A program made the position numbers and the translations under genes. From Alloyangia pacifica (GTDB lineage: Bacteria; Pseudomonadota; Alphaproteobacteria; Rhodobacterales; Rhodobacteraceae): a DNA stretch of 64,000 nt. The DNA is taken from assembly GCF_003111685.1 (NCBI RefSeq), contig NZ_CP022189.1:1008001-1072000 (forward strand), read 5' to 3'. The notes beneath the pieces are model-generated. The model did no database searches. It saw nothing but the letters and a program-made list of their open reading frames with translations, and was not told where the DNA came from. How positions within the stretch are numbered: position 1 is the first letter of the stretch; each line of letters begins with the position of its first letter. Below, piece after piece: positions 1 through 64,000 of this stretch.

Positions 1-1
1 C

Positions 2-466
2 TCGGATGTCCTCGACAAGTTCGGGATGCGCGAGGCACCCGCGAGCGCCAAAATCCTCACTCCGATGGCGGCAACCGCCGCGCAGCCGCACCCTGAGACC
101 GGCGGATCGGGCGCAGTGCCCCCGGAGAGCGCCGTTCAATACCCATTCAATACCCGACTCGGTCAGCCGGGACCACGCGCCCCCCTCCAGACCCAAACGC
201 GCTCTACGGGCCTCTCAGAGCCTCTGGGGGTTTCGGTGGATCGGCTGCAGCAGGAGGCCGCGCCGGACATCGAGCGCATGCTCGAGCAGATCGAGGTGAT
301 GCTCGAGGCCGCAACCTCGCTCGATGAGGCCAAGGCCATGCTGCTCGAAGCCTATCCCGATCTCGAAAGCGATGGGCTTGCCGATCTCTTCGCCGAGGCC
401 TTCCTCGCGGCGGAAGCCGGCGGGCGGGCTCTGATCGAGGCCGAGGCGGAGGAAGCTGATGGCTGA
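2..466 (+). CDS. Mu gp29-like portal protein (DUF935), C-terminal part
   Basis: The frame is open from the first bases of the window, so the N-terminus is missing; 154 residues are visible. The C-terminal half is acidic and helical (residues about 85-150, rich in Glu/Leu/Ala), as in the ends of DUF935 portal proteins. Identification rests mainly on position: it directly precedes and overlaps by 8 bases a clear gpF-like gene, the place portal genes hold in Mu-like phages. In the family the portal forms the dodecameric DNA gate at the capsid vertex. The visible part carries no diagnostic motif, so the assignment is probable rather than certain. Confidence 0.6.
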   Translation, partial: SDVLDKFGMREAPASAKILTPMAATAAQPHPETGGSGAVPPESAVQYPFNTRLGQPGPRAPLQTQTRSTGLSEPLGVSVDRLQQEAAPDIERMLEQIEVMLEAATSLDEAKAMLLEAYPDLESDGLADLFAEAFLAAEAGGRALIEAEAEEADG

Positions 467-1280
467 GCTCTCGGGCGTCTTCCGCCGGCCGTTCGCGCAG
501 CAGGTCGCGGCCTTCCGGCTGCGGCTGCGCAACCTGGTATCGACGTCGCGCTGGGATGATCTGCGCAAGGGCCAGCACGATCGTGGCTTCATGGTGGCGG
601 GCGCGCTCAAGGCCGACCTGCTGGCAGACCTCGCCACGGCGGTGGACAAGGCGATCTCAGAGGGCACCACGCTTGACGAGTTCCGCCGCGACTTCCGCGC
701 CATCGTCGAGAAGCGCGGCTGGCACGGTTGGACCGGCGAAGGCACCGAAGTGGGCGAGGCGTGGCGCACGCGAGTGATCTACCGCACCAACATGCGCACC
801 AGCTACATGGCGGGGCGCTATGCCCAGCTCACCGAGGGCAACTTCGCCCTCTGGGTCTACTTTCATGGCGGCTCAACCGAGCCGCGGCTCAATCACCTGG
901 CATGGAACGGCATCGCACTCCCGCCGGATCATCCATTCTGGGGCGAGCGCTTCCCGCCGAATGGCTGGGGCTGCAGCTGCTACGTCTCGGGCGCCAGGAC
1001 CGCCGCCGGCGTGCGGCGTCTGGGCGGCGATCCCGACAAGGCGCTGCCCGATGACTGGAAGTCGATCGATCCGAAGACCGGCGAGCCGCAGGGCGTCGGC
1101 AAGGGCTGGGGCTACGCACCAGGGGCGAACACGGTCGAGGAGATCATCAGGCTCGCGGGCGAAAAGGCTGTGGCGCTGCCTCCCGAGCTCGCGCGGCCCT
1201 TCCTGCAGGAGCTGCTGGAGCGGTTCGAGGACACTGAGCTGGCACGCGCCTTGCGCGAGCTTCTCGATCGGCTCGGGTAG
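459..1280 (+). CDS. Mu gpF-like head morphogenesis protein
   Basis: 273 residues. The middle has the family pattern: an RTNMRTSYMAGRY segment near residue 110, then an RLNHLAWNG motif and a DHPFWGERFPPNGWGCSC stretch with clustered Pro, Trp and Cys near residues 160-177. This is typical of the Phage_Mu_F / SPP1 gp7 family, minor head proteins needed for capsid assembly near the portal. It overlaps the portal gene by 8 bases and is followed after 9 bases by the gpG-like gene, the normal Mu order. Confidence 0.88.
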   Translation: MAELSGVFRRPFAQQVAAFRLRLRNLVSTSRWDDLRKGQHDRGFMVAGALKADLLADLATAVDKAISEGTTLDEFRRDFRAIVEKRGWHGWTGEGTEVGEAWRTRVIYRTNMRTSYMAGRYAQLTEGNFALWVYFHGGSTEPRLNHLAWNGIALPPDHPFWGERFPPNGWGCSCYVSGARTAAGVRRLGGDPDKALPDDWKSIDPKTGEPQGVGKGWGYAPGANTVEEIIRLAGEKAVALPPELARPFLQELLERFEDTELARALRELLDRLG

Positions 1281-1289
1281 GGAGGCGCA

Positions 1290-1802
1290 ATGATCCGCGT
1301 CGATCTCACCACAAACGAAATCTCGGCCGCTCTGAAGCGCGTCTCGGACGCTCTCTCGGACCTGTCTCCGCTGATGCAGGATATCGGCGAGTACATGGTG
1401 AAGAGCACGAAGGATAACTTCGCCGATGCCGAGAGCCCGGACGGCAAGAAGTGGGCACCGCGCAAGCAATCGACGATGGACGCCTATGCCAGACGCAAGG
1501 ACACGCCGGGTCCGACGCCGCTCATTGGCCCGACCAAATCCCTCTCCGGAACGATCAGCTACGAGGCCAGCGGCGACAGCGTCGAATGGGGCTCGAAGAT
1601 GATCTACGCGGCGGTCCAGCAGTTCGGCGCCGAGGCGGGCGAGTTCGGGGCGCGTATGGGCGTGAACAAGAAGGGCCAGCGGTTCTTCATGCCGATCCCC
1701 TGGGGAAACATCCCGGCGCGTCCCTTCCTAGGAATAGGACGCGAACAGGAGCTAGAAGTCATGGAGTTGGTCGCTGAGCACCTTGCCAATGCGGCCCGCT
1801 GA
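1290..1802 (+). CDS. Phage virion morphogenesis protein (Mu gpG-like)
   Basis: 170 residues, a usual length for the phage virion morphogenesis (tail completion) family. It has an N-terminal helical region, a central 'FADAESPDGKKWAPRK' segment near residue 45 (a W-x-P-R-K-like element seen in the family), and a C-terminal 'IPARPFLGI' motif near residue 145 that marks these proteins. It likely acts at head-tail joining. It is the last gene before the opposite-strand cassette, with 22 bases between the two convergent stop codons. Confidence 0.82.
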   Translation: MIRVDLTTNEISAALKRVSDALSDLSPLMQDIGEYMVKSTKDNFADAESPDGKKWAPRKQSTMDAYARRKDTPGPTPLIGPTKSLSGTISYEASGDSVEWGSKMIYAAVQQFGAEAGEFGARMGVNKKGQRFFMPIPWGNIPARPFLGIGREQELEVMELVAEHLANAAR

Positions 1803-1824
1803 AAAGGTCCTCGAAGATAGAGGG

Positions 1825-2193
1825 TTATTTGAATGACGGGGCGATGTATTCTGAGATCATCTGCTGTACAGTGTCTTGGTCGGCTTCGATGAATGCGCTG
1901 CGGATTATTTCCTGGACCTCTTCTGAATACGCTTCAGACAGGCTTGCTGGACGGGGGAAACCTTGGTCTTTGACTTCTAAGATCTCAAATATCGCTTCGT
2001 CAGTAAGTTCTAGTGAAGCGCTCAGCGTTTCTAGCGGCACTGTTGTGGTCGTGACCGCGGCGCAGATATCAAAACATGGGGGATCGGGTTCGAAAGGATA
2101 TGGCGTACAAGGGCACTGCGGACCATCTTGAGCAAGAGAGCTCAGCGGGGCTAGCGAAACGGCAACCCCCAATATTGCTTGAGCGATTTTCAA
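1825..2193 (-). CDS. Small secreted protein of unknown function (phage cargo)
   Basis: 122 residues from a TTG start that follows a GAGGAG sequence lying inside the end of the upstream gene, so translation is probably coupled to it. Residues 1-21 form a plausible signal peptide (Lys, then a hydrophobic stretch, ending LSSLAQ). The mature part has a Cys- and Pro-rich segment (four Cys between about residues 27 and 44) and an acidic helical C-terminus. It lies on the strand opposite to the head genes and is visibly more AT-rich than they are. I recognise no family. The layout fits a 'moron' that alters the lysogen's envelope, which is inference. Confidence 0.6.
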   Translation of the reverse strand: MKIAQAILGVAVSLAPLSSLAQDGPQCPCTPYPFEPDPPCFDICAAVTTTTVPLETLSASLELTDEAIFEILEVKDQGFPRPASLSEAYSEEVQEIIRSAFIEADQDTVQQMISEYIAPSFK

Positions 2194-2198
2194 AGGCC

Positions 2199-2591
2199 TT
2201 ACTCCTCTGCGACTTCTCTAAAATACATCCACCAAAAGACGTAGAGCGCAAGCCAAACGGCCATGATCCCGACAGACCACTTAAGCCACAGAATCTGGCT
2301 TCCGAAATTCTCGTTGATGCTGCGATGAACGTGCGTCGCCGTGTCGCTGCCCACGTAGATCAGTGAAATGGCGTGCCTGGCCACAAGGTCACCATAGTAG
2401 ATCGAGATCCCTAACAGAAACCAAGCTGGAACAAAGAGCATATATATACTTCGGCCTGCGGCTGACTTCGGAGAAACATGCGATGTGCCAATGACTGTTG
2501 CAAGTGAGCCCCCCAGCAATGCGAGAGCCCAAGTCGTGTGTTGGGCCGTGCTGTTCAAGATTGGCTCAAGTTGATCGACACTAATGTTCAT
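2199..2591 (-). CDS. Small inner-membrane protein of unknown function (phage cargo)
   Basis: 130 residues from the ATG at 2591; an upstream ATG at 2624 would add 11 residues and cannot be excluded. Three hydrophobic segments are visible (about residues 20-38, 52-72 and 103-123), with a polar loop between the second and third. It is the first gene of a two-gene minus-strand unit with the secreted protein; only five bases separate its stop from the next start. The unit sits between the gpG and protease genes, which are normally adjacent in Mu-like phages. No family recognised. Confidence 0.6.
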   Translation of the reverse strand: MNISVDQLEPILNSTAQHTTWALALLGGSLATVIGTSHVSPKSAAGRSIYMLFVPAWFLLGISIYYGDLVARHAISLIYVGSDTATHVHRSINENFGSQILWLKWSVGIMAVWLALYVFWWMYFREVAEE

Positions 2592-2814
2592 TGGGAATCT
2601 CTGAATCACGAAATGAATTTCCAACTACGCGCGCTCATCTTGGCACGTTTCTCACAAAGTTCAACGGGGCGCTCATAAGGGCTGAGAATCGTCTTCACTT
2701 CGAGCATTGACGGCACTGCCGGGGCGGCGCAGGCTGCCCGCATAGAACCTCGGGTCTTACCCCGCACCACGCGTGCGAATGTATCGGATCGGCGTGCTTC
2801 GGCAATCTCGCCTC

Positions 2815-3846
2815 ATGACCGATACCGTCCTCATTCCTCTCTCCGCGCTCGAACTTCCCGGGGCATCCGCCGCCGGGCCTGTCCCCGAGTGGATCCACCT
2901 GGTCCCGAAGGGCCGGTTCAAGGCGCGTGATGGCCGCGGCCCCTGGAGCTACCAGGACGCCGCCGCCACGATCGAGGAGAGCTTCCGCCGCAGGGCCAAG
3001 CTCCACGTCGATCTCAACCACTCCACCGAGACCGCCGCCAAGCTTGGGCTCGAGGCCCCGGCCGTCGGCTACATCACCGAGATGGAAGAGCGCGAGAACG
3101 GCATCTGGGGACGCGTCGACTGGACGTCGCGCGGCACCGAGCTGCTCAGCGATCGCGCCTATTGGGGCGTCTCTCCGGTCATCGAGTTCGACGAGCGCAC
3201 GAGGGAGGTGCGGGCCATCGCGCGCGCCGCACTGACCAACGACCCCTCGGTCGCAAATCTCACACCGCTCAGCACGAAGGAGACGGACATGTTCCTGAGC
3301 AAGGTGGCCAAGTCGCTTGGCCTCTCCGAGGATGCCTCGGAGGAAGACGTTCTCGCCGCCCTGGAAAAGGCGAAGGACCCGACCGAAGTGCCGAACGAGG
3401 CACTCTCGACCATCGGCTCCGCCCTGGGCATCGAAGGCGAGGCGAGCCTGACCGCCATCCTCGCCACCGCCAGCGGCCTGCGGTCCGCCAGCACGGACCA
3501 GGGCCAGGCGCTCGCCGCGCTGCAGACCGAGGTCACCGAGCTGCGCGAGGGCAACAAGAAGCGCGATGCCGAGGCCTTCGTTGACCAGGCGATCCGCGAC
3601 AAGCGCGTCGGCGTGAAGGCGTCCCGCGAGAACTACGTCGCGCTGCACATGGAGAACCCCCAGCGTGCCCGCGACCTGATCGCCGCCCTGCCGACGCTTG
3701 GCGCCAGCCCGACCTCGATCGAGCCGCCGAAGCCCGCCGACGGTCAGGCCGCGCTCAGCACCGAGCAGCGCCAGATCGCCGACCTGATCGGCGTCGATCC
3801 GGCGGCTATGCAAAAGACCCTTCGTGAAGAGGAGAGCCAGCAATGA
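2815..3846 (+). CDS. Mu gpI-like prohead protease with in-frame scaffold
   Basis: 343 residues from the ATG at 2815; an in-frame ATG at 2773 gives an unconvincing N-terminal extension. The first 150 residues match the Mu I family: 'WIHLVPKGRF', a 'HVDLNHSTE' motif near residue 62 that carries the probable catalytic His, and 'YWGVSPVIEFD' near residue 117. The last 185 residues are helical and acidic, as expected of a scaffold region. In Mu the full protein is the maturation protease and the C-terminal part, made from an internal start, is the scaffold. Confidence 0.85.
   Translation: MTDTVLIPLSALELPGASAAGPVPEWIHLVPKGRFKARDGRGPWSYQDAAATIEESFRRRAKLHVDLNHSTETAAKLGLEAPAVGYITEMEERENGIWGRVDWTSRGTELLSDRAYWGVSPVIEFDERTREVRAIARAALTNDPSVANLTPLSTKETDMFLSKVAKSLGLSEDASEEDVLAALEKAKDPTEVPNEALSTIGSALGIEGEASLTAILATASGLRSASTDQGQALAALQTEVTELREGNKKRDAEAFVDQAIRDKRVGVKASRENYVALHMENPQRARDLIAALPTLGASPTSIEPPKPADGQAALSTEQRQIADLIGVDPAAMQKTLREEESQQ
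3289..3846 (+). CDS. Internal start: scaffold protein (Mu gpZ-like), nested in the protease gene
   Basis: An in-frame ATG at 3289 is preceded, with a spacing of six bases, by a perfect AAGGAG at 3277-3282. Initiation here would give a 185-residue protein comprising only the helical, charged C-terminal region. Mu makes its scaffold this way from within gene I. The ribosome site is stronger than any visible before the long form, which fits the need for many scaffold copies per protease copy. The ribosome site is seen; use of the start is inferred. Confidence 0.6.
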   Translation: MFLSKVAKSLGLSEDASEEDVLAALEKAKDPTEVPNEALSTIGSALGIEGEASLTAILATASGLRSASTDQGQALAALQTEVTELREGNKKRDAEAFVDQAIRDKRVGVKASRENYVALHMENPQRARDLIAALPTLGASPTSIEPPKPADGQAALSTEQRQIADLIGVDPAAMQKTLREEESQQ

Positions 3847-4277
3847 CCGCGCTGACCCAGGGCCGTCTGACGCCCCGCCGCGATGGCGACTACCGCGCCG
3901 GCGCGGTTGCGGCATCCACCACCATCTACCCCGGCGCCATGGTGATGCGCGACGCATCGGGCAACCTGGTCGAAGGCCAGACCGCCACCGGGCTCACCGG
4001 CGTCGGCGTGGCCGAGGCACTGGCGGACAACGCCGCGGGCTCGGCAGGCGATCTGACCGTGCGCTACCGCCCGGGCGTCTTCCACATGGCGAACTCGGCG
4101 AGCACCGACGAGATCGCTGCCGCCGACATCGGGGCCGTCTGCTACGCGGTGGACGATCAGACCGTGGCGAAGACCGACGGCACCTCGACCCGTTCCCCGG
4201 CCGGCATCGTCGATGACGTGGACGCCGGCGGCGTCTGGGTCCGCTTCGACGAAGCGCTCACCGGCGCCTTCGCCTGA
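3843..4277 (+). CDS. Capsid decoration / cement protein (DUF2190-like)
   Basis: 144 residues, beta-rich, beginning with a short polar arm, then 'AGAVAASTTIYPGAMVMRDASGNLVEG', the pattern of DUF2190 and Mu-type head decoration proteins. It overlaps the protease/scaffold gene by four bases (ATGA) and lies 21 bases before the major capsid gene, the normal place. In the family, such proteins coat the mature capsid and stabilise it. Confidence 0.75.
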   Translation: MTALTQGRLTPRRDGDYRAGAVAASTTIYPGAMVMRDASGNLVEGQTATGLTGVGVAEALADNAAGSAGDLTVRYRPGVFHMANSASTDEIAAADIGAVCYAVDDQTVAKTDGTSTRSPAGIVDDVDAGGVWVRFDEALTGAFA

Positions 4278-4298
4278 TCCTGACAGGAGACCACTTCC

Positions 4299-5192
4299 AT
4301 GTTCATCACCTCTACCGCAGTTGCGGCGCTCCGGGCCGGGTTCAAAACCGAGTTCCAGCGCGCCCTGGGCGAAGCCCCCACGATGCGCGATCGCGTCGCG
4401 ATGACGATCCGCTCGAACACCGGCGAGAACACCTACGGCTGGCTCAAGCAGATGAGCGGCATGACCGAGTGGATCGGCCCGCGTCAGATCGATGGCATGT
4501 CCGAGGCTGGCTACACGATCCGCAACAAGCACTTCCAGAAATCCGTGGAAGTGAACCGCAACGACATCGAAGACGACAACCTCGGCGTCTACACGCCCAT
4601 GTTCACCATGATGGGCGAGGCGGCGGGCAGCTATCCCGAGCAGCTGGTGTGGAACCTGCTGAAGGCGGGCTTCGAGACCGAGTGCTGGGACGGCCAGAAC
4701 TTCTTCGACACCGATCACCCGATCACCGGCGAGGATGGCGAGGAGACGGTCTTCTCGAACTCCGGCGGCGGCTCGGGCACGCCCTGGTTCCTGCTCTGCA
4801 CCAACCGCGCGCTCAAGCCGGTCATCCTGCAGGAGCGCAAGCCGATCACCTTCACCTCGAAGGATCGCGACACCGACGACAACGTGTTCACCAACAACAC
4901 CTTCGTCTACGGCGCGGACTGGCGTGGCAACGTGGGCTTTGGCGTGCCGCAGATGGCCTATGGCTCGAAGCAGACGCTCGACGCCACCAGCTACGGCGCG
5001 GCCTATGCGGCGGTCGAGGGCATGAAGGGGGATGGCGGGCGTCCGCTCGGCCTCAAGCCCAACCTGCTCGTCGTGCCGCCGAGCCTGCGCTCCGCCGCTC
5101 AGAAGCTGCTCAACTCCGAGTATGCCGCCGGCGGTGAGAGCAACGAGTGGAAAGGCACCGCCGAGCTGCTCGTCGTGCCCTGGCTCGCCTGA
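4299..5192 (+). CDS. Major capsid protein (Mu gpT-like)
   Basis: 297 residues. It matches the Mu gpT family: N-terminal 'LRAGFKTEFQRAL', then 'YGWLKQMSGMTEWIGPRQ' (about residues 46-63) and 'NKHFQKSVEVNRNDIEDDNLGVY' (about residues 81-103), with 'NFFDTDHPI' near residue 138 and 'LKPNLLVVPPSLR' near residue 252. This is the HK97-fold shell subunit. An AGGAGA ribosome site precedes the ATG. It is the best-conserved gene of the head module and fixes the Mu-like identity of the prophage. Confidence 0.93.
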   Translation: MFITSTAVAALRAGFKTEFQRALGEAPTMRDRVAMTIRSNTGENTYGWLKQMSGMTEWIGPRQIDGMSEAGYTIRNKHFQKSVEVNRNDIEDDNLGVYTPMFTMMGEAAGSYPEQLVWNLLKAGFETECWDGQNFFDTDHPITGEDGEETVFSNSGGGSGTPWFLLCTNRALKPVILQERKPITFTSKDRDTDDNVFTNNTFVYGADWRGNVGFGVPQMAYGSKQTLDATSYGAAYAAVEGMKGDGGRPLGLKPNLLVVPPSLRSAAQKLLNSEYAAGGESNEWKGTAELLVVPWLA

Positions 5193-5207
5193 TCCGAGGG
5201 CTGAGCC

Positions 5208-5720
5208 ATGAGCGAGAAAACCCCTGAACGCATCGCCCTGGAGGAGACGGCCAAAGAGCTTGGCCTCTCCATCCCGGGCAACATCGGCGACGCGAAGCTC
5301 GCCGATCGCGTGGCCAAGGCGGAAGCCAAGGCCAAGAAGACGCCACCCCCGGCCGCTGTCACTCCGGCGGCATCGGGAGCGGCCCCGGCGGGGGAGAGGG
5401 ACGGCCTCCCCGCCGGCACCGATCCTGCGGGCGCAGAAGCGCAATCCGATGCAGGCGAGGCGCAGCCCATGGTCCCTGACGCCCAGGCCGCAGCCACTGG
5501 CGAGCAAGCCGGTGACGACGAGCAGGCGCAGGAGCTGACCGAGCGCACCGAAGGGCGCGAGCTCGAGGTGATCGGCCCGCGCAAGGGCCGGTGGCGAGGC
5601 GGCCGTAAGTTCGGCCAGGTCCCGACCCGCATTCCGCTCGAGGAGCTGACCGATGCTGAGATCGAAGCCCTGATGGGCGATCCGGCCCTCGTCGTGCTCC
5701 TCCCCGACGTGGACGAATAA
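5208..5720 (+). CDS. HI1506-like phage protein of unknown function
   Basis: 170 residues. The first 30 residues are helical and charged, residues about 45-110 are Ala/Pro/Glu-rich and low in complexity, and the last 50 residues form a compact segment ('GGRKFGQVPTRIPLEELTDAEIEALMGDPALVVL'-like; only partly quoted elsewhere) that recalls the C-terminus of HI1506-related proteins of Mu-like phages. These sit directly after the gpT gene, as here. The function is not known in the family. Confidence 0.6.
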   Translation: MSEKTPERIALEETAKELGLSIPGNIGDAKLADRVAKAEAKAKKTPPPAAVTPAASGAAPAGERDGLPAGTDPAGAEAQSDAGEAQPMVPDAQAAATGEQAGDDEQAQELTERTEGRELEVIGPRKGRWRGGRKFGQVPTRIPLEELTDAEIEALMGDPALVVLLPDVDE

Positions 5721-5800
5721 TCACTGCTCTCCTGCCTCGGAGACACCTTCCCGGCGGCGCGATCCGTCACGTCGCCGGGCCTTTCTTCAGGAGCTGACCC

Positions 5801-6229
5801 TTGGCCTACACCACGCAAGCCGATCTGACCGAGCGCTACGGCGAGGCGATGCTGATCGACCTCACCGACCGGGGCGAGACCGCCACCGGCACCGTGGACG
5901 CTGATGTCGTGAACCGGGCCATCTCCGATGCCGATGCGCTGATCGATGGCTACCTCGCAGGGCGCTACATCCTGCCGCTCTCGGTAACCCCGGCGATCAT
6001 CGGCACGATCTCCCGCCAGATCACCATCTGGAACCTCTGCATCTACAAGCCGGACGACAAGATCGCAGCCGACTACAAGGAAGCGATCCGCCAGCTGCAG
6101 CAGATCGCCGCCGGCACGCTCAAGCTCGATGCCGCAGGCGTCACCCCGGCCACCACCGGCAGCGCCGGCGCGCGGGTGACGGACCGTGAGCGCCCGATGA
6201 CCGAGACGAGCCTCAAGGGGTTCATCTGA
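5801..6229 (+). CDS. DUF1320 (gp36-like) head-tail connector protein
   Basis: 142 residues from a TTG start, chosen because a CAGGAG lies just upstream and the family begins with 'AYTTQADLTERYGE'. The sequence then shows 'VVNRAISDADALIDGYLAGRYILPL' (about residues 42-66) and a helical C-terminal half, as in DUF1320 / gp36 proteins that lie after the capsid gene in Mu-like phages and probably act at the head-tail interface. Its stop overlaps the next start by one base. Confidence 0.82.
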   Translation: MAYTTQADLTERYGEAMLIDLTDRGETATGTVDADVVNRAISDADALIDGYLAGRYILPLSVTPAIIGTISRQITIWNLCIYKPDDKIAADYKEAIRQLQQIAAGTLKLDAAGVTPATTGSAGARVTDRERPMTETSLKGFI

Positions 6230-6660
6230 TGATCGACGCGCTCACCGATCGGCTGACTGCCCGGGTGCCGGACCTTGCCGGCCGCATCGACGGCGCGGCC
6301 GAGTTCGCGGACCTGATGCAGACCAAGCGCCTCCCGGCCAGCGGCGTGCGCGCCTACGTCCTGCCGCTTGGCCTTGCCGGCCTCGCTGCCGACGCGGCCA
6401 CCGGTGTCTTCCGCCAGAGCGTGCGCCGGGCGATCGCCGTGGTGCTGCTCACCCGGTCGGTGGATGCCGCCGGAGAACGCGCGCTCTCGCGCCTTGCGCC
6501 CCTGGTCGACGAGATCGTCGGTGCGGTGGCGGGCTGGGCGCCCGGCGACGAGACGGGCGTCTTCGAGCTGAGCCGCGCCAACATCATTCCGACCGACAGT
6601 GGCCTCTTGGGCTACCAGGTCGAGTTCACCATCGAAGACCAGCTGAGGATCACGCCATGA
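6229..6660 (+). CDS. DUF1834 / gp37-like tail terminator protein
   Basis: 143 residues. N-terminal helix, then a beta-alpha region with 'GVRAYVLPLG' and 'VFRQSVRRAIAVVLLTRS', ending in 'GYQVEFTIEDQLRI', the pattern of gp37-type proteins that follow gp36 in Mu-like phages. A tail-terminator or head-tail joining role is inferred from family and position. It overlaps both neighbours (one base with DUF1320, four bases with the next small gene). Confidence 0.75.
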   Translation: MIDALTDRLTARVPDLAGRIDGAAEFADLMQTKRLPASGVRAYVLPLGLAGLAADAATGVFRQSVRRAIAVVLLTRSVDAAGERALSRLAPLVDEIVGAVAGWAPGDETGVFELSRANIIPTDSGLLGYQVEFTIEDQLRITP

Positions 6661-6797
6661 CCGCGCCGAAACTCCCCAGCTCGGGTGGCAGCTACACCCG
6701 GGATGAGAAGGGCGAGCTGACGCTTGCCCAGGACCCGAAACCCACCACGGCCGCCAAAGCGGCAAAGGCGAAACCCGCCGCGAAAAGGGAGGCTTAA
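6657..6797 (+). CDS. Small phage protein, 46 residues, unknown function
   Basis: A short frame that overlaps the preceding gene by four bases (ATGA) and ends exactly one base before the tail tube ATG. The protein starts 'MTAPKLPSSGGSYTRDEKG' and ends in a Lys/Ala-rich tail. Tight coupling on both sides and a composition like its neighbours support a real gene. Similar short lysine-rich proteins are common at this place in Mu-like phages, but I know no function. Confidence 0.6.
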   Translation: MTAPKLPSSGGSYTRDEKGELTLAQDPKPTTAAKAAKAKPAAKREA

Positions 6798-7736
6798 ATG
6801 GCCCTGTACTTCCGCAAGAAGGTGCTGCTCGCCGCCATCGAGGCGAGCTATGGCTTGGACGAGGTTCCGACCGGCGCGGCCAACGCGATGCTGGCCTCGG
6901 AGATCTCGATCAACCCGATGGAGGGCTCGGACCTCGAGCGCGGCCACGACACGCCGTTCCTCGGCGCATCCGGCACCATCCCGACAGACCTGCACGCCAC
7001 CATGACGTTCCGCGTCGAGTTGGCGGGCTCTGGCACCGCCGGCACCGCGCCGGCCTGGGGGCCGCTCCTCCGCGCCTGCGGCGTGGCCGAGACGCTGAAC
7101 GCCAGCACCAGCGTGATCTACAACCCGATCTCGGGCGGCTTCGAGAGCGCCACGATCTACCTCAACATCGACGGCACCCTCTACGCCCTGGTCGGCGCGC
7201 GCGGCGATTGCAACATCACCGTCAATGCCTCGGCGATCCCGCAGCTGGAGTTCACCTTTACCGGCCTCTGGGTGAAGCCGGTCGCGGCCGCGCTGCCCAG
7301 TGCCGACTACTCGGCCTTCCTCAAGCCGCTCGCGGGCTCGAAGGCCAATACCCCGACCTTCACCATCGGCGGCACCAACCACGTGATGCGCAACTTCCGC
7401 CTCGGCCTCGGCAACGATGTCCAGGGCCGCTTCCTGATCGGCCCGGATGCCGAGCAGATCGTCATCGTGGACCGCAGTGACATGGTCGAGACGCAGATCG
7501 AGGCGGTCGCCCTGGCAACGCTCGATCCCTTCGCCCTGGCGCGCGACCAGGAGACCGTCGCCATCGCGCTGGCCCACGGCAAGACCGCCGGCAACATCGC
7601 AACCATCGACGTGCCCCAGGCACAGATGCAGCGCCCCTCGGGTCTGACCGAAGGTCAGGGCATCAAGGAATGGTCGCTCAACCTCGTGCCGCTGCCAGAC
7701 GCCGGCAACGACCAGTGGACCCTCACCCTGACCTGA
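6798..7736 (+). CDS. Phage tail tube protein
   Basis: 312 residues, beginning 'ALYFRKKVLLAAIEASYGLDEVPT', then 'INPMEGSDLERGHDTPFLGASG', a pattern I associate with the major tail tube proteins of siphovirus-type transposable phages. It is beta-rich with two similar halves (an Ig-like C-terminal half is possible). It is followed by the frameshifted chaperone pair and the tape measure gene, the standard tail order. A GGGAGG ribosome site lies in the end of the preceding small gene. Confidence 0.78.
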   Translation: MALYFRKKVLLAAIEASYGLDEVPTGAANAMLASEISINPMEGSDLERGHDTPFLGASGTIPTDLHATMTFRVELAGSGTAGTAPAWGPLLRACGVAETLNASTSVIYNPISGGFESATIYLNIDGTLYALVGARGDCNITVNASAIPQLEFTFTGLWVKPVAAALPSADYSAFLKPLAGSKANTPTFTIGGTNHVMRNFRLGLGNDVQGRFLIGPDAEQIVIVDRSDMVETQIEAVALATLDPFALARDQETVAIALAHGKTAGNIATIDVPQAQMQRPSGLTEGQGIKEWSLNLVPLPDAGNDQWTLTLT

Positions 7737-7755
7737 CCCTGAAAGGAGCCGTCCC

Positions 7756-8064
7756 ATGGCTTTCAAGATCGCAACCGAGCGCCGCTTCTCTGCACCTGTC
7801 CAGGTCCGCAGCGACGACTTTACCGCCCACTACCGGGTGCTGCCCGATGAAACCATCGCTGGCTTCGACTTCAACACGGCCGAGGGGCAGCGGGACTTCC
7901 TGCGCGCCTCTATCGCGGACCTCGAGGACGTGCTCGGTGAGGGCGATGCGCCGCTTGCCTACAGCGCCCAACTGCTCGAGCAGTTGCTCGGCTTCTCGGA
8001 CGTCCGGCTCGCGCTGATGCGGTCCTACAACCGCGGCTACTTCGAGGCCAAAGCGGGAAACTGA
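7756..8064 (+). CDS. Tail assembly chaperone, short form (lambda gpG analogue)
   Basis: 102 residues, encoded between the tail tube and tape measure genes. An AAAGGAG ribosome site precedes the ATG. The last sense codons are GGA AAC directly before TGA, forming the slippery heptamer GGGAAAC in the correct phase. The short form is made when ribosomes do not slip. In lambda-type phages such chaperones bind the tape measure protein and recruit tail tube subunits; they are absent from the virion. Confidence 0.75.
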   Translation: MAFKIATERRFSAPVQVRSDDFTAHYRVLPDETIAGFDFNTAEGQRDFLRASIADLEDVLGEGDAPLAYSAQLLEQLLGFSDVRLALMRSYNRGYFEAKAGN

Positions 8065-8417
8065 AGTGGGCCGGGCGCGCCTGGGCGCTCGGCACGCTGG
8101 ATGACGATGGCCGGGTCACGGTGGAGCTCAATAGCGACGCCGCCTTCTTCGGGATCGACCCGGCCGTTCTCCAGGCGGAGCCCGCACCCTCCGAGGCGGT
8201 CTGGGAAGAGCACACCGCCGTTGTGCAGGCGTTCCTCGCAATCCAGACGCAATGGAAGGTGCTGCCCCGCTTCGGCGATCGGCCCGTGTGGATCGGGCTC
8301 GATCACGGAGCGGCGGAGGCGGGCCTGAGGCTCGCCGGGATCGAGATGACCTCCGAGCAGTGGATGGAACTGCGGGTCATCGAGGCAGGCGCGAAAGCGG
8401 TATTGAACGGGGATTAA
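7756..8417 (+). CDS. Tail assembly chaperone, -1 frameshift fusion (gpGT analogue, DUF1799-like extension)
   Basis: Slipping back one base at 8055-8061 joins 7756-8061 to 8061-8417 and gives a 220-residue fusion. The frame is open from 8061 to the TAA at 8415-8417, and the 118-residue extension ('LKWAGRAWALGTLDDDG...' then 'FLAIQTQWKVLPRFGDRP') resembles DUF1799-type proteins. The extension frame has no good start of its own (only a GTG at 8121 without a ribosome site), which supports expression as a fusion. The tape measure GTG follows the stop by one base. Confidence 0.75.
8055..8061 (+). other. Programmed -1 frameshift slippery site GGGAAAC
   Basis: The heptamer fits X XXY YYZ (G GGA AAC) in the reading phase of the short chaperone: codons GCG GGA AAC then TGA. 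After slippage both tRNAs re-pair on GGG AAA and reading goes on at CTG. GGGAAAC is a known efficient -1 site, and this is where lambda-type tails use one. GC-rich sequence just downstream (8065-8100) could fold, but I did not establish a specific stimulatory structure. Confidence 0.8.
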
Positions 8418-8418
8418 A

Positions 8419-11016
8419 GTGGCGCTCAGGTTCTTCGCACTCCTGCAGGCGGACGGCAAACAGGCCAAGGCCGAGGTCGATGGCCTGCGCGCTCAGACCG
8501 ACAAGCTGACTGTCGCCCTGGACGAAGTGAGCGCCGAGGGCGCCGAGGCCAAGCGCGCCATCGATGACCTTGGCAGCAGCACGCGCACGACCACCACCAG
8601 CGTCACCGATCTTGGGTCCGAGACGAACAAGCTCGACACCGCGCTCGACAAGGTGACGGTCGATGGCAAGGCCACAGGCGATGCCATCCAGAAGATCGGC
8701 ACCGAGACCCGGCAAACCACCTCGCTCTTTGCCCGGCTGCGCAGCTCTGCCTCCGCGACCTGGGCGCGCATCCGCGGCGGGGCGCAGGGGGCGGGCGACA
8801 GCACCAAGATCGCCGCCGGCAGCGTTGCCAACCTCACCGCGCAGTTCAACGACATCGGCGTCATGATGGCGGCGGGGCAGAACCCGCTGCAACTGGCGCT
8901 CCAGCAGGGCACCCAGATCAGCCAGGTCATCGGTCCGATGGGCGCGGGGGCGGCGGTGCGCGCGCTGGGCACGGCCTTCATGGGGTTGATCAATCCCGTG
9001 ACGCTGATCACGGTTGGCACAATCGCCGCGGCGAGCGCCATGTCGAACTGGCTGACCAGTTCAAAGGACGAAGCCGAGTCGATGGAGGACGTGCTCGACC
9101 GGCTTGGCACCTCGATCGAGGACTTCGCCGATCTGTCGACGATGAGCCTCGACGACATGCGTAAGGCCTTCGGCAGCGCTGGGCAGGGTGCGCGGGAGCT
9201 GCACCGGGAATTGAAGTCCCTGGCTCTTGATAAGATGCTGCTCGACGCGTCAAAGGCGGGCGACAGTCTGGCCGATAGCCTCGACAGCGGAGTGCTGCGC
9301 CGGGCCTTTGCAGACAGCAACCGCAAACTGGCGCGCACCGGACGCGACCCGCTCCTCGACCAGATCAAGGCACAGATCGGTACTCTTGGCAGTGCCGATG
9401 GTATCGATCAGCAAATCGCCGCGGTGAAGACCCTGCAGGACACGCTGAAGGAAGCGGCCGGCGGGTTCGATAGCATGTCGATCGAGCAAAGGGCGCTCTA
9501 CGACAGCCTGGCGAATATCCTGCCGACGCTGATGCGTATCAAGGCCCTCAGCTCAGCCATCCCGCAGGACGTCCGCGACCAGGCGGATGCGGCGGCGAAG
9601 GCCTATCTGCAGCGTCAGAAGGACACCGCCGAGGCGCAGTCGCAGCTCGACATCATGCGCGACCAGAACGCCGTTCAGCAGGCCTCGCTGCGCTATGGCG
9701 CGGACAGCGTCCAGGCCGAAAATGCCAAGGCGGATGCGGCGCGGCGGACGCTGGAAGAGCAGATTGCCGGTTGGAACGTCTCTGAGGACACGAAGAACGA
9801 ACTGCGCGATGCGCTCGAGCACCAGCTCGACATGGAAGCCGCTGTTCGCAACACCGACCTGCTCGGCCTGTCGGATCAGGCACGACTGCTCGCCACCAAC
9901 ATGGGTATCGCTGCCGACGAGGCCGAGCGCTACAACGCCGCGCTGAACCAGAGCGCCGGCATGTCCGACGTGACGCCCGACGACGGCGGTCTCGGCTTCG
10001 GCGGTATCGGCTCGATCGAGGACCAGCAGAACTGGACCGGCTTCAACAACCTCGGGTACGGCAACCTCGACGGGCGCCCGCCGCGCAGCCGCACCGGCCT
10101 GCCGAAAGTGGACAAGAAGACCAAGACCCGGAAGGGCGGCAAGTCGGACCGAGATGCCGTCGCCGAGCTGATCGCCCGCGAGCAGGAAGAGCTCGACATC
10201 CTGCGCGAGATCGATCCCGTGCAGAAGGAGCTGATCCGCAACCGCGAAGTGCTGAAGGACGCCACCGAGGCCGAGCGCACGGCACTGGCCGAAGTCATCG
10301 GAACACGGATCGAGGAACAGGCGGCGCTCGACGACACCCAGGCGAAATACGATTCCTTCCGCAGCACCGGGGCGGATTTCTTCGCGGACATGGCGAAGGG
10401 CGGGGACGCGGCCACCGCCGCCGTCGCGCGCCTCGGCGACGCGCTGTATGACGCCGCGATGCAAGCGTTGCTCCTCGGGGAGGGGCCCTTCGCCTCGCTC
10501 CTCGGGGGCGGCGACAGCGGCGGTCTCATGGGCCAGCTCGCGAGCGCGATCGGGCTCGGCAAGGGCGCAGATGCGGGGGCAGCAGCTGCAGCCATCCCGG
10601 CGAACGCCGATGGCGGCATGCAGTATGGCCCTGGCGCCAGCCGCGCCGACAAGGGGCTCACCTGGATCAGCTCGGGCGAATTCATCGTCAACGCCCGGTC
10701 AACCTCCCGCCACCGGGCGCTGCTCGAGGCGATCAACTCCGGCAGCATGGGCAGCATTCCGGCCATGGCCAATGGCGGCATGTTCGGCGCCAGAGGTCGC
10801 ACGGGCGCTGCTGGCCTCGCCGCGCCGGTGATCCAGACCCCGCCGGGCAAGCCGATGACCGCCAAGGTCGAAGAGGAGACCTTGCCCTCCGGCCAGCGCC
10901 GCGCCCGCTACGTGCTCTCCGATGCCGTCGCCGATGGCCTCACCGCGCCGGGCGGCAAGGGGCGCCGCACCATGCGCAACGCCTTTGGTCTGACCCCGAG
11001 GAGGCCGCGCCGATGA
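8419..11016 (+). CDS. Tail length tape measure protein
   Basis: 865 residues from a GTG start one base after the chaperone stop. The N-terminal 100 residues are helical and heptad-like. Residues about 135-215 hold the lambda gpH-type segment 'AQFNDIGVMMAAGQNPLQLA', 'GTQISQVIGPMGAGA' and a hydrophobic stretch near 190-212. Long helical regions follow (about 320-490 and 580-640), then a Gly-rich C-terminal part ('ADGGMQYGPGA'). This protein sets tail length and is probably threaded through the tube. It overlaps the next gene by four bases. Confidence 0.9.
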   Translation: MALRFFALLQADGKQAKAEVDGLRAQTDKLTVALDEVSAEGAEAKRAIDDLGSSTRTTTTSVTDLGSETNKLDTALDKVTVDGKATGDAIQKIGTETRQTTSLFARLRSSASATWARIRGGAQGAGDSTKIAAGSVANLTAQFNDIGVMMAAGQNPLQLALQQGTQISQVIGPMGAGAAVRALGTAFMGLINPVTLITVGTIAAASAMSNWLTSSKDEAESMEDVLDRLGTSIEDFADLSTMSLDDMRKAFGSAGQGARELHRELKSLALDKMLLDASKAGDSLADSLDSGVLRRAFADSNRKLARTGRDPLLDQIKAQIGTLGSADGIDQQIAAVKTLQDTLKEAAGGFDSMSIEQRALYDSLANILPTLMRIKALSSAIPQDVRDQADAAAKAYLQRQKDTAEAQSQLDIMRDQNAVQQASLRYGADSVQAENAKADAARRTLEEQIAGWNVSEDTKNELRDALEHQLDMEAAVRNTDLLGLSDQARLLATNMGIAADEAERYNAALNQSAGMSDVTPDDGGLGFGGIGSIEDQQNWTGFNNLGYGNLDGRPPRSRTGLPKVDKKTKTRKGGKSDRDAVAELIAREQEELDILREIDPVQKELIRNREVLKDATEAERTALAEVIGTRIEEQAALDDTQAKYDSFRSTGADFFADMAKGGDAATAAVARLGDALYDAAMQALLLGEGPFASLLGGGDSGGLMGQLASAIGLGKGADAGAAAAAIPANADGGMQYGPGASRADKGLTWISSGEFIVNARSTSRHRALLEAINSGSMGSIPAMANGGMFGARGRTGAAGLAAPVIQTPPGKPMTAKVEEETLPSGQRRARYVLSDAVADGLTAPGGKGRRTMRNAFGLTPRRPRR

Positions 11017-11435
11017 GTGTGCTTACTTGGCCCTCCAGCCTGCCGCGCCCGCTCCGGAGCGGTTACCAGGCGCAGAACGCCGATCCGCGCCTGCGCAAGC
11101 AGGCCGACGCCGGCCCGCCGGGCTTCCGTCGCCGCTATTCGAGCGTTGCGCGCGGGCTCTCGCTCTCGGTGGTGCTCTCGCGCTCCGAGAAGGCGCAGTT
11201 CGATCGCTTCTACGAGCAGGACGCCCGCCACGGCTCGCTGCCTTTCTGGATGCCGGACCCGGTCACCGACGGCTGGCCGATGCTCACCGAGAGCGGCGCC
11301 TACGTGCTGACCGAGAGCGGCCAGCCCATCTTGCTGTCGAAGCAGCTGCTCTGTCTCTTCGGGGATGAGCCGCCGGTCGAGACCATCCAGGGCATGAGCT
11401 TCACCATCGGGTTCTCGGTCTGGGTGATGCCATGA
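11013..11435 (+). CDS. Minor tail protein, lambda gpM-position
   Basis: 140 residues, beta-rich. It begins 'WPSSLPRPLRSGYQAQNADPR' and contains 'ALSLSVVLSRSEKAQFDRFYEQD'-type sequence with 'HGSLPFWMPDP' near residue 74. Proteins like this follow the tape measure in siphovirus-type transposable phages and act at the tail tip. It overlaps both neighbours by four bases (ATGA), so translation is coupled. The exact family name is not certain. Confidence 0.6.
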   Translation: MSVLTWPSSLPRPLRSGYQAQNADPRLRKQADAGPPGFRRRYSSVARGLSLSVVLSRSEKAQFDRFYEQDARHGSLPFWMPDPVTDGWPMLTESGAYVLTESGQPILLSKQLLCLFGDEPPVETIQGMSFTIGFSVWVMP

Positions 11436-11956
11436 GACGCGTCTCCCTCAACGCCCGCACCGCCTTCGACGCGGCCACCACCTCCGAGGTCGAGGTGGTG
11501 CTCTTCCAGTTCGAGCACAGCGCGCTGCCCGCGCCGATCCGCATCTCGACGGACCCCACGGTGCGGCTCTCGGCCGACCCGCTCATGTACGGCACGCGCT
11601 CGACTTGGCTGGGGTCCAATCCCACCACCGAGCCCTTCCTCTTCGTGCTCGCCTCGGCCGAGCTGCCGGGCGACCAGGAGGACGCGCCGCCGGCGGCGCA
11701 GCTCGTCCTGGAGAACGTCGACAACCGCATCGCCGACCAGCTGCGCTCAGTGGTCCGCCGCGCGACCGTCCACATGGCGGTCGTCCTCGCCTCGAGCCCG
11801 AATGACGTCGAGGTCGAGTACCGCAACCTCAAGCTCATCTCGAGCGAGGGCGATGCCGGTGAGATCACCCTGCAGGTTTCCCGCCAACCCATCGAAGAGG
11901 AGGTGGTCCCCATGGACCGTTTCACCCGCGACCGTTTCCCGGGACTGCACCGATGA
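11432..11956 (+). CDS. DUF1833 family tail tip protein
   Basis: 174 residues. 'RRVSLNARTAFDAATTSEVEVVLFQFEH' at the start and 'IRISTDPTVRLSADPLMYGTRST' near residues 34-56 match the DUF1833 pattern; 'LVLENVDNRI' near residue 92 is also typical. The family lies between the gpM-like and NlpC/P60 genes and is taken to be a tail tip component (lambda gpL position). It overlaps both neighbours by four bases. Confidence 0.75.
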   Translation: MRRVSLNARTAFDAATTSEVEVVLFQFEHSALPAPIRISTDPTVRLSADPLMYGTRSTWLGSNPTTEPFLFVLASAELPGDQEDAPPAAQLVLENVDNRIADQLRSVVRRATVHMAVVLASSPNDVEVEYRNLKLISSEGDAGEITLQVSRQPIEEEVVPMDRFTRDRFPGLHR

Positions 11957-12357
11957 ACTGGACCATCGACTATCTCGGCATCCCCTACGCCCAGGTCGGC
12001 CGCACCCGCGCTGGATGCGACTGCTGGGGCCTCGCACGCCTCGTCTAGCGCGACCTCCTGCAGGTCGAGCTGCCGAGCTACGCTGCCTCGGTCTGCGCCT
12101 CTGGCGCGGCCGACGTGGCGGCGCTGATCGGCGAGACCGCCGCCGCGCATCCGTGGCTCGAGGTGACCGAGCCGCTGCCGTTCGACCTGCTGCTCTTCCG
12201 CCGTGGCAGCTACGCCCAGCACCTCGGAATCTGCGTCGATCGGCATTGGATGCTGCACATGGATCGCACTGGCTCCAAGCTCGCGCGCCTCGCCGACAGC
12301 TACTGGGTTTCGCGGTCCCTGGGTGCATGGCGCCACGCGGAGGTGCGCAATGGCTGA
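11953..12357 (+). pseudogene. NlpC/P60-type tail peptidase, interrupted by an amber codon
   Basis: Read as one frame it gives about 134 codons: an N-terminal 'GIPYAQVGRTRAGCDCWGLARLV' (catalytic Cys in the GCDCWG motif, about residues 25-30) and a later 'YAQHLGICVD' His motif, both typical of NlpC/P60 peptidases that line the tail tip of lambda-like phages. Codon 32 (12046-12048) is TAG where homologues usually have Tyr, so one base change explains it. The frame is otherwise intact and its stop overlaps the next start by eight bases. Sequencing error, amber suppression or real decay are all possible. Confidence 0.8.
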
Positions 12358-15300
12358 AGCCGCCACCAAGCTGCTCTTCGCGCCAATTATCGACCCCGGC
12401 GCGGCCCGCCAGGAGCTTGAGATGCCTGCCGGCGGCACGCTTGCCGATGCGGTCAATCTGGCGCTGCCAGGGCACACCGAAGTGGACCGTGCGCAGCTGC
12501 GCGTCACGCTGATCAGCGAGGCCGGCGCCGCGCTGATCGATCCGCGCTACTGGGGGCAGGTTCGCCCCCGGCCGGGCGTGCGCGTGGTGATCCGCCTCGT
12601 GCCCGGCAGCGACGGGTTCCGGAGCGTGATGCTGGCTGTGGTGACCATCGCCGCCATCGCTCTCGCGCCCTGCATCGCGCCCATGATCGGGGTCACCAGC
12701 CAGCTCGGTGTCAGCCTGGTCGCCATGGGGCTCAACATGGTTGGCGCCGCCCTGATCAACTCGCTGATCCCGGTGGAGCCGGCTACCGAGCGCGATGCCA
12801 CGCGCAACCGCTACACGCTCTCTGGCTGGCAGAACTCGATCCGGCGCGACGAGCCGGTGCCGTACCCCCTCGGGCATCACCGCTACGGCCCGCCCTTCGC
12901 GGCGACTTCCTATTCCCAGATCACCGGCGACGAGCAGGACGTCGTGGCGCTCTTTTGCTTCGGTTACGGACCACTCGACATAAGCGACATCCGGATCGGC
13001 GATACGCCGATCTCGGAGTTCCGGAACGTCGAATACGAACTGCGCGAGGGTAGGCCGGGCGACTATCCCGTCACGCTCTATCCGCGCCAGGTGATCGAGG
13101 ATCCCGAGCAGGTAGAGCTGGTCCGCCCGCAGCCTCGAGATGACGCGGGCGAAATCATCGGCGAGGAAGGGGTGGAGACACCCGTCGTCCGCATGACAGC
13201 AGGGGGTGCCGAGAGCGTCTCGCTGGTGTTCTTCTTCCCCTCGGGCCTCATCCGCTACAGCCGCGAATACGACGAGCGGCAGATGGGGGTGTCCGTGCGC
13301 ATCCGCCAGCGGCTGAACGACGGCGATGCCTGGCAGGAGGTCACGACGATCGACTTCCTGGCCAAGCGGGCCGACCCGTTCTTCCGCCAGCACACCTGGG
13401 AGCTGCCGAGCCGCGGGCGGTGGCAGATCGAGGTCACGAAGATCTCGAACGACAGCACGAACTCGCGGTACATCAACAAGGTCATGCTGGCGGGCGTGCA
13501 GTCGATCCGGCCCGAGTATCCGATCAATAGCGACAAGCCGCTGGCGCTGCTCGCCATGCGCGTGCGCGCGACCTACCAGCTGAACGGCCAACTCGATGCG
13601 GTGAACGCCCTGGTGAAGCGCTACGCCCTCGACTGGGACGGCGACGCCTGGGCGGAAGGCCTGCCGCGCAACCCCGCCTCGGCCTATGTCGCGGCCCTGA
13701 CCGGCCCGGCCAACCCCTATCCCGTGACCTCGGCCGAGATCGACTGGGACCAAGTCCAGGAGTGGCACGAGTACTGCTCCCTGAAGGGCCTGAAGTACGA
13801 CCGCATCCATGAGAGCGCCGAGAGCCTCGGGGACATGCTACGCGCGATCTGCGCCGCGGGCCGCGCCTCCTATCGCCACGATGGGTTGAAATGGGGCGTG
13901 GTGGTCGATCGGCCGCGGGAACTCGCCGTCGATCACCTCAACCCGCGCAACAGCTACGACTTCCGCTGGTCGCGCCAGTACATCGACCCGCCGCACGGGC
14001 TGCGCATTTCCTTCAACGACGAGACGAATAGCTACGAGCTCGCCGAGCGAGTCGTGCCCTGGGTCGGGCATTCCGGCGACATCACCCTGACCGAGGAGCT
14101 GGCACTGCCTGGCAAGACGGACCCCGTCGAGATTTGGACCGAAGCGCGCCGGCGCATGTACGAGATCGAGCATCGGCCTGACACCTTCACCTGCATGCAG
14201 GACGGTGCCGCCCGCGTCGCCACGCGCGGCGATCTGGTGATGGTCTCGCACTACGTGCTGGATCAGACGCAGATCGCCGCGCGGGTGATCGACGTTGACG
14301 ATGCGACGGTGTTTGTCGACGAGGAGCTGGAGGTCGAGATCGGCGAGCAGTACGGCTTGCGCTTCCGAGTCTTCGAGGACGCGCAGGATGTCATCGGTGC
14401 CTCGGCGGTCGTGGCCGTCGAAGTCGTCGAGGTCGAGGGTGAGATTGGCCTCTTGATCGGTGGCAGCACTGAGCGGCCCGAGGTGGGAAGCCTGGTGCAT
14501 TTTGGAACGCTCGGGACCGAAAGCTTGGCGGCTCGAGTTCTTGACGTGGAGCCTGGTGAAAACCTCTCGGTGCAGATGCGCCTCGCTGCAGAGGCAACCG
14601 TCATCGACGACCTGACCGACGCAGAGGTGCCGAGCGAATGGGATGGCATCGTGGGTGAGGTCATCAGCTTTTCCGCGGGCGTGCCGCTGATCCCGCGCTT
14701 TGTCTTCATCGACAGCTCGGTCTACGGATCATCCTTCTATAGCGGATCGAGCTCCGATCTTGCGGTGACCGTACGACTCACGCCTGGCTCGGGGGAGACC
14801 AGCTACATCGCCCAGTATCGCTTGCAGCACCGGCTCCTCGGCGCCGGGAGCTGGACATCGGTGCTGGCACCGCAGGCGTCCGGCGGCTTCGAGGTTGCGG
14901 GCTATGTCGATGGTGAGACCATCCAGCTCCGAGCGGTGGCGATCGCGCGCGATGGCACTGAGGGAAGCTACACGTCGATCATCGAGCACTTGGTCGGCTC
15001 GGGCGCTGAAGCGCTGCCCACCTCGCTGGACGCCAGCGCGATCACGGCTGTCGGCGGTCTTGGGCACGCCCGGCTCACGCTGGGTATCCCGCCGGGCGGT
15101 ACCACGGAAGTCCAGCTCTACCGCGTCCCGGCCGGGGGCACACTCGATGTGCAGGCGCATGCTGTTGGCGCGCCTATCCCGGTTATTTCCGGGGTTTCGG
15201 TCACCGTCATCGACGGCGATGAAACCCGCGTTACACAGCTGGTCAACGGCGAGTTTTCGATCGATAGCGACTGGACGAAAGGCACCGGTTGGACGATCAG

Positions 15301-15691
15301 CACCGGCGTTGCAGGGCATGCGGCAGGCGTGGCCAGCAGCCTCAGTCAGGGTATCTCGATCGCGGCGGGCAAGACGGCCCGTGTGGCCTTCGCCGTCTCG
15401 GGGCGGACGCAGGGCAGCGTGACGCCGCGGCTGACCGGGGGCTCGACGGTGTCCGGCGATGCGATCAACTCGAACGGCTGGCACGCGGCCGAGCTGCTGG
15501 CGGTTAGCGGCAATAACACAGTGGCCTTCGCCGCCAGCGCGGACTTCGACGGCGCGATCGACGAGATCACCTTCTACGTCCTGACCGCTGCCTGCGCCCC
15601 GCAGGGCAGCTGGGACTACTATTTCAAACCCCTCAACAGCGACGGACAGGAGGCCGCAGTCAGCGGCCCGGTGGCCGCCGTGATCAGCTAG
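12350..15691 (+). CDS. Tail tip / host specificity protein (lambda gpJ-like)
   Basis: 1113 residues from the ATG at 12350, which overlaps the end of the peptidase frame; the longer open frame upstream is a shadow. Residues about 75-140 are hydrophobic and Gly/Ala-rich as in TipJ proteins (gpI/gpK-contacting region). Then 'YTLSGWQNSIRRDEPVPYPLGHHRYGPP' (about residues 160-187) and 'FCFGYGPLDISDIRIGDTPIS' are hallmarks of the gpJ family. The C-terminal 350 residues are beta-rich with fibronectin-like character and a carbohydrate-binding-like segment. It forms the tail tip hub and contacts the host. Confidence 0.88.
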   Translation: MAEAATKLLFAPIIDPGAARQELEMPAGGTLADAVNLALPGHTEVDRAQLRVTLISEAGAALIDPRYWGQVRPRPGVRVVIRLVPGSDGFRSVMLAVVTIAAIALAPCIAPMIGVTSQLGVSLVAMGLNMVGAALINSLIPVEPATERDATRNRYTLSGWQNSIRRDEPVPYPLGHHRYGPPFAATSYSQITGDEQDVVALFCFGYGPLDISDIRIGDTPISEFRNVEYELREGRPGDYPVTLYPRQVIEDPEQVELVRPQPRDDAGEIIGEEGVETPVVRMTAGGAESVSLVFFFPSGLIRYSREYDERQMGVSVRIRQRLNDGDAWQEVTTIDFLAKRADPFFRQHTWELPSRGRWQIEVTKISNDSTNSRYINKVMLAGVQSIRPEYPINSDKPLALLAMRVRATYQLNGQLDAVNALVKRYALDWDGDAWAEGLPRNPASAYVAALTGPANPYPVTSAEIDWDQVQEWHEYCSLKGLKYDRIHESAESLGDMLRAICAAGRASYRHDGLKWGVVVDRPRELAVDHLNPRNSYDFRWSRQYIDPPHGLRISFNDETNSYELAERVVPWVGHSGDITLTEELALPGKTDPVEIWTEARRRMYEIEHRPDTFTCMQDGAARVATRGDLVMVSHYVLDQTQIAARVIDVDDATVFVDEELEVEIGEQYGLRFRVFEDAQDVIGASAVVAVEVVEVEGEIGLLIGGSTERPEVGSLVHFGTLGTESLAARVLDVEPGENLSVQMRLAAEATVIDDLTDAEVPSEWDGIVGEVISFSAGVPLIPRFVFIDSSVYGSSFYSGSSSDLAVTVRLTPGSGETSYIAQYRLQHRLLGAGSWTSVLAPQASGGFEVAGYVDGETIQLRAVAIARDGTEGSYTSIIEHLVGSGAEALPTSLDASAITAVGGLGHARLTLGIPPGGTTEVQLYRVPAGGTLDVQAHAVGAPIPVISGVSVTVIDGDETRVTQLVNGEFSIDSDWTKGTGWTISTGVAGHAAGVASSLSQGISIAAGKTARVAFAVSGRTQGSVTPRLTGGSTVSGDAINSNGWHAAELLAVSGNNTVAFAASADFDGAIDEITFYVLTAACAPQGSWDYYFKPLNSDGQEAAVSGPVAAVIS

Positions 15692-15703
15692 GAGCGTGAC
15701 AAG

Positions 15704-17932
15704 ATGCCCAGCAATGGCGTGAGATCAGTTGACCTGGACGAGCTGGAAGACCTCGACGAGCTGATCGGGAACAAAGACGGCACTGTCGGGCGGGTCTCGA
15801 AGGACACGCTGAAGCAGCCAGGTATGATCGTTGAGCGCGTCTACGACGACACGCTCTCGCTTCAGACGTCGCTTGACGAGGATCGCGGAGACGGCGCGCT
15901 CTATCAGACCAAAACCGGCCGGAATTACCTTCGCTCTTCAACTGGTCACCTTGCGACCGGTCTCGGCTTCAAGGTGAAGTACAATCCAGACCACGAGGTC
16001 AATGTTCAGGCGATGATCTCTGCGGCGGATGGCGGGGATATCTGCCTCGCGCTGCGGCGGTCGGCTTCCGAATTCCCTGGGCGTCTGATCAGGCTCCCCT
16101 CGGGTCTCTACAGTGCGGCCACCATTTTCGAGGTTGGTGATCTCGACAGTGCCCTGATCTGGGCGCATGGGGGTGAAATCACTGTCGAGGATGATATCAC
16201 GTTCTTCCGCGCGGCTCCTCCGGCATGGGAAGAAATCCAGACGATCAATACAATCGACGGGGATGATTACTGGGGGCCGCGCAAGGCAATCACAGTGACA
16301 GATGGGACCGCATATGCGGTTCGCGATCTGGTCAAAGTCGTTAGTGACGATAAGCAGAGGTGCACTCGGGCAGCACCTGGAGATGGCACCGACTATCGGC
16401 GTGGATTCATGGCCTACATCGAGGCTATCAGCGGTAACGTCGTCACCCTTGATCGGCCCGTGCCATGGGATATGACGACAAAGCCCCGCATTGGACGGAT
16501 GCCCAAACGTCGGTTCGCCTGGAAAGGTGGTCTCATTCGGTACGAGGAAGGTCACGATGCTGATTGGCATGGGAGCCCGATGCATCTTTATGGTGTCTCT
16601 GATCTTTCCATAGATGTGGAAATCGGGCACTCCTACAACTCTGCGATCAACGCTACCGGATGCATGGAGCCGATCGCTCGTGCGGTAGGCAAAGACCTTA
16701 GAAACGACGAATATAATGCCCAGTACGGCTATCTCATCAACAATGGTGGGTCGCAGGGTCTCCGTGCCGATATTGACTCCGGCGCAAACCGGCACGGGTT
16801 CACCACCAACATGCCTCTTGTTGCTGCCGACAGCGATGACCTGCATTTTTACGGCGCTGCATATGGTGGTCTCGTCACCGGCCAGTCAAACGGAAATTCA
16901 CAGGCAGGCTTTGACACGCACCATGGTTCGGAGAACATCACTTTCGCCAGCTGCGTGTCTTCCGGCGGAACCACTGGAGGGGGTCAGTTTGTTCTTCGTG
17001 GCATAGGCCATAAGCTGATCAACCCCCAAGCCTACAACGGCAAAGACGGCATCTTGTTCTTCACCGAGGATGGCGTCACCGATCCGTCATCGGCAATTAT
17101 TGAGAGTGCTAATGTCGATGTAGACCGTTATCCGCTCCTCTCGTGGGGCGAGGTAGATGTGGAGATCCACGGTGGATCGTTCCGGTCGCGGAAATATGGC
17201 CGCGTTGTATCAAGTATCGCCGGATCACTGAAGCTCAGAGGAACTGTGAGTATCAAAGCCGGAGGTCCGGCAGAGGCCAACTATTATCGTGCACTCAATC
17301 TCAGTGATTGTGCGGTCGATGCGCGCGGCGCCAAGGTGATTTTCGATCTTCAAGATGTGAACCCAGCGGCGATCAGTTATGGGGCTATTCAGGGGGATGG
17401 AGATACCGCGTGCAGCTGGATCGGCGGTGAAGTACGGACGTTTAATGATTCCTATCTGAATGCCGTGTTTTACAAGGCAACTGCCGCAACTGCGGTATGT
17501 TCTTTCGCGCCAGACGAAGTCGTGACCGAGAAGTTGGGAGTGGACCCAACTACCAATATGATAACCGGCGCTGGCGGCGTTGGGTTCACTGGGCCGGTAA
17601 AATGGCGCGCTGAAGACGGGACTGGCCGGTCTGCACACATGACACGGCAACTGGCAGGCAACAACCAGTCCGTCGATCTTCTCAGCCGGGGTGATGACCA
17701 CATTGTCTGCGAAATCAACGCAACAGGCGCAGCGCGCATCTTTGGCGTGATGCCTGATGGGGTCGTCGCTGGGCAGAAGGTCACTTTCGTCTCATCGACC
17801 GCAGGGAGTTGGGACATCACCTTCCAGGACGGCGCAGCTTACAACATGGAGCTTGGCGGCTCTGACGTTGTTCTTTCTGCGTTGGGCTCCTTGACCCTGG
17901 TCTGGCTCGGGTCGACCTGGATGAAGGTTTGA
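15704..17932 (+). CDS. Tail fibre / tailspike with beta-helix-like body
   Basis: 742 residues. The N-terminal 45 residues are acidic and probably dock to the tip protein. Residues about 90-560 contain many short Gly/Asp/Ser repeats and 'GGSFRSRKYGRVV'-type rungs expected of a right-handed parallel beta-helix, including a 'DTHHGSENITFASC' segment near residue 405. The last 100 residues are a separate beta-domain ending 'LVWLGSTWMKV', a common fibre terminus. It is the likely receptor-binding protein, perhaps with polysaccharide-cleaving activity, which is inference. Codon use is less GC-biased than in the head genes, suggesting a separately acquired module. Confidence 0.75.
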   Translation: MPSNGVRSVDLDELEDLDELIGNKDGTVGRVSKDTLKQPGMIVERVYDDTLSLQTSLDEDRGDGALYQTKTGRNYLRSSTGHLATGLGFKVKYNPDHEVNVQAMISAADGGDICLALRRSASEFPGRLIRLPSGLYSAATIFEVGDLDSALIWAHGGEITVEDDITFFRAAPPAWEEIQTINTIDGDDYWGPRKAITVTDGTAYAVRDLVKVVSDDKQRCTRAAPGDGTDYRRGFMAYIEAISGNVVTLDRPVPWDMTTKPRIGRMPKRRFAWKGGLIRYEEGHDADWHGSPMHLYGVSDLSIDVEIGHSYNSAINATGCMEPIARAVGKDLRNDEYNAQYGYLINNGGSQGLRADIDSGANRHGFTTNMPLVAADSDDLHFYGAAYGGLVTGQSNGNSQAGFDTHHGSENITFASCVSSGGTTGGGQFVLRGIGHKLINPQAYNGKDGILFFTEDGVTDPSSAIIESANVDVDRYPLLSWGEVDVEIHGGSFRSRKYGRVVSSIAGSLKLRGTVSIKAGGPAEANYYRALNLSDCAVDARGAKVIFDLQDVNPAAISYGAIQGDGDTACSWIGGEVRTFNDSYLNAVFYKATAATAVCSFAPDEVVTEKLGVDPTTNMITGAGGVGFTGPVKWRAEDGTGRSAHMTRQLAGNNQSVDLLSRGDDHIVCEINATGAARIFGVMPDGVVAGQKVTFVSSTAGSWDITFQDGAAYNMELGGSDVVLSALGSLTLVWLGSTWMKV

Positions 17933-18108
17933 TCAAGGGAGCGTTGGGCGCGACTTTGGATCTGCTGTTGCTGCTTGGCTTCAGTGCCAAGGAAATTGAG
18001 GTTCCAAAATGGTGCTGGAGTAGGGGCGGCACTGGCGCCACCTCTCCGTGTCTCGCTGTACGGCGATGGTTCGGCGCGAGGAGGGGGGTGGTCTTCAACC
18101 GCTGTTGA
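17929..18108 (+). CDS. Possible small phage protein (59 residues)
   Basis: A TTG start overlapping the fibre stop codon by two bases opens a 59-residue frame with a Leu-rich segment ('LDLLLLLGFSAKEIEVPKW') and a basic C-terminus. No other gene fits between the fibre and the phage right end. The coupling and the hydrophobic segment are suggestive only; no homologue is recalled and the frame could be chance. Confidence 0.3.
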   Translation: MIKGALGATLDLLLLLGFSAKEIEVPKWCWSRGGTGATSPCLAVRRWFGARRGVVFNRC

Positions 18109-18158
18109 ACGACCCGTTCAAACCCGCTCGAAACGCCCGTTGTTCAAAAGTCGTTTGC

Positions 18159-18202
18159 TGCAAGTTTGGCTGTAATTCACTGCAAGTTTACCTGTCACGC
18201 TA
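18159..18202 (+). repeat. Two adjacent 22-bp repeats, probable transposase (MuA-type) sites at the phage right end
   Basis: TGCAAGTTTGGCTGT (18159-18173) and TGCAAGTTTACCTGT (18181-18195) differ at two of fifteen bases and are spaced exactly 22 bp apart, so they fit two contiguous 22-bp units. At the right end of Mu the R1 and R2 transposase sites are likewise adjacent 22-bp units a few bases from the terminal CA. The repeats lie where the late operon ends and host-type sequence begins. Their role is inferred. Confidence 0.6.
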
Positions 18203-18226
18203 CAGCTGCCCGGACGCGCGGCGCGA

Positions 18227-18275
18227 TGGGAATGCATGGGATGGGATTTCATGGGTGGCATGGGAAAACGTGGGA
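18227..18275 (+). promoter_or_regulatory. Cluster of six TGGGA/T boxes, probable MraZ operator
   Basis: TGGGN pentamers begin at 18227, 18237, 18242, 18252, 18261 and 18271, so nearly all lie 9-10 bp apart (one helical turn). MraZ of Escherichia coli and other bacteria binds direct TGGGN repeats with five-base gaps upstream of its own operon. The cluster lies about 600 bp before mraZ, unusually far, and only 23-30 bp after the inferred phage end. Confidence 0.55.
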
Positions 18276-18418
18276 CCGGGCTGACCGGAGCGTTTGTGGC
18301 CCCGCGGGCGCAGGTCGCAACGGCAAGCAAACCAGCGCTGATTCAAGGGTTGAAGCACTCTACGCGCCATGACACATGCTCACGAAACCGCGATTCCGCC
18401 GGTCGTTGAAAAATTTTT

Positions 18419-18433
18419 TGGGATTTTGTGGGA
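18419..18433 (+). promoter_or_regulatory. TGGGA-N5-TGGGA pair, probable MraZ boxes
   Basis: Two TGGGA pentamers at 18419-18423 and 18429-18433 separated by TTTTG, inside a T-rich stretch. The five-base spacing is exactly that described for MraZ operators. The AT-rich flanks would suit a promoter, but I see no convincing -35/-10 pair. Confidence 0.55.
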
Positions 18434-18560
18434 GTTTTTTTCTCACGCTGGCGTTACCACATCTTGTGATGGGTGGGTTCCCGCTTACCACATATTCGTG
18501 AATGAGGTGCAAATTTGCCTCAATATGTTGTTCCGCAGGGGTCTGCAGGACAACATGCAG

Positions 18561-18603
18561 TGGGATTCTCCCGCAGATTTCTATTGCTTCCCATGAAATC
18601 CCA
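18561..18603. promoter_or_regulatory. Further TGGGA boxes, one forward and two reverse
   Basis: A forward TGGGA at 18561-18565 and two reverse copies (TCCCA) at 18589-18593 and 18599-18603, the reverse pair again 10 bp apart. The reverse pair lies in a 15-bp stretch that is the inverse of part of the cluster at 18227-18275 (ATGGGATTTCATGGG), so the two sites form a distant inverted repeat that could support looping. This is inference. Confidence 0.4.
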
Positions 18604-18798
18604 TGACATACCATTAATCACGACGAAGGGACGGGATAAGGGGCAGCAAACGACCCCGGCGAACATCCCAGAAATATAAAACGAGCAGGTTCATACAGGC
18701 ACCCGCCCTTCGTTGACATGAAGAATCCAGCGCGTGAGCGAGCAGACATCCCCCCAGGTGGCGTGCGTAGCTGGACCAGCCCGTAACACGGGTCAAGG

Positions 18799-18834
18799 CG
18801 GCGGGTTGATCGGTGGCAGCAGATCAACCCGCCG
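18799..18834 (+). terminator. Perfect 13-bp hairpin in the mraZ leader (terminator or attenuator)
   Basis: Arms at 18799-18811 and 18822-18834 are perfectly complementary (CGGCGGGTTGATC and its inverse) with a 10-base loop, followed by TATTTCGTTCT. It ends 31 bases before the mraZ GTG. A smaller hairpin (CCCGT/ACGGG, about 18780-18792) precedes it. It may end upstream transcription, attenuate the operon or protect the messenger 5' end; the T-run is imperfect. Confidence 0.5.
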
Positions 18835-18865
18835 TATTTCGTTCTAGGGGGCGAGAGTAGGGACA

Positions 18866-19384
18866 GTGGGCCGCAGGCTAAGGTTCAGAGGCGAGAGCCG
18901 CAACAAGGTGGACAGCAAGGGGCGGGTGTCGATCCCAGCCTCTTTTCGCCGTGTGCTCGAAGCTGGTGATCCTGATTGGTCTGCCGGGAACAACCCGAAT
19001 TTCGTGATCGTCTACGGCGATCACCGCCGCCAGTATCTCGAATGCTACACGATCGAGGAGATGGAGGCCGTCGAGGACCGCATCTCGGCGATGAAGCGCG
19101 GCTCGCAAAAGCGCCGCCTTCTGGAGCGTCTCTTCTCGACTCAATCCGTCACTACCAGCGTTGATGAAACTGGACGCATCGTGCTTCCGGCCAAGCTGCG
19201 TGATAAGATCGGTCTCGAGGACTGGGCGTATTTCGCCTCCAACGTAGACACCTTCCAGATCTGGAAGCCCGAGACCTTCGAAGAGATCGAGCTTGGCGGC
19301 ACCGCAGAATTCCTCGACGAGATGCCGGCGGACTTCGATCCGCTCGAGCTGCTCGACGAAAACGACGAAACCGAGGAGGCCTGA
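18866..19384 (+). CDS. mraZ: MraZ, transcriptional regulator of the dcw cluster
   Basis: 172 residues from a GTG start; the family usually begins just before 'FRGESRNKVDSKGRVSIPASFRR', seen here at residues 7-29. Two SpoVT-AbrB-like (MraZ) domains are present: the first with DSKGRVSIP near residue 16, the second with DETGRIVLPAKLR near residue 98. The acidic C-terminal tail ('LLDENDETEEA') is common in alphaproteobacteria. MraZ forms a ring and binds TGGGN repeats before its own operon, of which several sets lie upstream. It is the first gene of the cluster, three bases from rsmH. Confidence 0.95.
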   Translation: MGRRLRFRGESRNKVDSKGRVSIPASFRRVLEAGDPDWSAGNNPNFVIVYGDHRRQYLECYTIEEMEAVEDRISAMKRGSQKRRLLERLFSTQSVTTSVDETGRIVLPAKLRDKIGLEDWAYFASNVDTFQIWKPETFEEIELGGTAEFLDEMPADFDPLELLDENDETEEA

Positions 19385-19387
19385 GCC

Positions 19388-20377
19388 ATGGCGGCGCCCA
19401 AAGACCCCAACGCCGCTCCGCATGTCCCAGTCCTGCTGCGGCCGCTGCTGGACGCCGTGGCCCCGGTGCGCGGCACCTGGATTGACGGAACCTTCGGGGC
19501 AGGGGGCTATTCGCGCGGATTGCTCGAGGCCGGCGCCGACAAGGTGATCGGCATCGACCGCGATCCGCTGGCGCACCAGATGGCGGAAAGCTGGATCGGC
19601 GAGTACGGTGGACGGCTCGAGCTGGTGCTCGACAATTTTGCCAATATGGACGCGCACGCGACGGACGTTGACGGCGTTGTGCTCGATCTTGGCGTGTCGT
19701 CGATGCAGCTCGACCGGGCCGAGCGGGGCTTCTCCTTCCAGAAGGACGGGCCGCTCGACATGCGCATGGAGCAGTCGGGCGAGACCGCGGCGGACCTGGT
19801 GAAACGGCTCGATGAGACCACGCTGGCGGATGTGCTTTACACCTTCGGCGAAGAGCGCGCCTCGCGCCGGATCGCCAAGGCCATCGTCAAGGCCCGCGCT
19901 CTGGAGCCGATCGAGACCACGGCGCGGCTCTCGTCCATCGTCGAGGCCTGCCTGCCGCGTCCCAAGCCCGGCCAGTCCCACCCCGCGACGCGCTCGTTCC
20001 AGGCGCTGCGCATTGCGGTCAACGACGAGTATGGCGCGCTCTGGCGCGGCCTGATGGCCGCCGAGCGGGCGCTGAAGCCGGGCGGTCTGCTGGCCGTGGT
20101 GACCTTCCATTCGGTCGAGGACCGCATGGTCAAACGCTTCCTGCAGGCGCGCTCGGGCCGGCTGTCCTCGGTCAGCCGTTACGAACCCGAGGTCGAAACC
20201 GAACAGCCGCGCTTCGAGCTGGTCACCCGCAAGGCTGTGGGGCCGGACGACGTGGAGCTGGCGCAGAACCCGCGGTCGCGCTCGGCGCGGCTGCGCGTCG
20301 GGCGCCGCACCACGGCCGAGGCCGGAGATATCGAGTCGGGGGTGCTTTCCATGCCCCAACTGAGAGGAAAGAGCTGA
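19388..20377 (+). CDS. rsmH: 16S rRNA (cytosine-1402-N4)-methyltransferase RsmH
   Basis: 329 residues. The family start '[13 protein letters not shown]' (about residues 12-24) is followed by the S-adenosylmethionine-binding motif [12 protein letters not shown] (33-44), '[22 protein letters not shown]' near residue 97 and '[15 protein letters not shown]' near residue 200, all typical. It methylates C1402 in the ribosomal P site. It lies three bases after mraZ, overlaps ftsL by one base, and is expected to share the mraZ transcript. Confidence 0.96.
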
Positions 20378-20733
20378 TGCGAACGCTTCTCTATGTCACC
20401 ACCTTCATGGCGATGATCGGGCTGGCCTTCTGGGCCTACCACGAGAACTACAAGACCCAGGCCTCGCTGGACCACGTGCGCCAGCTGCAGCGCGACATCG
20501 GTGACGCCCGCGCCCGGCTGTCGATCCTGCGCGCCGAATGGGCCTATCTCAATCGCCCCGACCGGCTGCGCGATCTCGCCGAATTGAACTTCGAGCGGCT
20601 CGGCCTCTTGCCGATGCGCCCTGAGCAGTTCGGCCGCATCGACCAGGTGAACTACCCCGACAACCGTGCGCTGGTGTTCAACGACCTCGTTGATGTGACC
20701 AGCGCCGGAGCAGGGACGGGGGCGCTGCAATGA
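20377..20733 (+). CDS. ftsL: Cell division protein FtsL
   Basis: 118 residues. Residues about 3-20 form one membrane helix and about 24-60 a heptad-rich coiled coil; then 'LNRPDRLRDLAELNFERLGLLPM' is the conserved region seen in alphaproteobacterial FtsL. FtsL is a bitopic divisome protein acting with FtsB and FtsQ in activating septal synthesis by FtsW-FtsI. Its start shares one base with the rsmH stop and its stop overlaps ftsI by four bases. Confidence 0.9.
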   Translation: MRTLLYVTTFMAMIGLAFWAYHENYKTQASLDHVRQLQRDIGDARARLSILRAEWAYLNRPDRLRDLAELNFERLGLLPMRPEQFGRIDQVNYPDNRALVFNDLVDVTSAGAGTGALQ

Positions 20734-22523
20734 ACGGCCGCATCCCGCTTCGCCCGCTGGCCCGCGTTCTTGACGCCCGGCGCCGCGGCGAGAACCCGGA
20801 TGCGATCGAACGCGAAAACCTGCGCATCCGGCACGAACAGATGCGCGACAAGGCCCGCACGCGGGCCGAGGGCCGGCTGCTGGTGCTTGGCCTTGTTTTC
20901 TTCTGCGCCTTCGTGGTGATCGGCCTGCGCATGGGCATGCTGGCCCAGTCCCAGGCCGAGGAGCCGCAGGCCGCTGCCTCCGGTGCCTCGATCCTCGCCT
21001 CGCGCGCCGATATCGTGGACCGCCACGGCCGGATTCTGGCGACGAACATGGAGACGCATTCGCTCTACGCCCACCCGCACCAGATGATCGAGCCGGTGCG
21101 CGCGGCGGACGAGCTGATGAAGATCTTCCCCGATCTCGACCGCGAGCGGCTGCTGAAGGACTTCACCAACCCCAAGCGCAAGTTCATGTGGGTCAAGAAG
21201 AAGATCAGCCCCGAGCAGATGCAGGCGGTGCACGACATCGGCGAGCCGGGCTTGCTGTTCGGCCCGCGCGAGATGCGGCTCTATCCCAATGGCAAGCTGG
21301 CCTCGCACATCCTAGGTGGCGCCAGCTTCGGCCGTGAAGGCGTTGCCTCTGCCGAGGTGATCGGCACCGCGGGGATCGAACGCTACTTCGACGAGGAACT
21401 GCGCGATCCGGCCCGCGGCGGCGCGCCGCTGGAACTTTCGATAGACCTGTCGGTTCAGGCTGCGGCCGAGTCGGTGCTTCGCTCCGGCATGAAGCTGATG
21501 AACGCGCGTGGGGCGGCCACGGTTCTGCTGGACGTACACACCGGCGAGGTCCTCTCGATGGTCTCCTTGCCCGACTTTGATCCCAACGACCGTCCTCATC
21601 CGCCGGTCTCGGGGCGCCCGTCCGACAGCCCAATCTTCAACCACGCGGTGCAGGGCGTCTATGAGCTGGGCTCGACCTTCAAGATCTTCGCCGCTGCGCA
21701 AGCGATGGAGCTGGGTCTGGTCAATGCAGATACGGTGATCGACACCTCGCCGCCTATGAAGGTTGCGGGCTTCCGGATTGGCGAGTTCGAGGGCCACAAC
21801 TACGGCAAGCAGACCGTCGAGGGAATCATCACCCACAGCTCGAACCGCGGCACCGCCAAGATCGCGCTCGCCGTCGGCGGAGACCGGCAGCAAGACTTCC
21901 TGAAATCGCTCGGCTTCTTCGAGCCCACTGGGGTCGAAATCTCCGAGGCGCAGTCCGGCAAGCCGCTGTTGCCGCGGCGCTGGACGGAGTTGAGCACGGT
22001 GACTGTCTCCTACGGGCACGGGCTGTCGGCGTCGCCGCTGCACCTGGCCGCGGGCTATGCGACGATCGCTAACGGTGGTCACAAGATCCAACCGACACTC
22101 ATAAAGCAGGACGGTCCGCATTACGGTCCTCGGCTGCTTTCCGAGAAAACGGCGGCGAGCGCTCGGCGCATGCTGCGCAGCGTCGTGACCGAGGGCACTG
22201 CCAGCTTCGGCGATGTGCCCGGCTACCACGTGGCGGGCAAAACCGGATCGGCTGACAAGCCCAAGGAAAACGGTGGCGGCTACTACAAGGACAAGCTGAT
22301 TTCCACATTCGCGGCGATGTTCCCGGCCGACGCTCCGCGCTACGTGCTGATCCTCACCCTCGATGAGCCGGTCGAGACTTCGGGCAACCGTCCGCGCCGC
22401 ACTGCCGGTTGGACCGCGGTGCCGGTTGCTGCCGAGATGATCACCCGGATCGCGCCGCTTCTGGGCTTGCGTCCGGACTACGATGTGCCAGAAGAGGAGG
22501 AGGTCACGCTGGTTCGCAACTGA
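20730..22523 (+). CDS. ftsI: Septal peptidoglycan transpeptidase FtsI (PBP3)
   Basis: 597 residues. A membrane helix lies near residues 48-68, then the dimerisation domain and a transpeptidase domain with all three penicillin-binding motifs: STFK (catalytic Ser315, Lys318), SSN (370-372) and KTG (504-506). It cross-links septal peptidoglycan, paired with the glycosyltransferase FtsW encoded later in the cluster. It overlaps ftsL by four bases; a 69-base gap with a GC-rich inverted repeat separates it from murE. Confidence 0.96.
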   Translation: MNGRIPLRPLARVLDARRRGENPDAIERENLRIRHEQMRDKARTRAEGRLLVLGLVFFCAFVVIGLRMGMLAQSQAEEPQAAASGASILASRADIVDRHGRILATNMETHSLYAHPHQMIEPVRAADELMKIFPDLDRERLLKDFTNPKRKFMWVKKKISPEQMQAVHDIGEPGLLFGPREMRLYPNGKLASHILGGASFGREGVASAEVIGTAGIERYFDEELRDPARGGAPLELSIDLSVQAAAESVLRSGMKLMNARGAATVLLDVHTGEVLSMVSLPDFDPNDRPHPPVSGRPSDSPIFNHAVQGVYELGSTFKIFAAAQAMELGLVNADTVIDTSPPMKVAGFRIGEFEGHNYGKQTVEGIITHSSNRGTAKIALAVGGDRQQDFLKSLGFFEPTGVEISEAQSGKPLLPRRWTELSTVTVSYGHGLSASPLHLAAGYATIANGGHKIQPTLIKQDGPHYGPRLLSEKTAASARRMLRSVVTEGTASFGDVPGYHVAGKTGSADKPKENGGGYYKDKLISTFAAMFPADAPRYVLILTLDEPVETSGNRPRRTAGWTAVPVAAEMITRIAPLLGLRPDYDVPEEEEVTLVRN

Positions 22524-22592
22524 TCCGGCGCCGGCCTCCGGCCCGTTTTTCGGGGCCGTGTATATCCGGAATACAAAGATGAAAGGGCCGTC

Positions 22593-24086
22593 ATGGGCGC
22601 CGTCATTGGAGAGGGCAAAAGCCTCAGCGAGCTGGGTTTGACCGCACGGGGCGGTCGCGAGGCGCGGGTGACGGGACTGTCGGTCGACAGTCGCGAGGTG
22701 ACCTCGGGACACCTCTTTGCCGCGCTGCCGGGCACCAAGGTGCACGGCGCGGCCTTCATCCCCACGGCGCTTGAACAGGGCGCCTCTGCCATTCTCACCG
22801 ATGCCGAAGGCGCTGCGATGGCCGCCGAGGCGCTCGCGGGCTCCGAGGCCGCGCTGGTCATCGCTGCGGATGCGCGGCAGACGCTGGCCTATGCCGCCGC
22901 GCTCTGGTTCGGCGCGCAGCCCGAGGTCACCGTGGCGGTGACCGGCACCAACGGCAAGACCTCGGTCGCCACCTTCCTGCGCCACATCTGGCAGGACATG
23001 GGCTTTCGCGCCATCAACCTCGGCACAACCGGGGTCGAGGGCGACTGGCAGGCGCCGCTCAAGCACACCACGCCCGAGCCGATCACCCTGCATCGCGCGC
23101 TTGCCGGTGCCGCCGAGGCGGGCGTCGATCACTGCGCCATGGAGGCCTCAAGCCACGGGCTCGACCAGCGCCGTCTCGACGGGGTGCAACTGAAGGCCGC
23201 GGGCTTTACCAACTTCACCCAGGATCACCTCGACTACCACGCGGATTTCGAAGAGTATTTCGCCGCCAAGGCCGGACTTTTCGCGCGCGTTCTGCCCGAT
23301 GAGGGCGTCGCGGTGATCAACATCGACGACCCGTGCGGCATCGACATGATGGCCATCGCCCGCGCCCGCGGCCAGGAGGTGATCTCGGTCGGCGAGGCGA
23401 CGGGCTGCGACCTTCGCATCCTTGGTCAGCGCTTCCATGCCACGGGGCAGGATCTGCGGCTCGACTGGCGCGGCGCGGTGCAGCAGCTCCGGCTCGGCCT
23501 CATCGGTGGCTTCCAAGGCCAGAATGCGGCGCTGGCAGCCGGTCTCGCGCTGGCCTGCGGCGCCGATCCCGAGCAGGTCTTCCCGGCGCTGGAACGGCTC
23601 GAGACGGTGCGCGGGCGCATGCAGCTTGCCGCGACCCGCGACAATGGCGCGGCGGTGTATGTCGACTTTGCCCATACGCCCGATGCGGTCGCGACCGCGC
23701 TGCAGGCGCTGCGCCCGCATGTCATGGGCCGGCTGATCGCCATCGTCGGCGCGGGCGGTGACCGCGACCCGGGCAAGCGCCCGCTGATGGGCGCGGCCGC
23801 CACCGAACACGCCGACATGGTGATCGTGTCGGACGACAACCCGCGCTCCGAGGAGCCCGGCTCGATCCGCGCGCAGGTGCTGGGCGGCGCGCCCGGCGCG
23901 CTTGAGGTCGGCGACCGTGCCGAGGCGATCCTGCGCGGCGTCGACATGCTGCAGCCCGGCGACGCGCTGATGATCCTTGGCAAGGGTCACGAGACCGGCC
24001 AGATCGTCGGCGACACCATTTACCCCTTTGACGATGTCGAGCAGGCAAGCGTTGCCGTGGCGGCACTGGACGGGAGAGGCCTGTGA
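22593..24086 (+). CDS. murE: UDP-MurNAc-L-Ala-D-Glu:meso-diaminopimelate ligase MurE
   Basis: 497 residues. The ATP-binding GTNGKT motif is at residues 118-123, and DNPR (415-418) marks the meso-diaminopimelate-specific form. 'LSVDSREVTSGHLFAALPG' near residue 29 is the family N-terminus. It adds the third residue of the peptide stem in the cytoplasm. Its TGA overlaps the GTG start of murF. Confidence 0.96.
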   Translation: MGAVIGEGKSLSELGLTARGGREARVTGLSVDSREVTSGHLFAALPGTKVHGAAFIPTALEQGASAILTDAEGAAMAAEALAGSEAALVIAADARQTLAYAAALWFGAQPEVTVAVTGTNGKTSVATFLRHIWQDMGFRAINLGTTGVEGDWQAPLKHTTPEPITLHRALAGAAEAGVDHCAMEASSHGLDQRRLDGVQLKAAGFTNFTQDHLDYHADFEEYFAAKAGLFARVLPDEGVAVINIDDPCGIDMMAIARARGQEVISVGEATGCDLRILGQRFHATGQDLRLDWRGAVQQLRLGLIGGFQGQNAALAAGLALACGADPEQVFPALERLETVRGRMQLAATRDNGAAVYVDFAHTPDAVATALQALRPHVMGRLIAIVGAGGDRDPGKRPLMGAAATEHADMVIVSDDNPRSEEPGSIRAQVLGGAPGALEVGDRAEAILRGVDMLQPGDALMILGKGHETGQIVGDTIYPFDDVEQASVAVAALDGRGL

Positions 24087-25513
24087 CGCTCTGGACGGCA
24101 GAAGACGCGGCGCGCGCCACAGGCGGGCGTGCCATCGGAGATTGGACGGTCCGCGGTGTGTCGATCGACACGCGGACGATTCAGAAGGGTGACCTTTTCG
24201 TCGCGTTGAAGGCGGCACGGGACGGGCATGAGTTCGTCGCGCAGGCGCTGGAAAAGGGCGCCGCCGCTGCCCTCGTCAGCCATATTCCCGAAGGGGTTCC
24301 CGAGGGCGCACCGCTCTTGCTGGTGGACGACGTGCTGACCGGGCTCGAGGCGCTGGGGCGCGCTGCGCGTGCCCGCACCCGGGCGCAGGTGGTGGCGGTG
24401 ACCGGCTCGGTCGGCAAGACCTCGACCAAGGAGATGCTGCGCACCGTTCTGAGCGCGCAGGGCACCGTGCATGCCGCCGAGAAAAGCTACAACAACCATT
24501 GGGGCGTGCCGCTGACGCTGGCGCGCATGCCCGCCGACGTTGATTTCGCGGTCATCGAGATCGGCATGAATCACCCGGGCGAGATCGCGCCGCTGTCGCG
24601 CATGGCGCGGCCGCTTGTGGCGATGATCACCATTGTCGCGCCGGCGCATCTGGCGGCCTTCGAGAGCCTCGAGGGCATCGCCCGCGAGAAGGCGGCGATC
24701 TTCGAGGGGCTGGAGCCGGGCGGCATCGCGGTGGTCAACGGCGACCTCGAGGTTTCGCCACTGCTGATCGAACTGGCCGAGGCGAGGGCCGAGCAGGTCA
24801 TCACCTTTGGCGAGGCGGCGGGCAACCATCACAGGGTCGAGCAGGTTACCATCTGCGACGCGGCCACCGTGGCGCAGGGCCGCGCCTGGCGGACGCATGT
24901 TCTCTACAAGGTCGCAGTGCCGGGCCGTCACTTTGCCGTCAACGCCATGGGCGTTCTGGCGGTGGTACACGCGCTGGGGCTGGACCGGGCCATGGCGATC
25001 ACCGCGCTCGGTCAATGGGAGCCCGGGGCGGGCCGTGGCCTGCGCGAGGTCATCACCCTCGACCCGGTCGAGACGCAGTTGACGCTCGAGCTCATCGACG
25101 ACGCCTACAATGCCAACCCCGCTTCGCTTGGCGCCTCGCTCGAAGTTCTTGCCGGGGCCAAACCCAAGGACGGCATCGGGCGTGTCGATCATGGTCGGCG
25201 CATCGCCTATCTCGGCGATATGAAGGAGCTTGGCGCACAGGAGCACGCGCTGCACGCGGCGCTGGCCGAGCACCCTGCGATGGCAAACATCGACATCGTG
25301 CATTGCGTGGGGCCGCTCATGCGCGACCTCTGGGAGGCGCTGCCCGAGCGCAAGCGGGGCCATTGGGCCGAGACCAGCGTCGCCATGGCCCAGCGGGTGC
25401 GCCACGACCTCGACGCCGGCGACGTGGTGCTGGTGAAGGGCTCGCTCTCGATGGCGCTGGCGCGCGTGGTTGACGCGATCCACAAAATGGGTCATGCGCC
25501 CGCCACGATCTGA
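24083..25513 (+). CDS. murF: UDP-MurNAc-tripeptide:D-Ala-D-Ala ligase MurF
   Basis: 476 residues from a GTG start overlapping the murE stop by four bases. N-terminal 'GVSIDTRTIQKGDLFVALKA' (about residues 24-43), ATP-binding TGSVGKTST (107-115), 'YNNHWGVPLTL' near residue 137 and 'DDAYNANPASL' near residue 339 are all Mur ligase F signatures. It completes the UDP-MurNAc-pentapeptide, the substrate of MraY encoded 18 bases downstream. Confidence 0.96.
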   Translation: MTLWTAEDAARATGGRAIGDWTVRGVSIDTRTIQKGDLFVALKAARDGHEFVAQALEKGAAAALVSHIPEGVPEGAPLLLVDDVLTGLEALGRAARARTRAQVVAVTGSVGKTSTKEMLRTVLSAQGTVHAAEKSYNNHWGVPLTLARMPADVDFAVIEIGMNHPGEIAPLSRMARPLVAMITIVAPAHLAAFESLEGIAREKAAIFEGLEPGGIAVVNGDLEVSPLLIELAEARAEQVITFGEAAGNHHRVEQVTICDAATVAQGRAWRTHVLYKVAVPGRHFAVNAMGVLAVVHALGLDRAMAITALGQWEPGAGRGLREVITLDPVETQLTLELIDDAYNANPASLGASLEVLAGAKPKDGIGRVDHGRRIAYLGDMKELGAQEHALHAALAEHPAMANIDIVHCVGPLMRDLWEALPERKRGHWAETSVAMAQRVRHDLDAGDVVLVKGSLSMALARVVDAIHKMGHAPATI

Positions 25514-25531
25514 CAAGAAGGACCGGGGCTC

Positions 25532-26614
25532 ATGCTCTACTGGCTGACTGGACTGAGTGACGGCGGCGATGTCTTCAATCTCTTCCGCTACATCACTTTC
25601 CGGGCGGGCGGGGCGTTTCTGACCGCGCTGATCTTCGGCTTTCTCTTCGGGCGCCCGCTGATCGACGTGCTGCGCAAGCGGCAGGGCAAGGGCCAGCCGA
25701 TCCGCACCGACGGCCCCGAGGGGCATTTCGTCAAGGCCGGTACCCCGACCATGGGCGGCCTGCTCATCGTCGGCGCGCTGCTGACCTCGACGCTGCTCTG
25801 GGCGCGGCTCGACAACGGCTTTGTCTGGATGGTGCTCTTCGTCACCATGGGCTACGCGGCGATCGGCTTCGCCGACGACTATGCCAAGGTGAAGAAGCAG
25901 AACACAGACGGCGTCTCGGGCAAGGTGCGCCTTGCCATCGGCTTTGGCATCGCGGCGATTGCGGCGACCTGGGCGGCCTGGCTGCACCCTGCGGATCTGA
26001 CCGGCCAGCTGGCGTTTCCGGTGTTCAAGAACGCGCTGCTGGATCTGGGCTGGGTCTTCGTGCCCTTCGCGATGATCGTCATCGTCGGTGCTGCCAACGC
26101 GGTGAACCTGACCGACGGGCTCGACGGGCTCGCGATCATGCCGGTGATGATCGCCGGCGGCACGCTCGGCATCATCGCCTATGCCGTGGGGCGCACGGAC
26201 TTCACCGAGTACCTCGACGTGCACTACGTGCCCGGCACCGGCGAGATCCTGATCTTTACCGCCGCGCTGATCGGCGGCGGGCTCGGTTTCCTGTGGTACA
26301 ACGCGCCGCCCGCGGCGGTCTTCATGGGCGACACCGGCTCGCTGGCATTGGGCGGCGCGCTCGGCGCCATCGCGGTGGCCACCAAGCACGAGATCGTGCT
26401 GGCCATTGTCGGTGGGCTCTTCGTGGTCGAGGCGCTCTCGGTGATCATCCAGGTGCTCTACTTCAAGCGCACCGGCAAGCGGGTGTTCCTGATGGCGCCA
26501 ATCCACCACCACTACGAGAAGAAGGGCTGGGCCGAGCCGCAGATCGTCATCCGCTTCTGGATCATCTCGCTGATCCTGGCGCTGATCGGCCTCGCCACGC
26601 TGAAGCTGCGCTGA
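25532..26614 (+). CDS. mraY: Phospho-MurNAc-pentapeptide transferase MraY
   Basis: 360 residues, the usual length, with about ten membrane helices. Signatures: 'PTMGGLLI' near residue 74, the catalytic-site '[15 protein letters not shown]' near residue 113, '[13 protein letters not shown]' near residue 190, and '[12 protein letters not shown]' near residue 323. It transfers phospho-MurNAc-pentapeptide to undecaprenyl phosphate to make lipid I. It is the last gene before the hairpin-bearing gap that precedes murD. Confidence 0.97.
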
Positions 26615-26623
26615 GGCGGGGGC

Positions 26624-26667
26624 GCACCCTCGTTCAAAGGAGGGTGCAAATCTCGTTTGAGATTTGC
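26624..26667 (+). repeat. Two tandem perfect hairpins between mraY and murD
   Basis: First stem GCACCCTC (26624-26631) with GAGGGTGC (26640-26647), loop of eight bases. Second stem GCAAATCTC (26646-26654) with GAGATTTGC (26659-26667), loop GTTT. The two share the GC at 26646-26647. No T-run follows, so this is not a simple terminator. Paired intergenic hairpins like these look like a dispersed repeat or a messenger-processing site. Confidence 0.6.
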
Positions 26668-26739
26668 CGCGCTCTGGTGCGCGCCGCGCCGATGCGCTAG
26701 CCGTGAAGCAAGGGCAATCGCAGGCATGAGGGCAGTGGC

Positions 26740-28143
26740 ATGATTCCGGTATCCGGTTTTGAGGAGCGCACCGTCGCGGTGCTTGGGCTCGGGCGCTCGG
26801 GGCTTTCGGCGGCGCGGGCGCTGCGTGAGGGCGGCGCCTCGGTTCTGGTCTGGGACGACAACGCCTCTGCGCGCGAAACGGCCGAGGCCGAGGGCTTCGA
26901 AAGCCGCGAGCTGGGCCGGGAGGGCGGCTTCGACGGCGTCGACTGGCTGGTGGTCTCGCCGGGCATCCCGCATCTCTACCCCGAGCCGAACCCGGTGATC
27001 GCCGCTGCCTGGGCGGCGGGTGTGCCGGTGGACAACGACATCGGCCTGTTCTTCCGCGCGCTCTCTGCCGCCGGGTCCGACTGGGACATGTACGACATGC
27101 CGCCGCGCGTCGTGGCGGTGACCGGCTCGAACGGCAAGTCGACCACCTCGGCGCTGATCCACCATATCCTCCAGAGCTCGGGGCGTGAGAGCCAGCTCGC
27201 CGGCAATATCGGTCGCGGCGTGCTCGACATCGACCCGCCGGGGGACGGCGGCATCGTCGTGCTGGAGCTGTCGAGCTACCAGACCGATCTCGCGCGGGCG
27301 CTGACGCCGGACGTGGCGGTCTTCACCAACCTCTCGCCCGACCATCTCGACCGGCACGCCGGCATGGGCGGCTACTTCGCTGCCAAGCGCCGGCTCTTCG
27401 CCGAGGGCGGGCCGGACCGCTGCGTCATCGGCGTGGACGAGAAGGAGGGGCTCTACCTCGCCAACCAGCTTGCCGAGGCGGCGACCGACGACCGGGTGAT
27501 CCGCGTGTCGTCCGGCACCAAGCTCGGCGGGCCGGGCTGGCTGGTCTATGCGCGCAAGGGGTTCCTCACCGAATGGCGCAAGGGGCGGCAGGTGGCGTCC
27601 ATCGACCTGCGCCCCGTCAAGGGGCTGCCGGGGGCGCACAACCACCAGAACGCCTGCGCCGCCTATGCGGCCTGCCGGACGCTCGGTGTGGCGCCGCGGC
27701 AGATCGAGGCGGCCTTCCACAGCTTCGAGGGGCTGCCGCACCGCAGCCAGATCGTCGCCGAGGCGGATGGGGTGAGCTACGTCAACGACAGCAAGGCCAC
27801 CAACGTCGACGCGGCGGTGAAGGCGCTTCAGGCGTTCAGCAACATCCGCTGGATCTGCGGCGGGTTGATGAAGGAGGGCGGGCTTTCGGGCCTTGCGCCG
27901 GGTCTGGGCAACGTGACCAAGGCCTATGTGATCGGCCGCGAGGCCGCGACTTTCGCGCTCGGGTTGCCGGGGGTCGAGGCCGAGATCTGCACCGACATGG
28001 CGACCGCGGTGGGCAAAGCCCGCGCCGAGGCGCAGCCGGGTGACGTGGTGCTTCTGGCGCCGGCAGCGGCGAGTTTTGACCAATACGACAGCTTCGAGAA
28101 GCGCGGCGAGGATTTCGCGGCAAAAGTGCGCGCCGCGCTCTGA
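26740..28143 (+). CDS. murD: UDP-MurNAc-L-Ala:D-glutamate ligase MurD
   Basis: 467 residues. N-terminal Rossmann-like '[17 protein letters not shown]' (about residues 9-25), ATP-binding TGSNGKSTT (128-136), '[10 protein letters not shown]' near residue 175, '[16 protein letters not shown]' near residue 197 and '[10 protein letters not shown]' near residue 348. It adds the second residue of the peptide stem. A 125-base gap with two hairpins separates it from mraY, and two opposite-strand genes separate it from ftsW, so murD may end the first transcript. Confidence 0.96.
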
Positions 28144-28164
28144 GCCCCGCCGGGGCAAGGGGCG

Positions 28165-28833
28165 TCAGGCCGCGCGCAGTTCCGCCAGCAGCCCGCCGTT
28201 ATAGGCCTGCGGGTGCACCACGCCAAGTTGCGCGGGGATCCTCTTGAGGTTGAGGATTCGCGCGATGGCAAAACGGTGCGCGCCGCCACCGGCGCGCAGC
28301 AAGGTGCCATCGCGCCCCACATGCAGCAGGATGCCGCCGTGCTCGCGGCGGAAGTACTCTGGCAATTCGGCGCGCGACAGCAGGCGGCCAAGGCGGCGCG
28401 TCTGCTCGAAGACCGCGTCGAGGCGCTGGTAGCGCGTCACCAGCTCCTCTTCCGTGGCGCAATCGTCGGGCGTTTTGCCCGCGGCGATCTCGGTCAGCAG
28501 CTTCTGGAAGAGCGGGGTGTCGCGCCAGGGGGTGCCGCCTTCGAAGTGCAGGCGGCAGCTCTGTAGCTTGCGGCTCTCTTCGACCGACTGCCGCGGCAAG
28601 TCCCAGTCACCGCCGAGGATCATCCCGCTCTGCTGGCGGCGCAGTCGCGGCTTGCCGGCATAGGTGAAGTTCACGTCGCAGGCGTCGACCCGGATCAACT
28701 CGTCCGACAGTGGCGCCCCGGCGCCGTAGCGCAGGCGGTTCCAGACATCCCGCGCGACCTTGCGCGGCACCTGCGCGTGCAGGTCCCGGAGCCAGTTGCT
28801 GGGATAAAGAGTCGGGTGGTCGGTGAAGGCCAT
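28165..28833 (-). CDS. Conserved hypothetical protein with ParB/sulfiredoxin-like C-terminal motif
   Basis: 222 residues. The middle has a 'QQSGMILGGDWDLPRQSVEES' segment and the C-terminal part 'RDGTLLRAGGGAHRFAIARILNLKRIPAQLGVVH' type pattern (about residues 174-206; Gly-Gly-x-His-Arg-x-x-Ile-Ala), which recalls the ParB/Srx fold that binds nucleotide or DNA. No catalytic assignment is possible. It lies on the strand opposite to the dcw genes, convergent with murD (21 bases between stops) and 68 bases downstream of the flavoprotein gene, so it may be co-transcribed with the latter. Confidence 0.65.
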   Translation of the reverse strand: MAFTDHPTLYPSNWLRDLHAQVPRKVARDVWNRLRYGAGAPLSDELIRVDACDVNFTYAGKPRLRRQQSGMILGGDWDLPRQSVEESRKLQSCRLHFEGGTPWRDTPLFQKLLTEIAAGKTPDDCATEEELVTRYQRLDAVFEQTRRLGRLLSRAELPEYFRREHGGILLHVGRDGTLLRAGGGAHRFAIARILNLKRIPAQLGVVHPQAYNGGLLAELRAA

Positions 28834-28901
28834 GACGCTGCCTGTTGTGACAATCGCATGACAAAATGTAACGAGCGGGTGACAAATTCAAGAGCCAGGC
28901 C

Positions 28902-30080
28902 TCAGCCCGCAGCAAGGCTCCGCCCGGCTGCCGCGCCCGAGGCCCAGGCCCATTGGAAGTTGTAGCCACCGAGCCAGCCGGTCACGTCCACTGCCTCGCC
29001 GATGAAATGTAGTCCGGGCACGGTTTTCGACGCCATGGTCTTGCTGTTCAGCCCGTTCGTGTCGACCCCGCCAAGCGTGACCTCGGCGGTGCGCCAGCCC
29101 TCGGAGCCCGAGGGGCGCAGGGTCCAGTTGCGCAGCGAGTCAGACAGCGTCTCGGCGCGCTTGTCCGAGAGATCCGCGAGGTTGCCCGAGAGGTCGAGCT
29201 GATCGGTGAGGTGTGCGACCAGCCGCTCGGGCAGAATCTGTCGCAGCTCGGTGGTCAGCGACCGCTTTCCGGCGCCCTTGCGCGCTGCGCGCAGGTGGGC
29301 GGCGGGATCAAGGGCCGGCGAGAGATTGACGGTGATCTCCTCGCCCTCGTGCCAGTAGCTCGAGGCCTGCAGGATCGACGGCCCCGAAAGGCCGCGGTGG
29401 GTGAAGAGCAGCGCCTCGTCAAAGCTGGTGCCATTCGCCGTGACCCGCGCGGGCAGCGACACCCCGGCGAGACCCGCAAAGCGCCCCTCGGGGAAGGTCA
29501 GCGGCACGAGGCCCGGGCGGGGCGTCACCAGCGCGTGGCCGAATTGGCTGGCGATCTCATAGGCGAGGCCGGTGGCCCCCATCTTGGGAATCGAGCGCCC
29601 GCCAGTGGCAACCACAAGGTTCGCGGCCCGGATCACGGTCTCGCGGCCGTCGCGCTCGACGCGGGCGGTGTAGACGCCGTCGGCGTGGGTCAGCTCGCGC
29701 AGCGAAGTCTGCAGCCAGAGCTCGGCGCCGACTGCTTCCATCTCGCGCAGCAGCATGGCGACGATCTGCGTTGCCTTGCCGTCGCAGAAAAGCTGGCCGA
29801 GGGTCTTTTCATGCCAGGCGATGCCATGGCGCGAAACCAGTTCGATGAAGTCCCACTGGGTATAGCGCGCCAGCGCCGATTTGCAGAAATGCGGGTTTTG
29901 AGACAGGAAGCGCGCGGGCTCGGTCCCGAGGTTGGTGAAATTGCACCGCCCGCCGCCCGAGATGCGGATCTTCTCACCCGGCGCCCGGGCATGATCGATG
30001 ACCAGAGTGCCCGGCCCCGCGTGGGCCGCGCACATGAGACCGGCCGCGCCGGCGCCGAGGATGAGCGTCTTGATCTGCAT
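28902..30080 (-). CDS. NAD(P)/FAD-dependent flavoprotein (BaiN/HI0933 family)
   Basis: 392 residues from the ATG at 30080; the open frame goes 30 codons further but the extension is not family-like. The start 'IKTLILGAGAAGLMCA' is the FAD-binding Rossmann motif, followed by 'RISGGGRCNFTNL' near residue 42, the hallmark of the HI0933/BaiN (YhiN) family, and 'GEAVDVTGWLGGYNFQWAWASG' near the C-terminus for FAD binding. The substrate is unknown. It is divergent from ftsW with a 165-base gap and lies inside the dcw cluster on the other strand. Confidence 0.85.
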   Translation of the reverse strand: MQIKTLILGAGAAGLMCAAHAGPGTLVIDHARAPGEKIRISGGGRCNFTNLGTEPARFLSQNPHFCKSALARYTQWDFIELVSRHGIAWHEKTLGQLFCDGKATQIVAMLLREMEAVGAELWLQTSLRELTHADGVYTARVERDGRETVIRAANLVVATGGRSIPKMGATGLAYEIASQFGHALVTPRPGLVPLTFPEGRFAGLAGVSLPARVTANGTSFDEALLFTHRGLSGPSILQASSYWHEGEEITVNLSPALDPAAHLRAARKGAGKRSLTTELRQILPERLVAHLTDQLDLSGNLADLSDKRAETLSDSLRNWTLRPSGSEGWRTAEVTLGGVDTNGLNSKTMASKTVPGLHFIGEAVDVTGWLGGYNFQWAWASGAAAGRSLAAG

Positions 30081-30245
30081 GGTGCCCTGAAACACCGGAT
30101 CGCCGCGCGCTGCAAGGGTGGGCGGCTGCAGCACGTCGCACGGGTTGGCGGAGCCCCGCGCTCTTCCCAAAGGGCAGCGCAGGTGCTAGCCTCGCCGCAA
30201 GATCCGGGAAAACCCGGGCGATCAGGCAAATTGAGCGGTATTCCC

Positions 30246-31412
30246 ATGACGGAAATGGTCTACGGCGCGGTCTCCGTGCGCGATGGCGAACCTGTCCTGC
30301 CCAAGTGGTGGCGGACGGTGGACAGATGGTCTCTGTCCTGCGTGCTGATGCTCTTCGGGGTAGGTATCCTGCTGGGGCTGGCGGCCTCGCCGCCTCTGGC
30401 CGAGCGCAACGGCTTTGCGCCCTTCCATTACGTCCAGCGGCAGGCTTTCTTCGGCGGGCTGGCGCTGGCGGCGATGTTCTTCACGTCGCTGATGACCCCT
30501 GTTATGGTCCGCCGCGCGGCGGTGATCGGCTTTGCCTGCGCCTTCGCCTCGCTGCTGGCGCTGCCGGTGCTCGGCACCGACTTCGGCAAGGGGGCGGTGC
30601 GCTGGTACTCGCTGGGCTTTGCCTCGGTGCAACCCTCGGAGTTCCTCAAGCCGGTCTTCGCCGTTGTCGCCGCCTGGCTGATGGCCGCGAGCCAGGAGAT
30701 CGGCGGCCCGCCGGGCAAGAGCTGGTCCTTCGCGCTCACCTGCGCCATCGTCCTCACGCTCGCGCTGCAGCCCGATTTCGGACAGGCCTGCCTCGTGCTT
30801 TTCGGCTGGGGCGTGATGTGGTTCGTCGGCGGCGCGCCGATGTTCCTGCTGCTTGGCCTCGCCGGGCTCGTGGTGCTGAGCGGCACCTTCGCCTACAACA
30901 ACTCCGAGCACTTCGCCCGCCGTATCGACGGCTTCCTGACGCCCGACGTCGACCCAACCACGCAGCTCGGCTACGCCACCAACGCCATCCGCGAGGGCGG
31001 ATTCTTTGGCGTCGGCGTGGGGGAGGGGCAGGTGAAATGGTCGCTGCCGGACGCGCATACGGACTTCATCATCGCCGTCGCCGCCGAGGAATACGGGCTG
31101 GTGCTGGTCATGGTCATCATCGCGCTCTACGCCACGGTGGTCGTGCGTTCGATGCTGCGACTGATGCGCGAGCGTGACCCCTTCATTCGGCTGGCCGGCA
31201 CCGGCCTTGCCGCCATGTTCGGCGTGCAGGCGATGATCAACATGGGCGTCGCGGTGCGCCTGCTTCCGGCCAAGGGCATGACGCTGCCCTTCGTCAGCTA
31301 TGGCGGCTCGTCCCTTATTGCGGGCGGCATCGCCGTCGGCATGCTGCTGGCGTTCACCCGCACCCGTCCGCAGGGCGAGATCGGCGAGATCCTGCGCGCA
31401 AGAATGCGCTGA
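30246..31412 (+). CDS. ftsW: Septal peptidoglycan glycosyltransferase FtsW
   Basis: 388 residues from the ATG at 30246; the longer frame upstream is antisense to the flavoprotein gene. About ten hydrophobic helices. Signatures of the SEDS family: 'KGAVRWYSLGFASVQPSEFLKP' near residue 115, 'GYATNAIREGGFFGVGVGEGQVKWSLPDAHTDFIIAVAAEE' type region near residue 242 (catalytic Asp expected there), and 'FVSYGGSSLI' near residue 350. It polymerises lipid II at the septum with FtsI. Its promoter probably lies in the 165-base divergent gap. Confidence 0.95.
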   Translation: MTEMVYGAVSVRDGEPVLPKWWRTVDRWSLSCVLMLFGVGILLGLAASPPLAERNGFAPFHYVQRQAFFGGLALAAMFFTSLMTPVMVRRAAVIGFACAFASLLALPVLGTDFGKGAVRWYSLGFASVQPSEFLKPVFAVVAAWLMAASQEIGGPPGKSWSFALTCAIVLTLALQPDFGQACLVLFGWGVMWFVGGAPMFLLLGLAGLVVLSGTFAYNNSEHFARRIDGFLTPDVDPTTQLGYATNAIREGGFFGVGVGEGQVKWSLPDAHTDFIIAVAAEEYGLVLVMVIIALYATVVVRSMLRLMRERDPFIRLAGTGLAAMFGVQAMINMGVAVRLLPAKGMTLPFVSYGGSSLIAGGIAVGMLLAFTRTRPQGEIGEILRARMR

Positions 31413-31568
31413 TCCCGGAGCAGGGCCGGGGCGCTTTCGCACCCGGTCCCGCTGCGATAGACGGGCGCGAAACCATGTCACCGCGCCCGAGTCACGAGAC
31501 GAGTGCCCTCGCGGTGACGAGCTGAACCAGCGGGGCAAAAGATCCCGCGCAGGAACGAGGTCGAGCAC

Positions 31569-32771
31569 ATGGCGCAACACGGCGGGCCGGACCAAGGCAG
31601 GCAACCGCTTCTGGTCATCGCGGCCGGCGGCACCGGCGGGCACATGTTCCCGGCACAGGCACTGGCCGAGATCATGCTGCGGCGCGGCTGGCGGGTGAAG
31701 CTCTCTACCGATGCGCGCGGCGCGCGCTACACCGGCGGATTTCCCCATTCCACCGAGATCGAAGAGGTCTCCTCTGCCACCTTCGCCCGCGGCGGCCTCA
31801 TTGCCAAGGCCATGGTGCCGCTGCGCATTGCCAAGGGTGTGCTGTCCATGGCGCGGCGTTTTCGCCGCGACCGGCCGAACGTGGTCGTGGGCTTCGGTGG
31901 CTACCCGTCGATCCCGGCGCTCGGCGCGGCGCGGCTGCTGAAGCTTCCCGCGATGATCCACGAGCAGAACGGCGTGCTGGGCAAGGTGAACGAGAAGTTC
32001 GCCCACAAGGTGGACGCCGTGGCCTGCGGCACATGGCCGACGCGCCTGCCCGAGGGTGTTGAGGGCATTCCTGTCGGCAACCCGGTGCGCAGCGCCGTGC
32101 GCGAGCGGGCAGGGGCGGGCTACATCCCGCCGGGCGATTACCCGATGTCGCTGCTGGTGATCGGCGGCTCGCAGGGCGCTCGCATCCTGTCCGACGTGGT
32201 GCCCCCGGCGATCGAGCGCCTGCCGATGGAGCTGCTGCGGCATCTGCGCATCAGCCATCAGGCGCGCGACGAGGACGGCGAGCGGGTGGCGAAGTTCTAT
32301 TACGAGCACGGAATCGACGCCGAGGTGCAGCCCTTCTTCAACGACGTGCCCGCACGCATGTCCGAGGCGCAGCTGGTGATCTCGCGCTCGGGGGCGTCCT
32401 CGGTGGCCGATATCTCGGTGATCGGGCGTCCGTCGATCCTCATCCCCTACGCGGCGGCGCTGGCGGATCACCAGACGGTCAACGCGCAAGGGCTTGTCGA
32501 TGCTGGCGCGGCGATCCGTATCCCCGAGAGCAAGCTCTCGGTCGAGGCGATGACCGAAGCGATGATGGCCGTGCTCTGCAACCCCGAGGGCGCGGCGCAG
32601 ATGTCGCGCGCCGCGCTGTCGGTCTCGCATCCTGACGCTGCGCTGGGTCTGGCGCAGATGGTCGAGGAACTGGCAGGATTCGGATCCGACGATACATACG
32701 ACGCGGAGCCGGAAGCCTATGAGCCCGGCGACGAAGAACAGGCGTATGAGCAGGAGACGGGGCAGAGATGA
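31569..32771 (+). CDS. murG: Lipid II synthase MurG
   Basis: 400 residues, longer than the usual 355-365 because of an acidic C-terminal tail (about residues 375-400, Asp/Glu/Tyr-rich). The N-terminal [10 protein letters not shown] motif is at residues 20-29, '[13 protein letters not shown]' near residue 99, '[12 protein letters not shown]' near residue 128 and '[11 protein letters not shown]' near residue 275. It adds GlcNAc to lipid I on the cytoplasmic membrane face. A 156-base gap separates it from ftsW, so a separate promoter is possible. It overlaps the open murC frame. Confidence 0.95.
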
Positions 32772-32803
32772 AACATGAGAACTTCACCGAGGAAGGCGCG
32801 CGC

Positions 32804-34201
32804 ATGAGCCCGGCAACCAAGCTTCCGGGCGATGTCGGCCCGATCCATTTCGTCGGCATCGGCGGCATCGGCATGTCGGGCATCGCCGAGGTGCTGCTGA
32901 ACCACGGCTATGCGGTGCAGGGCTCGGACCTCAAGTGCTCCAAGATCACCGAACGGCTGGTCTCGCTGGGTGCAGTGGTCTTCGAGGGCCAGCGCGCCGA
33001 GAACCTCGAGAACGCGCAGGTGGTGGTGATCTCCTCGGCGATCAAGCCGGGCAACCCCGAGCTCGACGAGGCACGGCGGCGCGGCCTGCCGGTGGTGCGC
33101 CGGGCCGAGATGCTGGCCGAACTGATGCGGCTCAAGTCGAACATCGCGGTGGCGGGCACCCACGGCAAAACCACGACGACCACCATGGTCGCGACACTGC
33201 TCGACGCCGGGGACCTCGACCCCACGGTGATCAACGGTGGCATCATCCACGCTTACGGCTCGAACGCCCGCGTCGGCCTCGGCGAGTGGATGGTGGTCGA
33301 GGCCGACGAGAGCGACGGCACCTTCAACCGTCTGCCCGCGACCATCGCCATCGTCACCAATATCGACCCCGAGCACATGGAGCACTGGGGCTCGATCGAG
33401 AAGCTGCGCGACGGCTTTTACCAGTTCGTTTCGAACATTCCCTTCTACGGCGTTGCCGTCTGCTGCACTGACCATCCCGAGGTGCAGGCCTTGGTCGGCC
33501 GGGTGACCGACCGCCGAGTGATCACCTACGGGTTCAATGCGCAGGCCGACGTGCGCGCGGTAAACCTGCGCTATGAAAAGGGCGTGGCCCATTTCGACGT
33601 CGCCTTCCAGGCCGAAGACATGGTGATCGAGGGCTGCACCCTGCCGATGCCCGGCGATCACAACGTCTCGAACGCGCTCTCGGCCATCGCCATTGCGCAT
33701 CACCTCGGCATGACCGCCGACGAGATCCGCGCGGCTCTGGCCAGCTTCGGCGGGGTCAACCGCCGCTTCACGCGCGTCGGCGAGGTCAACGGCGTCACCA
33801 TCATCGACGACTACGGCCACCACCCGGTGGAAATTGCTGCCGTGCTGAAGGCGGCGCGGCAGGCATCGGAAGGCCGGGTCATCGCCGTGCACCAGCCACA
33901 CCGCTACTCGCGGCTGCACACGCTGTTCGACGATTTCTGCACCTGCTTCAACGAGGCAGACGTGGTCGCCATCGCCGAGGTCTACGGCGCGGGCGAGGAC
34001 CCGATCGAGGGCGCGACCCGCGACGATCTCGTCGCCGGGCTGATCCGCCATGGCCACCGCCATGCCCGCGCGATCCTGTCCGAGGACGACCTCGAGCGGC
34101 TGGTGCGCGAGCAGGCGCGTCCGGGCGACATGGTGGTCTGCCTTGGCGCGGGCACGATCTCGGCTTGGGCCAACAACCTGCCCGCGCGGCTGGAAAGCTG
34201 A
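32804..34201 (+). CDS. murC: UDP-MurNAc:L-alanine ligase MurC
   Basis: 465 residues from the ATG at 32804, chosen because GAGGAAGG lies seven bases upstream and the family begins shortly before '[20 protein letters not shown]'. An ATG at 32768 overlapping the murG stop would add 12 residues. ATP-binding [10 protein letters not shown] is at residues 118-127; '[32 protein letters not shown]' type region near residue 166 and '[10 protein letters not shown]' near residue 334 are family signatures. It adds the first amino acid of the stem. Confidence 0.95.
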
Positions 34202-34214
34202 GAAGGGGGCGCTG

Positions 34215-34442
34215 GTGAGCGTGCTCTGGGCCATCGCGGGGGTGATCGTCCTTCTTTCGGCGGTGGCGGTGCTGGGGATCCTGCGCCGCCTCGTCTTCTT
34301 CTTCGCGCTGGCCTTCTTCGCGGGGCTGGCGCTGCAGATCCACCACGACCCCTCGGGCAGCGCCGCCTTGCTGGCGAGCACCGGAGGAGGGCTGCTGGTG
34401 GCCTGGCCGGTGCGACGCTTCCTGACCGGAATGCTGATCTGA
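34215..34442 (+). CDS. Small membrane protein, unknown
   Basis: 75 residues from a GTG start 13 bases after the murC stop, with AAGGGGG before it. Two hydrophobic stretches (about residues 2-20 and 24-40) and a short basic end. Small membrane proteins at this position in the dcw cluster are common in Rhodobacteraceae. No function is known to me. The next gene starts 58 bases downstream. Confidence 0.65.
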   Translation: MSVLWAIAGVIVLLSAVAVLGILRRLVFFFALAFFAGLALQIHHDPSGSAALLASTGGGLLVAWPVRRFLTGMLI

Positions 34443-34500
34443 GCGGCTTGTGAGCTGGCGGGGCCTCCGCCACTCTGGTTCCGACCGCCGGAGATGCTGC

Positions 34501-34746
34501 ATGACCCCATCGCTCTTTCTTGCCTGCCTGTGGCTGGTGCTGGCCAATGTGCTCGGCATGCTGCCCTCGCGCGACAATCACTGGACGCGTGCCTATGTGC
34601 TGATCGCGCTCGGGGTGCCGCTGATCGGTTGGGTCTGGTGGCAGAGCGGGCCCTGGGTCGGGATGGTTGTTCTGCTGGCCGGGATGAGCGTGCTGCGCTG
34701 GCCGATGCTCTATCTGATCCGCTGGCTGCGCGCCCGGCTGGGCTGA
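34501..34746 (+). CDS. DUF2484 family membrane protein
   Basis: 81 residues from the ATG at 34501 (an upstream GTG at 34450 is possible but lacks family likeness). Three hydrophobic segments and the 'LWLVLANVLGMLPSRDNHWTRAYVLI' pattern of DUF2484, a Rhodobacteraceae protein usually found between murC and murB. Function unknown; its constant place suggests a role in envelope synthesis, which is inference. Confidence 0.8.
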   Translation: MTPSLFLACLWLVLANVLGMLPSRDNHWTRAYVLIALGVPLIGWVWWQSGPWVGMVVLLAGMSVLRWPMLYLIRWLRARLG

Positions 34747-34797
34747 GCTGCTCGCAGGGCCTTTACCCGCGCTTCGGAACGCGGCAGAACCCTGAGC

Positions 34798-35727
34798 ATG
34801 ATTGACCAGCTTCCCCCCGTCCGTGGCCGCCTCACCGAGGGCCGCCTGCTTTCCGAACTGACCTGGCTGCGCGTTGGCGGACCCGCCGAGGTGCTGTTTC
34901 AGCCCGCCGACCTTCAGGACCTGCAGGACTTCCTGGCGGCGCTGCCTGCCGAAGTGCCGGTCTTCCCGATGGGGGTCGGGTCGAATCTCATCGTGCGCGA
35001 CGGCGGCATGCGCGGCGTGGTGATCCGCCTCGGGCGCGGCTTCAACGGCATCGAAGCCGAAGGCACCCGTGTCACAGCTGGCGCGGCGGCGCTCGACGCC
35101 CATGTGGCGAAGCGCGCGGCGCAGGCGGGGGTGGATCTCACCTTCCTGCGCACCATTCCCGGCTCGATCGGCGGGGCGGTGCGGATGAACGCGGGCTGCT
35201 ATGGCACCTATGTCGCGGACCGCCTGGTCGAGATTCGCGCCGTGACCCGGCAGGGCGCGCTGGTGACCCTTCCGGCCGCCGAGCTGAACCTGCAGTACCG
35301 CCAGTCCGAGCTGCCCGAGGGCGCGGTGGTGGTCGAGGCGGTTTTCGAGGGGCCGCAGGGCGATCCGGCGGGACTCGACGCCCGCATGGAGGCGCAGCTG
35401 AAGAAGCGCGACGAGACTCAGCCGACCAAGGACCGCACGGCGGGGTCGACCTTCCGCAATCCGGCGGGCTTCAGCTCGACCGGGCGCGAGGACGACACCC
35501 ATGAGATGAAGGCCTGGAAGGTGATCGACGAGGCCGGGATGCGCGGTGCCACGCAGGGCGGGGCGCAGATGAGCCCGATGCACTCCAACTTCCTGGTGAA
35601 CACCGGCGAGGCAAGTGCCGCCGATCTCGAAGGGCTGGGCGAGGAAGTTCGAAAAAGGGTTTTCCAACACAGTGGTTTGCAGCTACAGTGGGAAATCATG
35701 CGGGTCGGCGATCCGCTTGAAAACTGA
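34798..35727 (+). CDS. murB: UDP-N-acetylenolpyruvoylglucosamine reductase MurB
   Basis: 309 residues, a type II-length MurB. FAD-binding '[27 protein letters not shown]' type region (about residues 58-84), '[21 protein letters not shown]' type region (about residues 117-137), and 'GSTFRNP' near residue 216 with the catalytic Ser region. It reduces the enolpyruvyl group to give UDP-MurNAc, the substrate of MurC. A 207-base gap follows before ddl. Confidence 0.95.
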
Positions 35728-35934
35728 GGGCGTTACGCGCCCCAACTATAAAAGCAGCGCCCCCAGGCAGGGCGCGGTGAACGAGGCGGCAGTCTTCCCA
35801 GAATCAACTCAGGGTCGCACGCCGTGGTGAATCAGGTTCGCGCGCCGAATTGAGCGGCACGCGGGCAGCTGACCGGGGCAAACCCCGGCGGCAGGCATGG
35901 CGGGCATGGCCCGCGCAACGAGGCGGTTTTGGGG

Positions 35935-36849
35935 ATGTCGAGCAGGGCAGCTCCCAAAGTGGCGGTATTGATGGGCGGACCTTCGGCTGAGCGCGAGGTC
36001 TCGCTGAGTTCCGGTCGGGAATGTGCCGCCGCTTTGCGGAATGAGGGATTTGAGGTGATCGACCTAGACGCGGGGCCCGACTTGGCCGCGCGGCTTGTGG
36101 ACCTGTCTCCCGACGTCGTTTTCAACGCACTTCATGGCCGCTGGGGCGAGGATGGCTGCGTGCAGGGCCTGCTCGAGTGGATGCGGATCCCCTACACCCA
36201 TTCCGGCGTGCTGGCCTCGGCCGTGGCGATGGACAAGGAACGCTCCAAGCAGGTCTACCGCGACGTGGGTCTGCCGGTGGTCGACAGCCTGCTGGCCTCC
36301 AAGGCCGAGGTTGCCGCCAGCCACCTGTTGCCGCCCCCCTATGTGGTGAAGCCCTACAACGAGGGCAGCTCGGTCGGCGTCTACCTTGTGATGGATGGCG
36401 CCAATCAGCCGCCGCAGCTCTCCGAGGAGATGCCCGAGACGGTGATGGTCGAGACCTATGCGCCGGGCCGCGAGCTGACCACTACGGTGCTCGGCGACCG
36501 CGCGCTGACGGTGACCGACATCATCACCGAGGGCTGGTACGACTACGACGCCAAGTACAAGGCCGGCGGCTCACGCCACGTGGTGCCCGCCGAGATCCCG
36601 CAGCAGATCTTCGATGCCTGCCTCGATTACGCGCTGCGCGCTCACAAGGCGCTTGGCTGCCGCGGCCTCAGCCGGACCGATTTCCGTTGGGACGAGAGTC
36701 GCGGTCTGGATGGGCTGGTGCTGCTCGAGACGAACACCCAGCCGGGCATGACGCCCACCTCGCTGGCCCCTGAGCAGGCGCAGGCCTGCGGCATGACCTT
36801 CGGCGCGCTCTGCCGCTGGATGGTGGAGGACGCCTCATGCGACAGGTAG
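35935..36849 (+). CDS. ddl: D-alanine:D-alanine ligase
   Basis: 304 residues from the ATG at 35935 (a TTG two codons upstream is also open). '[19 protein letters not shown]' (about residues 9-27) is the family start; '[15 protein letters not shown]' near residue 140 and the ATP-grasp end '[15 protein letters not shown]' near residue 262 are typical. It makes the D-Ala-D-Ala that MurF adds. It overlaps ftsQ by 13 bases. A 207-base gap upstream holds a TATAAA-containing AT-rich stretch near 35748 that could serve a promoter. Confidence 0.95.
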
Positions 36850-37757
36850 GAGCCGCGCCCGCCCGCGCGCCACAGGCGCAGGCCGGTCGCGCACAGGTAT
36901 TCCGGTCCGATCCGGCGCCGTCGCGGCTGAAGTACCGGCTCGAGCGGCTCATGCTGACGCCGCTCTTCCGCTTCTCGCTGCGCTTCGGGCTGCCGTTCCT
37001 GGTCGGGCTCGGCGGCGCGAGTTGGTATTTCTCGATCGACAGCAACCGCGAGGCCTTTATCGGCGCGGTGCAGTCGGTGCGTGACCAGATCGAGGGCCGC
37101 CCGGAGTTCCGCGTCAACCTCATGGCCATCGACGGCGCCAGCGAGAGCGTCGCGGAGGACGTGCGCGAGATCCTCTCGTTGGACTTCCCGCTCAGCTCCT
37201 TCGACCTCGACCTCGAAGAGATGCATGGCATCGTCACAGGGCTCGACGCGGTCAAATCGGCGAGCCTGCGGATCAAACAGGGAGGGGTGCTCGAGGTCTC
37301 CGTTGTCGAGCGGGTTCCCGTGGTGCTCTGGCGGGGTCTGCGCGGGCTCGAGTTGCGGGACGAGACCGGCGTTTTCGTCGGTCCGGCGGGCACCCGTGCC
37401 GCGCATCCTGAACTGCCGGTGATCGCCGGGGCAGGGGCCGAGGCCGACGTGCCCGAGGCGCTTGAACTCTTCGCTGCCGCGGCGCCGCTGGCGGGCCGTC
37501 TGCGCGGGTTGGAGCGCATCGGCAACCGGCGTTGGGACGTGGTTCTGGACGAGGGGCAGCGGATCCTGCTGCCCGAAGAGGGCGCCGTGCAGGCGCTCGA
37601 ACGGGCGATGGCGATGGATGGCGCCGTCGACATGCTTTCACGCGACATCGCGGCGGTGGACCTGCGGCTGGCGCAGCGCCCGACGCTGCGGCTGCATCAG
37701 GACGCGGCACAGGAATACTGGCGGATCAAGTCCATCGAGACCGGGGAAAAACGATAA
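36837..37757 (+). CDS. ftsQ: Cell division protein FtsQ
   Basis: 306 residues. A basic cytoplasmic N-terminus, a membrane helix near residues 48-65, a POTRA domain (about residues 90-160, with '[28 protein letters not shown]' pattern) and the FtsQ beta domain with '[22 protein letters not shown]' near residue 222. FtsQ connects FtsA/FtsZ with the FtsL-FtsB-FtsW-FtsI complex. It overlaps ddl by 13 bases and shares one base with the ftsA start. Confidence 0.92.
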
Positions 37758-39088
37758 TGTTCGAGCTTTACGAGTCCCAGCGCGCGATGCGCAACATGCG
37801 CAAGGCGGCGATGCAGCGCGGTGTCGTTGCGGTGCTGGATGTGGGCAGCTCGAAGATCGCCTGCCTGGTGCTTCGCTTCGATGGCACCGAGCGCGGCACG
37901 GACAGCGGCGTCGGCTCGCTGGCTGGTCAGGCGGGCTTTCGGGTGATCGGTGCGGCCACCACCCGCTCGCGCGGGGTGCGCTTCGGGGAGATCGCCGCGA
38001 TGAGCGAGACGGAACGCGCGATCCGCACCGCGGTGCAGGCGGCGCAGAAGATGGCGGGCATCCGGGTCGACCACGTCATCGCCTGCTTCTCGGGCGCCGA
38101 GCCGCGCAGCTACGGGCTCGACGGCAAGGTGAGCATCGACGGCAGCATGGTGACCGAGCAGGACGTGGCACGGGTGCTCTCGGCCTGTGACGTGCCCGAC
38201 GTGGGCCATGGCCGCGAGGTGCTGCACGCGCAGCCGGTGAACTTCGCGCTCGACCATCGCTCGGGCCTCAGTGACCCGCGCGGGCAGATCGGCCGCGAGC
38301 TGACCTGCGACATGCATATGCTGACGGTCAACGCCCAGGCGATCCAGAACCTCGCCCATTGTGTCAAGCGCTGCGATCTCGAGCTCGCAGGCATCGCCAG
38401 CTCGGCTTACGTGTCGGGCGTCGCGGCGCTCGTCGAGGATGAGCAGGAGCTGGGCGCGGCCTGCATCGACATGGGCGGCGGCGCCACCGGCGTGTCGATC
38501 TTCATGAAGAAGCACATGATCTACGGCGACGCGGTGCCGATGGGCGGCGATCACGTCACCGGCGACATCTCGATGGGGCTGCAGATCCCCATGGCCATGG
38601 CCGAGCGCATCAAGACCTTCTACGGCGGCGTGCATGCCACCGGGATGGACGACCGCGAGATGATCGAGATCTCGGGCGACACCGGTGACTGGCACCACGA
38701 CCGCCGGCAGGTGAGCCGTGCCGAGCTGATCGGCATCATGCGCCCGCGGGTCGAGGAAATCCTCGAGGAGGTGCGCGCCTGCCTCGACGCGGCGGGCTTC
38801 GAGCATCTGCCGAGCCAGCAGATCGTGCTGACCGGCGCGGCGAGCCAGATCCCCGGTCTCGACGGGCTGGCGAGCCGGATCCTCGGCAGCCAGGTGCGCC
38901 TTGGCCGTCCGATGCGCGTGCACGGGCTGCCGCAGGCCGTCACCGGGCCGGGCTTTGCTTCGGCGGTGGGCATGTGCCTCTTCGCGGCGCATCCGCAGGA
39001 CGAATGGTGGGACTTCGAAATTCCGATCGAGCGCTATTCCTCGCGGTCGCTCCTGAAAGCGGTGAAGTGGTTCCGCGACAACTGGTAA
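37757..39088 (+). CDS. ftsA: Cell division protein FtsA
   Basis: 443 residues from the ATG at 37757, whose first base is the last base of the ftsQ stop. Actin-fold motifs: 'VVAVLDVGSSKIACLVL' (about residues 22-38), 'ACIDMGGGATGVSIF' near residue 236 and 'IVLTGAASQIPGLDGLASRIL' near residue 356. The C-terminal 'SLLKAVKWFRDNW' is a plausible membrane-binding amphipathic helix. FtsA tethers FtsZ to the membrane. It ends the overlapping part of the operon, 382 bases before ftsZ. Confidence 0.95.
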   Translation: MFELYESQRAMRNMRKAAMQRGVVAVLDVGSSKIACLVLRFDGTERGTDSGVGSLAGQAGFRVIGAATTRSRGVRFGEIAAMSETERAIRTAVQAAQKMAGIRVDHVIACFSGAEPRSYGLDGKVSIDGSMVTEQDVARVLSACDVPDVGHGREVLHAQPVNFALDHRSGLSDPRGQIGRELTCDMHMLTVNAQAIQNLAHCVKRCDLELAGIASSAYVSGVAALVEDEQELGAACIDMGGGATGVSIFMKKHMIYGDAVPMGGDHVTGDISMGLQIPMAMAERIKTFYGGVHATGMDDREMIEISGDTGDWHHDRRQVSRAELIGIMRPRVEEILEEVRACLDAAGFEHLPSQQIVLTGAASQIPGLDGLASRILGSQVRLGRPMRVHGLPQAVTGPGFASAVGMCLFAAHPQDEWWDFEIPIERYSSRSLLKAVKWFRDNW

Positions 39089-39470
39089 GCGCATTTCTTG
39101 CCGCAGAAAACGCTCTGTTCACGAAGAGTTCGGGGTGACGCCGCGCAGAGAAACCGCGTAATGTGAAGGCTGATCCGCGCGCAAGACGCGGTCAGGGAGA
39201 GGCGAGCAGGCATCTCCGACACAGACAAAGAGATTCGGCTGCGCCTTCTGCCAAGCAGGGGGTGTCCCTGAGGTGTGTTGTATTACCGCCAGCGTCAGAC
39301 GCAAGACTTGGTAGGGACTGGCGAAATCTCGCGCGAATAGTCAATCCTAAAGCCATATTTCGTGGTGGATCTGTGTTTTTTACGTGACCCAGCGCTAGGA
39401 TCCCGGTAATAATTGTCGCAAGGCGCAGGACAGGCGCGAAACAAGTCATAAACGACAGGCGGAACATCAC
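39089..39470 (+). other. ftsA-ftsZ intergenic region
   Basis: 382 bases without a gene, much longer than other gaps of the cluster and more AT-rich after about 39320. It contains one GATTC (39232-39236), a possible CcrM (GANTC) methylation site, and a TAGGAT (39396-39401) that could be a -10 element with no convincing -35. The ftsZ ribosome site (GGCGGAAC) lies just before the ATG. In alphaproteobacteria ftsZ often has its own cell-cycle-controlled promoter; here the exact element is not identified. Confidence 0.5.
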
Positions 39471-41126
39471 ATGGCACTCAATCTCTCGATGCCCGGCCAG
39501 GAAGAGCTCAAGCCCCGGATCACCGTATTCGGCGTCGGCGGCGCTGGTGGCAACGCAGTCAACAACATGATCACCAAGCAGCTCGAAGGCGTGGACTTCG
39601 TGGTTGCCAACACCGACGCGCAGGCGCTGCAGCAGAGCCTGTCGACCGCCAAGGTCCAGCTTGGCGTGAAGGTGACCGAGGGTCTTGGCGCAGGCGCCCG
39701 CCCGTCGGTTGGCTCGGCGGCCGCCGAAGAGAGCATCGAGCAGATCGTCGATCACCTCGCGGGCGCGCATATGTGCTTCATCACCGCCGGCATGGGCGGC
39801 GGCACCGGCACCGGCGCGGCCCCGATCATCGCGCAGGCCGCGCGTGAGCTCGGTGTGCTGACTGTCGGCGTGGTGACCAAGCCCTTCCAGTTCGAAGGCG
39901 CCAAGCGCATGCGCCAGGCGGAAGACGGCGTCGAGCACCTGCAGAAGGTGGTCGACACGCTGATCATCATCCCGAACCAGAACCTGTTCCGTCTGGCCAA
40001 CGAGAAGACCACCTTCACCGAGGCTTTCAGCCTTGCCGACGACGTGCTCTACCAAGGCGTCAAGGGTGTGACCGACCTCATGGTTCGCCCGGGCCTCATC
40101 AACCTCGACTTCGCCGACGTGCGCGCGGTGATGGACGAGATGGGCAAGGCGATGATGGGCACCGGCGAGGCGGACGGCGAAGATCGCGCCATCCAGGCCG
40201 CCGAGAAGGCCATCGCCAACCCGCTGCTCGACGAAATCAGCCTCAAGGGCGCCAAGGGCGTGCTCATCAACATCACCGGTGGCCACGACCTCACCCTGTT
40301 CGAGCTTGACGAGGCGGCCAACCGCATCCGCGAGGAAGTGGACGCAGACGCCAACATCATCGTGGGCTCGACCCTTGACGACACGATGGAAGGCCGCATG
40401 CGGGTTTCGGTCGTCGCGACCGGCATCGACGCTTCGGGCTCGCAGGGTGAAATGCCCGTGCCGCGCCGTCCGCTGTCGCAGCCGCTCGCCCAGCCGGAAG
40501 AACAGCCCGTTGCCGCCGCCCCGGCGCCGCAGCAGCCCGTCGCCCCGCAGCCGGTGGCCGCACAGGCCGCGCCGCAGCACGCTCCGGTGGCAACCCAGCA
40601 AACCTACGAAGAAGACGAACCGTCGCTCTTCGGCGAGATGGGGGGTGCCCAGCAGGAGGTGGCCGAGACCGATGACGGTCTGCCGCCGCCCGCCTACCGC
40701 CCGCAGCCGGTCCAGCGCCAGCCCGACCACGCGCCTCTCGACGTCGCGCCCGACAGCTTCGTGGCGCCGCGCGCCCCGGGTCAGCCTTCGGCCGACACGA
40801 TGAAGCGCCTGCACGCCGCGGCGGCCCGCAACAACCGCCAGGGCCAGCCCGCCGGGGCGCGTCCGCAGCAGGCCGAACCGCAGCGCGCGCCGGAAGCCGA
40901 GAAGCCCCGCTTCGGGATCAACTCGCTGATCAACCGCATGACTGGCCACCACGCCCACGAACAGCAGGCCCAGCCCGCTGCGCCGGCAGCGCCTCAACCG
41001 CAGCCGCAGGCCCGCCGCCAGCCGCCGATGCAGGCCCAGCGTCCGGCGCCCGCCCCGGCCCCGGAAGAGGCGCCCGAGCAGGACCGGATCGAGATCCCGG
41101 CCTTCCTGCGCCGCCAGGCAAACTGA
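39471..41126 (+). CDS. ftsZ: Cell division GTPase FtsZ
   Basis: 551 residues, longer than the 383 of Escherichia coli. The GTPase domain (about residues 1-320) has '[15 protein letters not shown]' near residue 19, the tubulin signature GGGTGTG (109-115) and '[11 protein letters not shown]' near residue 208. Residues about 325-535 form a Pro/Gln/Ala-rich linker, long as in other alphaproteobacteria, and the end '[14 protein letters not shown]' is the conserved peptide that binds FtsA and other partners. It forms the cytokinetic ring. Confidence 0.97.
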
Positions 41127-41133
41127 CATATTT

Positions 41134-41157
41134 CACCCGCGCGGGCTCGCGCGGGTG
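41134..41157 (+). terminator. First hairpin after ftsZ
   Basis: Perfect 10-bp stem (CACCCGCGCG with its inverse) and a GGCT loop, starting seven bases after the ftsZ stop. No T-run follows, so it probably acts with the stronger hairpin 25 bases downstream, or protects the messenger 3' end. Confidence 0.55.
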
Positions 41158-41181
41158 CACGATCTGCGCAAGGCGCGTCGG

Positions 41182-41210
41182 AACACCCTCTCGGAAGAGA
41201 GGGTGTTTTT
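41182..41210 (+). terminator. Rho-independent terminator after ftsZ
   Basis: Stem AACACCCTCTC (41182-41192) with GAGAGGGTGTT (41197-41207), loop GGAA, then further T residues to 41210. This is the clearest intrinsic terminator in the window and separates the dcw cluster from lpxC. Confidence 0.9.
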
Positions 41211-41393
41211 CGTTGTAAACCAAGTATTTGGCGGAGGTTCGCGAAGGTCCGGCGTGCATCCGCCCATTAGGAAACCCGCATGTTTCACTTCGTTGCAATA
41301 CTTGATTTGAGAACTTGTCCCCCTGTGAGTATCTCCCTCCCAGCAAAGGTGCGCGCCGCTGGGGAGGGGGCGCTCCAGACAAAGGTGACCAAA

Positions 41394-42314
41394 GTGCAAA
41401 CGACGATCCGCAGTGCAGTGAGCTTCCAGGGCGTGGGCCTTCATTCCGGCGCGCCTGTCCGGATGACCATTTGCCCGGCCGCCGCCGAGCACGGCATCTG
41501 GTTCAAGCGCACGGACATCGAAATCGGCGACGCCCTCGTCCCCGCCCGCTTCGACGCGGTCGAGATCTCGCCGCTCTGCACCCTCATCAAGAACCGCGCC
41601 GGCGTCTCGGTGTCGACCATCGAACACGTGATGGCCGCGCTCGCCGGTTGCGGCATCCACAACGCGCTGATCGAGATCGACGGTCCCGAGGTTCCGATCG
41701 TCGACGGCTCCGCCGCACCCTTCGTTCGCGCGATCCTCGCGCGCGGCGTGCGCGAATTGCGTGCTCCGGTCCGCGCCATCGAGATTCTCAAGACCGTCGA
41801 GGTCGAGACCCCAGGTGGCTGGGCGCGCCTGTCTCCGGGACAGGGCACCACGATGGAGTTCCACATCGATTTCGCCGACGCCGCGATCGGCACCCAGGAC
41901 AAGGCGATCAACCTCGCCAACGGCAGCTTCGTGCGTGAGCTCTGCGACAGCCGCACCTTCTGCCGCCAGGCCGATGTCGACGCGATGCAGGCCAATGGAC
42001 TGGCGCTCGGCGGCACCTACGAGAACGCCGTCGTGGTCGATGGCGACAAGGTCCTTTCGCCGGGTGGCCTGCGCCACACCGACGAGGCCGTGCGCCACAA
42101 GATGCTCGACGCCCTTGGCGATCTCTACACCGCTGGCGCGCCGATCATCGGCCATTATACCGGCTTCAAGGCTGGCCACGCGATCACCAACAAGCTGCTG
42201 CATGCGCTCTTCTCGACAGACGGTGCTTACCGGCTGACAGTGTGCGATGCGCAGATGTCCGCGCGCCTTCCAGGCGCCGGTGTCGAACGCGACGAGATCC
42301 CCGCGGTTGCCTGA
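41394..42314 (+). CDS. lpxC: UDP-3-O-acyl-GlcNAc deacetylase LpxC
   Basis: 306 residues from the GTG at 41394, chosen because the family begins 'QTTIRSAVSFQGVGLHSG' and AAGGTG precedes it; the open frame runs 38 codons further upstream. Zinc-site motifs: 'VSTIEHVMAALAG' (about residues 75-87, metal His) and 'HKMLDALGDLYTAGAPIIGHYTGFKAGHAI' type region (about residues 238-265, with two further His). It catalyses the committed step of lipid A synthesis. It lies after the ftsZ terminator and so has its own promoter in 41211-41393. Confidence 0.95.
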   Translation: MQTTIRSAVSFQGVGLHSGAPVRMTICPAAAEHGIWFKRTDIEIGDALVPARFDAVEISPLCTLIKNRAGVSVSTIEHVMAALAGCGIHNALIEIDGPEVPIVDGSAAPFVRAILARGVRELRAPVRAIEILKTVEVETPGGWARLSPGQGTTMEFHIDFADAAIGTQDKAINLANGSFVRELCDSRTFCRQADVDAMQANGLALGGTYENAVVVDGDKVLSPGGLRHTDEAVRHKMLDALGDLYTAGAPIIGHYTGFKAGHAITNKLLHALFSTDGAYRLTVCDAQMSARLPGAGVERDEIPAVA

Positions 42315-42379
42315 CAGCGGCGGCGTGCTCAAATCGCCGTTAAGGCGTTTTGCCCCGGAAATTTCTGTGCTAGGACCGA

Positions 42380-42404
42380 GCCAAGGCCCCGGAGGGGGCT
42401 TGGC
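42380..42404 (+). other. Hairpin between lpxC and bamD
   Basis: An 11-base arm (42380-42390) pairs with 42394-42404 with one mismatch and a GGA loop. It sits 66 bases after the lpxC stop and 23 bases before the bamD ATG. No T-run follows, so it may be a processing or regulatory element rather than a terminator. Confidence 0.35.
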
Positions 42405-42427
42405 AAGGAATGTGAGGTAAGTCGGGC

Positions 42428-43282
42428 ATGGCAGGCGGCAGGTCGCGAAATGCGGTGATCGGGGCGGCTTTCTCCGCGATTCTCCTGGTAGGCTGCTCGG
42501 CTCAAGAGCAGCCCGGAACCGGCCCTGGCGGGGTTCCGATCGAGAACTACACCGCCGAGCAGATTTTCGAACGCGGCGAGTTCGAGATGGAGCGTAGCGA
42601 CGCCGAGCGCGCTGCGTACTACTTCGGCGAAGTCGAGCGGCTCTATCCCTATTCGGACTGGGCCAAGCGGGCGCTGATCATGCAGGCCTACAGCTACCAC
42701 CGGGCCAAGGATTATGAAAATTCCCGCTCGGCGGCACAGCGCTACATCGACTTCTATCCCAGCGACGAGGATGCCGCCTATGCGCAGTATCTTCTGGCGC
42801 TGTCCTATTACGACCAGATCGAGGAAGTCGGTCGCGACCAGGGGCTGACCTTCCAGGCGCTGCAGGCGCTGCGCACGGTGATCGAGCGCTATCCCGACAG
42901 CGAATACGCGCGCAGCTCGATCCTGAAGTTCGACCTCGCCTTCGACCACCTCGCGGCGAAGGAGATGGAGATCGGGCGCTACTATCTCAAGCGCGAGAAT
43001 TACGGTGCCGCGATCAGCCGCTTCCGCGTCGTGGTCGAGGATTTCCAGACCACCACCCACACCGCCGAGGCGCTGCACCGGCTGGTCGAGGCTTATCTTT
43101 CGCTGGGGCTGGTTGAAGAGGCGCAGAGTGCCGGGGCGATCCTTGGATACAACTACCGAGGCACGCAATGGTACCAGGACAGCTACAAGCTGCTGACCGG
43201 TCGCGGGCTGGAACTTGAGGCCGCCGGCGACAGCTGGCTGGCACAGGTGTACCGCCAGATGATCAAGGGCCAGTGGATCTGA
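42428..43282 (+). CDS. bamD: Outer membrane assembly lipoprotein BamD
   Basis: 284 residues. Residues 1-23 are a lipoprotein signal with lipobox LLVGC, then 'YTAEQIFERGEFEMERSDAERAAYYFGEVERLYPYSDWAKRALIMQAYSYH' type TPR region (about residues 42-95), 'QRYIDFYPSDEDAAYAQYLLALSYYDQI' pattern and further TPR helices. BamD is an essential part of the BAM complex that folds outer-membrane beta-barrels. It lies 113 bases after lpxC and 27 before recN. Confidence 0.93.
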   Translation: MAGGRSRNAVIGAAFSAILLVGCSAQEQPGTGPGGVPIENYTAEQIFERGEFEMERSDAERAAYYFGEVERLYPYSDWAKRALIMQAYSYHRAKDYENSRSAAQRYIDFYPSDEDAAYAQYLLALSYYDQIEEVGRDQGLTFQALQALRTVIERYPDSEYARSSILKFDLAFDHLAAKEMEIGRYYLKRENYGAAISRFRVVVEDFQTTTHTAEALHRLVEAYLSLGLVEEAQSAGAILGYNYRGTQWYQDSYKLLTGRGLELEAAGDSWLAQVYRQMIKGQWI

Positions 43283-43309
43283 GGGAGAGCGGCTCGACCG
43301 CCTGAATGG

Positions 43310-44962
43310 ATGCTCCGAGCGCTTGAAATCCGAGATCTGCTGATCATCGACCGGCTGGACCTGAACTTCCAGCCGGGCCTCAACGTGCTCACCGGCGAGA
43401 CCGGGGCAGGCAAATCCATCCTTCTCGACAGCCTCGGCTTCGTGCTTGGCTGGCGCGGTCGTGCCGAGTTGGTGCGTGCCGGTGCCGCGCAGGGCGAGGT
43501 GACCGCCGTCTTCGAGCTGTCTCCCGGCCATGCCGCCCGCGCGGTGCTGAACGAGGTCGGGCTGCCGGTCTCGGACGAGCTGATTCTGCGCCGGGTGAAC
43601 AGCGCCGACGGTCGCAAGACCGCCTGGATCAACGACCGCCGCGCCAGCGGCGAGGTATTGCGGCGCCTGTCCGAAACGCTGGTGGAACTGCACGGCCAGC
43701 ACGACGACCGCGGCTTGCTGAACCCTTCGGGGCACCGCGACATCCTTGACACCTATGCCGCGGTGACCGCCGAGCTCGCCGCCGCCCGCGCGGCCTGGGC
43801 CGAGCAGCGCAGCGCCCGCAAGCGGCTTTCGGAGGCCGAGGCGGCGCTCGAAGCGGTGCGCGCCGAGGAGGACTTCCTGCGCCACGCCGTGGCCGAGCTC
43901 GACAAGCTCGCGCCCGAGGCCGGGGAAGAGGCCGAGCTGGACGCGCGCCGTCGCATGATGCAGGCCGCCGAGCGCATCCGCGCAGACATCGCCCGTGCCG
44001 GCCACGCGCTCGGCAGCGACGGGGCAGAAGGCGCCATGGCCGATGCGCTGCGCTGGCTCGACGGGGCTTCCGAGGGCGCGGAGGGGCGACTCGACGCGGC
44101 AATCTCGGCGCTGACCCGTGCCATGGCCGAACTCGACGAGGCCGCGCGCGAAGTGGAAGACACGCTCGAGGCGCTCGACTTCGATCCGCGCGCGCTGGAG
44201 GACACCGAGGAGCGGCTCTTCGCCATCCGCGGCCTTGCCCGCAAGCACAACGTGCTGCCCGACGAGCTGGCCCCGCTGCGCGAGACGCTCTCGGCACGGC
44301 TGTCGGCGCTGGACAATTCCGCCGAGGAGCTGGACACGCTTGGCGCCGAGTTGCGCCGGACAGAGAAAGCCTATGACGCCGCTGCCGCCGCGCTGACCGA
44401 GGCCCGGCGCGAGGCCGCTGGCCGGCTCGACGCCGCCGTGGCCGCGGAGCTGGCGCCGCTCAAGATGGAGCGCGCGGTCTTCCGCACCGAGATCATCGAG
44501 GCCTCCGAGGGCCCAGAGGGGCGCGATGCCGTGGCCTTCACCGTCGCCACCAACCCGGGCGCGCCCTCCGGCCCGCTCAACAAGATCGCCTCGGGCGGCG
44601 AGCTGTCTCGCTTCCTCTTGGCGCTCAAGGTGTGCCTCTCGGAGGAGCAGGGCGGCGAGGTCACGATGATCTTCGACGAGATTGACCGGGGCGTCGGTGG
44701 CGCCACCGCCGCCGCCGTGGGCCGCCGTCTCGCGGCGCTGGCCGAAGGTGGGCAGGTGCTGGTCGTCACCCACTCGCCGCAGGTCGCCGCGCTCGGCGCG
44801 CATCACTGGCGCGTGGCGAAACGGGTGGAGAACGACGTCACCCTGTCGTCGGTCACCCCGCTGGGCGCAGGCGAGCGCGAGGACGAGATCGCGCGGATGC
44901 TCGCGGGGGACACGGTCACCCCCGAGGCGCGGGCGGCGGCGCGGGCGCTTCTGGTCGGCTGA
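43310..44962 (+). CDS. recN: DNA repair protein RecN
   Basis: 550 residues, the normal length. 'MLRALEIRDLLIIDRLDLNF' opens the protein, Walker A GETGAGKSIL is near residues 31-40, 'LVELHGQHDDRGLLNP' near residue 124, an Ala/Glu-rich coiled coil spans about 145-385, and the C-terminal head has 'IASGGELSRFLLALK' near residue 424 and a Walker B 'TMIFDEIDRGVGGATA' near residue 449. It is an SMC-like ATPase for double-strand break repair. It converges on valS, with a shared terminator between. Confidence 0.95.
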   Translation: MLRALEIRDLLIIDRLDLNFQPGLNVLTGETGAGKSILLDSLGFVLGWRGRAELVRAGAAQGEVTAVFELSPGHAARAVLNEVGLPVSDELILRRVNSADGRKTAWINDRRASGEVLRRLSETLVELHGQHDDRGLLNPSGHRDILDTYAAVTAELAAARAAWAEQRSARKRLSEAEAALEAVRAEEDFLRHAVAELDKLAPEAGEEAELDARRRMMQAAERIRADIARAGHALGSDGAEGAMADALRWLDGASEGAEGRLDAAISALTRAMAELDEAAREVEDTLEALDFDPRALEDTEERLFAIRGLARKHNVLPDELAPLRETLSARLSALDNSAEELDTLGAELRRTEKAYDAAAAALTEARREAAGRLDAAVAAELAPLKMERAVFRTEIIEASEGPEGRDAVAFTVATNPGAPSGPLNKIASGGELSRFLLALKVCLSEEQGGEVTMIFDEIDRGVGGATAAAVGRRLAALAEGGQVLVVTHSPQVAALGAHHWRVAKRVENDVTLSSVTPLGAGEREDEIARMLAGDTVTPEARAAARALLVG

Positions 44963-44984
44963 GGCGCGGGCGTCCCACGGGATT

Positions 44985-45070
44985 TTGCGTATCTGGAAAT
45001 CGAAGAAGGGACGGGCGCGGCGCGCCGTCCCAATCGTTTTTGGTGCACTTCGCCTCTTTCCAAATACGCA
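44985..45070. repeat. Intergenic inverted repeat (GCGTATYTGGAAA type) after recN
   Basis: GCGTATCTGGAAA near 44987 is matched in reverse by TTTCCAAATACGC near 45057 (one mismatch), and between them lies a GC-rich near-palindrome GGGACGG ... CCGTCCC (45010-45033). The pattern recalls intergenic repeats scattered through Rhodobacteraceae genomes, often next to a GAAG-rich stretch. Function unknown. Confidence 0.4.
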
Positions 45071-45123
45071 TAAGCTTCCACCTGCCACGCGCGCGGCGCC
45101 GGGGGAGAGGCACCGGCAATGAA

Positions 45124-45157
45124 AAAGGCCCGCCCGGAGCGTTCCGGGCGGGCCTTT
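45124..45157. terminator. Bidirectional terminator between recN and valS
   Basis: Perfect 15-bp stem (AAAGGCCCGCCCGGA, 45124-45138, with 45143-45157) and a GCGT loop. The stem ends in A/T runs on both sides, so it works for the plus-strand recN and the minus-strand valS, which converge here (valS stops at 45179). Confidence 0.88.
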
Positions 45158-45178
45158 CGGTTTCGCTGCCTCGAGGCG

Positions 45179-48100
45179 TCAGCCGAGCTCTGCGAGCCGT
45201 GCCAGCGCGTCGCGGAGCTTTGCCTCTTCCTCCTCGCGCGCGGCGAGGTTGTCGCGGGTCTCCTGCACCACCTCTTCCGGCGCGCTCTCGGCGAACTTGG
45301 GGTTCTTCAGCCGGCCGCGCAGGCCGCCGAGTTCCTTGGCGAGCTTCTGCAGCGCCTTCTCGAGCCGGGCCTTTTCCTCCTCGACATCGATGATCCCCGC
45401 CAGCGGCAAACCAAAGGTGCCGCCGCTCAGTGCCAGGGCCGCGGTGCCCTTGGGCATCTCCTCGACCTCGGTCAGGTCCTCGATCCGCGCGTAGCGCTTC
45501 ACGAAGGCCTCGTTGGTGGCATAGGCGGCGCGGGCCTCCGGCGTCAGCCCCTTGACCACGCAGGGCACGTAGGCGCCGGCGGGCACGTGCATCTGCGCGC
45601 GCGCCGAACGGATCGCCTCGATCATGCGGATCACCCAGTTGAGCTCGGCGTCGGCCTGCGCGTCGACCATCTCGGCCGCGGTGTACTCCGGCCAGTCGGC
45701 GTGGATCAGCATCTTCGGCCGCGCGCGCTGCGCCCAGAGCTCTTCGGTGACGAAGGGCATGATCGGGTGCAGCAGGATCAGGCACTGGTCGAAGGCCCAG
45801 GCGTAGGTGGCGCGGGTCTCGGCCTTGGCGGCCTCGTCCTCGCCGTGGAACACCGGCTTGGTGAACTCGAGGTACCAGTCGCAGAAGGTGCCCCAGACAA
45901 AGGCGTAGAGTGCCTGAGCCGCGTCGTTGAAGCGGTAGTCGGCCAGCGCCGCGTCCACCGCCTCGCGGGTCTTGGCGACCTCGCCCTTGATCCAGCGGTT
46001 GAGGGGCAGGGTGGTCTCGGGCACCGCATCGCTGTGGGCCAGCTCGAAGACGCCGTTCATCTGCGCGTAGGAGGCGGCGTTCCACAGCTTGGTGCCGAAG
46101 TTGCGGTAGCCGGCGATGCGCTGCATGTCGAGCTTCAGCACCCCACCGAGCGAGGCCATCGCGGCATTGGTGAAGCGCAGCGCGTCGGCACCGTACTCGT
46201 CGATGATCTCCAGCGGGTCGACGACATTGCCGAGCGATTTGGACATCTTCTTGCCCTTGGCGTCGCGCACGAGGCCATGCAGGTAGACGTCCTTGAAGGG
46301 GATCTCGTCCACCACGGCGAGCTGCATCATCATCATCCGGGCGACCCAGAAGAAGAGGATGTCCTGCCCGGTGACCAGAACGTCGGTCGGGAAGTACTTC
46401 TTCAGCTCCGGCGTCTGTTCGGGCCAGCCGAGCGTGCCGATCGGCCAGAGACCCGACGAGAACCAGGTGTCCAGAACGTCGGGATCGCGGAACACCGGGA
46501 TCGCCTGCGGCCGGCGGCGCTGGTCGACGCCGGTGTAATCCATGCCCTGCGACAGCAAGTCGGCAAGGTGATCCTCGGCGGCGGCGGCATCCTCGACGAT
46601 CAGGAACTCGGCATCCTCGCCAAAGACCGCCTTCATCTTCTCGATCGCCTCATCTTCCGAGGCGGCGCAGAACGAGCGCCATTCGTCGCCCATGCCCGGG
46701 GTGTGCCAGACCGGGATCTGGTGGCCCCACCACAGCTGGCGCGAGATGCACCAGGGCTCGATGTTCTCGAGCCAGTGGTAATAGGTCTTCTCGCCGCTCT
46801 CGGGCATGATCCGCACGCGGCCCTCGCGCACGGCGTCGAGCGCCGGGCCGACGATTTGCGCGGTGTCGACGAACCACTGGTCGGTGAGCATCGGCTCGAT
46901 CACCACCTTCGAGCGGTCGCCGAAGGGTTGCATGATCGGCTTGGACTCGACCAGCGGCACCCATTGTGCGGGCTCGTCCAGCGCCTCGCCGCCTTCCTCG
47001 GGCGCGACCGGAGCCTTGCCCGCGGCCTTTCCGAGGCGCGGGTCGGTCGCTTCGGTCATCACCGCGAGACCCTCGGCGGTGATCTCGGCGATCACCGCTT
47101 CGCGCGCCGCGAAACGGTCGAGGCCGCGCAGGTGGTCGGGAACGAGGTTCAGCTTGTCCGCCTCGTGCTCGTCGAGGTCCAGCTCGCCGCGGGCGACCTG
47201 CTGGGCGATCTCGGCGGCCTCGGCGTAAGGGTGTCCGTCCTCGCGCATGGCCCCGCGGGTGTCCATCAGCCGGTAGCAGGGGATGCCGCCGCGCTTGGCC
47301 ACGCCGTAGTCGTTGAAGTCATGCGCGCCGGTGATCTTCACCGCGCCCGAGCCGAAGGTGGGATCGGGGTATTCGTCCACGATGATCGGGATCAGGCGGC
47401 GGTGCTCTTTCGGACCCACCGGGATTTCGCAGAGCTTGCCGACGATGGGCGCATAGCGCTCATCCGAGGGGTGCACCGCGACCGCGCCGTCGCCGAGCAT
47501 GGTCTCGGGGCGGGTGGTGGCGATGGAGATGTAGTCCCGCTCCTCGGAGAAGAGCACGTTGCCGTCCTCGTCCTTCTCGACGTAGGTGTAGGTCTCGCCG
47601 CCCGCGAGCGGGTACTTGAAGTGCCACATGTGGCCCGGCACCTCGATGTTCTCGACCTCGAGGTCGGAGATCGCGGTCTCGAAATGCGGGTCCCAGTTCA
47701 CCAGACGCTTGCCGCGGTAGATCAGGCCCTTGTCGTACATGTCGACGAAGACCTTTATCACCGCGTCGTGGAAGTTCCCTTCCTCGCCCGCCGGCGCGCC
47801 CTCGGCCCCCGACATGGTGAAGGCGTTGCGCGACCAGTCGCAGGAGGCGCCGAGGCGCTTGAGCTGGTTGATGATCGTGCCGCCGGACTGCTGCTTCCAC
47901 TCCCAGACCTTCTCGAGGAAGGCCTCGCGGCCCATCTCGCGGCGGGTGGCGTTGTTCTTGTCCTTGGCCAGTTCGCGCTCGACGACCATCTGCGTGGCGA
48001 TGCCCGCGTGGTCCTGCCCGGGCTGCCAGAGCGTGTCGAAGCCGCGCATCCGGTGCCAGCGCACGAGGATGTCCTGCAGCGTGTTGTTGAACGCGTGGCC

Positions 48101-48259
48101 CATGTGCAGCGAGCCGGTCACGTTCGGGGGCGGGATCATGATGCAGAAGCTTTCATCGCGCGAGGCGTTGGCCCCGGCCTTGAAGGCTCCGCTGTCTTCC
48201 CACGCCTTGTAGATGCGCGCCTCGGCCTCGGCCGCGTTGAAGGTCTTTTCCATCGCCAT
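45179..48259 (-). CDS. valS: Valyl-tRNA synthetase
   Basis: 1026 residues from the ATG at 48259 (a second ATG two codons on is also possible); the longer open frame upstream is not family-like. Class I motifs: HMGH (52-55, the HIGH motif) and KMSKS (671-675). An editing domain lies between about residues 190 and 480, including '[21 protein letters not shown]', and a C-terminal coiled coil ('[19 protein letters not shown]') ends the protein. It charges tRNA-Val. Its start lies 147 bases downstream of the last hairpin of the CCUCCUCCC RNA array on the same strand. Confidence 0.97.
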
Positions 48260-48405
48260 GGCTGCGTTCCCATGCCTGCTTTGTGCTGTTGTCCGAACCC
48301 TCCTACCGAAAGGCTCGGCAAAGGGAAAGCGCCGCTTGCGCCCGGAGGGGCGTGGCGGGGCGCGCTTTTCGGCGCGGGGCAACTTGGCGGGAGTGGGAAA
48401 CGGAA

Positions 48406-48485
48406 AACGGCGGTGCCAGGGAGGAGGAGAGGCACCGCCGTTCCGTGTCACGAAAGCCCGAGGAGGAGGAGAAGAGGGGCTTCCG
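48406..48485 (-). ncRNA. CcsR-like RNA unit 6 (last; second hairpin terminator-like)
   Basis: First hairpin is a variant: stem 48454-48459 with 48477-48482 (extended past a mismatch to 48451/48485) and a longer loop reading CTCCTCCTCCTC instead of CCTCCTCCC. Second hairpin: perfect 12-bp stem 48406-48417 with 48431-48442, exact loop at 48418-48430, followed on the minus strand by a run of T (TTTT over the stem end), so it may also end the transcript before valS. Confidence 0.78.
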
Positions 48486-48520
48486 ATCCGGGCGGGCCCG
48501 AGACAGGCCCTATGTAGGGT

Positions 48521-48587
48521 GCGGCGATCTCAGGGAGGAGGAGAGAGATCGCCGCTGCATCGACGCCCCAGGGAGGAGGAGAGGGGC
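48521..48587 (-). ncRNA. CcsR-like RNA unit 5
   Basis: First hairpin: stem 48565-48569 with 48583-48587, loop 48570-48582. Second: 11-bp stem 48521-48531 with 48545-48555, loop 48532-48544. The stem has the same A-T pair as unit 2 and the spacer after it (48588-48633 on the plus strand) is a diverged copy of those near units 3 and 4. Confidence 0.82.
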
Positions 48588-48633
48588 TCCGAAGCTTCTG
48601 GAGCGGCCTTTGTCAGGCGCCCCGTTATCTGGT

Positions 48634-48700
48634 GCGGCGGTCTCAGGGAGGAGGAGAGAGACCGCCGCTGCATCGACGCCCCAGGGAGGAGGAGAGGGGC
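48634..48700 (-). ncRNA. CcsR-like RNA unit 4
   Basis: First hairpin: stem 48678-48682 with 48696-48700, loop 48683-48695. Second: 11-bp stem 48634-48644 with 48658-48668, loop 48645-48657. Its sequence is nearly the same as unit 3, pointing to recent tandem duplication. Confidence 0.82.
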
Positions 48701-48746
48701 TCCGAAGTTCTGGGGCGACCTTTGGCAGGAAGCCCCGGTATCTGGT

Positions 48747-48813
48747 GCGGCGGTCTCAGGGAGGAGGAGAGAGACCGCCGCTGCATCGACGCCCCAGGGA
48801 GGAGGAGAGGGGC
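48747..48813 (-). ncRNA. CcsR-like RNA unit 3
   Basis: First hairpin: stem 48791-48795 with 48809-48813, loop 48796-48808. Second: 11-bp stem GCGGCGGTCTC (48747-48757) with 48771-48781, loop 48758-48770. The stem differs from unit 2 by a compensated A-T to G-C pair. Together with its spacer it is nearly identical to unit 4. Confidence 0.82.
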
Positions 48814-48859
48814 TCCGAAGTTCTGGGGCGACCTTTGGCAGGAAGCCCCGGTATCTGGT

Positions 48860-48926
48860 GCGGCGATCTCAGGGAGGAGGAGAGAGATCGCCGCTGTATC
48901 GATGCCCCAGGGAGGAGGAGAGGGGC
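48860..48926 (-). ncRNA. CcsR-like RNA unit 2
   Basis: First hairpin: 5-bp stem GCCCC (48904-48908) with 48922-48926, loop 48909-48921. Second: 11-bp stem GCGGCGATCTC (48860-48870) with 48884-48894, loop 48871-48883. It is the first of four units repeated with a 113-bp period. Confidence 0.82.
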
Positions 48927-48961
48927 TGTCGATGTCTAGGCCTTGCGGCCCTTGTTCGTGT

Positions 48962-49033
48962 GGCGGTGACCTCAGGGAGGAGGAGAGAGGTCACCGCCGT
49001 AACGAACCGGCTCAGGGAGGAGGAGAGAGCCGG
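48962..49033 (-). ncRNA. CcsR-like RNA unit 1 (nearest the DUF1127 gene)
   Basis: First hairpin: 7-bp stem CCGGCTC (49007-49013) with 49027-49033, loop 49014-49026. Second hairpin: 12-bp stem 48962-48973 with 48987-48998, loop 48974-48986. Both loops carry the exact 13-base motif. It begins 15 bases after the DUF1127 stop codon. Confidence 0.82.
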
Positions 49034-49048
49034 GACGTGTTCGAATTC

Positions 49049-49252
49049 TTATGCCTCGTAGGCGGCCTGGTAGGCGATCCGGCGGATCATCGAGCGGTGC
49101 AGCCCAAGATCGCCCAGTTCGCGGTTGCTCAGCGCGGACAGCTCGCTGAAGGTCTGCTTGTACAGGCGGCGACGAGCGAGGGCAGTGCGGAAGCGCTCGA
49201 CGAGTCCTTCGGAGCGGCCTGCGATGCGGGTGGTGTCGGTTGCGTATGCCAT
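49049..49252 (-). CDS. ccaF1: DUF1127 protein, CcaF1-like
   Basis: 67 residues from the ATG at 49252; the open frame runs 27 codons further but without family likeness. The C-terminal half 'FSELSALSNRELGDLGLHRSMIRRIAYQAAYEA' (about residues 35-67) is the Arg-rich DUF1127 domain. In Rhodobacter sphaeroides the matching protein CcaF1 binds RNA and affects maturation of the CcsR RNAs encoded behind it. Here six such units follow on the same strand, 15 bases after the stop, so co-transcription is expected. No strong ribosome site is visible. Confidence 0.88.
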   Translation of the reverse strand: MAYATDTTRIAGRSEGLVERFRTALARRRLYKQTFSELSALSNRELGDLGLHRSMIRRIAYQAAYEA

Positions 49253-49304
49253 TTGCGTCTGTACCCGTGTGGCTGGAGGGTTGCGTCTGTCTTTCGTTGA
49301 CCCA

Positions 49305-49333
49305 TAGATGGGCCAGATGCTGCGGTTGCACAA
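49305..49333 (-). promoter_or_regulatory. Candidate promoter of the DUF1127-small RNA operon
   Basis: On the minus strand TTGTGC (49333-49328) and CATCTA (49310-49305, in the context CCCATCTAT) are separated by 17 bases, predicting a start about 45 bases before the ATG. The CCAT-type -10 recalls heat-shock sigma (RpoH) promoters, which drive this operon in Rhodobacter. It is a visual match only. Confidence 0.45.
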
Positions 49334-49499
49334 TCCCGGGAGGGTTCAATGCCGCTATGCGCGAAATGCATGGGAAAAAGCGCTTTGGATTGCGCAAACA
49401 TGCGGGCTCGCGCACAAGATTTGGGCGGACCATGTCTGCGGTTTGCGCCTGGCGCAAGGTGACGCAAGGGTGGCATGCGCCCGAGGAAAGGAAGTGACC

Positions 49500-50564
49500 A
49501 TGACCCAATTGTCCGACGCCATCACCGAGCTGCTTGGCAGCTTCGATCTGCCCGGCGGGGGGACTCTGATCTCGCGTGACATGATTCGAGCGATGCGCGT
49601 CGAGTCCGGGCAGGTGGCCTTCGTGATCGAGGCGCCGAGCCCCGAGATCGCCCGCCAGATGGAGGGCTTCCGCGCCATGCTCGAGGCGCGCATCGCCGAA
49701 CTGCCCGGGGTGGAGACTGCCTCGGTCGTGCTCTCTGCGCCGACCCAGGCCCCCAAGGCGCCCTCGCTGAAACTCGGCGGCCACGCCAAGCCGCAGCAGG
49801 GTCGCATGATCCCGCCCGGGGTGAAGAAGCTTATCGCCATCGGCTCGGGCAAGGGCGGGGTCGGCAAATCGACGGTTTCCTCCAACCTCGCGGTGGCGCT
49901 GGCGCGCGCGGGCAAGACGGTCGGTCTGCTGGATGCCGACATCCATGGCCCGTCGCAGCCCCGGATGTTCGGCGTCTCGAAGCGCCCGGCCTCGCCCGAC
50001 GGCAAGACGATCATCCCGCTCGAGGCGCATGGCGTTACCCTCATGTCCATCGGCTTCATGCTGCCCGAGGACAAGGCGGTGGTCTGGCGCGGCCCGATGC
50101 TGATGGGGGCGCTGCAGCAGATGCTGATGCAGGTAGAGTGGGGCGAGCTCGACGTGCTGCTCATCGACCTGCCGCCGGGGACCGGTGACGTGCAGCTCTC
50201 GCTGGGTCAGAAGTCCGAGCTCGACGGCGCCATCGTCGTCTCCACGCCACAGGACGTGGCGCTGATCGATGCCAAGAAGGCGCTCGACGCCTTTGCGACG
50301 CTGAACGTGCCGGTGCTGGGGATGATCGAGAACATGTCTGCCTTCGTCTGCCCGGGCTGCGGCCTCGAGAGCCATATCTTCGGACATGGCGGCGTCGCGG
50401 CCGAGGCGGCGCGGTTGAACCTGCCGGTTCTGGCGCAGCTGCCGATCGACCTCGACACCCGCCTCGCGGGGGACGGCGGCGCGCCCGTGGCGCTTGGTGA
50501 CGGCGTTATGGCGCAGGCCTACGCCAAGCTGGCGCAGGAGTTGATCGCCAAGGGCGCGGTCTGA
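49500..50564 (+). CDS. Mrp/ApbC family iron-sulfur carrier ATPase
   Basis: 354 residues from the ATG at 49500, preceded by GAGGAAAGGAAG. Residues about 1-80 form the DUF59/MIP18-like domain; the deviant Walker A motif GKGGVGKST is at 117-125, 'LDADIHGPSQP' near residue 144, 'DVLLIDLPPGTGDVQLS' near residue 218, and the CPGC pair (Cys284, Cys287) that binds a bridging iron-sulfur cluster. It delivers clusters to target proteins. It is divergent from the DUF1127 operon. Confidence 0.93.
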   Translation: MTQLSDAITELLGSFDLPGGGTLISRDMIRAMRVESGQVAFVIEAPSPEIARQMEGFRAMLEARIAELPGVETASVVLSAPTQAPKAPSLKLGGHAKPQQGRMIPPGVKKLIAIGSGKGGVGKSTVSSNLAVALARAGKTVGLLDADIHGPSQPRMFGVSKRPASPDGKTIIPLEAHGVTLMSIGFMLPEDKAVVWRGPMLMGALQQMLMQVEWGELDVLLIDLPPGTGDVQLSLGQKSELDGAIVVSTPQDVALIDAKKALDAFATLNVPVLGMIENMSAFVCPGCGLESHIFGHGGVAAEAARLNLPVLAQLPIDLDTRLAGDGGAPVALGDGVMAQAYAKLAQELIAKGAV

Positions 50565-50607
50565 CCCTGCAACCCGTCACCCGCGGGTCTTTCAGGAAGG
50601 CATTTCC

Positions 50608-50643
50608 AGCGGGAGGCGCGGCGAGAGCAGCGCCTCCCGCTTT
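50608..50643. terminator. Terminator between the Mrp gene and holB
   Basis: Perfect 12-bp stem AGCGGGAGGCGC (50608-50619) with 50630-50641 and a 10-base loop, followed by TTTC. It lies between two convergent genes and can serve the plus-strand Mrp gene; on the other strand the run is weak. Confidence 0.8.
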
Positions 50644-50696
50644 CGTGGCAGCCTGGCGCTTGCCACGCGGGGCCACTTGGCCCCCGACCGCAGAGC

Positions 50697-51815
50697 TTAG
50701 TCCACCTTGCGCAGCTGCAGCAAAAGATCGAGCACCAGCGCCGCGGGATCGACGTTCACCGCCCGCGCGTGGCGGGCGCGCTCGCCGGCGTCCTGTGCGA
50801 GCTGCGCCCAGGCCCGTCCGGCGGCGGGGTGGGGGGCGAGGCGCTTCAACACCTCTGCCTCCTGCGGGGCGGCCTCGGCGCGCGGCGCCATGCCGGTGAC
50901 CCCGGCACGAGCAAGGCGGGCCATCAGCCGGTCCGCCAGCGTCAGCATCAAGTCGAGCCGCGCTTCCTGGCCGCGTCCGGCGGTGCTTTCGCCAAGCGCG
51001 ATGGCGCGCGGCCGGTCGAGCCGGGGCAGGGTGTCCGCCAGCGACACGAGATCGGCATAGAGCTTCAGCCCGCCGAGATTGAGCAGCCGCAGCGCCTCGC
51101 CGACCGAGCCGGCGGAGAGCTCCGCCAGCGCAGCGGCTTCCTGCGGCGCCACCTGCGCCCCGGCCTGGTCGAGCGCGCGCGCCATGGCCTCCGGCTGCAG
51201 CGGCGAGAGCCGCAGCTCGCGGCAGCGCGAGCGGATCGTCGGCAGGAGGCGCGAGGGCTGGTGGCTGACCATCAGCAGCACGGTATTGGCGGGCGGCTCC
51301 TCGAGCAGCTTGAGGATGGCGTTGGCCGCGTTGGGGTTCATCTCGTCGGCACTGTCGATGATCACCACGCGGCGCCCGCCGTCGGCCGACGACAGCGAGA
51401 AGAACCGTTTCAGCGCGCGCACTTCTTCGACGGTGATGACGCTGCGCAGCTTCTTGGTCTTCGGATCCCAGCCCCGGCGCAGCAGGTGCAGCCGCGGCTC
51501 GGAAAGCGCGTGCACGCGGTGTGCCACCGGGTGCTCGGGGTCGATGCGCAGATCGCTGGGCGGGGGCGGCGCGCCGAAGAGCCCACCGTCGTCCTCGGGC
51601 GTGGCCAGCAGGAAGCGCGCGATGGTCCAGGCCAGCGTCGCCTTGCCGAGCCCGCGCGGCCCGGTGATCAGCCAGCCGTGATGCAGCCGGCCCGAGGTGA
51701 AGGCGGTGAGGAAATCTTCCTGCGCCCGGTCCTGGCCATAAATCGTGAAGGTCTCGCGCGGATGCGGGGCGCCTTCGATCCTATCGGCCTCGGGGATTTC
51801 CTCTTCGGCACTCAT
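50697..51815 (-). CDS. holB: DNA polymerase III subunit delta'
   Basis: 372 residues from the ATG at 51815, which overlaps the tmk stop by four bases; an ATG three codons upstream is also open. Clamp-loader features: 'GRLHHGWLITGPRGLGKATLAWTIARFLL' type region with a Walker A-like motif near residue 50, 'VVIIDSADEMNPNAANAILKLLEEPP' type region near residue 150 and 'TIRSRCRELRL' (sensor/SRC motif) near residue 195. It is part of the clamp loader. The tmk-holB pairing is common. Confidence 0.93.
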   Translation of the reverse strand: MSAEEEIPEADRIEGAPHPRETFTIYGQDRAQEDFLTAFTSGRLHHGWLITGPRGLGKATLAWTIARFLLATPEDDGGLFGAPPPPSDLRIDPEHPVAHRVHALSEPRLHLLRRGWDPKTKKLRSVITVEEVRALKRFFSLSSADGGRRVVIIDSADEMNPNAANAILKLLEEPPANTVLLMVSHQPSRLLPTIRSRCRELRLSPLQPEAMARALDQAGAQVAPQEAAALAELSAGSVGEALRLLNLGGLKLYADLVSLADTLPRLDRPRAIALGESTAGRGQEARLDLMLTLADRLMARLARAGVTGMAPRAEAAPQEAEVLKRLAPHPAAGRAWAQLAQDAGERARHARAVNVDPAALVLDLLLQLRKVD

Positions 51816-52462
51816 GCCGGGCACCGCTCATTCAGTCGGGCACGGATGTCGGCGGCCACCTCGTCCTGCGGGCGGTTGCCGTCGATCACGATGAAGCGCT
51901 CGGGGAACTCCCCAGCCAGCGCAAGGTAGCCCGCGCGCATGCGCTCCTGCAGCGCCAGGCCGAAGTCCTCGAAGCGCTCTTCCGCGGTGGCGCGGGCCTT
52001 GGCGCGCGCAAGGCCCGCCTCCGGGTCCATGTCGATGAGGAAGGTGAGGTCAGGCTCGGTGCCGATCATTAGCTCGTGCAGCGCATCGACCTTGTCGCGC
52101 AGATCGCCACGAGAGAGGCCCTGATACATGCGGCTGCTGTCGGCGAAGCGATCGCAGATCACCATCTTCCCCATCTCGAGGGCAGGGCGGATCAGCCGCT
52201 CGAGGTGATCGCGGCGGGCGGCGGTGAAAAGCAGCAGCTCGGTCTCGGCGGACCAGCGGTCGGGATCGCCCTGCAGCACCAGGGCGCGGATCTCCTCCGC
52301 GCCCGGCGAGCCGCCGGGCTCGCGGGTGAGCACCGCCTGCCGCCCCTCGGCCAGCAGATCGACGTGCAGCCGCCGCGCCTGGGTGGACTTGCCAGAGCCG
52401 TCGATGCCTTCGAAGCTGATGAAGAGGCCCTTCGGCTGGGCCCCGCCTTCTGGCTTGGTCAC
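51812..52462 (-). CDS. tmk: Thymidylate kinase
   Basis: 216 residues. P-loop 'FISFEGIDGSGKSTQARRL' (about residues 14-32), 'TREPGGSPGAEEIR' near residue 46 (DR/E-P-G region), 'VICDRFADSSRMYQG' near residue 100 with the DRF-type motif. It phosphorylates dTMP to dTDP. Its start overlaps the carboxypeptidase stop, and its stop overlaps the holB start, so the three genes form a tight operon. Confidence 0.96.
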   Translation of the reverse strand: MTKPEGGAQPKGLFISFEGIDGSGKSTQARRLHVDLLAEGRQAVLTREPGGSPGAEEIRALVLQGDPDRWSAETELLLFTAARRDHLERLIRPALEMGKMVICDRFADSSRMYQGLSRGDLRDKVDALHELMIGTEPDLTFLIDMDPEAGLARAKARATAEERFEDFGLALQERMRAGYLALAGEFPERFIVIDGNRPQDEVAADIRARLNERCPA

Positions 52463-53658
52463 ATGGCCTCCGGCGAGGCGGCGGGGGTCTGCAGGCGGCC
52501 GATCAGGTTGCTGCTGACCACCATCATGCGCTTGACGAACCCGCTGGAGGGGACGTCCTCGGCGGCAAACAGCGGCACACGGTGCTCGGGCAGCCCTTCG
52601 GGGGTGATGATCAGCTCTGCGAGCTGCTGCCCGGCGGTGATCGGCGCCTTGAGCGGGCCGGTATAGACGACCTCGGCGCCAAGCTCGGTGCCCGGGGTCA
52701 CCGGGATCAGCATCTCGATGTCATCGCGTGCCACGAGGCCGACGGTCTCGGTGTTGCCAAGGAAGACCTGTGCGCGGGCCACTTCCTTGCCCTTCTCGAC
52801 GAGCTTGCGCTCGGCGAATTGGCGGAAGGCCCAGTTGACGATGGACTCGCTCTCCTCGGCGCGGGCGCGTTCGCTCTCGAGCCCGGAGATGGCAAAGATC
52901 ACCCGGCGGTCACCCTGCTTGGCCGAGCCGACAAGGCCGTAGCCCGCTTCCGAGGTGTGGCCGGTCTTAAGGCCATCAGCGCCGATGTCGAGGCGTAGCA
53001 GCGGGTTGCGGTTGCGCACGTTCTGCGGCGCGCGACCGTCGAAGGCGAACTGCTTTTCCGAGAAGATCGGGTAGAACTCGGGGAAGTCCTCGATGATGTG
53101 CCGCGCCAGAAGCGTCAGGTCGCGCATCGACATCACGTGGCCCTGCGCCGGCCAGCCCGAAGCGTTGGCGAAGCTGGAGTTGGTCATCCCGAGCTGCTGC
53201 GCGCGGCGGGTCATGAGGTCGGCGAAACCGGCCTCGGTGCCGTTGGGCGAGAGCGCCTCGGCGATCACCGCACAGGCGTCGTTGCCCGAGAGCACGATGA
53301 TGCCGCGCAGCAGGTCCTCGACCTTCACCCGGTCGGTTGTGTCGAGGAACATGGTCGAGCCGCCGTAGGACATCGCGTGCTCGGAGACAGGCAGCTCCTC
53401 GTCGAGCTTGAGCCGGCCGTCGCGGATCGCCTCGAAGGCCATGTAGAGCGTCATCAGCTTGGACATGGAGGCGGGCGGGACGGCCGTGTCGGCATCCTTG
53501 GCCAGCAGCACGGTGCCGGTGGTGTAATCCAGCACAAAGGCGGCACGGGCGCTGGTATCAAAGGCCTGTGCACCGCTGGCAAGCAGCGCTGCGGTGGCCG
53601 CGCCGGCCAGAAGGCGGCGCAGGGGCAGGCTCGAAAGGGGGCTTTTCAGGCGGCGCAT
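52459..53658 (-). CDS. D-alanyl-D-alanine carboxypeptidase (low-molecular-weight PBP)
   Basis: 399 residues from the ATG at 53658; an upstream start would put a polar stretch before the signal. Signal peptide 1-32 (ends AQA), then SMSK (64-67, catalytic Ser64), 'VLSGNDACAVIAE' (SGN motif) and 'GADGLKTGHTSEAGYGLVG' (KTG motif). A PBP5-type C-terminal domain follows and the end is compatible with an amphipathic membrane anchor. It trims the terminal D-Ala of peptidoglycan. It overlaps tmk by four bases. Confidence 0.93.
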   Translation of the reverse strand: MRRLKSPLSSLPLRRLLAGAATAALLASGAQAFDTSARAAFVLDYTTGTVLLAKDADTAVPPASMSKLMTLYMAFEAIRDGRLKLDEELPVSEHAMSYGGSTMFLDTTDRVKVEDLLRGIIVLSGNDACAVIAEALSPNGTEAGFADLMTRRAQQLGMTNSSFANASGWPAQGHVMSMRDLTLLARHIIEDFPEFYPIFSEKQFAFDGRAPQNVRNRNPLLRLDIGADGLKTGHTSEAGYGLVGSAKQGDRRVIFAISGLESERARAEESESIVNWAFRQFAERKLVEKGKEVARAQVFLGNTETVGLVARDDIEMLIPVTPGTELGAEVVYTGPLKAPITAGQQLAELIITPEGLPEHRVPLFAAEDVPSSGFVKRMMVVSSNLIGRLQTPAASPEAM

Positions 53659-53683
53659 GGGCGGATCCTCTCTATGGCTCCGG

Positions 53684-54607
53684 TCAGTTCTTGACGGCGT
53701 AGGCATCCGAGAAGCCGGTGCCCTTGATCTTGGTCAGCAGCGCGTCGAGCTCGGCCTTGTCGGCGGCGGGGCCGACCAGCACCCGCCAGAAGGTCTTGCC
53801 CGAGCTGCTCTGCTTCTTGACGGTCGGCACCATGCCGGCCTGTCGCATCGCGGTGGCGGTGTTCTCGGCGTTCGTCTCGACGCTGAAAATGCCGATCTGC
53901 ACGTAGGGGCGCGACAGCGACGTGGCCTGCGTCGGCGCGGGGGACGCGGGTGCCTTGGGCGCGGCGGCTGCGGGTGTCGCGCTGGGTGCGGGCGCCGGGG
54001 TTGTGGGGGCCGCGTCGATCGCTGCGGCGGCGGAGGCGGTCACCGGGTCGAGCGTGCTTGCCTCGACCGCGGGCGCATCCGACAGGGTCGCGGCCTCGAC
54101 ACCGGCGGGGCCGGTGCCAGCTTCGGGTTCTGCCGGGCCCTCCTCGCGGCGCAGAGCGACCACGTTGAGGTTCACCGGCTCGCCCGCGAGCATGCCGATG
54201 GCGGCGGCGGCGTCGGAGGAGACCTGCAGGCGCGGTCCGGGGCTCATGCGCTCGCGGCGGAATAGCGCGCCGATGACGAACTGCCCGGTCTTTTCGTTGC
54301 GAATGATCACCCGCTCGGGTTCGCTGACGTCGGGATGCGCGACCCAGACGCCGCCAAGCGAGGGGCGCCCGTCCCAAAGTCCGGCCTCGGTGGTCTGGAA
54401 GACCTCGGGCGCCTCGATGTCGCGTTCCGCCGTGGCGGCCCCGCGCGAGACCTCTGCCCCGCCAGCGCTGCTGTCCTTGCCCTTCAGGAATCCAGGCATC
54501 TGCGACTCGCTGCAGGCGCCGAGCGCGAGCGTTGTCAGCAGTGCCACGACTGTTCCTCTTGCGGCCCCCTGTCCGATGATGGGCCGCGTTCGCTTTGCTC
54601 TGGTCAT
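53684..54607 (-). CDS. SPOR-domain lipoprotein (RlpA-like)
   Basis: 307 residues. An N-terminal signal with lipobox LALGAC (Cys near residue 32), a central domain (about residues 70-155: 'GRPSLGGVWVAHPDVSEPERVIIRNEKTGQF' pattern) resembling the double-psi barrel of RlpA, a low-complexity Ala/Pro linker, and a C-terminal SPOR domain (about residues 232-305: 'RPYVQIGIFSVETNAENTATAMRQAG'). SPOR domains bind denuded glycan strands at the septum. It lies 25 bases before the carboxypeptidase gene, in the same operon. Confidence 0.85.
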   Translation of the reverse strand: MTRAKRTRPIIGQGAARGTVVALLTTLALGACSESQMPGFLKGKDSSAGGAEVSRGAATAERDIEAPEVFQTTEAGLWDGRPSLGGVWVAHPDVSEPERVIIRNEKTGQFVIGALFRRERMSPGPRLQVSSDAAAAIGMLAGEPVNLNVVALRREEGPAEPEAGTGPAGVEAATLSDAPAVEASTLDPVTASAAAAIDAAPTTPAPAPSATPAAAAPKAPASPAPTQATSLSRPYVQIGIFSVETNAENTATAMRQAGMVPTVKKQSSSGKTFWRVLVGPAADKAELDALLTKIKGTGFSDAYAVKN

Positions 54608-54959
54608 AATGCCCCCTGCATTCCCGCCTGACCGGTGGCGTCTGTCGCGCCTTGCCGGATATCCCCTCTTCCGGGCTGCCTGGCCCGGTCCGTGATTTGC
54701 GGGATGCGCGCTCCTTTGCCACGGCGCGCTTCGAGGGCGCGCTTGGGTCGGGGTCTGCCACGCCGGACCTGCCGCGGCGCCGGGCCTTGGCTGTCGGAGG
54801 GCTGCGCCACCGGCGCTGGGAAACGGAGCGGAACATCCCGCTTTTTCGCGGATGGTAGCGGGTGGCGCAGGTCAAGAAAAGCCATCAAAGCCGTGATCGG
54901 CGGTTTTTCCCGGAAAGCCTGTTCTAGAATCGCGGGAAGCAGGCTAGGTCGGTCGAACC
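54608..54959. other. Intergenic region between SPOR gene and tRNA-Ser
   Basis: 352 bases without a convincing gene. Two overlapping long frames run through it and the tRNA and are judged spurious. It must contain the minus-strand promoter of the SPOR operon. A TAGAAT (54925-54930) lies 29 bases before the tRNA and may be its -10 element, without a good -35. Confidence 0.5.
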
Positions 54960-55049
54960 GGAGGTTTGGCAGAGTGGTCGAATGCGGCGGTCTTGAAAAC
55001 CGTTGGGCCTTTGCGGGTCCCGTGGGTTCGAATCCCACAGCCTCCGCCA
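54960..55049 (+). tRNA. tRNA-Ser (anticodon UGA)
   Basis: 90 bases including an encoded CCA. The acceptor stem GGAGGTT pairs with AGCCTCC, the discriminator is G, the anticodon TGA lies at 54994-54996, the T arm contains GGTTCGAATCC-type sequence, and the long variable arm typical of serine tRNAs is present. Confidence 0.95.
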
Positions 55050-55323
55050 TGTTTTTTCCGCAGAGATCCGGCGAGATGCGCGCGGGACTGTCCGCCAGGA
55101 GGCCCGTGATCCGCGACCCCTGACCCTTGTGCGTCTGCAGTGCTTTGTGAAGCTGGGCGCCGTCGAGGGCGACAAGGCCGTCACCTGCTGCGAAGGGGGC
55201 AAGGACCGGCAACGCGGGACCGGGCGAGGGGTCGTCCCTTGCCGGAGCCGAGTAGCGCTCAAGGCGCTCTGTCCATGGCATCTTGTTGCGGTATTGGCAC
55301 CGCCCCGGGCCGCAAGGGGTGTC

Positions 55324-56307
55324 TCAGGTCAACCGTCGCGGTGGCTGCGCGAGGGAATGCAGCTTTTCATCGGCACCACCGAGGAGATTGCGGCGCAGCG
55401 CGCCTCCCCGACCGAGCTCGCAGGGGTCCAGCCCCTCGACGCCGTCCATCGCGCCTCCACGGGGGTGATCGTCGCGGTCAGGCGACCCGGCGCGCGCCGT
55501 TTCGGCGTCCTGCTCGGCCTCTACGTCCTGCCACTCGAGGGCCGAGGCGATCAGCGCGGCCTCCGTGCGGTTCTTCGCGCCGAGCTTTCGGATCACTTGG
55601 CGCACCTCCAGCTTCACCGTGGCTTCCGAGGTGCACAGGACCTTGGCGATCTCCTTGTTCGAGCGCGCCTGCGTGAGGTTCATGAGCACGGCCGATTGGC
55701 GCTCGGTCAGCCCTTCGAGTTTCGCCGCTTCATCCTGATCGCCCTGCGTCGGCCGGGGCTGGAGTTCGTGCCCGTTCCGCTTGGGTGGCGTGCCTTTCGG
55801 CGTGGTGTCCGTGTCGTCGGGAGACCCGTCCGGCTCTCCTTGCTTGGCGCCAAAATCCTCCAGCAGAGGAGGACTGAGGTCATTGTCCAGGACCGAGGGC
55901 GGGACGACGATGCCGCCATGCAGCACCAGTTCGAGAGAATTGAGCACGTTGCTGGGATTCATGGAGGCGGGGATCACGCCGCGCGCCCCGGCCTTCAGCG
56001 CCGATTGGACAAACTCGGCGCTGGCGGTCTCGCAGAGCAGCAGGATCGGCTCGACCAGCCCGAGCTGGCTGATCCTGCGGACGATGGAGAACCAGTCGCG
56101 CGCGCGAGGGGTGCTCCGGGTGTTGACGATGCACATCCCCCGCCGGGTGATCTGATCGATGAACGCCGGGTCGCTCGGCTCGATCTCTTCGATCCGCATG
56201 CCGTGCAACTGCGCGAAACCGGCCAGGAAATGGGAAAGCTGCGCCCGGGTCAGCGGCATTTCGTCCACGAGATAGAGGATCGGGGTCCGTGTCTTCGGAA
56301 GTGCCAT
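55324..56307 (-). CDS. LuxR-family regulator with degenerate receiver domain
   Basis: 327 residues from the ATG at 56307, which has a GAAGGGGGG ribosome site; an ATG at 56334 is also open. Residues about 8-125 have the layout of a receiver domain, but the phospho-acceptor position reads 'CIVNTRS' without an Asp and the late Lys is replaced, so phosphorylation is unlikely. A charged linker follows, then an HTH LuxR domain (about residues 205-260: 'LTERQSAVLMNLTQARSNKEIAKVL'). A GGCGACA inverted repeat at 56327-56343 lies just before the start and may be an operator. It is 135 bases downstream of the secretion genes, same strand. Confidence 0.8.
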   Translation of the reverse strand: MALPKTRTPILYLVDEMPLTRAQLSHFLAGFAQLHGMRIEEIEPSDPAFIDQITRRGMCIVNTRSTPRARDWFSIVRRISQLGLVEPILLLCETASAEFVQSALKAGARGVIPASMNPSNVLNSLELVLHGGIVVPPSVLDNDLSPPLLEDFGAKQGEPDGSPDDTDTTPKGTPPKRNGHELQPRPTQGDQDEAAKLEGLTERQSAVLMNLTQARSNKEIAKVLCTSEATVKLEVRQVIRKLGAKNRTEAALIASALEWQDVEAEQDAETARAGSPDRDDHPRGGAMDGVEGLDPCELGRGGALRRNLLGGADEKLHSLAQPPRRLT

Positions 56308-56441
56308 CGTCTTTTTCCCCCCTTCGGGCGACATGTTGTCGCCGAAACTTGATCCGGTCGCCGGTGCGTCCTCGCTGGCGGAGCCCGGCGCCGCGGGCAG
56401 GGGCATCCGGTGCGCCCCGTGGGGCCTTCCGCTCCGCGCCG

Positions 56442-57854
56442 CTACCCTTCGCGCATCCCGTTCTGCAGAAGCGCTTGGAACGGCTCCCAGAGATAGCTCA
56501 GCATCGATCGTTCGCGGGTCACCACCAGCACGCTCGCCAGCATTCCCGAGCGCAGTTCGATGTCGTGGTCCGAGAGTTCGGAGGCATCGACCTCGACGCG
56601 GATCGGGTAGTACGTCGCATTCGAATGCTCGGACCGTGACGTGTCGGCAGAGACCATGGTCACCACCCCCACGATCTGGGGCATGGTGCGGCCAGAGAAG
56701 GCCGACAGGCGGACGTTTGCTTCCATGCCGACCTCGACGGCATCGATATCGTTCGGCGAGATTTGCGCGTCGATCTGCAGGCGCTCGCGCGCGGGCACCA
56801 CGTCGAGAATGGCCTCGCCCGGCTGGATAATGGCGCCGGAGTTGCGCACCTTGAGGTTCGCCACCACGCCATCGACCGGCGCGCGCAGGACCTCGCGGTC
56901 GAGGATGGCCGTGAGCGCCGACAGGGACTTGTCGATCTCGGCGAGCTCGCTGCGTATTTGCGCAGCGCGCACCGCCAGTTTCTCGGCATCCTCGGCATCC
57001 TGTGCCTTGAGGTTCAACTCGATCTCGCCGATTTCCTTCTTGGCTTCAGAGGCGGCGGTGACGTGGCTGCCACGCATCCCCTCGGCCTCGGCGATTCCCC
57101 GGCGCAGCCGGAGCACTTCGCCCTTGGCCGCGAGGCCCTTGTCCAGAAGCGCGACCTTGTCCGCCAGTTCCTCGTGCATGAGCTCGAGCTGTTCGGAGGC
57201 GCTGCGCTGCTGCAGGCCGTGGCCGGCGATGGTTTCCGAAAGCTGCGCAATCCGCTGCCTGAGCACGCGCTCGCGCGCGCTGCGGAGCGCGAGTCGCGCG
57301 TCGAGGGTGCGCTGCTCGGCCTCGAAGGCTGACGCGACGACCGGATCCGACAGGTCGAACGCCGCCGGAACGACCAGAGCCGGTGTCCCGGCGATCTCGG
57401 CGGCGATCCTGGCCTGCTCGGCCATCCGGGTCAGGCGCCGGTCCTCGAGCGCTTCCGCCTCGCTGCGCGGCGCGGTGACATCGATCGTCACCAGAACATC
57501 TCCCTGTCGGACCTTGTCGCCGTCGCGGACATGGATGCGCTGCACAAGGCCGCCTTCGAGGTGCTCGACTGTCCGCACGCCGCTGTCGGGGCTGATCTGA
57601 CCCGCGGCGATCGCGCCGCCGGCAAGTGGGGCCATCGCGCCCCAGACGCCGAAGCAGGCGACGAAGCCCAGCAGGATCAGAAACCCCGCCCGTCTCGGCG
57701 CGCGGATCGCCTCCGAGATGCTGCGCTGCCGGTGGCGCGGGGAGGCATCGCCAGAGGCGGTCTTTTGGGGCAACTTTTCCGGCAGGCGCCGCGGGTCCGC
57801 GGGAGGGGAAAGACCCTCGGCACCGTGCAGGGAGTGTCTGGCAGCAATGGTCAT
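56442..57854 (-). CDS. Type I secretion membrane fusion protein (HlyD/PrtE family)
   Basis: 470 residues. A basic cytoplasmic N-terminus, one membrane helix near residues 57-75, 'GVRTVEHLEGGLVQRIHVRDGDKVRQGDVL' type lipoyl half-motif (about residues 92-120), a long coiled coil (about 190-320), and the second half-motif 'LRAPVDGVVANLKVRNSGAIIQPGEAILDVVP' type (about 334-365). It bridges the ABC exporter and the outer-membrane channel. It starts three bases after the exporter stop, so the two are co-translated. Confidence 0.92.
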   Translation of the reverse strand: MTIAARHSLHGAEGLSPPADPRRLPEKLPQKTASGDASPRHRQRSISEAIRAPRRAGFLILLGFVACFGVWGAMAPLAGGAIAAGQISPDSGVRTVEHLEGGLVQRIHVRDGDKVRQGDVLVTIDVTAPRSEAEALEDRRLTRMAEQARIAAEIAGTPALVVPAAFDLSDPVVASAFEAEQRTLDARLALRSARERVLRQRIAQLSETIAGHGLQQRSASEQLELMHEELADKVALLDKGLAAKGEVLRLRRGIAEAEGMRGSHVTAASEAKKEIGEIELNLKAQDAEDAEKLAVRAAQIRSELAEIDKSLSALTAILDREVLRAPVDGVVANLKVRNSGAIIQPGEAILDVVPARERLQIDAQISPNDIDAVEVGMEANVRLSAFSGRTMPQIVGVVTMVSADTSRSEHSNATYYPIRVEVDASELSDHDIELRSGMLASVLVVTRERSMLSYLWEPFQALLQNGMREG

Positions 57855-57857
57855 GGG

Positions 57858-59645
57858 TCAGTCTCCCGCGAATTCTGCCTGCGCGGCAGCCGATGGGCGC
57901 CGCGCAGGCTGCTCCGCCTGCGAAGGGGCCGGGGGAACCGCCTGGGCCCTGCGGGCGGCAGTGGCTTCCCGCATCCGTCCCAGCACCTCCTGGCGCGGGC
58001 CAAAGGCCTGCACCATGCCGCCCCGCAGCAGCAATACCTTGTCGCTTTGGGCGAGGGTCGACGGGCGGTGCCCGACGATCAGCAGCGAGGCACCGGCCTC
58101 CTTGAGCTCCAGCACCGCAGCCGAGAGCGCAGCCTCGCCGGCCTGGTCGAGATTGGCGTTCGGCTCGTCCAGCACGATGAGCGCCGGCGAGCGGAACACC
58201 GCACGCGCAAGGCCGATGCGCTGCTTCTGCCCCCCCGACAGGCCTGCGCCGCGCTCGCCGAGCCGCGTCTCGTAGCCCTGCGGCAGCTGCGAGATCATCT
58301 CGTGGACGCGCGCCCGGGTGGCGGCCTCGACCACCTCCTCCGGTGCGGCCTCGGCCATCCGTCCGATGTTCATGCGGACCGTACCCTCGAAGAGGCCGAC
58401 CTCCTGCGGGAGAAAGCCGATGTGCGGGCCGAGTTCATCGGGGTCCCAGTGATCGATCCTTACCCCGTCGATCGAGACCGTCCCGGAGTTGGGCTTCACC
58501 AGCCCGACGATGGCGCGGCAGAGCGTGCTCTTGCCCGCGGCCGACGGGCCGATGACCGCGACGACCTCGCCCGGAGAGATCTCGAAACTCACCCGCGCGA
58601 GCTGCGGGCCGTTGGGGCCGATCACCGTCAGGTCCTTGACCTGCAACCGCCCGCTTGGCGCCGGCAGGGCCATCCGTGCCGGCTCCCTGGGGAAGTCGGT
58701 GACCAGCTCGCTCAGTCGGCCGTAGGCCAGCCGGGCCCCGGAAAAGTTCTTCCATGCAGACATGGCCATGTCGACCGGCGCCAGCGCCCGGCCGAGGAGG
58801 ATCGATCCCGCGATCATCGATCCCGGCGTGGTCAGCCCATGGATGACGAGGTAGGCGCCCGCGCCGAGCATCAAGCTCTGGGCAAAGTAGCGCAGGAACT
58901 TCGCCGTCCCGGTGATGTAGCTGTTCCGCTCGCTGGCGCGTAGCGTATCCGCCTGGGTTTCCGCGTTCTGCGCCTGCCAGCGCCGGACCATGGATCCGAT
59001 CATCCCCATGGCCCGCACCACCTCGGCGTTGCTGATCGTGCCTTCGGCGAGGCTGTTTCCCTTGAGCTGGCTGCTGTTCGCGGAGCGCAGAAGTCGCCGG
59101 GTGACAAGCTCGTTCCCGACGCTCAGCGCCAGCAAAAGCAGGGCCGCGCCGAGCGCGATCATTCCCAGCACCGGATGCAGCACCCAGGTCACCGCGATGA
59201 AGAACGGGGTCCAGGGCAGATCGAAGAAGGCGGTCATCGCCTGACCGCCGATGAAGGACTGCACCTGCCCGAGATCGCGGAAAGCCTGCCCGCCCGCGGC
59301 CCGCCCGCTGAGCCGGGCCTTCAGCCCGACCCTCAGGAGCTCGGGCCCGAGGGTCTCGTTGAGCCAGACGCCGATGCGGAGCGCCACGCGGCTCCGGGCG
59401 GTGTCGAGCATGGCCATGGTGAGCAGCGCCAGGCCGAGAATGCCGGTCAGCAGAACCAAGGTCTCGGTTCGGCCGCTGCTCAGAACCCGGTCGTAGACCT
59501 GCAGCATGTAGAGCGGCGAGGAGAGCATCAGCAGGTTGATGGCGAGGCTGAACACCCCCACGGTGAGGAAGGCCCCGCGGCACTTGCGCAATGCTTCATC
59601 AAGAACCGTTTCCGGCTCCGGGCGGCGATCGGATTTCCCGGCCAT
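57858..59645 (-). CDS. Type I secretion ABC exporter (PrtD-type)
   Basis: 595 residues, a fused membrane/ATPase half-transporter. N-terminal membrane domain (about residues 30-300), then Walker A GPSAAGKST (near 365), signature LSGGQKQRIGLARA (near 470) and Walker B 'LIVLDEPNANLD' (near 492). It lacks the C39 peptidase-like N-terminal domain, as do PrtD-type exporters of RTX proteases. It lies 21 bases after the RTX gene and precedes the adaptor gene. Confidence 0.93.
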   Translation of the reverse strand: MAGKSDRRPEPETVLDEALRKCRGAFLTVGVFSLAINLLMLSSPLYMLQVYDRVLSSGRTETLVLLTGILGLALLTMAMLDTARSRVALRIGVWLNETLGPELLRVGLKARLSGRAAGGQAFRDLGQVQSFIGGQAMTAFFDLPWTPFFIAVTWVLHPVLGMIALGAALLLLALSVGNELVTRRLLRSANSSQLKGNSLAEGTISNAEVVRAMGMIGSMVRRWQAQNAETQADTLRASERNSYITGTAKFLRYFAQSLMLGAGAYLVIHGLTTPGSMIAGSILLGRALAPVDMAMSAWKNFSGARLAYGRLSELVTDFPREPARMALPAPSGRLQVKDLTVIGPNGPQLARVSFEISPGEVVAVIGPSAAGKSTLCRAIVGLVKPNSGTVSIDGVRIDHWDPDELGPHIGFLPQEVGLFEGTVRMNIGRMAEAAPEEVVEAATRARVHEMISQLPQGYETRLGERGAGLSGGQKQRIGLARAVFRSPALIVLDEPNANLDQAGEAALSAAVLELKEAGASLLIVGHRPSTLAQSDKVLLLRGGMVQAFGPRQEVLGRMREATAARRAQAVPPAPSQAEQPARRPSAAAQAEFAGD

Positions 59646-59666
59646 GGCACTATGCTCCCGCTTGCC

Positions 59667-61394
59667 TCAGACCAGAAAGCCGTCAGGGTCGCTGAACGCG
59701 AAGACGTCGATAAGGGCGGCGCGTTGGCTCGCGAGTGTCGGGTCGGCGGTTCCTGTCCAGACATAGGTAGACTGGTCCGCGGTGTAGAATTCCAGGGCGT
59801 AGGCACCGGAGAGCGTCCGCCACCTTGTACTCGAGGCCGCGTCTATACCGATCTGATCGTGTCCGGCCGTGTCGTAGAAGTCGTAGTCGAGGACAAGGTT
59901 CGTGCCCGAGATGCCGACAAACGTGTCCGACCCGTCCTGACCATAGAGGTAATTCGTGCCGCCATTGCCGACCAGCATGTCGTCACCGGCGCCGGCAGTT
60001 ATCGTATCCACACCCGCGCCGGTTATGAATTTCTGATTCCCATCCAGGCCGTTGAAGCGATCGTTGAAGGCGCTTCCCTCGACGACTTCCACGCTTGCGA
60101 GCACGTCGCCCTGGGCGTCACCGCCTGTTGCCGCGTAGGCGTTGAGCGCCGAGACCGTCACGGTGACGGCGCTGCCGGAGCCTGCGTAGCTGACGGTGTC
60201 GATGCCGGTCTGTCCATTCAGCGTGTCGGCACCGGCCCCACCGACCATGTAATCGTTGTCCTCGCCACCCTGGAGGATATCGTCACCCAGTCCGCCGAAA
60301 AGGCTGTCGTTCCCCAGGCCGGAGGAGAGCGTGTCATTGCCGTCCAGACCGTAGAAGGTCTGGTTGCCGCTGCCTCCGACCAAGGCGTCGGCAAAGGCGC
60401 TGCCGATGGCGCCGTTGATCTCGAGATAATAGTCCCCCGCCGCGCCTCCGGCGCCCTGTGTGGCGCCAAGGGACGACAGTTGTACGGTCACTGCCGAAGC
60501 GCTGCTTTCATAGGTGACGAAATCGTAGCCGCTATCGCCGGTGCCCGAGTCGCCGTACATGAGATCGCCGCCACCGCCACCGTCGATCGTGTCGTCGCCC
60601 GCGCCGCCCACGATCGTATCATTGTCGAGCCCGCCGTTCAGGATATCGTTGTCGGCATCGCCAAACAGAAAGTCCGTGCCTTCGCCGCCATTGATCGTGT
60701 CATTGCCATCGCCGCCGTGAGCCTCGTCAACTCCCGACCCAAGGATCATTTCGTCATGGCCACCATCGCCCCAGACAGAGTCATTGCCGCCGCCGGAGGT
60801 GATCGTGTCGTTGCCGTCGCCGGCCGTGATGGTGTCTTTGCCGCCTGACGATTGCAGCAGGTCGTCACCTGACCCGCCGTCGAGATAGTTGTCGCCCGTC
60901 TCTCCGATCAGCGTATCGCCGCCATCTCCGCCGAAGATCAGGTCGTTGCCCGACGAGCCAGAGAGGGTGTCCGATCCCGAGCCGCCGATCATGATATCAT
61001 TGCCACGGCCGCCCAGCAGAAGGTCGTCCCCGCCGCCGCCGTCCATGCTGTCGTCGCCATCTCCGCCATCGAGCGTGTCGTCGCCATCATTGGCGGATTC
61101 CGTGCGGGCATCGCCGAAATCCTCCCGGCCTGCGTCGCCGTAGAGGACGTCATTGCCGTCGTCGCCTCTCAGCAGGTCGTCGCCAGAGCCGCCGAGCGCC
61201 GTGTCGTCGGTCCCCGCGGCCATGATCGTATCGTTGCCGTCTCCGCCATCGAAGTAGTCCGCGAGATCCTGCGAGGCGTTTCGGCGCGAAATGTAGACCC
61301 GCAGGAAATCATCTCCGCCCAGGCCAAGAATGCGGAATGCGCCCGGATCTCTTATGTACAGAGTATCGTTGCCCTCGGTGCCGATCTTGTCCAT
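59667..61394 (-). CDS. RTX (hemolysin-type) calcium-binding protein, probable type I secretion substrate
   Basis: 575 residues from the ATG at 61394, with AGGGAG six bases upstream. About 20 nonapeptide repeats of the GGxGxDxLx type run from residue about 50 to 460 in several blocks, separated by two beta-rich inserts ('SSASAVTVQLSSLGAT', 'GSGSAVTVTVSALNAY'). No enzyme domain is visible. It ends 'FAFSDPDGFLV', acidic then hydrophobic, as in substrates of PrtD-type exporters. It is the first gene of an operon with the exporter and adaptor. Confidence 0.9.
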   Translation of the reverse strand: MDKIGTEGNDTLYIRDPGAFRILGLGGDDFLRVYISRRNASQDLADYFDGGDGNDTIMAAGTDDTALGGSGDDLLRGDDGNDVLYGDAGREDFGDARTESANDGDDTLDGGDGDDSMDGGGGDDLLLGGRGNDIMIGGSGSDTLSGSSGNDLIFGGDGGDTLIGETGDNYLDGGSGDDLLQSSGGKDTITAGDGNDTITSGGGNDSVWGDGGHDEMILGSGVDEAHGGDGNDTINGGEGTDFLFGDADNDILNGGLDNDTIVGGAGDDTIDGGGGGDLMYGDSGTGDSGYDFVTYESSASAVTVQLSSLGATQGAGGAAGDYYLEINGAIGSAFADALVGGSGNQTFYGLDGNDTLSSGLGNDSLFGGLGDDILQGGEDNDYMVGGAGADTLNGQTGIDTVSYAGSGSAVTVTVSALNAYAATGGDAQGDVLASVEVVEGSAFNDRFNGLDGNQKFITGAGVDTITAGAGDDMLVGNGGTNYLYGQDGSDTFVGISGTNLVLDYDFYDTAGHDQIGIDAASSTRWRTLSGAYALEFYTADQSTYVWTGTADPTLASQRAALIDVFAFSDPDGFLV

Positions 61395-61567
61395 TTTCAA
61401 CTCCCTGTCTTTTTTTGATTACGGAGGCAGCTCCGAAAATTGAGCCTTGGAAAATCCTGTCTACTGTAGAGCGCGGAACGCCTTCAGGCACCGATCGGCG
61501 CAAGAGGTTGCGTGGCCGTCAGACATGAATTGAATTTCGGCCTGGCTCGCATGTGCGAACATGAAAT

Positions 61568-61593
61568 GCGGGCGGCCATAATTGACCGCCCGC
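61568..61593 (-). terminator. Hairpin after the Asp-rich gene
   Basis: Perfect 8-bp stem GCGGGCGG (61568-61575) with 61586-61593 and a 10-base loop; on the minus strand it lies 11 bases after the stop of the 95-residue protein and is followed by ATTTCAT. A plausible terminator separating this gene from the RTX operon. Confidence 0.55.
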
Positions 61594-61603
61594 TGCGCGT
61601 TCT

Positions 61604-61891
61604 TCAGCCTACGGCCGAGGTAATGGCGCCGGAGATGCTCGACAGTTCGTCTTCGATGGTGAGCACCGCGATGTCCAGCGAGGTGAACGTGTCCTCGCCC
61701 ACGGCTTCGATATCGAAGGTGACGTCAGCGGTGTTGCCATCGATGCAAGCGTCCGCGATGACCGTCGACCAGACAAAAATGTCGACATCTTTGTCGATAT
61801 CTACGTTGGTATCGAGATCAATGTCGATATCGACATCAATGTCCTTGTCGAAATCCACATCCGACGACGGCGGGTAGTATGGGAATGTCAT
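61604..61891 (-). CDS. Small Asp-rich protein, shares a C-terminal domain with the protein at 62951-63643
   Basis: 95 residues, GGAG eight bases before the ATG. Residues about 10-40 alternate Asp with hydrophobic residues ('DKDIDVDIDIDLDTNVDID'-like), a pattern that could bind calcium or form a beta structure. The last 48 residues align without gaps with the end of the protein at 62951-63643 (19 identities by eye, including DGN, EDT and IED). No signal peptide, so if exported it would need the neighbouring type I system. Function unknown. Confidence 0.7.
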   Translation of the reverse strand: MTFPYYPPSSDVDFDKDIDVDIDIDLDTNVDIDKDVDIFVWSTVIADACIDGNTADVTFDIEAVGEDTFTSLDIAVLTIEDELSSISGAITSAVG

Positions 61892-62114
61892 ATCTTATCT
61901 CCTCGTTGTTGGTAATTCGTATTAGTCTAATTGCACCGAGTGTTCTCGATGTAGGAGAACATTCACTCGGGAAATAATTCTGTACAACTGCAATAATGGG
62001 TATTAGCCGGAAGATTGTCTGATCGCGGGGTTTGTCGGAAAATTGCGTCACAATCGTGATGTCGGCGCATGCCGGTGAATACGCCGAGCGGCGCGCGTAT
62101 ATCTTCGATATGGC

Positions 62115-62573
62115 CTAAATAAAGTCGAAAAAGAATGAAAACGCGAAGGCGCTGGGCTCGGCTGGGGTCTCCGGAACCTCAGCGGGGGATTCCGCAAATC
62201 CCGGGGATTGCGCCTTGAAGCTGATATGGGTCTCAAAGGCCTTGCCTGCCGCATCCGAGCGGAACTCTACCAGGCTCTTCAGGGTCATCTCCGGGCCGCC
62301 GTCGTCTTCGGTCTCGAGCAGCAATTCTGATTGCCAACTCGCGGCCTCCTCATCGACGGAAACGTCGTAGCTTCCACTGACCGGAGAGTCTTCGTCCCAT
62401 TCGGAAAAATCGAGCAGGGTTCTTGTGGTCAGCCTGCCCGAGCCGAAATCAAACGCGTCTTGGAAATCAAAGACGTCGTCATTTTGCTCGTTCGGCCATT
62501 GGATCGGTGTCTGCGCTTCTGTGGTCGCCTCGGGCAAGCCCTTCGAGGCTGGAGTGGCGGTCAAATCAAGCAT
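62115..62573 (-). CDS. Small acidic orphan protein ending in FFFDFI
   Basis: 152 residues with a strong AAGGAGG five bases before the ATG. Very acidic in the middle ('WDEDSPVSGSYDVSVDEEAA'), with no Cys and no signal peptide. The last residues are 'SFFFDFI', an acidic-plus-hydrophobic terminus like that of substrates of PrtD-type exporters. I recognise no family. Its place next to a type I system suggests a secreted protein, which is inference. Confidence 0.65.
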   Translation of the reverse strand: MLDLTATPASKGLPEATTEAQTPIQWPNEQNDDVFDFQDAFDFGSGRLTTRTLLDFSEWDEDSPVSGSYDVSVDEEAASWQSELLLETEDDGGPEMTLKSLVEFRSDAAGKAFETHISFKAQSPGFAESPAEVPETPAEPSAFAFSFFFDFI

Positions 62574-62950
62574 GGTATCCTCCTTCGTGCGCTCACAGTT
62601 TACACCTGGTCAAGTGCTGGAAGGGGTGCAATTGCGATACCTATTCGTCTGGATAAATCGGCGGATACCCGGAAATTACGAGCCTATGTGGCTGATATTC
62701 GGGAACATCCGGGAAGCTGAACTCGAGCCCCAGAAGCGCGCGTTTGGACTCCTTCGGCTCGGTGCGGAGGTGACAGCGGAGCCGGCGCAACCGGGGATGC
62801 ATCACCCGGCCGGCGCCACTCGTGAGCTGTTCTCGGGGGGGCCGCCGGGGGCGGGTCGGAGATGACGCCGGGCCCAAGGCCTCGGCTACACAGACGCACG
62901 GGGACGCGGCAGGATAAACTCCGCCGCGTCCCGTCAGCTTGGGCGCCGTT
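62574..62950 (-). other. Intergenic region with a hairpin
   Basis: 377 bases without a convincing gene. A perfect 10-bp stem GGGACGCGGC (62901-62910) with 62923-62932 and a 12-base loop lies 19 bases after the stop of the next gene (minus strand) and probably ends its transcript, although no T-run follows. The promoter of the 152-residue protein must lie in the AT-richer part near 62580-62680. Confidence 0.5.
62901..62932 (-). terminator. Hairpin after the 230-residue acidic protein gene
   Basis: Stem of 10 perfect pairs with a 12-base loop, 19 bases downstream of the stop codon on the minus strand. Terminator-like by position and stability; the sequence after it is not T-rich. Confidence 0.5.
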
Positions 62951-63643
62951 TCAGCCGATGGCCAGCATCGCGTCGATCGACGAACCGGAATAGGTGTCCT
63001 CGATCGCCAGCACGCCGGCGTAGACATCCGCCAGGGTGTCCTCTGCGTTGGCCTTCACGTCGAAGTCTGCCGTGGCCACGTTGCCGTCGGCCACGCTTTG
63101 GTAGCTGTTCACGGTATAGGTCGAATGAGGCGTGACCATGATAGGTCGGCCGTTGTCGAGGAAGGCGAAATCCACGGCAATGACCTTCGTCGTCGTTGTC
63201 TCCCAGTTCCGTCCGGTCGTCGTCACCGTCCGGCTGAAGACGAAGTCCGCGCCGTCCACGTCGCAATAGGCGTCCGTCAACGCAAATTCCGCCCCGCCTT
63301 CTGCCGCCGCTCTGAAGGTCGACGAGGCCACCGCGAAGGACGCATTGTCGGTGTCCGTCAGTTTGGCACGCAGGTCCGCTGAGGCGATGGTATGTTCGCC
63401 GACGGCCTCCGCGCTGCCTCCGAGTTCCATATCGATGGCCGTTTCTACCGGCCTATCATTGTCGTGATCCTGATGGTGGTGGCGATCTGAAATTCGATCG
63501 TTGCGATCAGTCAGGCGCTCTATACGGTCCGCGAGCCGATCCAGCATATCAATCGCCCGATCAATAACTCGATCAGACCAATCACTTTTGTTGAGCATTT
63601 TGCCGATGCTGGAAATCTGCGCGGAAATAAGTCTCGACAGCAT
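62951..63643 (-). CDS. Acidic orphan protein with DR-repeat N-terminus, paralogue of the Asp-rich protein
   Basis: 230 residues from the ATG at 63643, with GGAGG nine bases before it; the frame is open 24 codons further. Residues about 20-65 repeat Asp-Arg pairs ('DRLADRIERLTDRNDRISDR') and probably form a charged helix; a His/Asp patch follows near residue 56. The rest is beta-rich, and the last 48 residues match the end of the 95-residue protein. A weaker copy of the same motif ('EAVGEHTIASADL') lies near residue 82. No signal peptide. Function unknown. Confidence 0.7.
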   Translation of the reverse strand: MLSRLISAQISSIGKMLNKSDWSDRVIDRAIDMLDRLADRIERLTDRNDRISDRHHHQDHDNDRPVETAIDMELGGSAEAVGEHTIASADLRAKLTDTDNASFAVASSTFRAAAEGGAEFALTDAYCDVDGADFVFSRTVTTTGRNWETTTTKVIAVDFAFLDNGRPIMVTPHSTYTVNSYQSVADGNVATADFDVKANAEDTLADVYAGVLAIEDTYSGSSIDAMLAIG

Positions 63644-64000
63644 AAGGCTACCTCCGCCGTTGGTGTCAATTTGTCTGTGGCTTATACGGGAATAGTGGCA
63701 TCTTTTCAGGAGCAATCACATACTCCCTCTGATAGAGAGTTGGTGATCCGATGGTGCGACGACAAGTATATGAATATTAGAGAGAAGTTTCTTCGGATAA
63801 TGCCTTTGCGCTGATCATGCATTTCGGTTGCCGGGCGGCTTTATCCTTTGGTGTCTCTCGGGGTCCGGAATCATGCCCCGTGGTATCGAAGGACATAGGG
63901 TACAACTCGCGCATGTCCCTTGATCCTATCTTTCGATAGAAATTTGCGCCTCCTGTGTGCCTGAATATCCTTCGCGTTCTCCAAAAGGATCAATATCACT
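63644..64000. other. Upstream region at the window end
   Basis: 357 bases, fairly AT-rich, with no complete gene. It should contain the promoter of the 230-residue protein. On the minus strand a frame open from the window edge gives 24 residues and stops at 63926 ('DPFGEREGYSGTQEAQISI' within it); this could be the end of another gene but is too short to judge. Confidence 0.4.

Follow-up and report, generated by a model that had tools for sequence, protein, structure and literature searches.

A ccaF1-CcsR (cuckoo RNA) locus with six double-hairpin units in Alloyangia pacifica

In the genome of Alloyangia pacifica, a DUF1127 gene is followed by twelve minus-strand hairpins that form six pairs. 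Judged by its sequence, this is a ccaF1-CcsR (CIN1, cuckoo RNA) locus, a known kind of locus that is here real, conserved and well formed. The identification as CcaF1-CcsR had been proposed in an earlier note, and it is borne out by the gene order, the paired hairpins, the loop motif, the stem covariation on the right strand and the scores of the CcsR1 and ar14 models. The array is above average in size but ordinary for its family. Overall, we consider it quite probable that the locus encodes a stress-induced transcript of DUF1127 and CcsR RNAs whose loops act on Shine-Dalgarno sequences. New here are the survey of array sizes, the lack of a Shine-Dalgarno core in one lineage and the list of candidate targets.

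Anatomy, strand and family of the array

Gene and array lie at 49252-48402 of the window, by which we mean the whole 64,000-nucleotide stretch of DNA that was analysed. The ccaF1-like DUF1127 gene (49049..49252 including the stop, minus strand) has 67 codons plus the stop and matches Pfam PF06568 with 49.6 bits (cut-off 23.3); the nearest relatives of its protein are from Alloyangia pacifica and Salipiger mangrovisoli (96% identity). The first hairpin begins 15 bases past the DUF1127 stop, and the hairpins together span 49033-48404. Two neighbours lie outside the locus: a valine--tRNA ligase gene (valS; 45179..48259, minus strand; NCBIfam NF004349, 1178 bits) and a divergent gene for an Mrp/ApbC-type Fe-S carrier (mrp; 49500..50564, plus strand; Pfam PF10609, 314 bits for a longer frame from 49308). 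Among 80 relatives, mrp is found within 3 kb in 33 and valS in 20, each of the 20 having both.

The earlier note had described twelve hairpins, eleven with the same 13-base loop and one variant, in six pairs behind the gene on the minus strand, and reading each hairpin confirmed this description. The loop UCUCCUCCUCCCU is identical over 13 bases in 11 of the 12 hairpins. These exact loops read TCTCCTCCTCCCT, with their first bases at 49026, 48986, 48921, 48883, 48808, 48770, 48695, 48657, 48582, 48544 and 48430, and they account for all 11 copies of the 13-mer on the minus strand of the window, the plus strand having none. Array stems have 5-14 uninterrupted pairs (G-U allowed); each pair of hairpins combines a short first stem (5 or 7 bp beside the loop) with a long second one (11-14 bp). 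All units are on the minus strand. Unit 1 (48958..49042) consists of the hairpins 49033-49007 and 48998-48962 and scores 42.8 bits (E 7e-9) with the Rfam model CcsR1; unit 2 (48855..48936) has the hairpins 48926-48904 and 48894-48860 and 47.1 bits. The same model gives 46.2 bits for both unit 3 (48742..48821; hairpins 48813-48791 and 48781-48747) and unit 4 (48629..48708; hairpins 48700-48678 and 48668-48634). The highest score is found for unit 5 (48516..48595; hairpins 48587-48565 and 48555-48521) with 50.9 bits (E 3e-11), and the lowest for unit 6 (48402..48493) with 38.2 bits (E 2e-7), which comprises the variant hairpin at 48483-48453 and the last hairpin at 48444-48404. The variant, the eleventh hairpin, has a 17-nt loop on a 7-bp stem; the core of this loop, TTCTCCTCCTCCTC, is kept at the same place in all four relatives compared (L020-L023), with one preceding base differing in two of them.

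When the 681 bases are folded as one molecule, the minimum-energy structure contains the long hairpins, but several of the short hairpins (units 2-4 and 6) pair differently, partly with one another. The last hairpin ends in a T-rich stretch with more T-rich sequence behind it, and it probably doubles as an intrinsic terminator. It is absent from the list of a terminator scan, because the loop limit of that scan is 8.

The RNA nature of the array and its strand were assessed by covariation among hairpins with the exact 13-base loop. We examined 81 loci (the window and 80 relatives), of which 77 contributed 357 hairpins with 210 distinct stems. At stem positions 1-11, the proportion of Watson-Crick pairs is 0.65-0.90 compared to 0.29-0.75 for shuffled partners, where the highest shuffled value belongs to position 1, which is nearly always C-G. 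All four pair types are used at positions 3 to 11. The non-Watson-Crick cells at positions 1-11 comprise 230 G-U, 39 A-C and 292 other mismatches; at position 12, the usual end of the stems, there are 15 G-U versus 24 A-C. Since reading the opposite strand would swap G-U and A-C, the large excess of G-U over A-C points to an RNA read from the minus strand. We regard this covariation as good evidence that the array is RNA made from that strand.

The 13-mer has 19 copies in the 5.17-Mb genome, 11 of them in the array, and the reversed control pattern has none. This control, together with the stem covariation, rules out a chance repeat. We assign next to no probability to the idea that the array consists of GC-rich repeats without an RNA function, or that it is a coding repeat on the plus strand. 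Long open plus-strand frames do cross the array, but the repeat period of the middle units is 113 bases (read from the loop positions), which is no multiple of three, and the empty control is a further argument against the idea. Furthermore, the compensatory changes and the G-U excess indicate selection on pairing in minus-strand RNA, which contradicts both forms of the idea.

At gathering thresholds, the Rfam search returned no match in the window. With looser settings, CcsR1 (RF02791) detects all six units (38.2-50.9 bits, E 3e-11 to 2e-7; gathering score 65.3), and ar14 (RF02344) detects five places at 25.1-50 bits (threshold 58.8), none of them for unit 2. The earlier note had suggested a covariance-model search as a check: the model does score every unit, but every score lies below the curated threshold. 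That threshold is passed by CcsR1 in two of 20 related loci (L046, 87.6 bits; L092, 66.6 bits), in the first unit behind the DUF1127 gene, and ar14 passes its own in three of the 20 (L059, L132 and L135). Both loci with a CcsR1 match have the layout of the window, i.e. DUF1127, array and mrp. Thus, homology of the window's array to CcsR is very probable even though the units of this array remain below the curated score. The CcsR1 model looks narrow, and the units of the window appear to be relatives rather than formal hits.

Array size across the family

An array lies behind the DUF1127 gene in 79 of the 80 relatives. By a strict count, these arrays contain 4-13 hairpins, and once 22, with at least 12 in seven of the 80. 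The 19 near loci that we compared have 4 to 7 units, where single hairpins outside pairs are uncounted. Some loci of other genera show only two or three loop motifs, and the range across the family extends from 2-4 up to 26. This comparison of unit numbers across the Rhodobacteraceae had been suggested in the earlier note, which described the locus as expanded. The description holds in comparison to the four CcsR RNAs of Rhodobacter sphaeroides, but it does not make the array special in a family where 26 motifs are reached, and we therefore rejected the view that six units are an unusual expansion.

In a wider sample of 394 genomes from the family, nearly every one representing a different genus, the double motif is present in 295. 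In a hand count, 66 of the 394 genomes (that of the window included) have at least six motif pairs on the same strand; high control counts are seen in a few of these (e.g. G329, 10 versus 8), and pairs do not equal units where hairpins are packed closely. The largest array that we saw (L130; G183:C1:334000-337500) has 26 loop motifs, of which 20 sit on a stem with 5 bp or more without interruption, and consists to a large extent of a higher-order repeat, about 140 bases long, with three hairpins. In Primorskyibacter flagellatus, 22 of the array's 23 motifs have stems. With a few to 26 loop motifs within a single family, the survey offers a natural comparison for the question whether the number of loops matters.

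Comparing units within and between arrays suggests how the array of the window grew. Units 1, 2 and 6 are more similar to their positional counterparts in the four relatives L020-L023 (identity 0.93-0.97) than to other units of their own array. Unit 5 matches the last-but-one unit of L022 and L023, which have six and five units, respectively, at 1.00 and 0.99; in the comparison with L020 and L021, which have four units each, its match does not exceed that of units 3 and 4 (0.88-0.90). Units 3 and 4 are 99% identical to each other. By these comparisons, the array has expanded in its middle, and the additional units seem to stem from tandem duplication in recent times. The earlier note had suggested that up to twelve loops per transcript may act as a titratable translational control. 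The duplications might also be neutral, with few units sufficing and the copy number drifting. The near-identity of units 3 and 4, the same-place counterparts of units 1, 2 and 6 (and of unit 5 in the two larger relatives), the existence of relatives with four, five or six units and the wide variation of array size in the family all agree with neutrality, while the extra units have intact loops and properly paired stems, which argues against it, though these units may be too young to tell. We rate neutral duplication at slightly below even chances. It concerns the copy number only and is compatible with our preferred explanation of the locus as a source of regulatory RNAs.

Promoter block, gene leader and candidate targets

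A putative stress promoter precedes the DUF1127 gene at 49306..49333 (minus strand; TTGTGC at 49333-49328 and CCATCT at 49311-49306). The window has 19 bases between TTG and CCATCT, and most relatives have 17 before CCTAT. In 79 of the 81 loci aligned (the window and 80 relatives), the block TTGTGCANNYGCAGCA followed by CCTAT or similar is found at a distance of 69 to 179 bases upstream of where the match starts; the letters TTGTGC and GCAGC were fixed by the search anchor. The block roughly resembles the RpoH consensus and may be a promoter of this type, with the different spacing in the window counting against it. For R. sphaeroides, an RpoHI/RpoHII promoter has been reported at that place (PMC10253847).

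An upstream element at 49347..49362 (minus strand) reads GCGCATAGCGGCATTG in the window and CTGCATAGCAGCATTG or near in most relatives (alignment of 79 of 81 loci). On the minus strand at 49362-49318, a palindrome upstream of the promoter block (in most relatives CTGCATAGCAG; the copy in the window is imperfect) accompanies GCAGCA inside the block, likewise in 79 of 81 loci. A further DNA-binding protein at the promoter block is suggested by this GCAGCA, which lies in the spacer, together with CTGC-ATA-GCAG, the upstream palindrome of most relatives. The upstream element resembles the operator of PhaR. The PhaR site in Rhodobacter is CTGCN3GCAG. For Bradyrhizobium, a PhaR site TGCRNYGCASMA has been reported (PMC6201568). 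A regulon defined by the promoter motif was not found among exact matches, to which the search was confined: the genome has two others, both inside apparent genes, and 69 matches with one mismatch. Heliomarina baculiformis (L087) alone among the 80 relatives has a DUF1127 gene that no array follows; the search for the promoter block was negative there as well, and the gene has a Shine-Dalgarno core.

The leader before the ATG of the DUF1127 gene in the window, CACACGGGTACAGAC, contains none of AGGA, GGAG and GAGG. Within the genus (30 fetched loci, from 20 genomes with 99 DUF1127 matches in all), such a core precedes none of 13 array-linked DUF1127 genes at any candidate ATG compared to all 17 fetched paralogues without an array, which is a high yardstick because ordinary frames of the window (at least 150 aa) have the core in only 11 of 24 by the same crude method. 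Among the 80 array-linked relatives, the core is found in 12 before any candidate ATG and in 10 before the nearest one. This is about what is expected for random 15-mers (14%, an estimate), and AGGAG or GGAGG is found in none of the 80. A further set of 37 array-linked genes, mainly from other genera, consisted of 35 of the 40 fetched loci listed by the motif search (five without a DUF1127 gene were dropped) and two from the paralogue search. Here, the core is present in 15 genes at the best start, a count that is too low as at least six best starts fall within the promoter block, or in 21 at any candidate ATG, compared to 25 of 28 paralogues (Fisher p 0.006 for 21/37 versus 25/28, which is nominal as the genes are related). 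Furthermore, AGGAG precedes the DUF1127 gene of the largest array (G183). The 15 to 21 genes with a core and the AGGAG of G183 weaken a general rule that array-linked DUF1127 genes lack a Shine-Dalgarno sequence. The missing core is thus strong in the lineage of the genus and a tendency elsewhere.

The simplest reading of the missing core would be that a transcript full of anti-Shine-Dalgarno loops fares better if its own gene is independent of that sequence. The computed pairing with a loop is -6.2 kcal/mol for the leader of a paralogue (approximate sequence) versus -5.4 kcal/mol for the leader of the array's own gene, so that an AGGA core by itself would hardly improve the pairing with the loop.

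Outside the array, the genome has eight copies of the 13-mer, two of which are start-site leaders read on the opposite strand. By eye, we found four solitary hairpin pairs, at C2:869555, C2:888365-888416, C3:454246 and C5:134853-134904 (L013, L014, L016 and L018). The contigs C2, C3 and C5 on which they sit have no DUF1127 match; all five DUF1127 matches of the genome are on C1, with an array in one of the two fetched. A second array was not seen among the 13-mer positions.

Sites complementary to the loop were then counted before start codons. The pattern GGGAGGAG occurs 4-11 bases before an ATG at 55 sites in the genome (one counted twice because of two ATGs) versus three for the reversed control. 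A Shine-Dalgarno pattern that matches the loop less, GAAAGGAG, occurs 32 versus eight times before an ATG. As GAAAGGAG is also enriched, any pattern of this kind should show sites before an ATG, and such sites do not prove targeting. The first 30 sites of each list yielded 25 (GGGAGGAG) and 29 (GAAAGGAG) frames of at least 50 aa. The GGGAGGAG frames include pdhA (TIGR03182, 514 bits), the solute-binding proteins L176, L181, L194 and L196, as well as UrtD, SoxA, gamma-glutamyltranspeptidase, an aldehyde dehydrogenase and a thiolase; for L200 the scan returned no name. No solute-binding protein was found among the 20 of 29 comparison frames that were scanned. These include four other transporter parts (L206, L225, L227 and L229) and a member of the glutathione-dependent formaldehyde-activating enzyme family (L202). 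What sets the two lists apart is thus the binding proteins and not transport in general. A crude pattern for signal peptides is matched by 14 of the 25 GGGAGGAG frames versus 4 of the 29 GAAAGGAG frames.

All 13 loop bases are matched by the leaders of two genes, L194 (C2:453999) and L017 (C3:493951). L194 is a sugar ABC transporter binding protein, and L017 has 374 codons and resembles, by eye, a mannitol-dehydrogenase-type reductase. Computed pairing with a free loop amounts to -26.8 and -26.9 kcal/mol for L194 and L017, respectively, -17.0 for pdhA and -10.1 for prfA. Across the family, at least seven complementary bases are found in 17 of 29 pdhA leaders versus one of 29 prfA leaders, and at least eight in nine of the 29 pdhA leaders (the 30 best loci of 61 genomes each, with one per set dropped for want of a start); this contrast is flattering, because the prfA Shine-Dalgarno sequence is weak in most of these genomes, which makes it an easy control. 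The complementarity of pdhA agrees with the effect of CcsR RNAs on the pyruvate dehydrogenase complex that has been reported in R. sphaeroides (PMC8307010), and by this analogy it is our best hint at a function. The leader without a core and the target list, with pdhA and the two genes with 13 matching bases, can be put to the test directly at the bench.

A more ambitious reading would join these observations into a translation brake whose strength scales with the dose of loops and which spares its own gene. Loops released under stress would shut genes whose Shine-Dalgarno sequence is rich in G (those for pyruvate dehydrogenase and for some solute uptake), the DUF1127 gene would escape in this lineage as it has no core, and the number of loops, raised to as many as 26 by duplication in the middle, would set the strength. 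We regard this as unlikely; the small difference between -6.2 and -5.4 kcal/mol and the core in only 11 of 24 ordinary frames lowered our estimate.

Proposed mechanism and comparison with known systems

The analysis above shows the anatomy, strand, conservation and complementarity of the array. For expression, processing and regulation, we propose the following course of events. A single stress-induced transcript, probably from an RpoH-type promoter, would carry the message for the DUF1127 RNA-binding protein and, in its 3' part, the six double-hairpin RNAs, with transcription ending at the last hairpin. For R. sphaeroides, it has been reported that RNase E releases the CcsR RNAs from the ccaF1 transcript by cleavage (PMC8307010, PMC8625941). 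By analogy, RNase E, aided by the DUF1127 protein, would cut the 3' part into double-hairpin RNAs. Each loop would then present CCUCCUCCC and pair with G-rich Shine-Dalgarno sequences, such that translation is slowed and selected mRNAs are destabilised. The predicted targets are probably pdhA and some genes of solute uptake and carbon catabolism.

The loops could instead mainly titrate an RNA-binding protein (the DUF1127 protein or Hfq) in the manner of CsrB and CsrA, with mRNA pairing being secondary. This would fit the many identical loops per RNA, whose number differs between species, and an array that shares its transcript with a gene whose counterpart in R. sphaeroides is an RNA-binding protein. 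In that species, raised CcaF1 is reported to interfere with CcsR maturation and CcsR RNAs to interact with Hfq (PMC8307010). We nevertheless consider titration improbable as the main role, since the loop is an anti-Shine-Dalgarno sequence, many start sites are complementary to it (55 versus 3) and pairs with the same loop stand alone on C2, C3 and C5 whereas all DUF1127 matches are on C1.

Two papers that list sRNAs of Ruegeria and Paracoccus do not contain the word CcsR. Titles and the openings of abstracts revealed no paper on arrays so large or on the missing Shine-Dalgarno sequence, which does not establish their absence from print.

CsrB titrates CsrA, and both CsrB and RsmZ are RNAs that sequester proteins. 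Like these RNAs, the array shows one repeated loop on many hairpins of a single transcript; unlike them, its loop is an anti-Shine-Dalgarno sequence, whereas the CsrA motif is GGA, and its counterpart in R. sphaeroides is cut into pieces. With alpha-r14/NfeR1 and the cuckoo RNAs of Rhizobiales (RF02344; SmelA075 and SmelA099), the array shares hairpins with CCUCCUCCC loops on divergent stems. Those RNAs are described as having 2-4 hairpins each and several copies spread over replicons (PMC3927594), whereas the window has twelve hairpins behind a DUF1127 gene. The predicted targets of NfeR1 are reported to be mostly ABC transport systems (PMC10746234).

The closest known system is ccaF1-CcsR1-4 of R. 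sphaeroides. In both, a promoter-like block precedes the DUF1127 gene, tandem RNAs with CCUCCUCCC loops follow it, and the locus closes with a hairpin whose end is rich in T. The DUF1127 protein has 67 aa here compared to the 71 aa given for R. sphaeroides (PMC10253847). The locus of the window differs in having six units instead of four and in that its units score below the curated Rfam value, a comparison made via the Rfam model alone.
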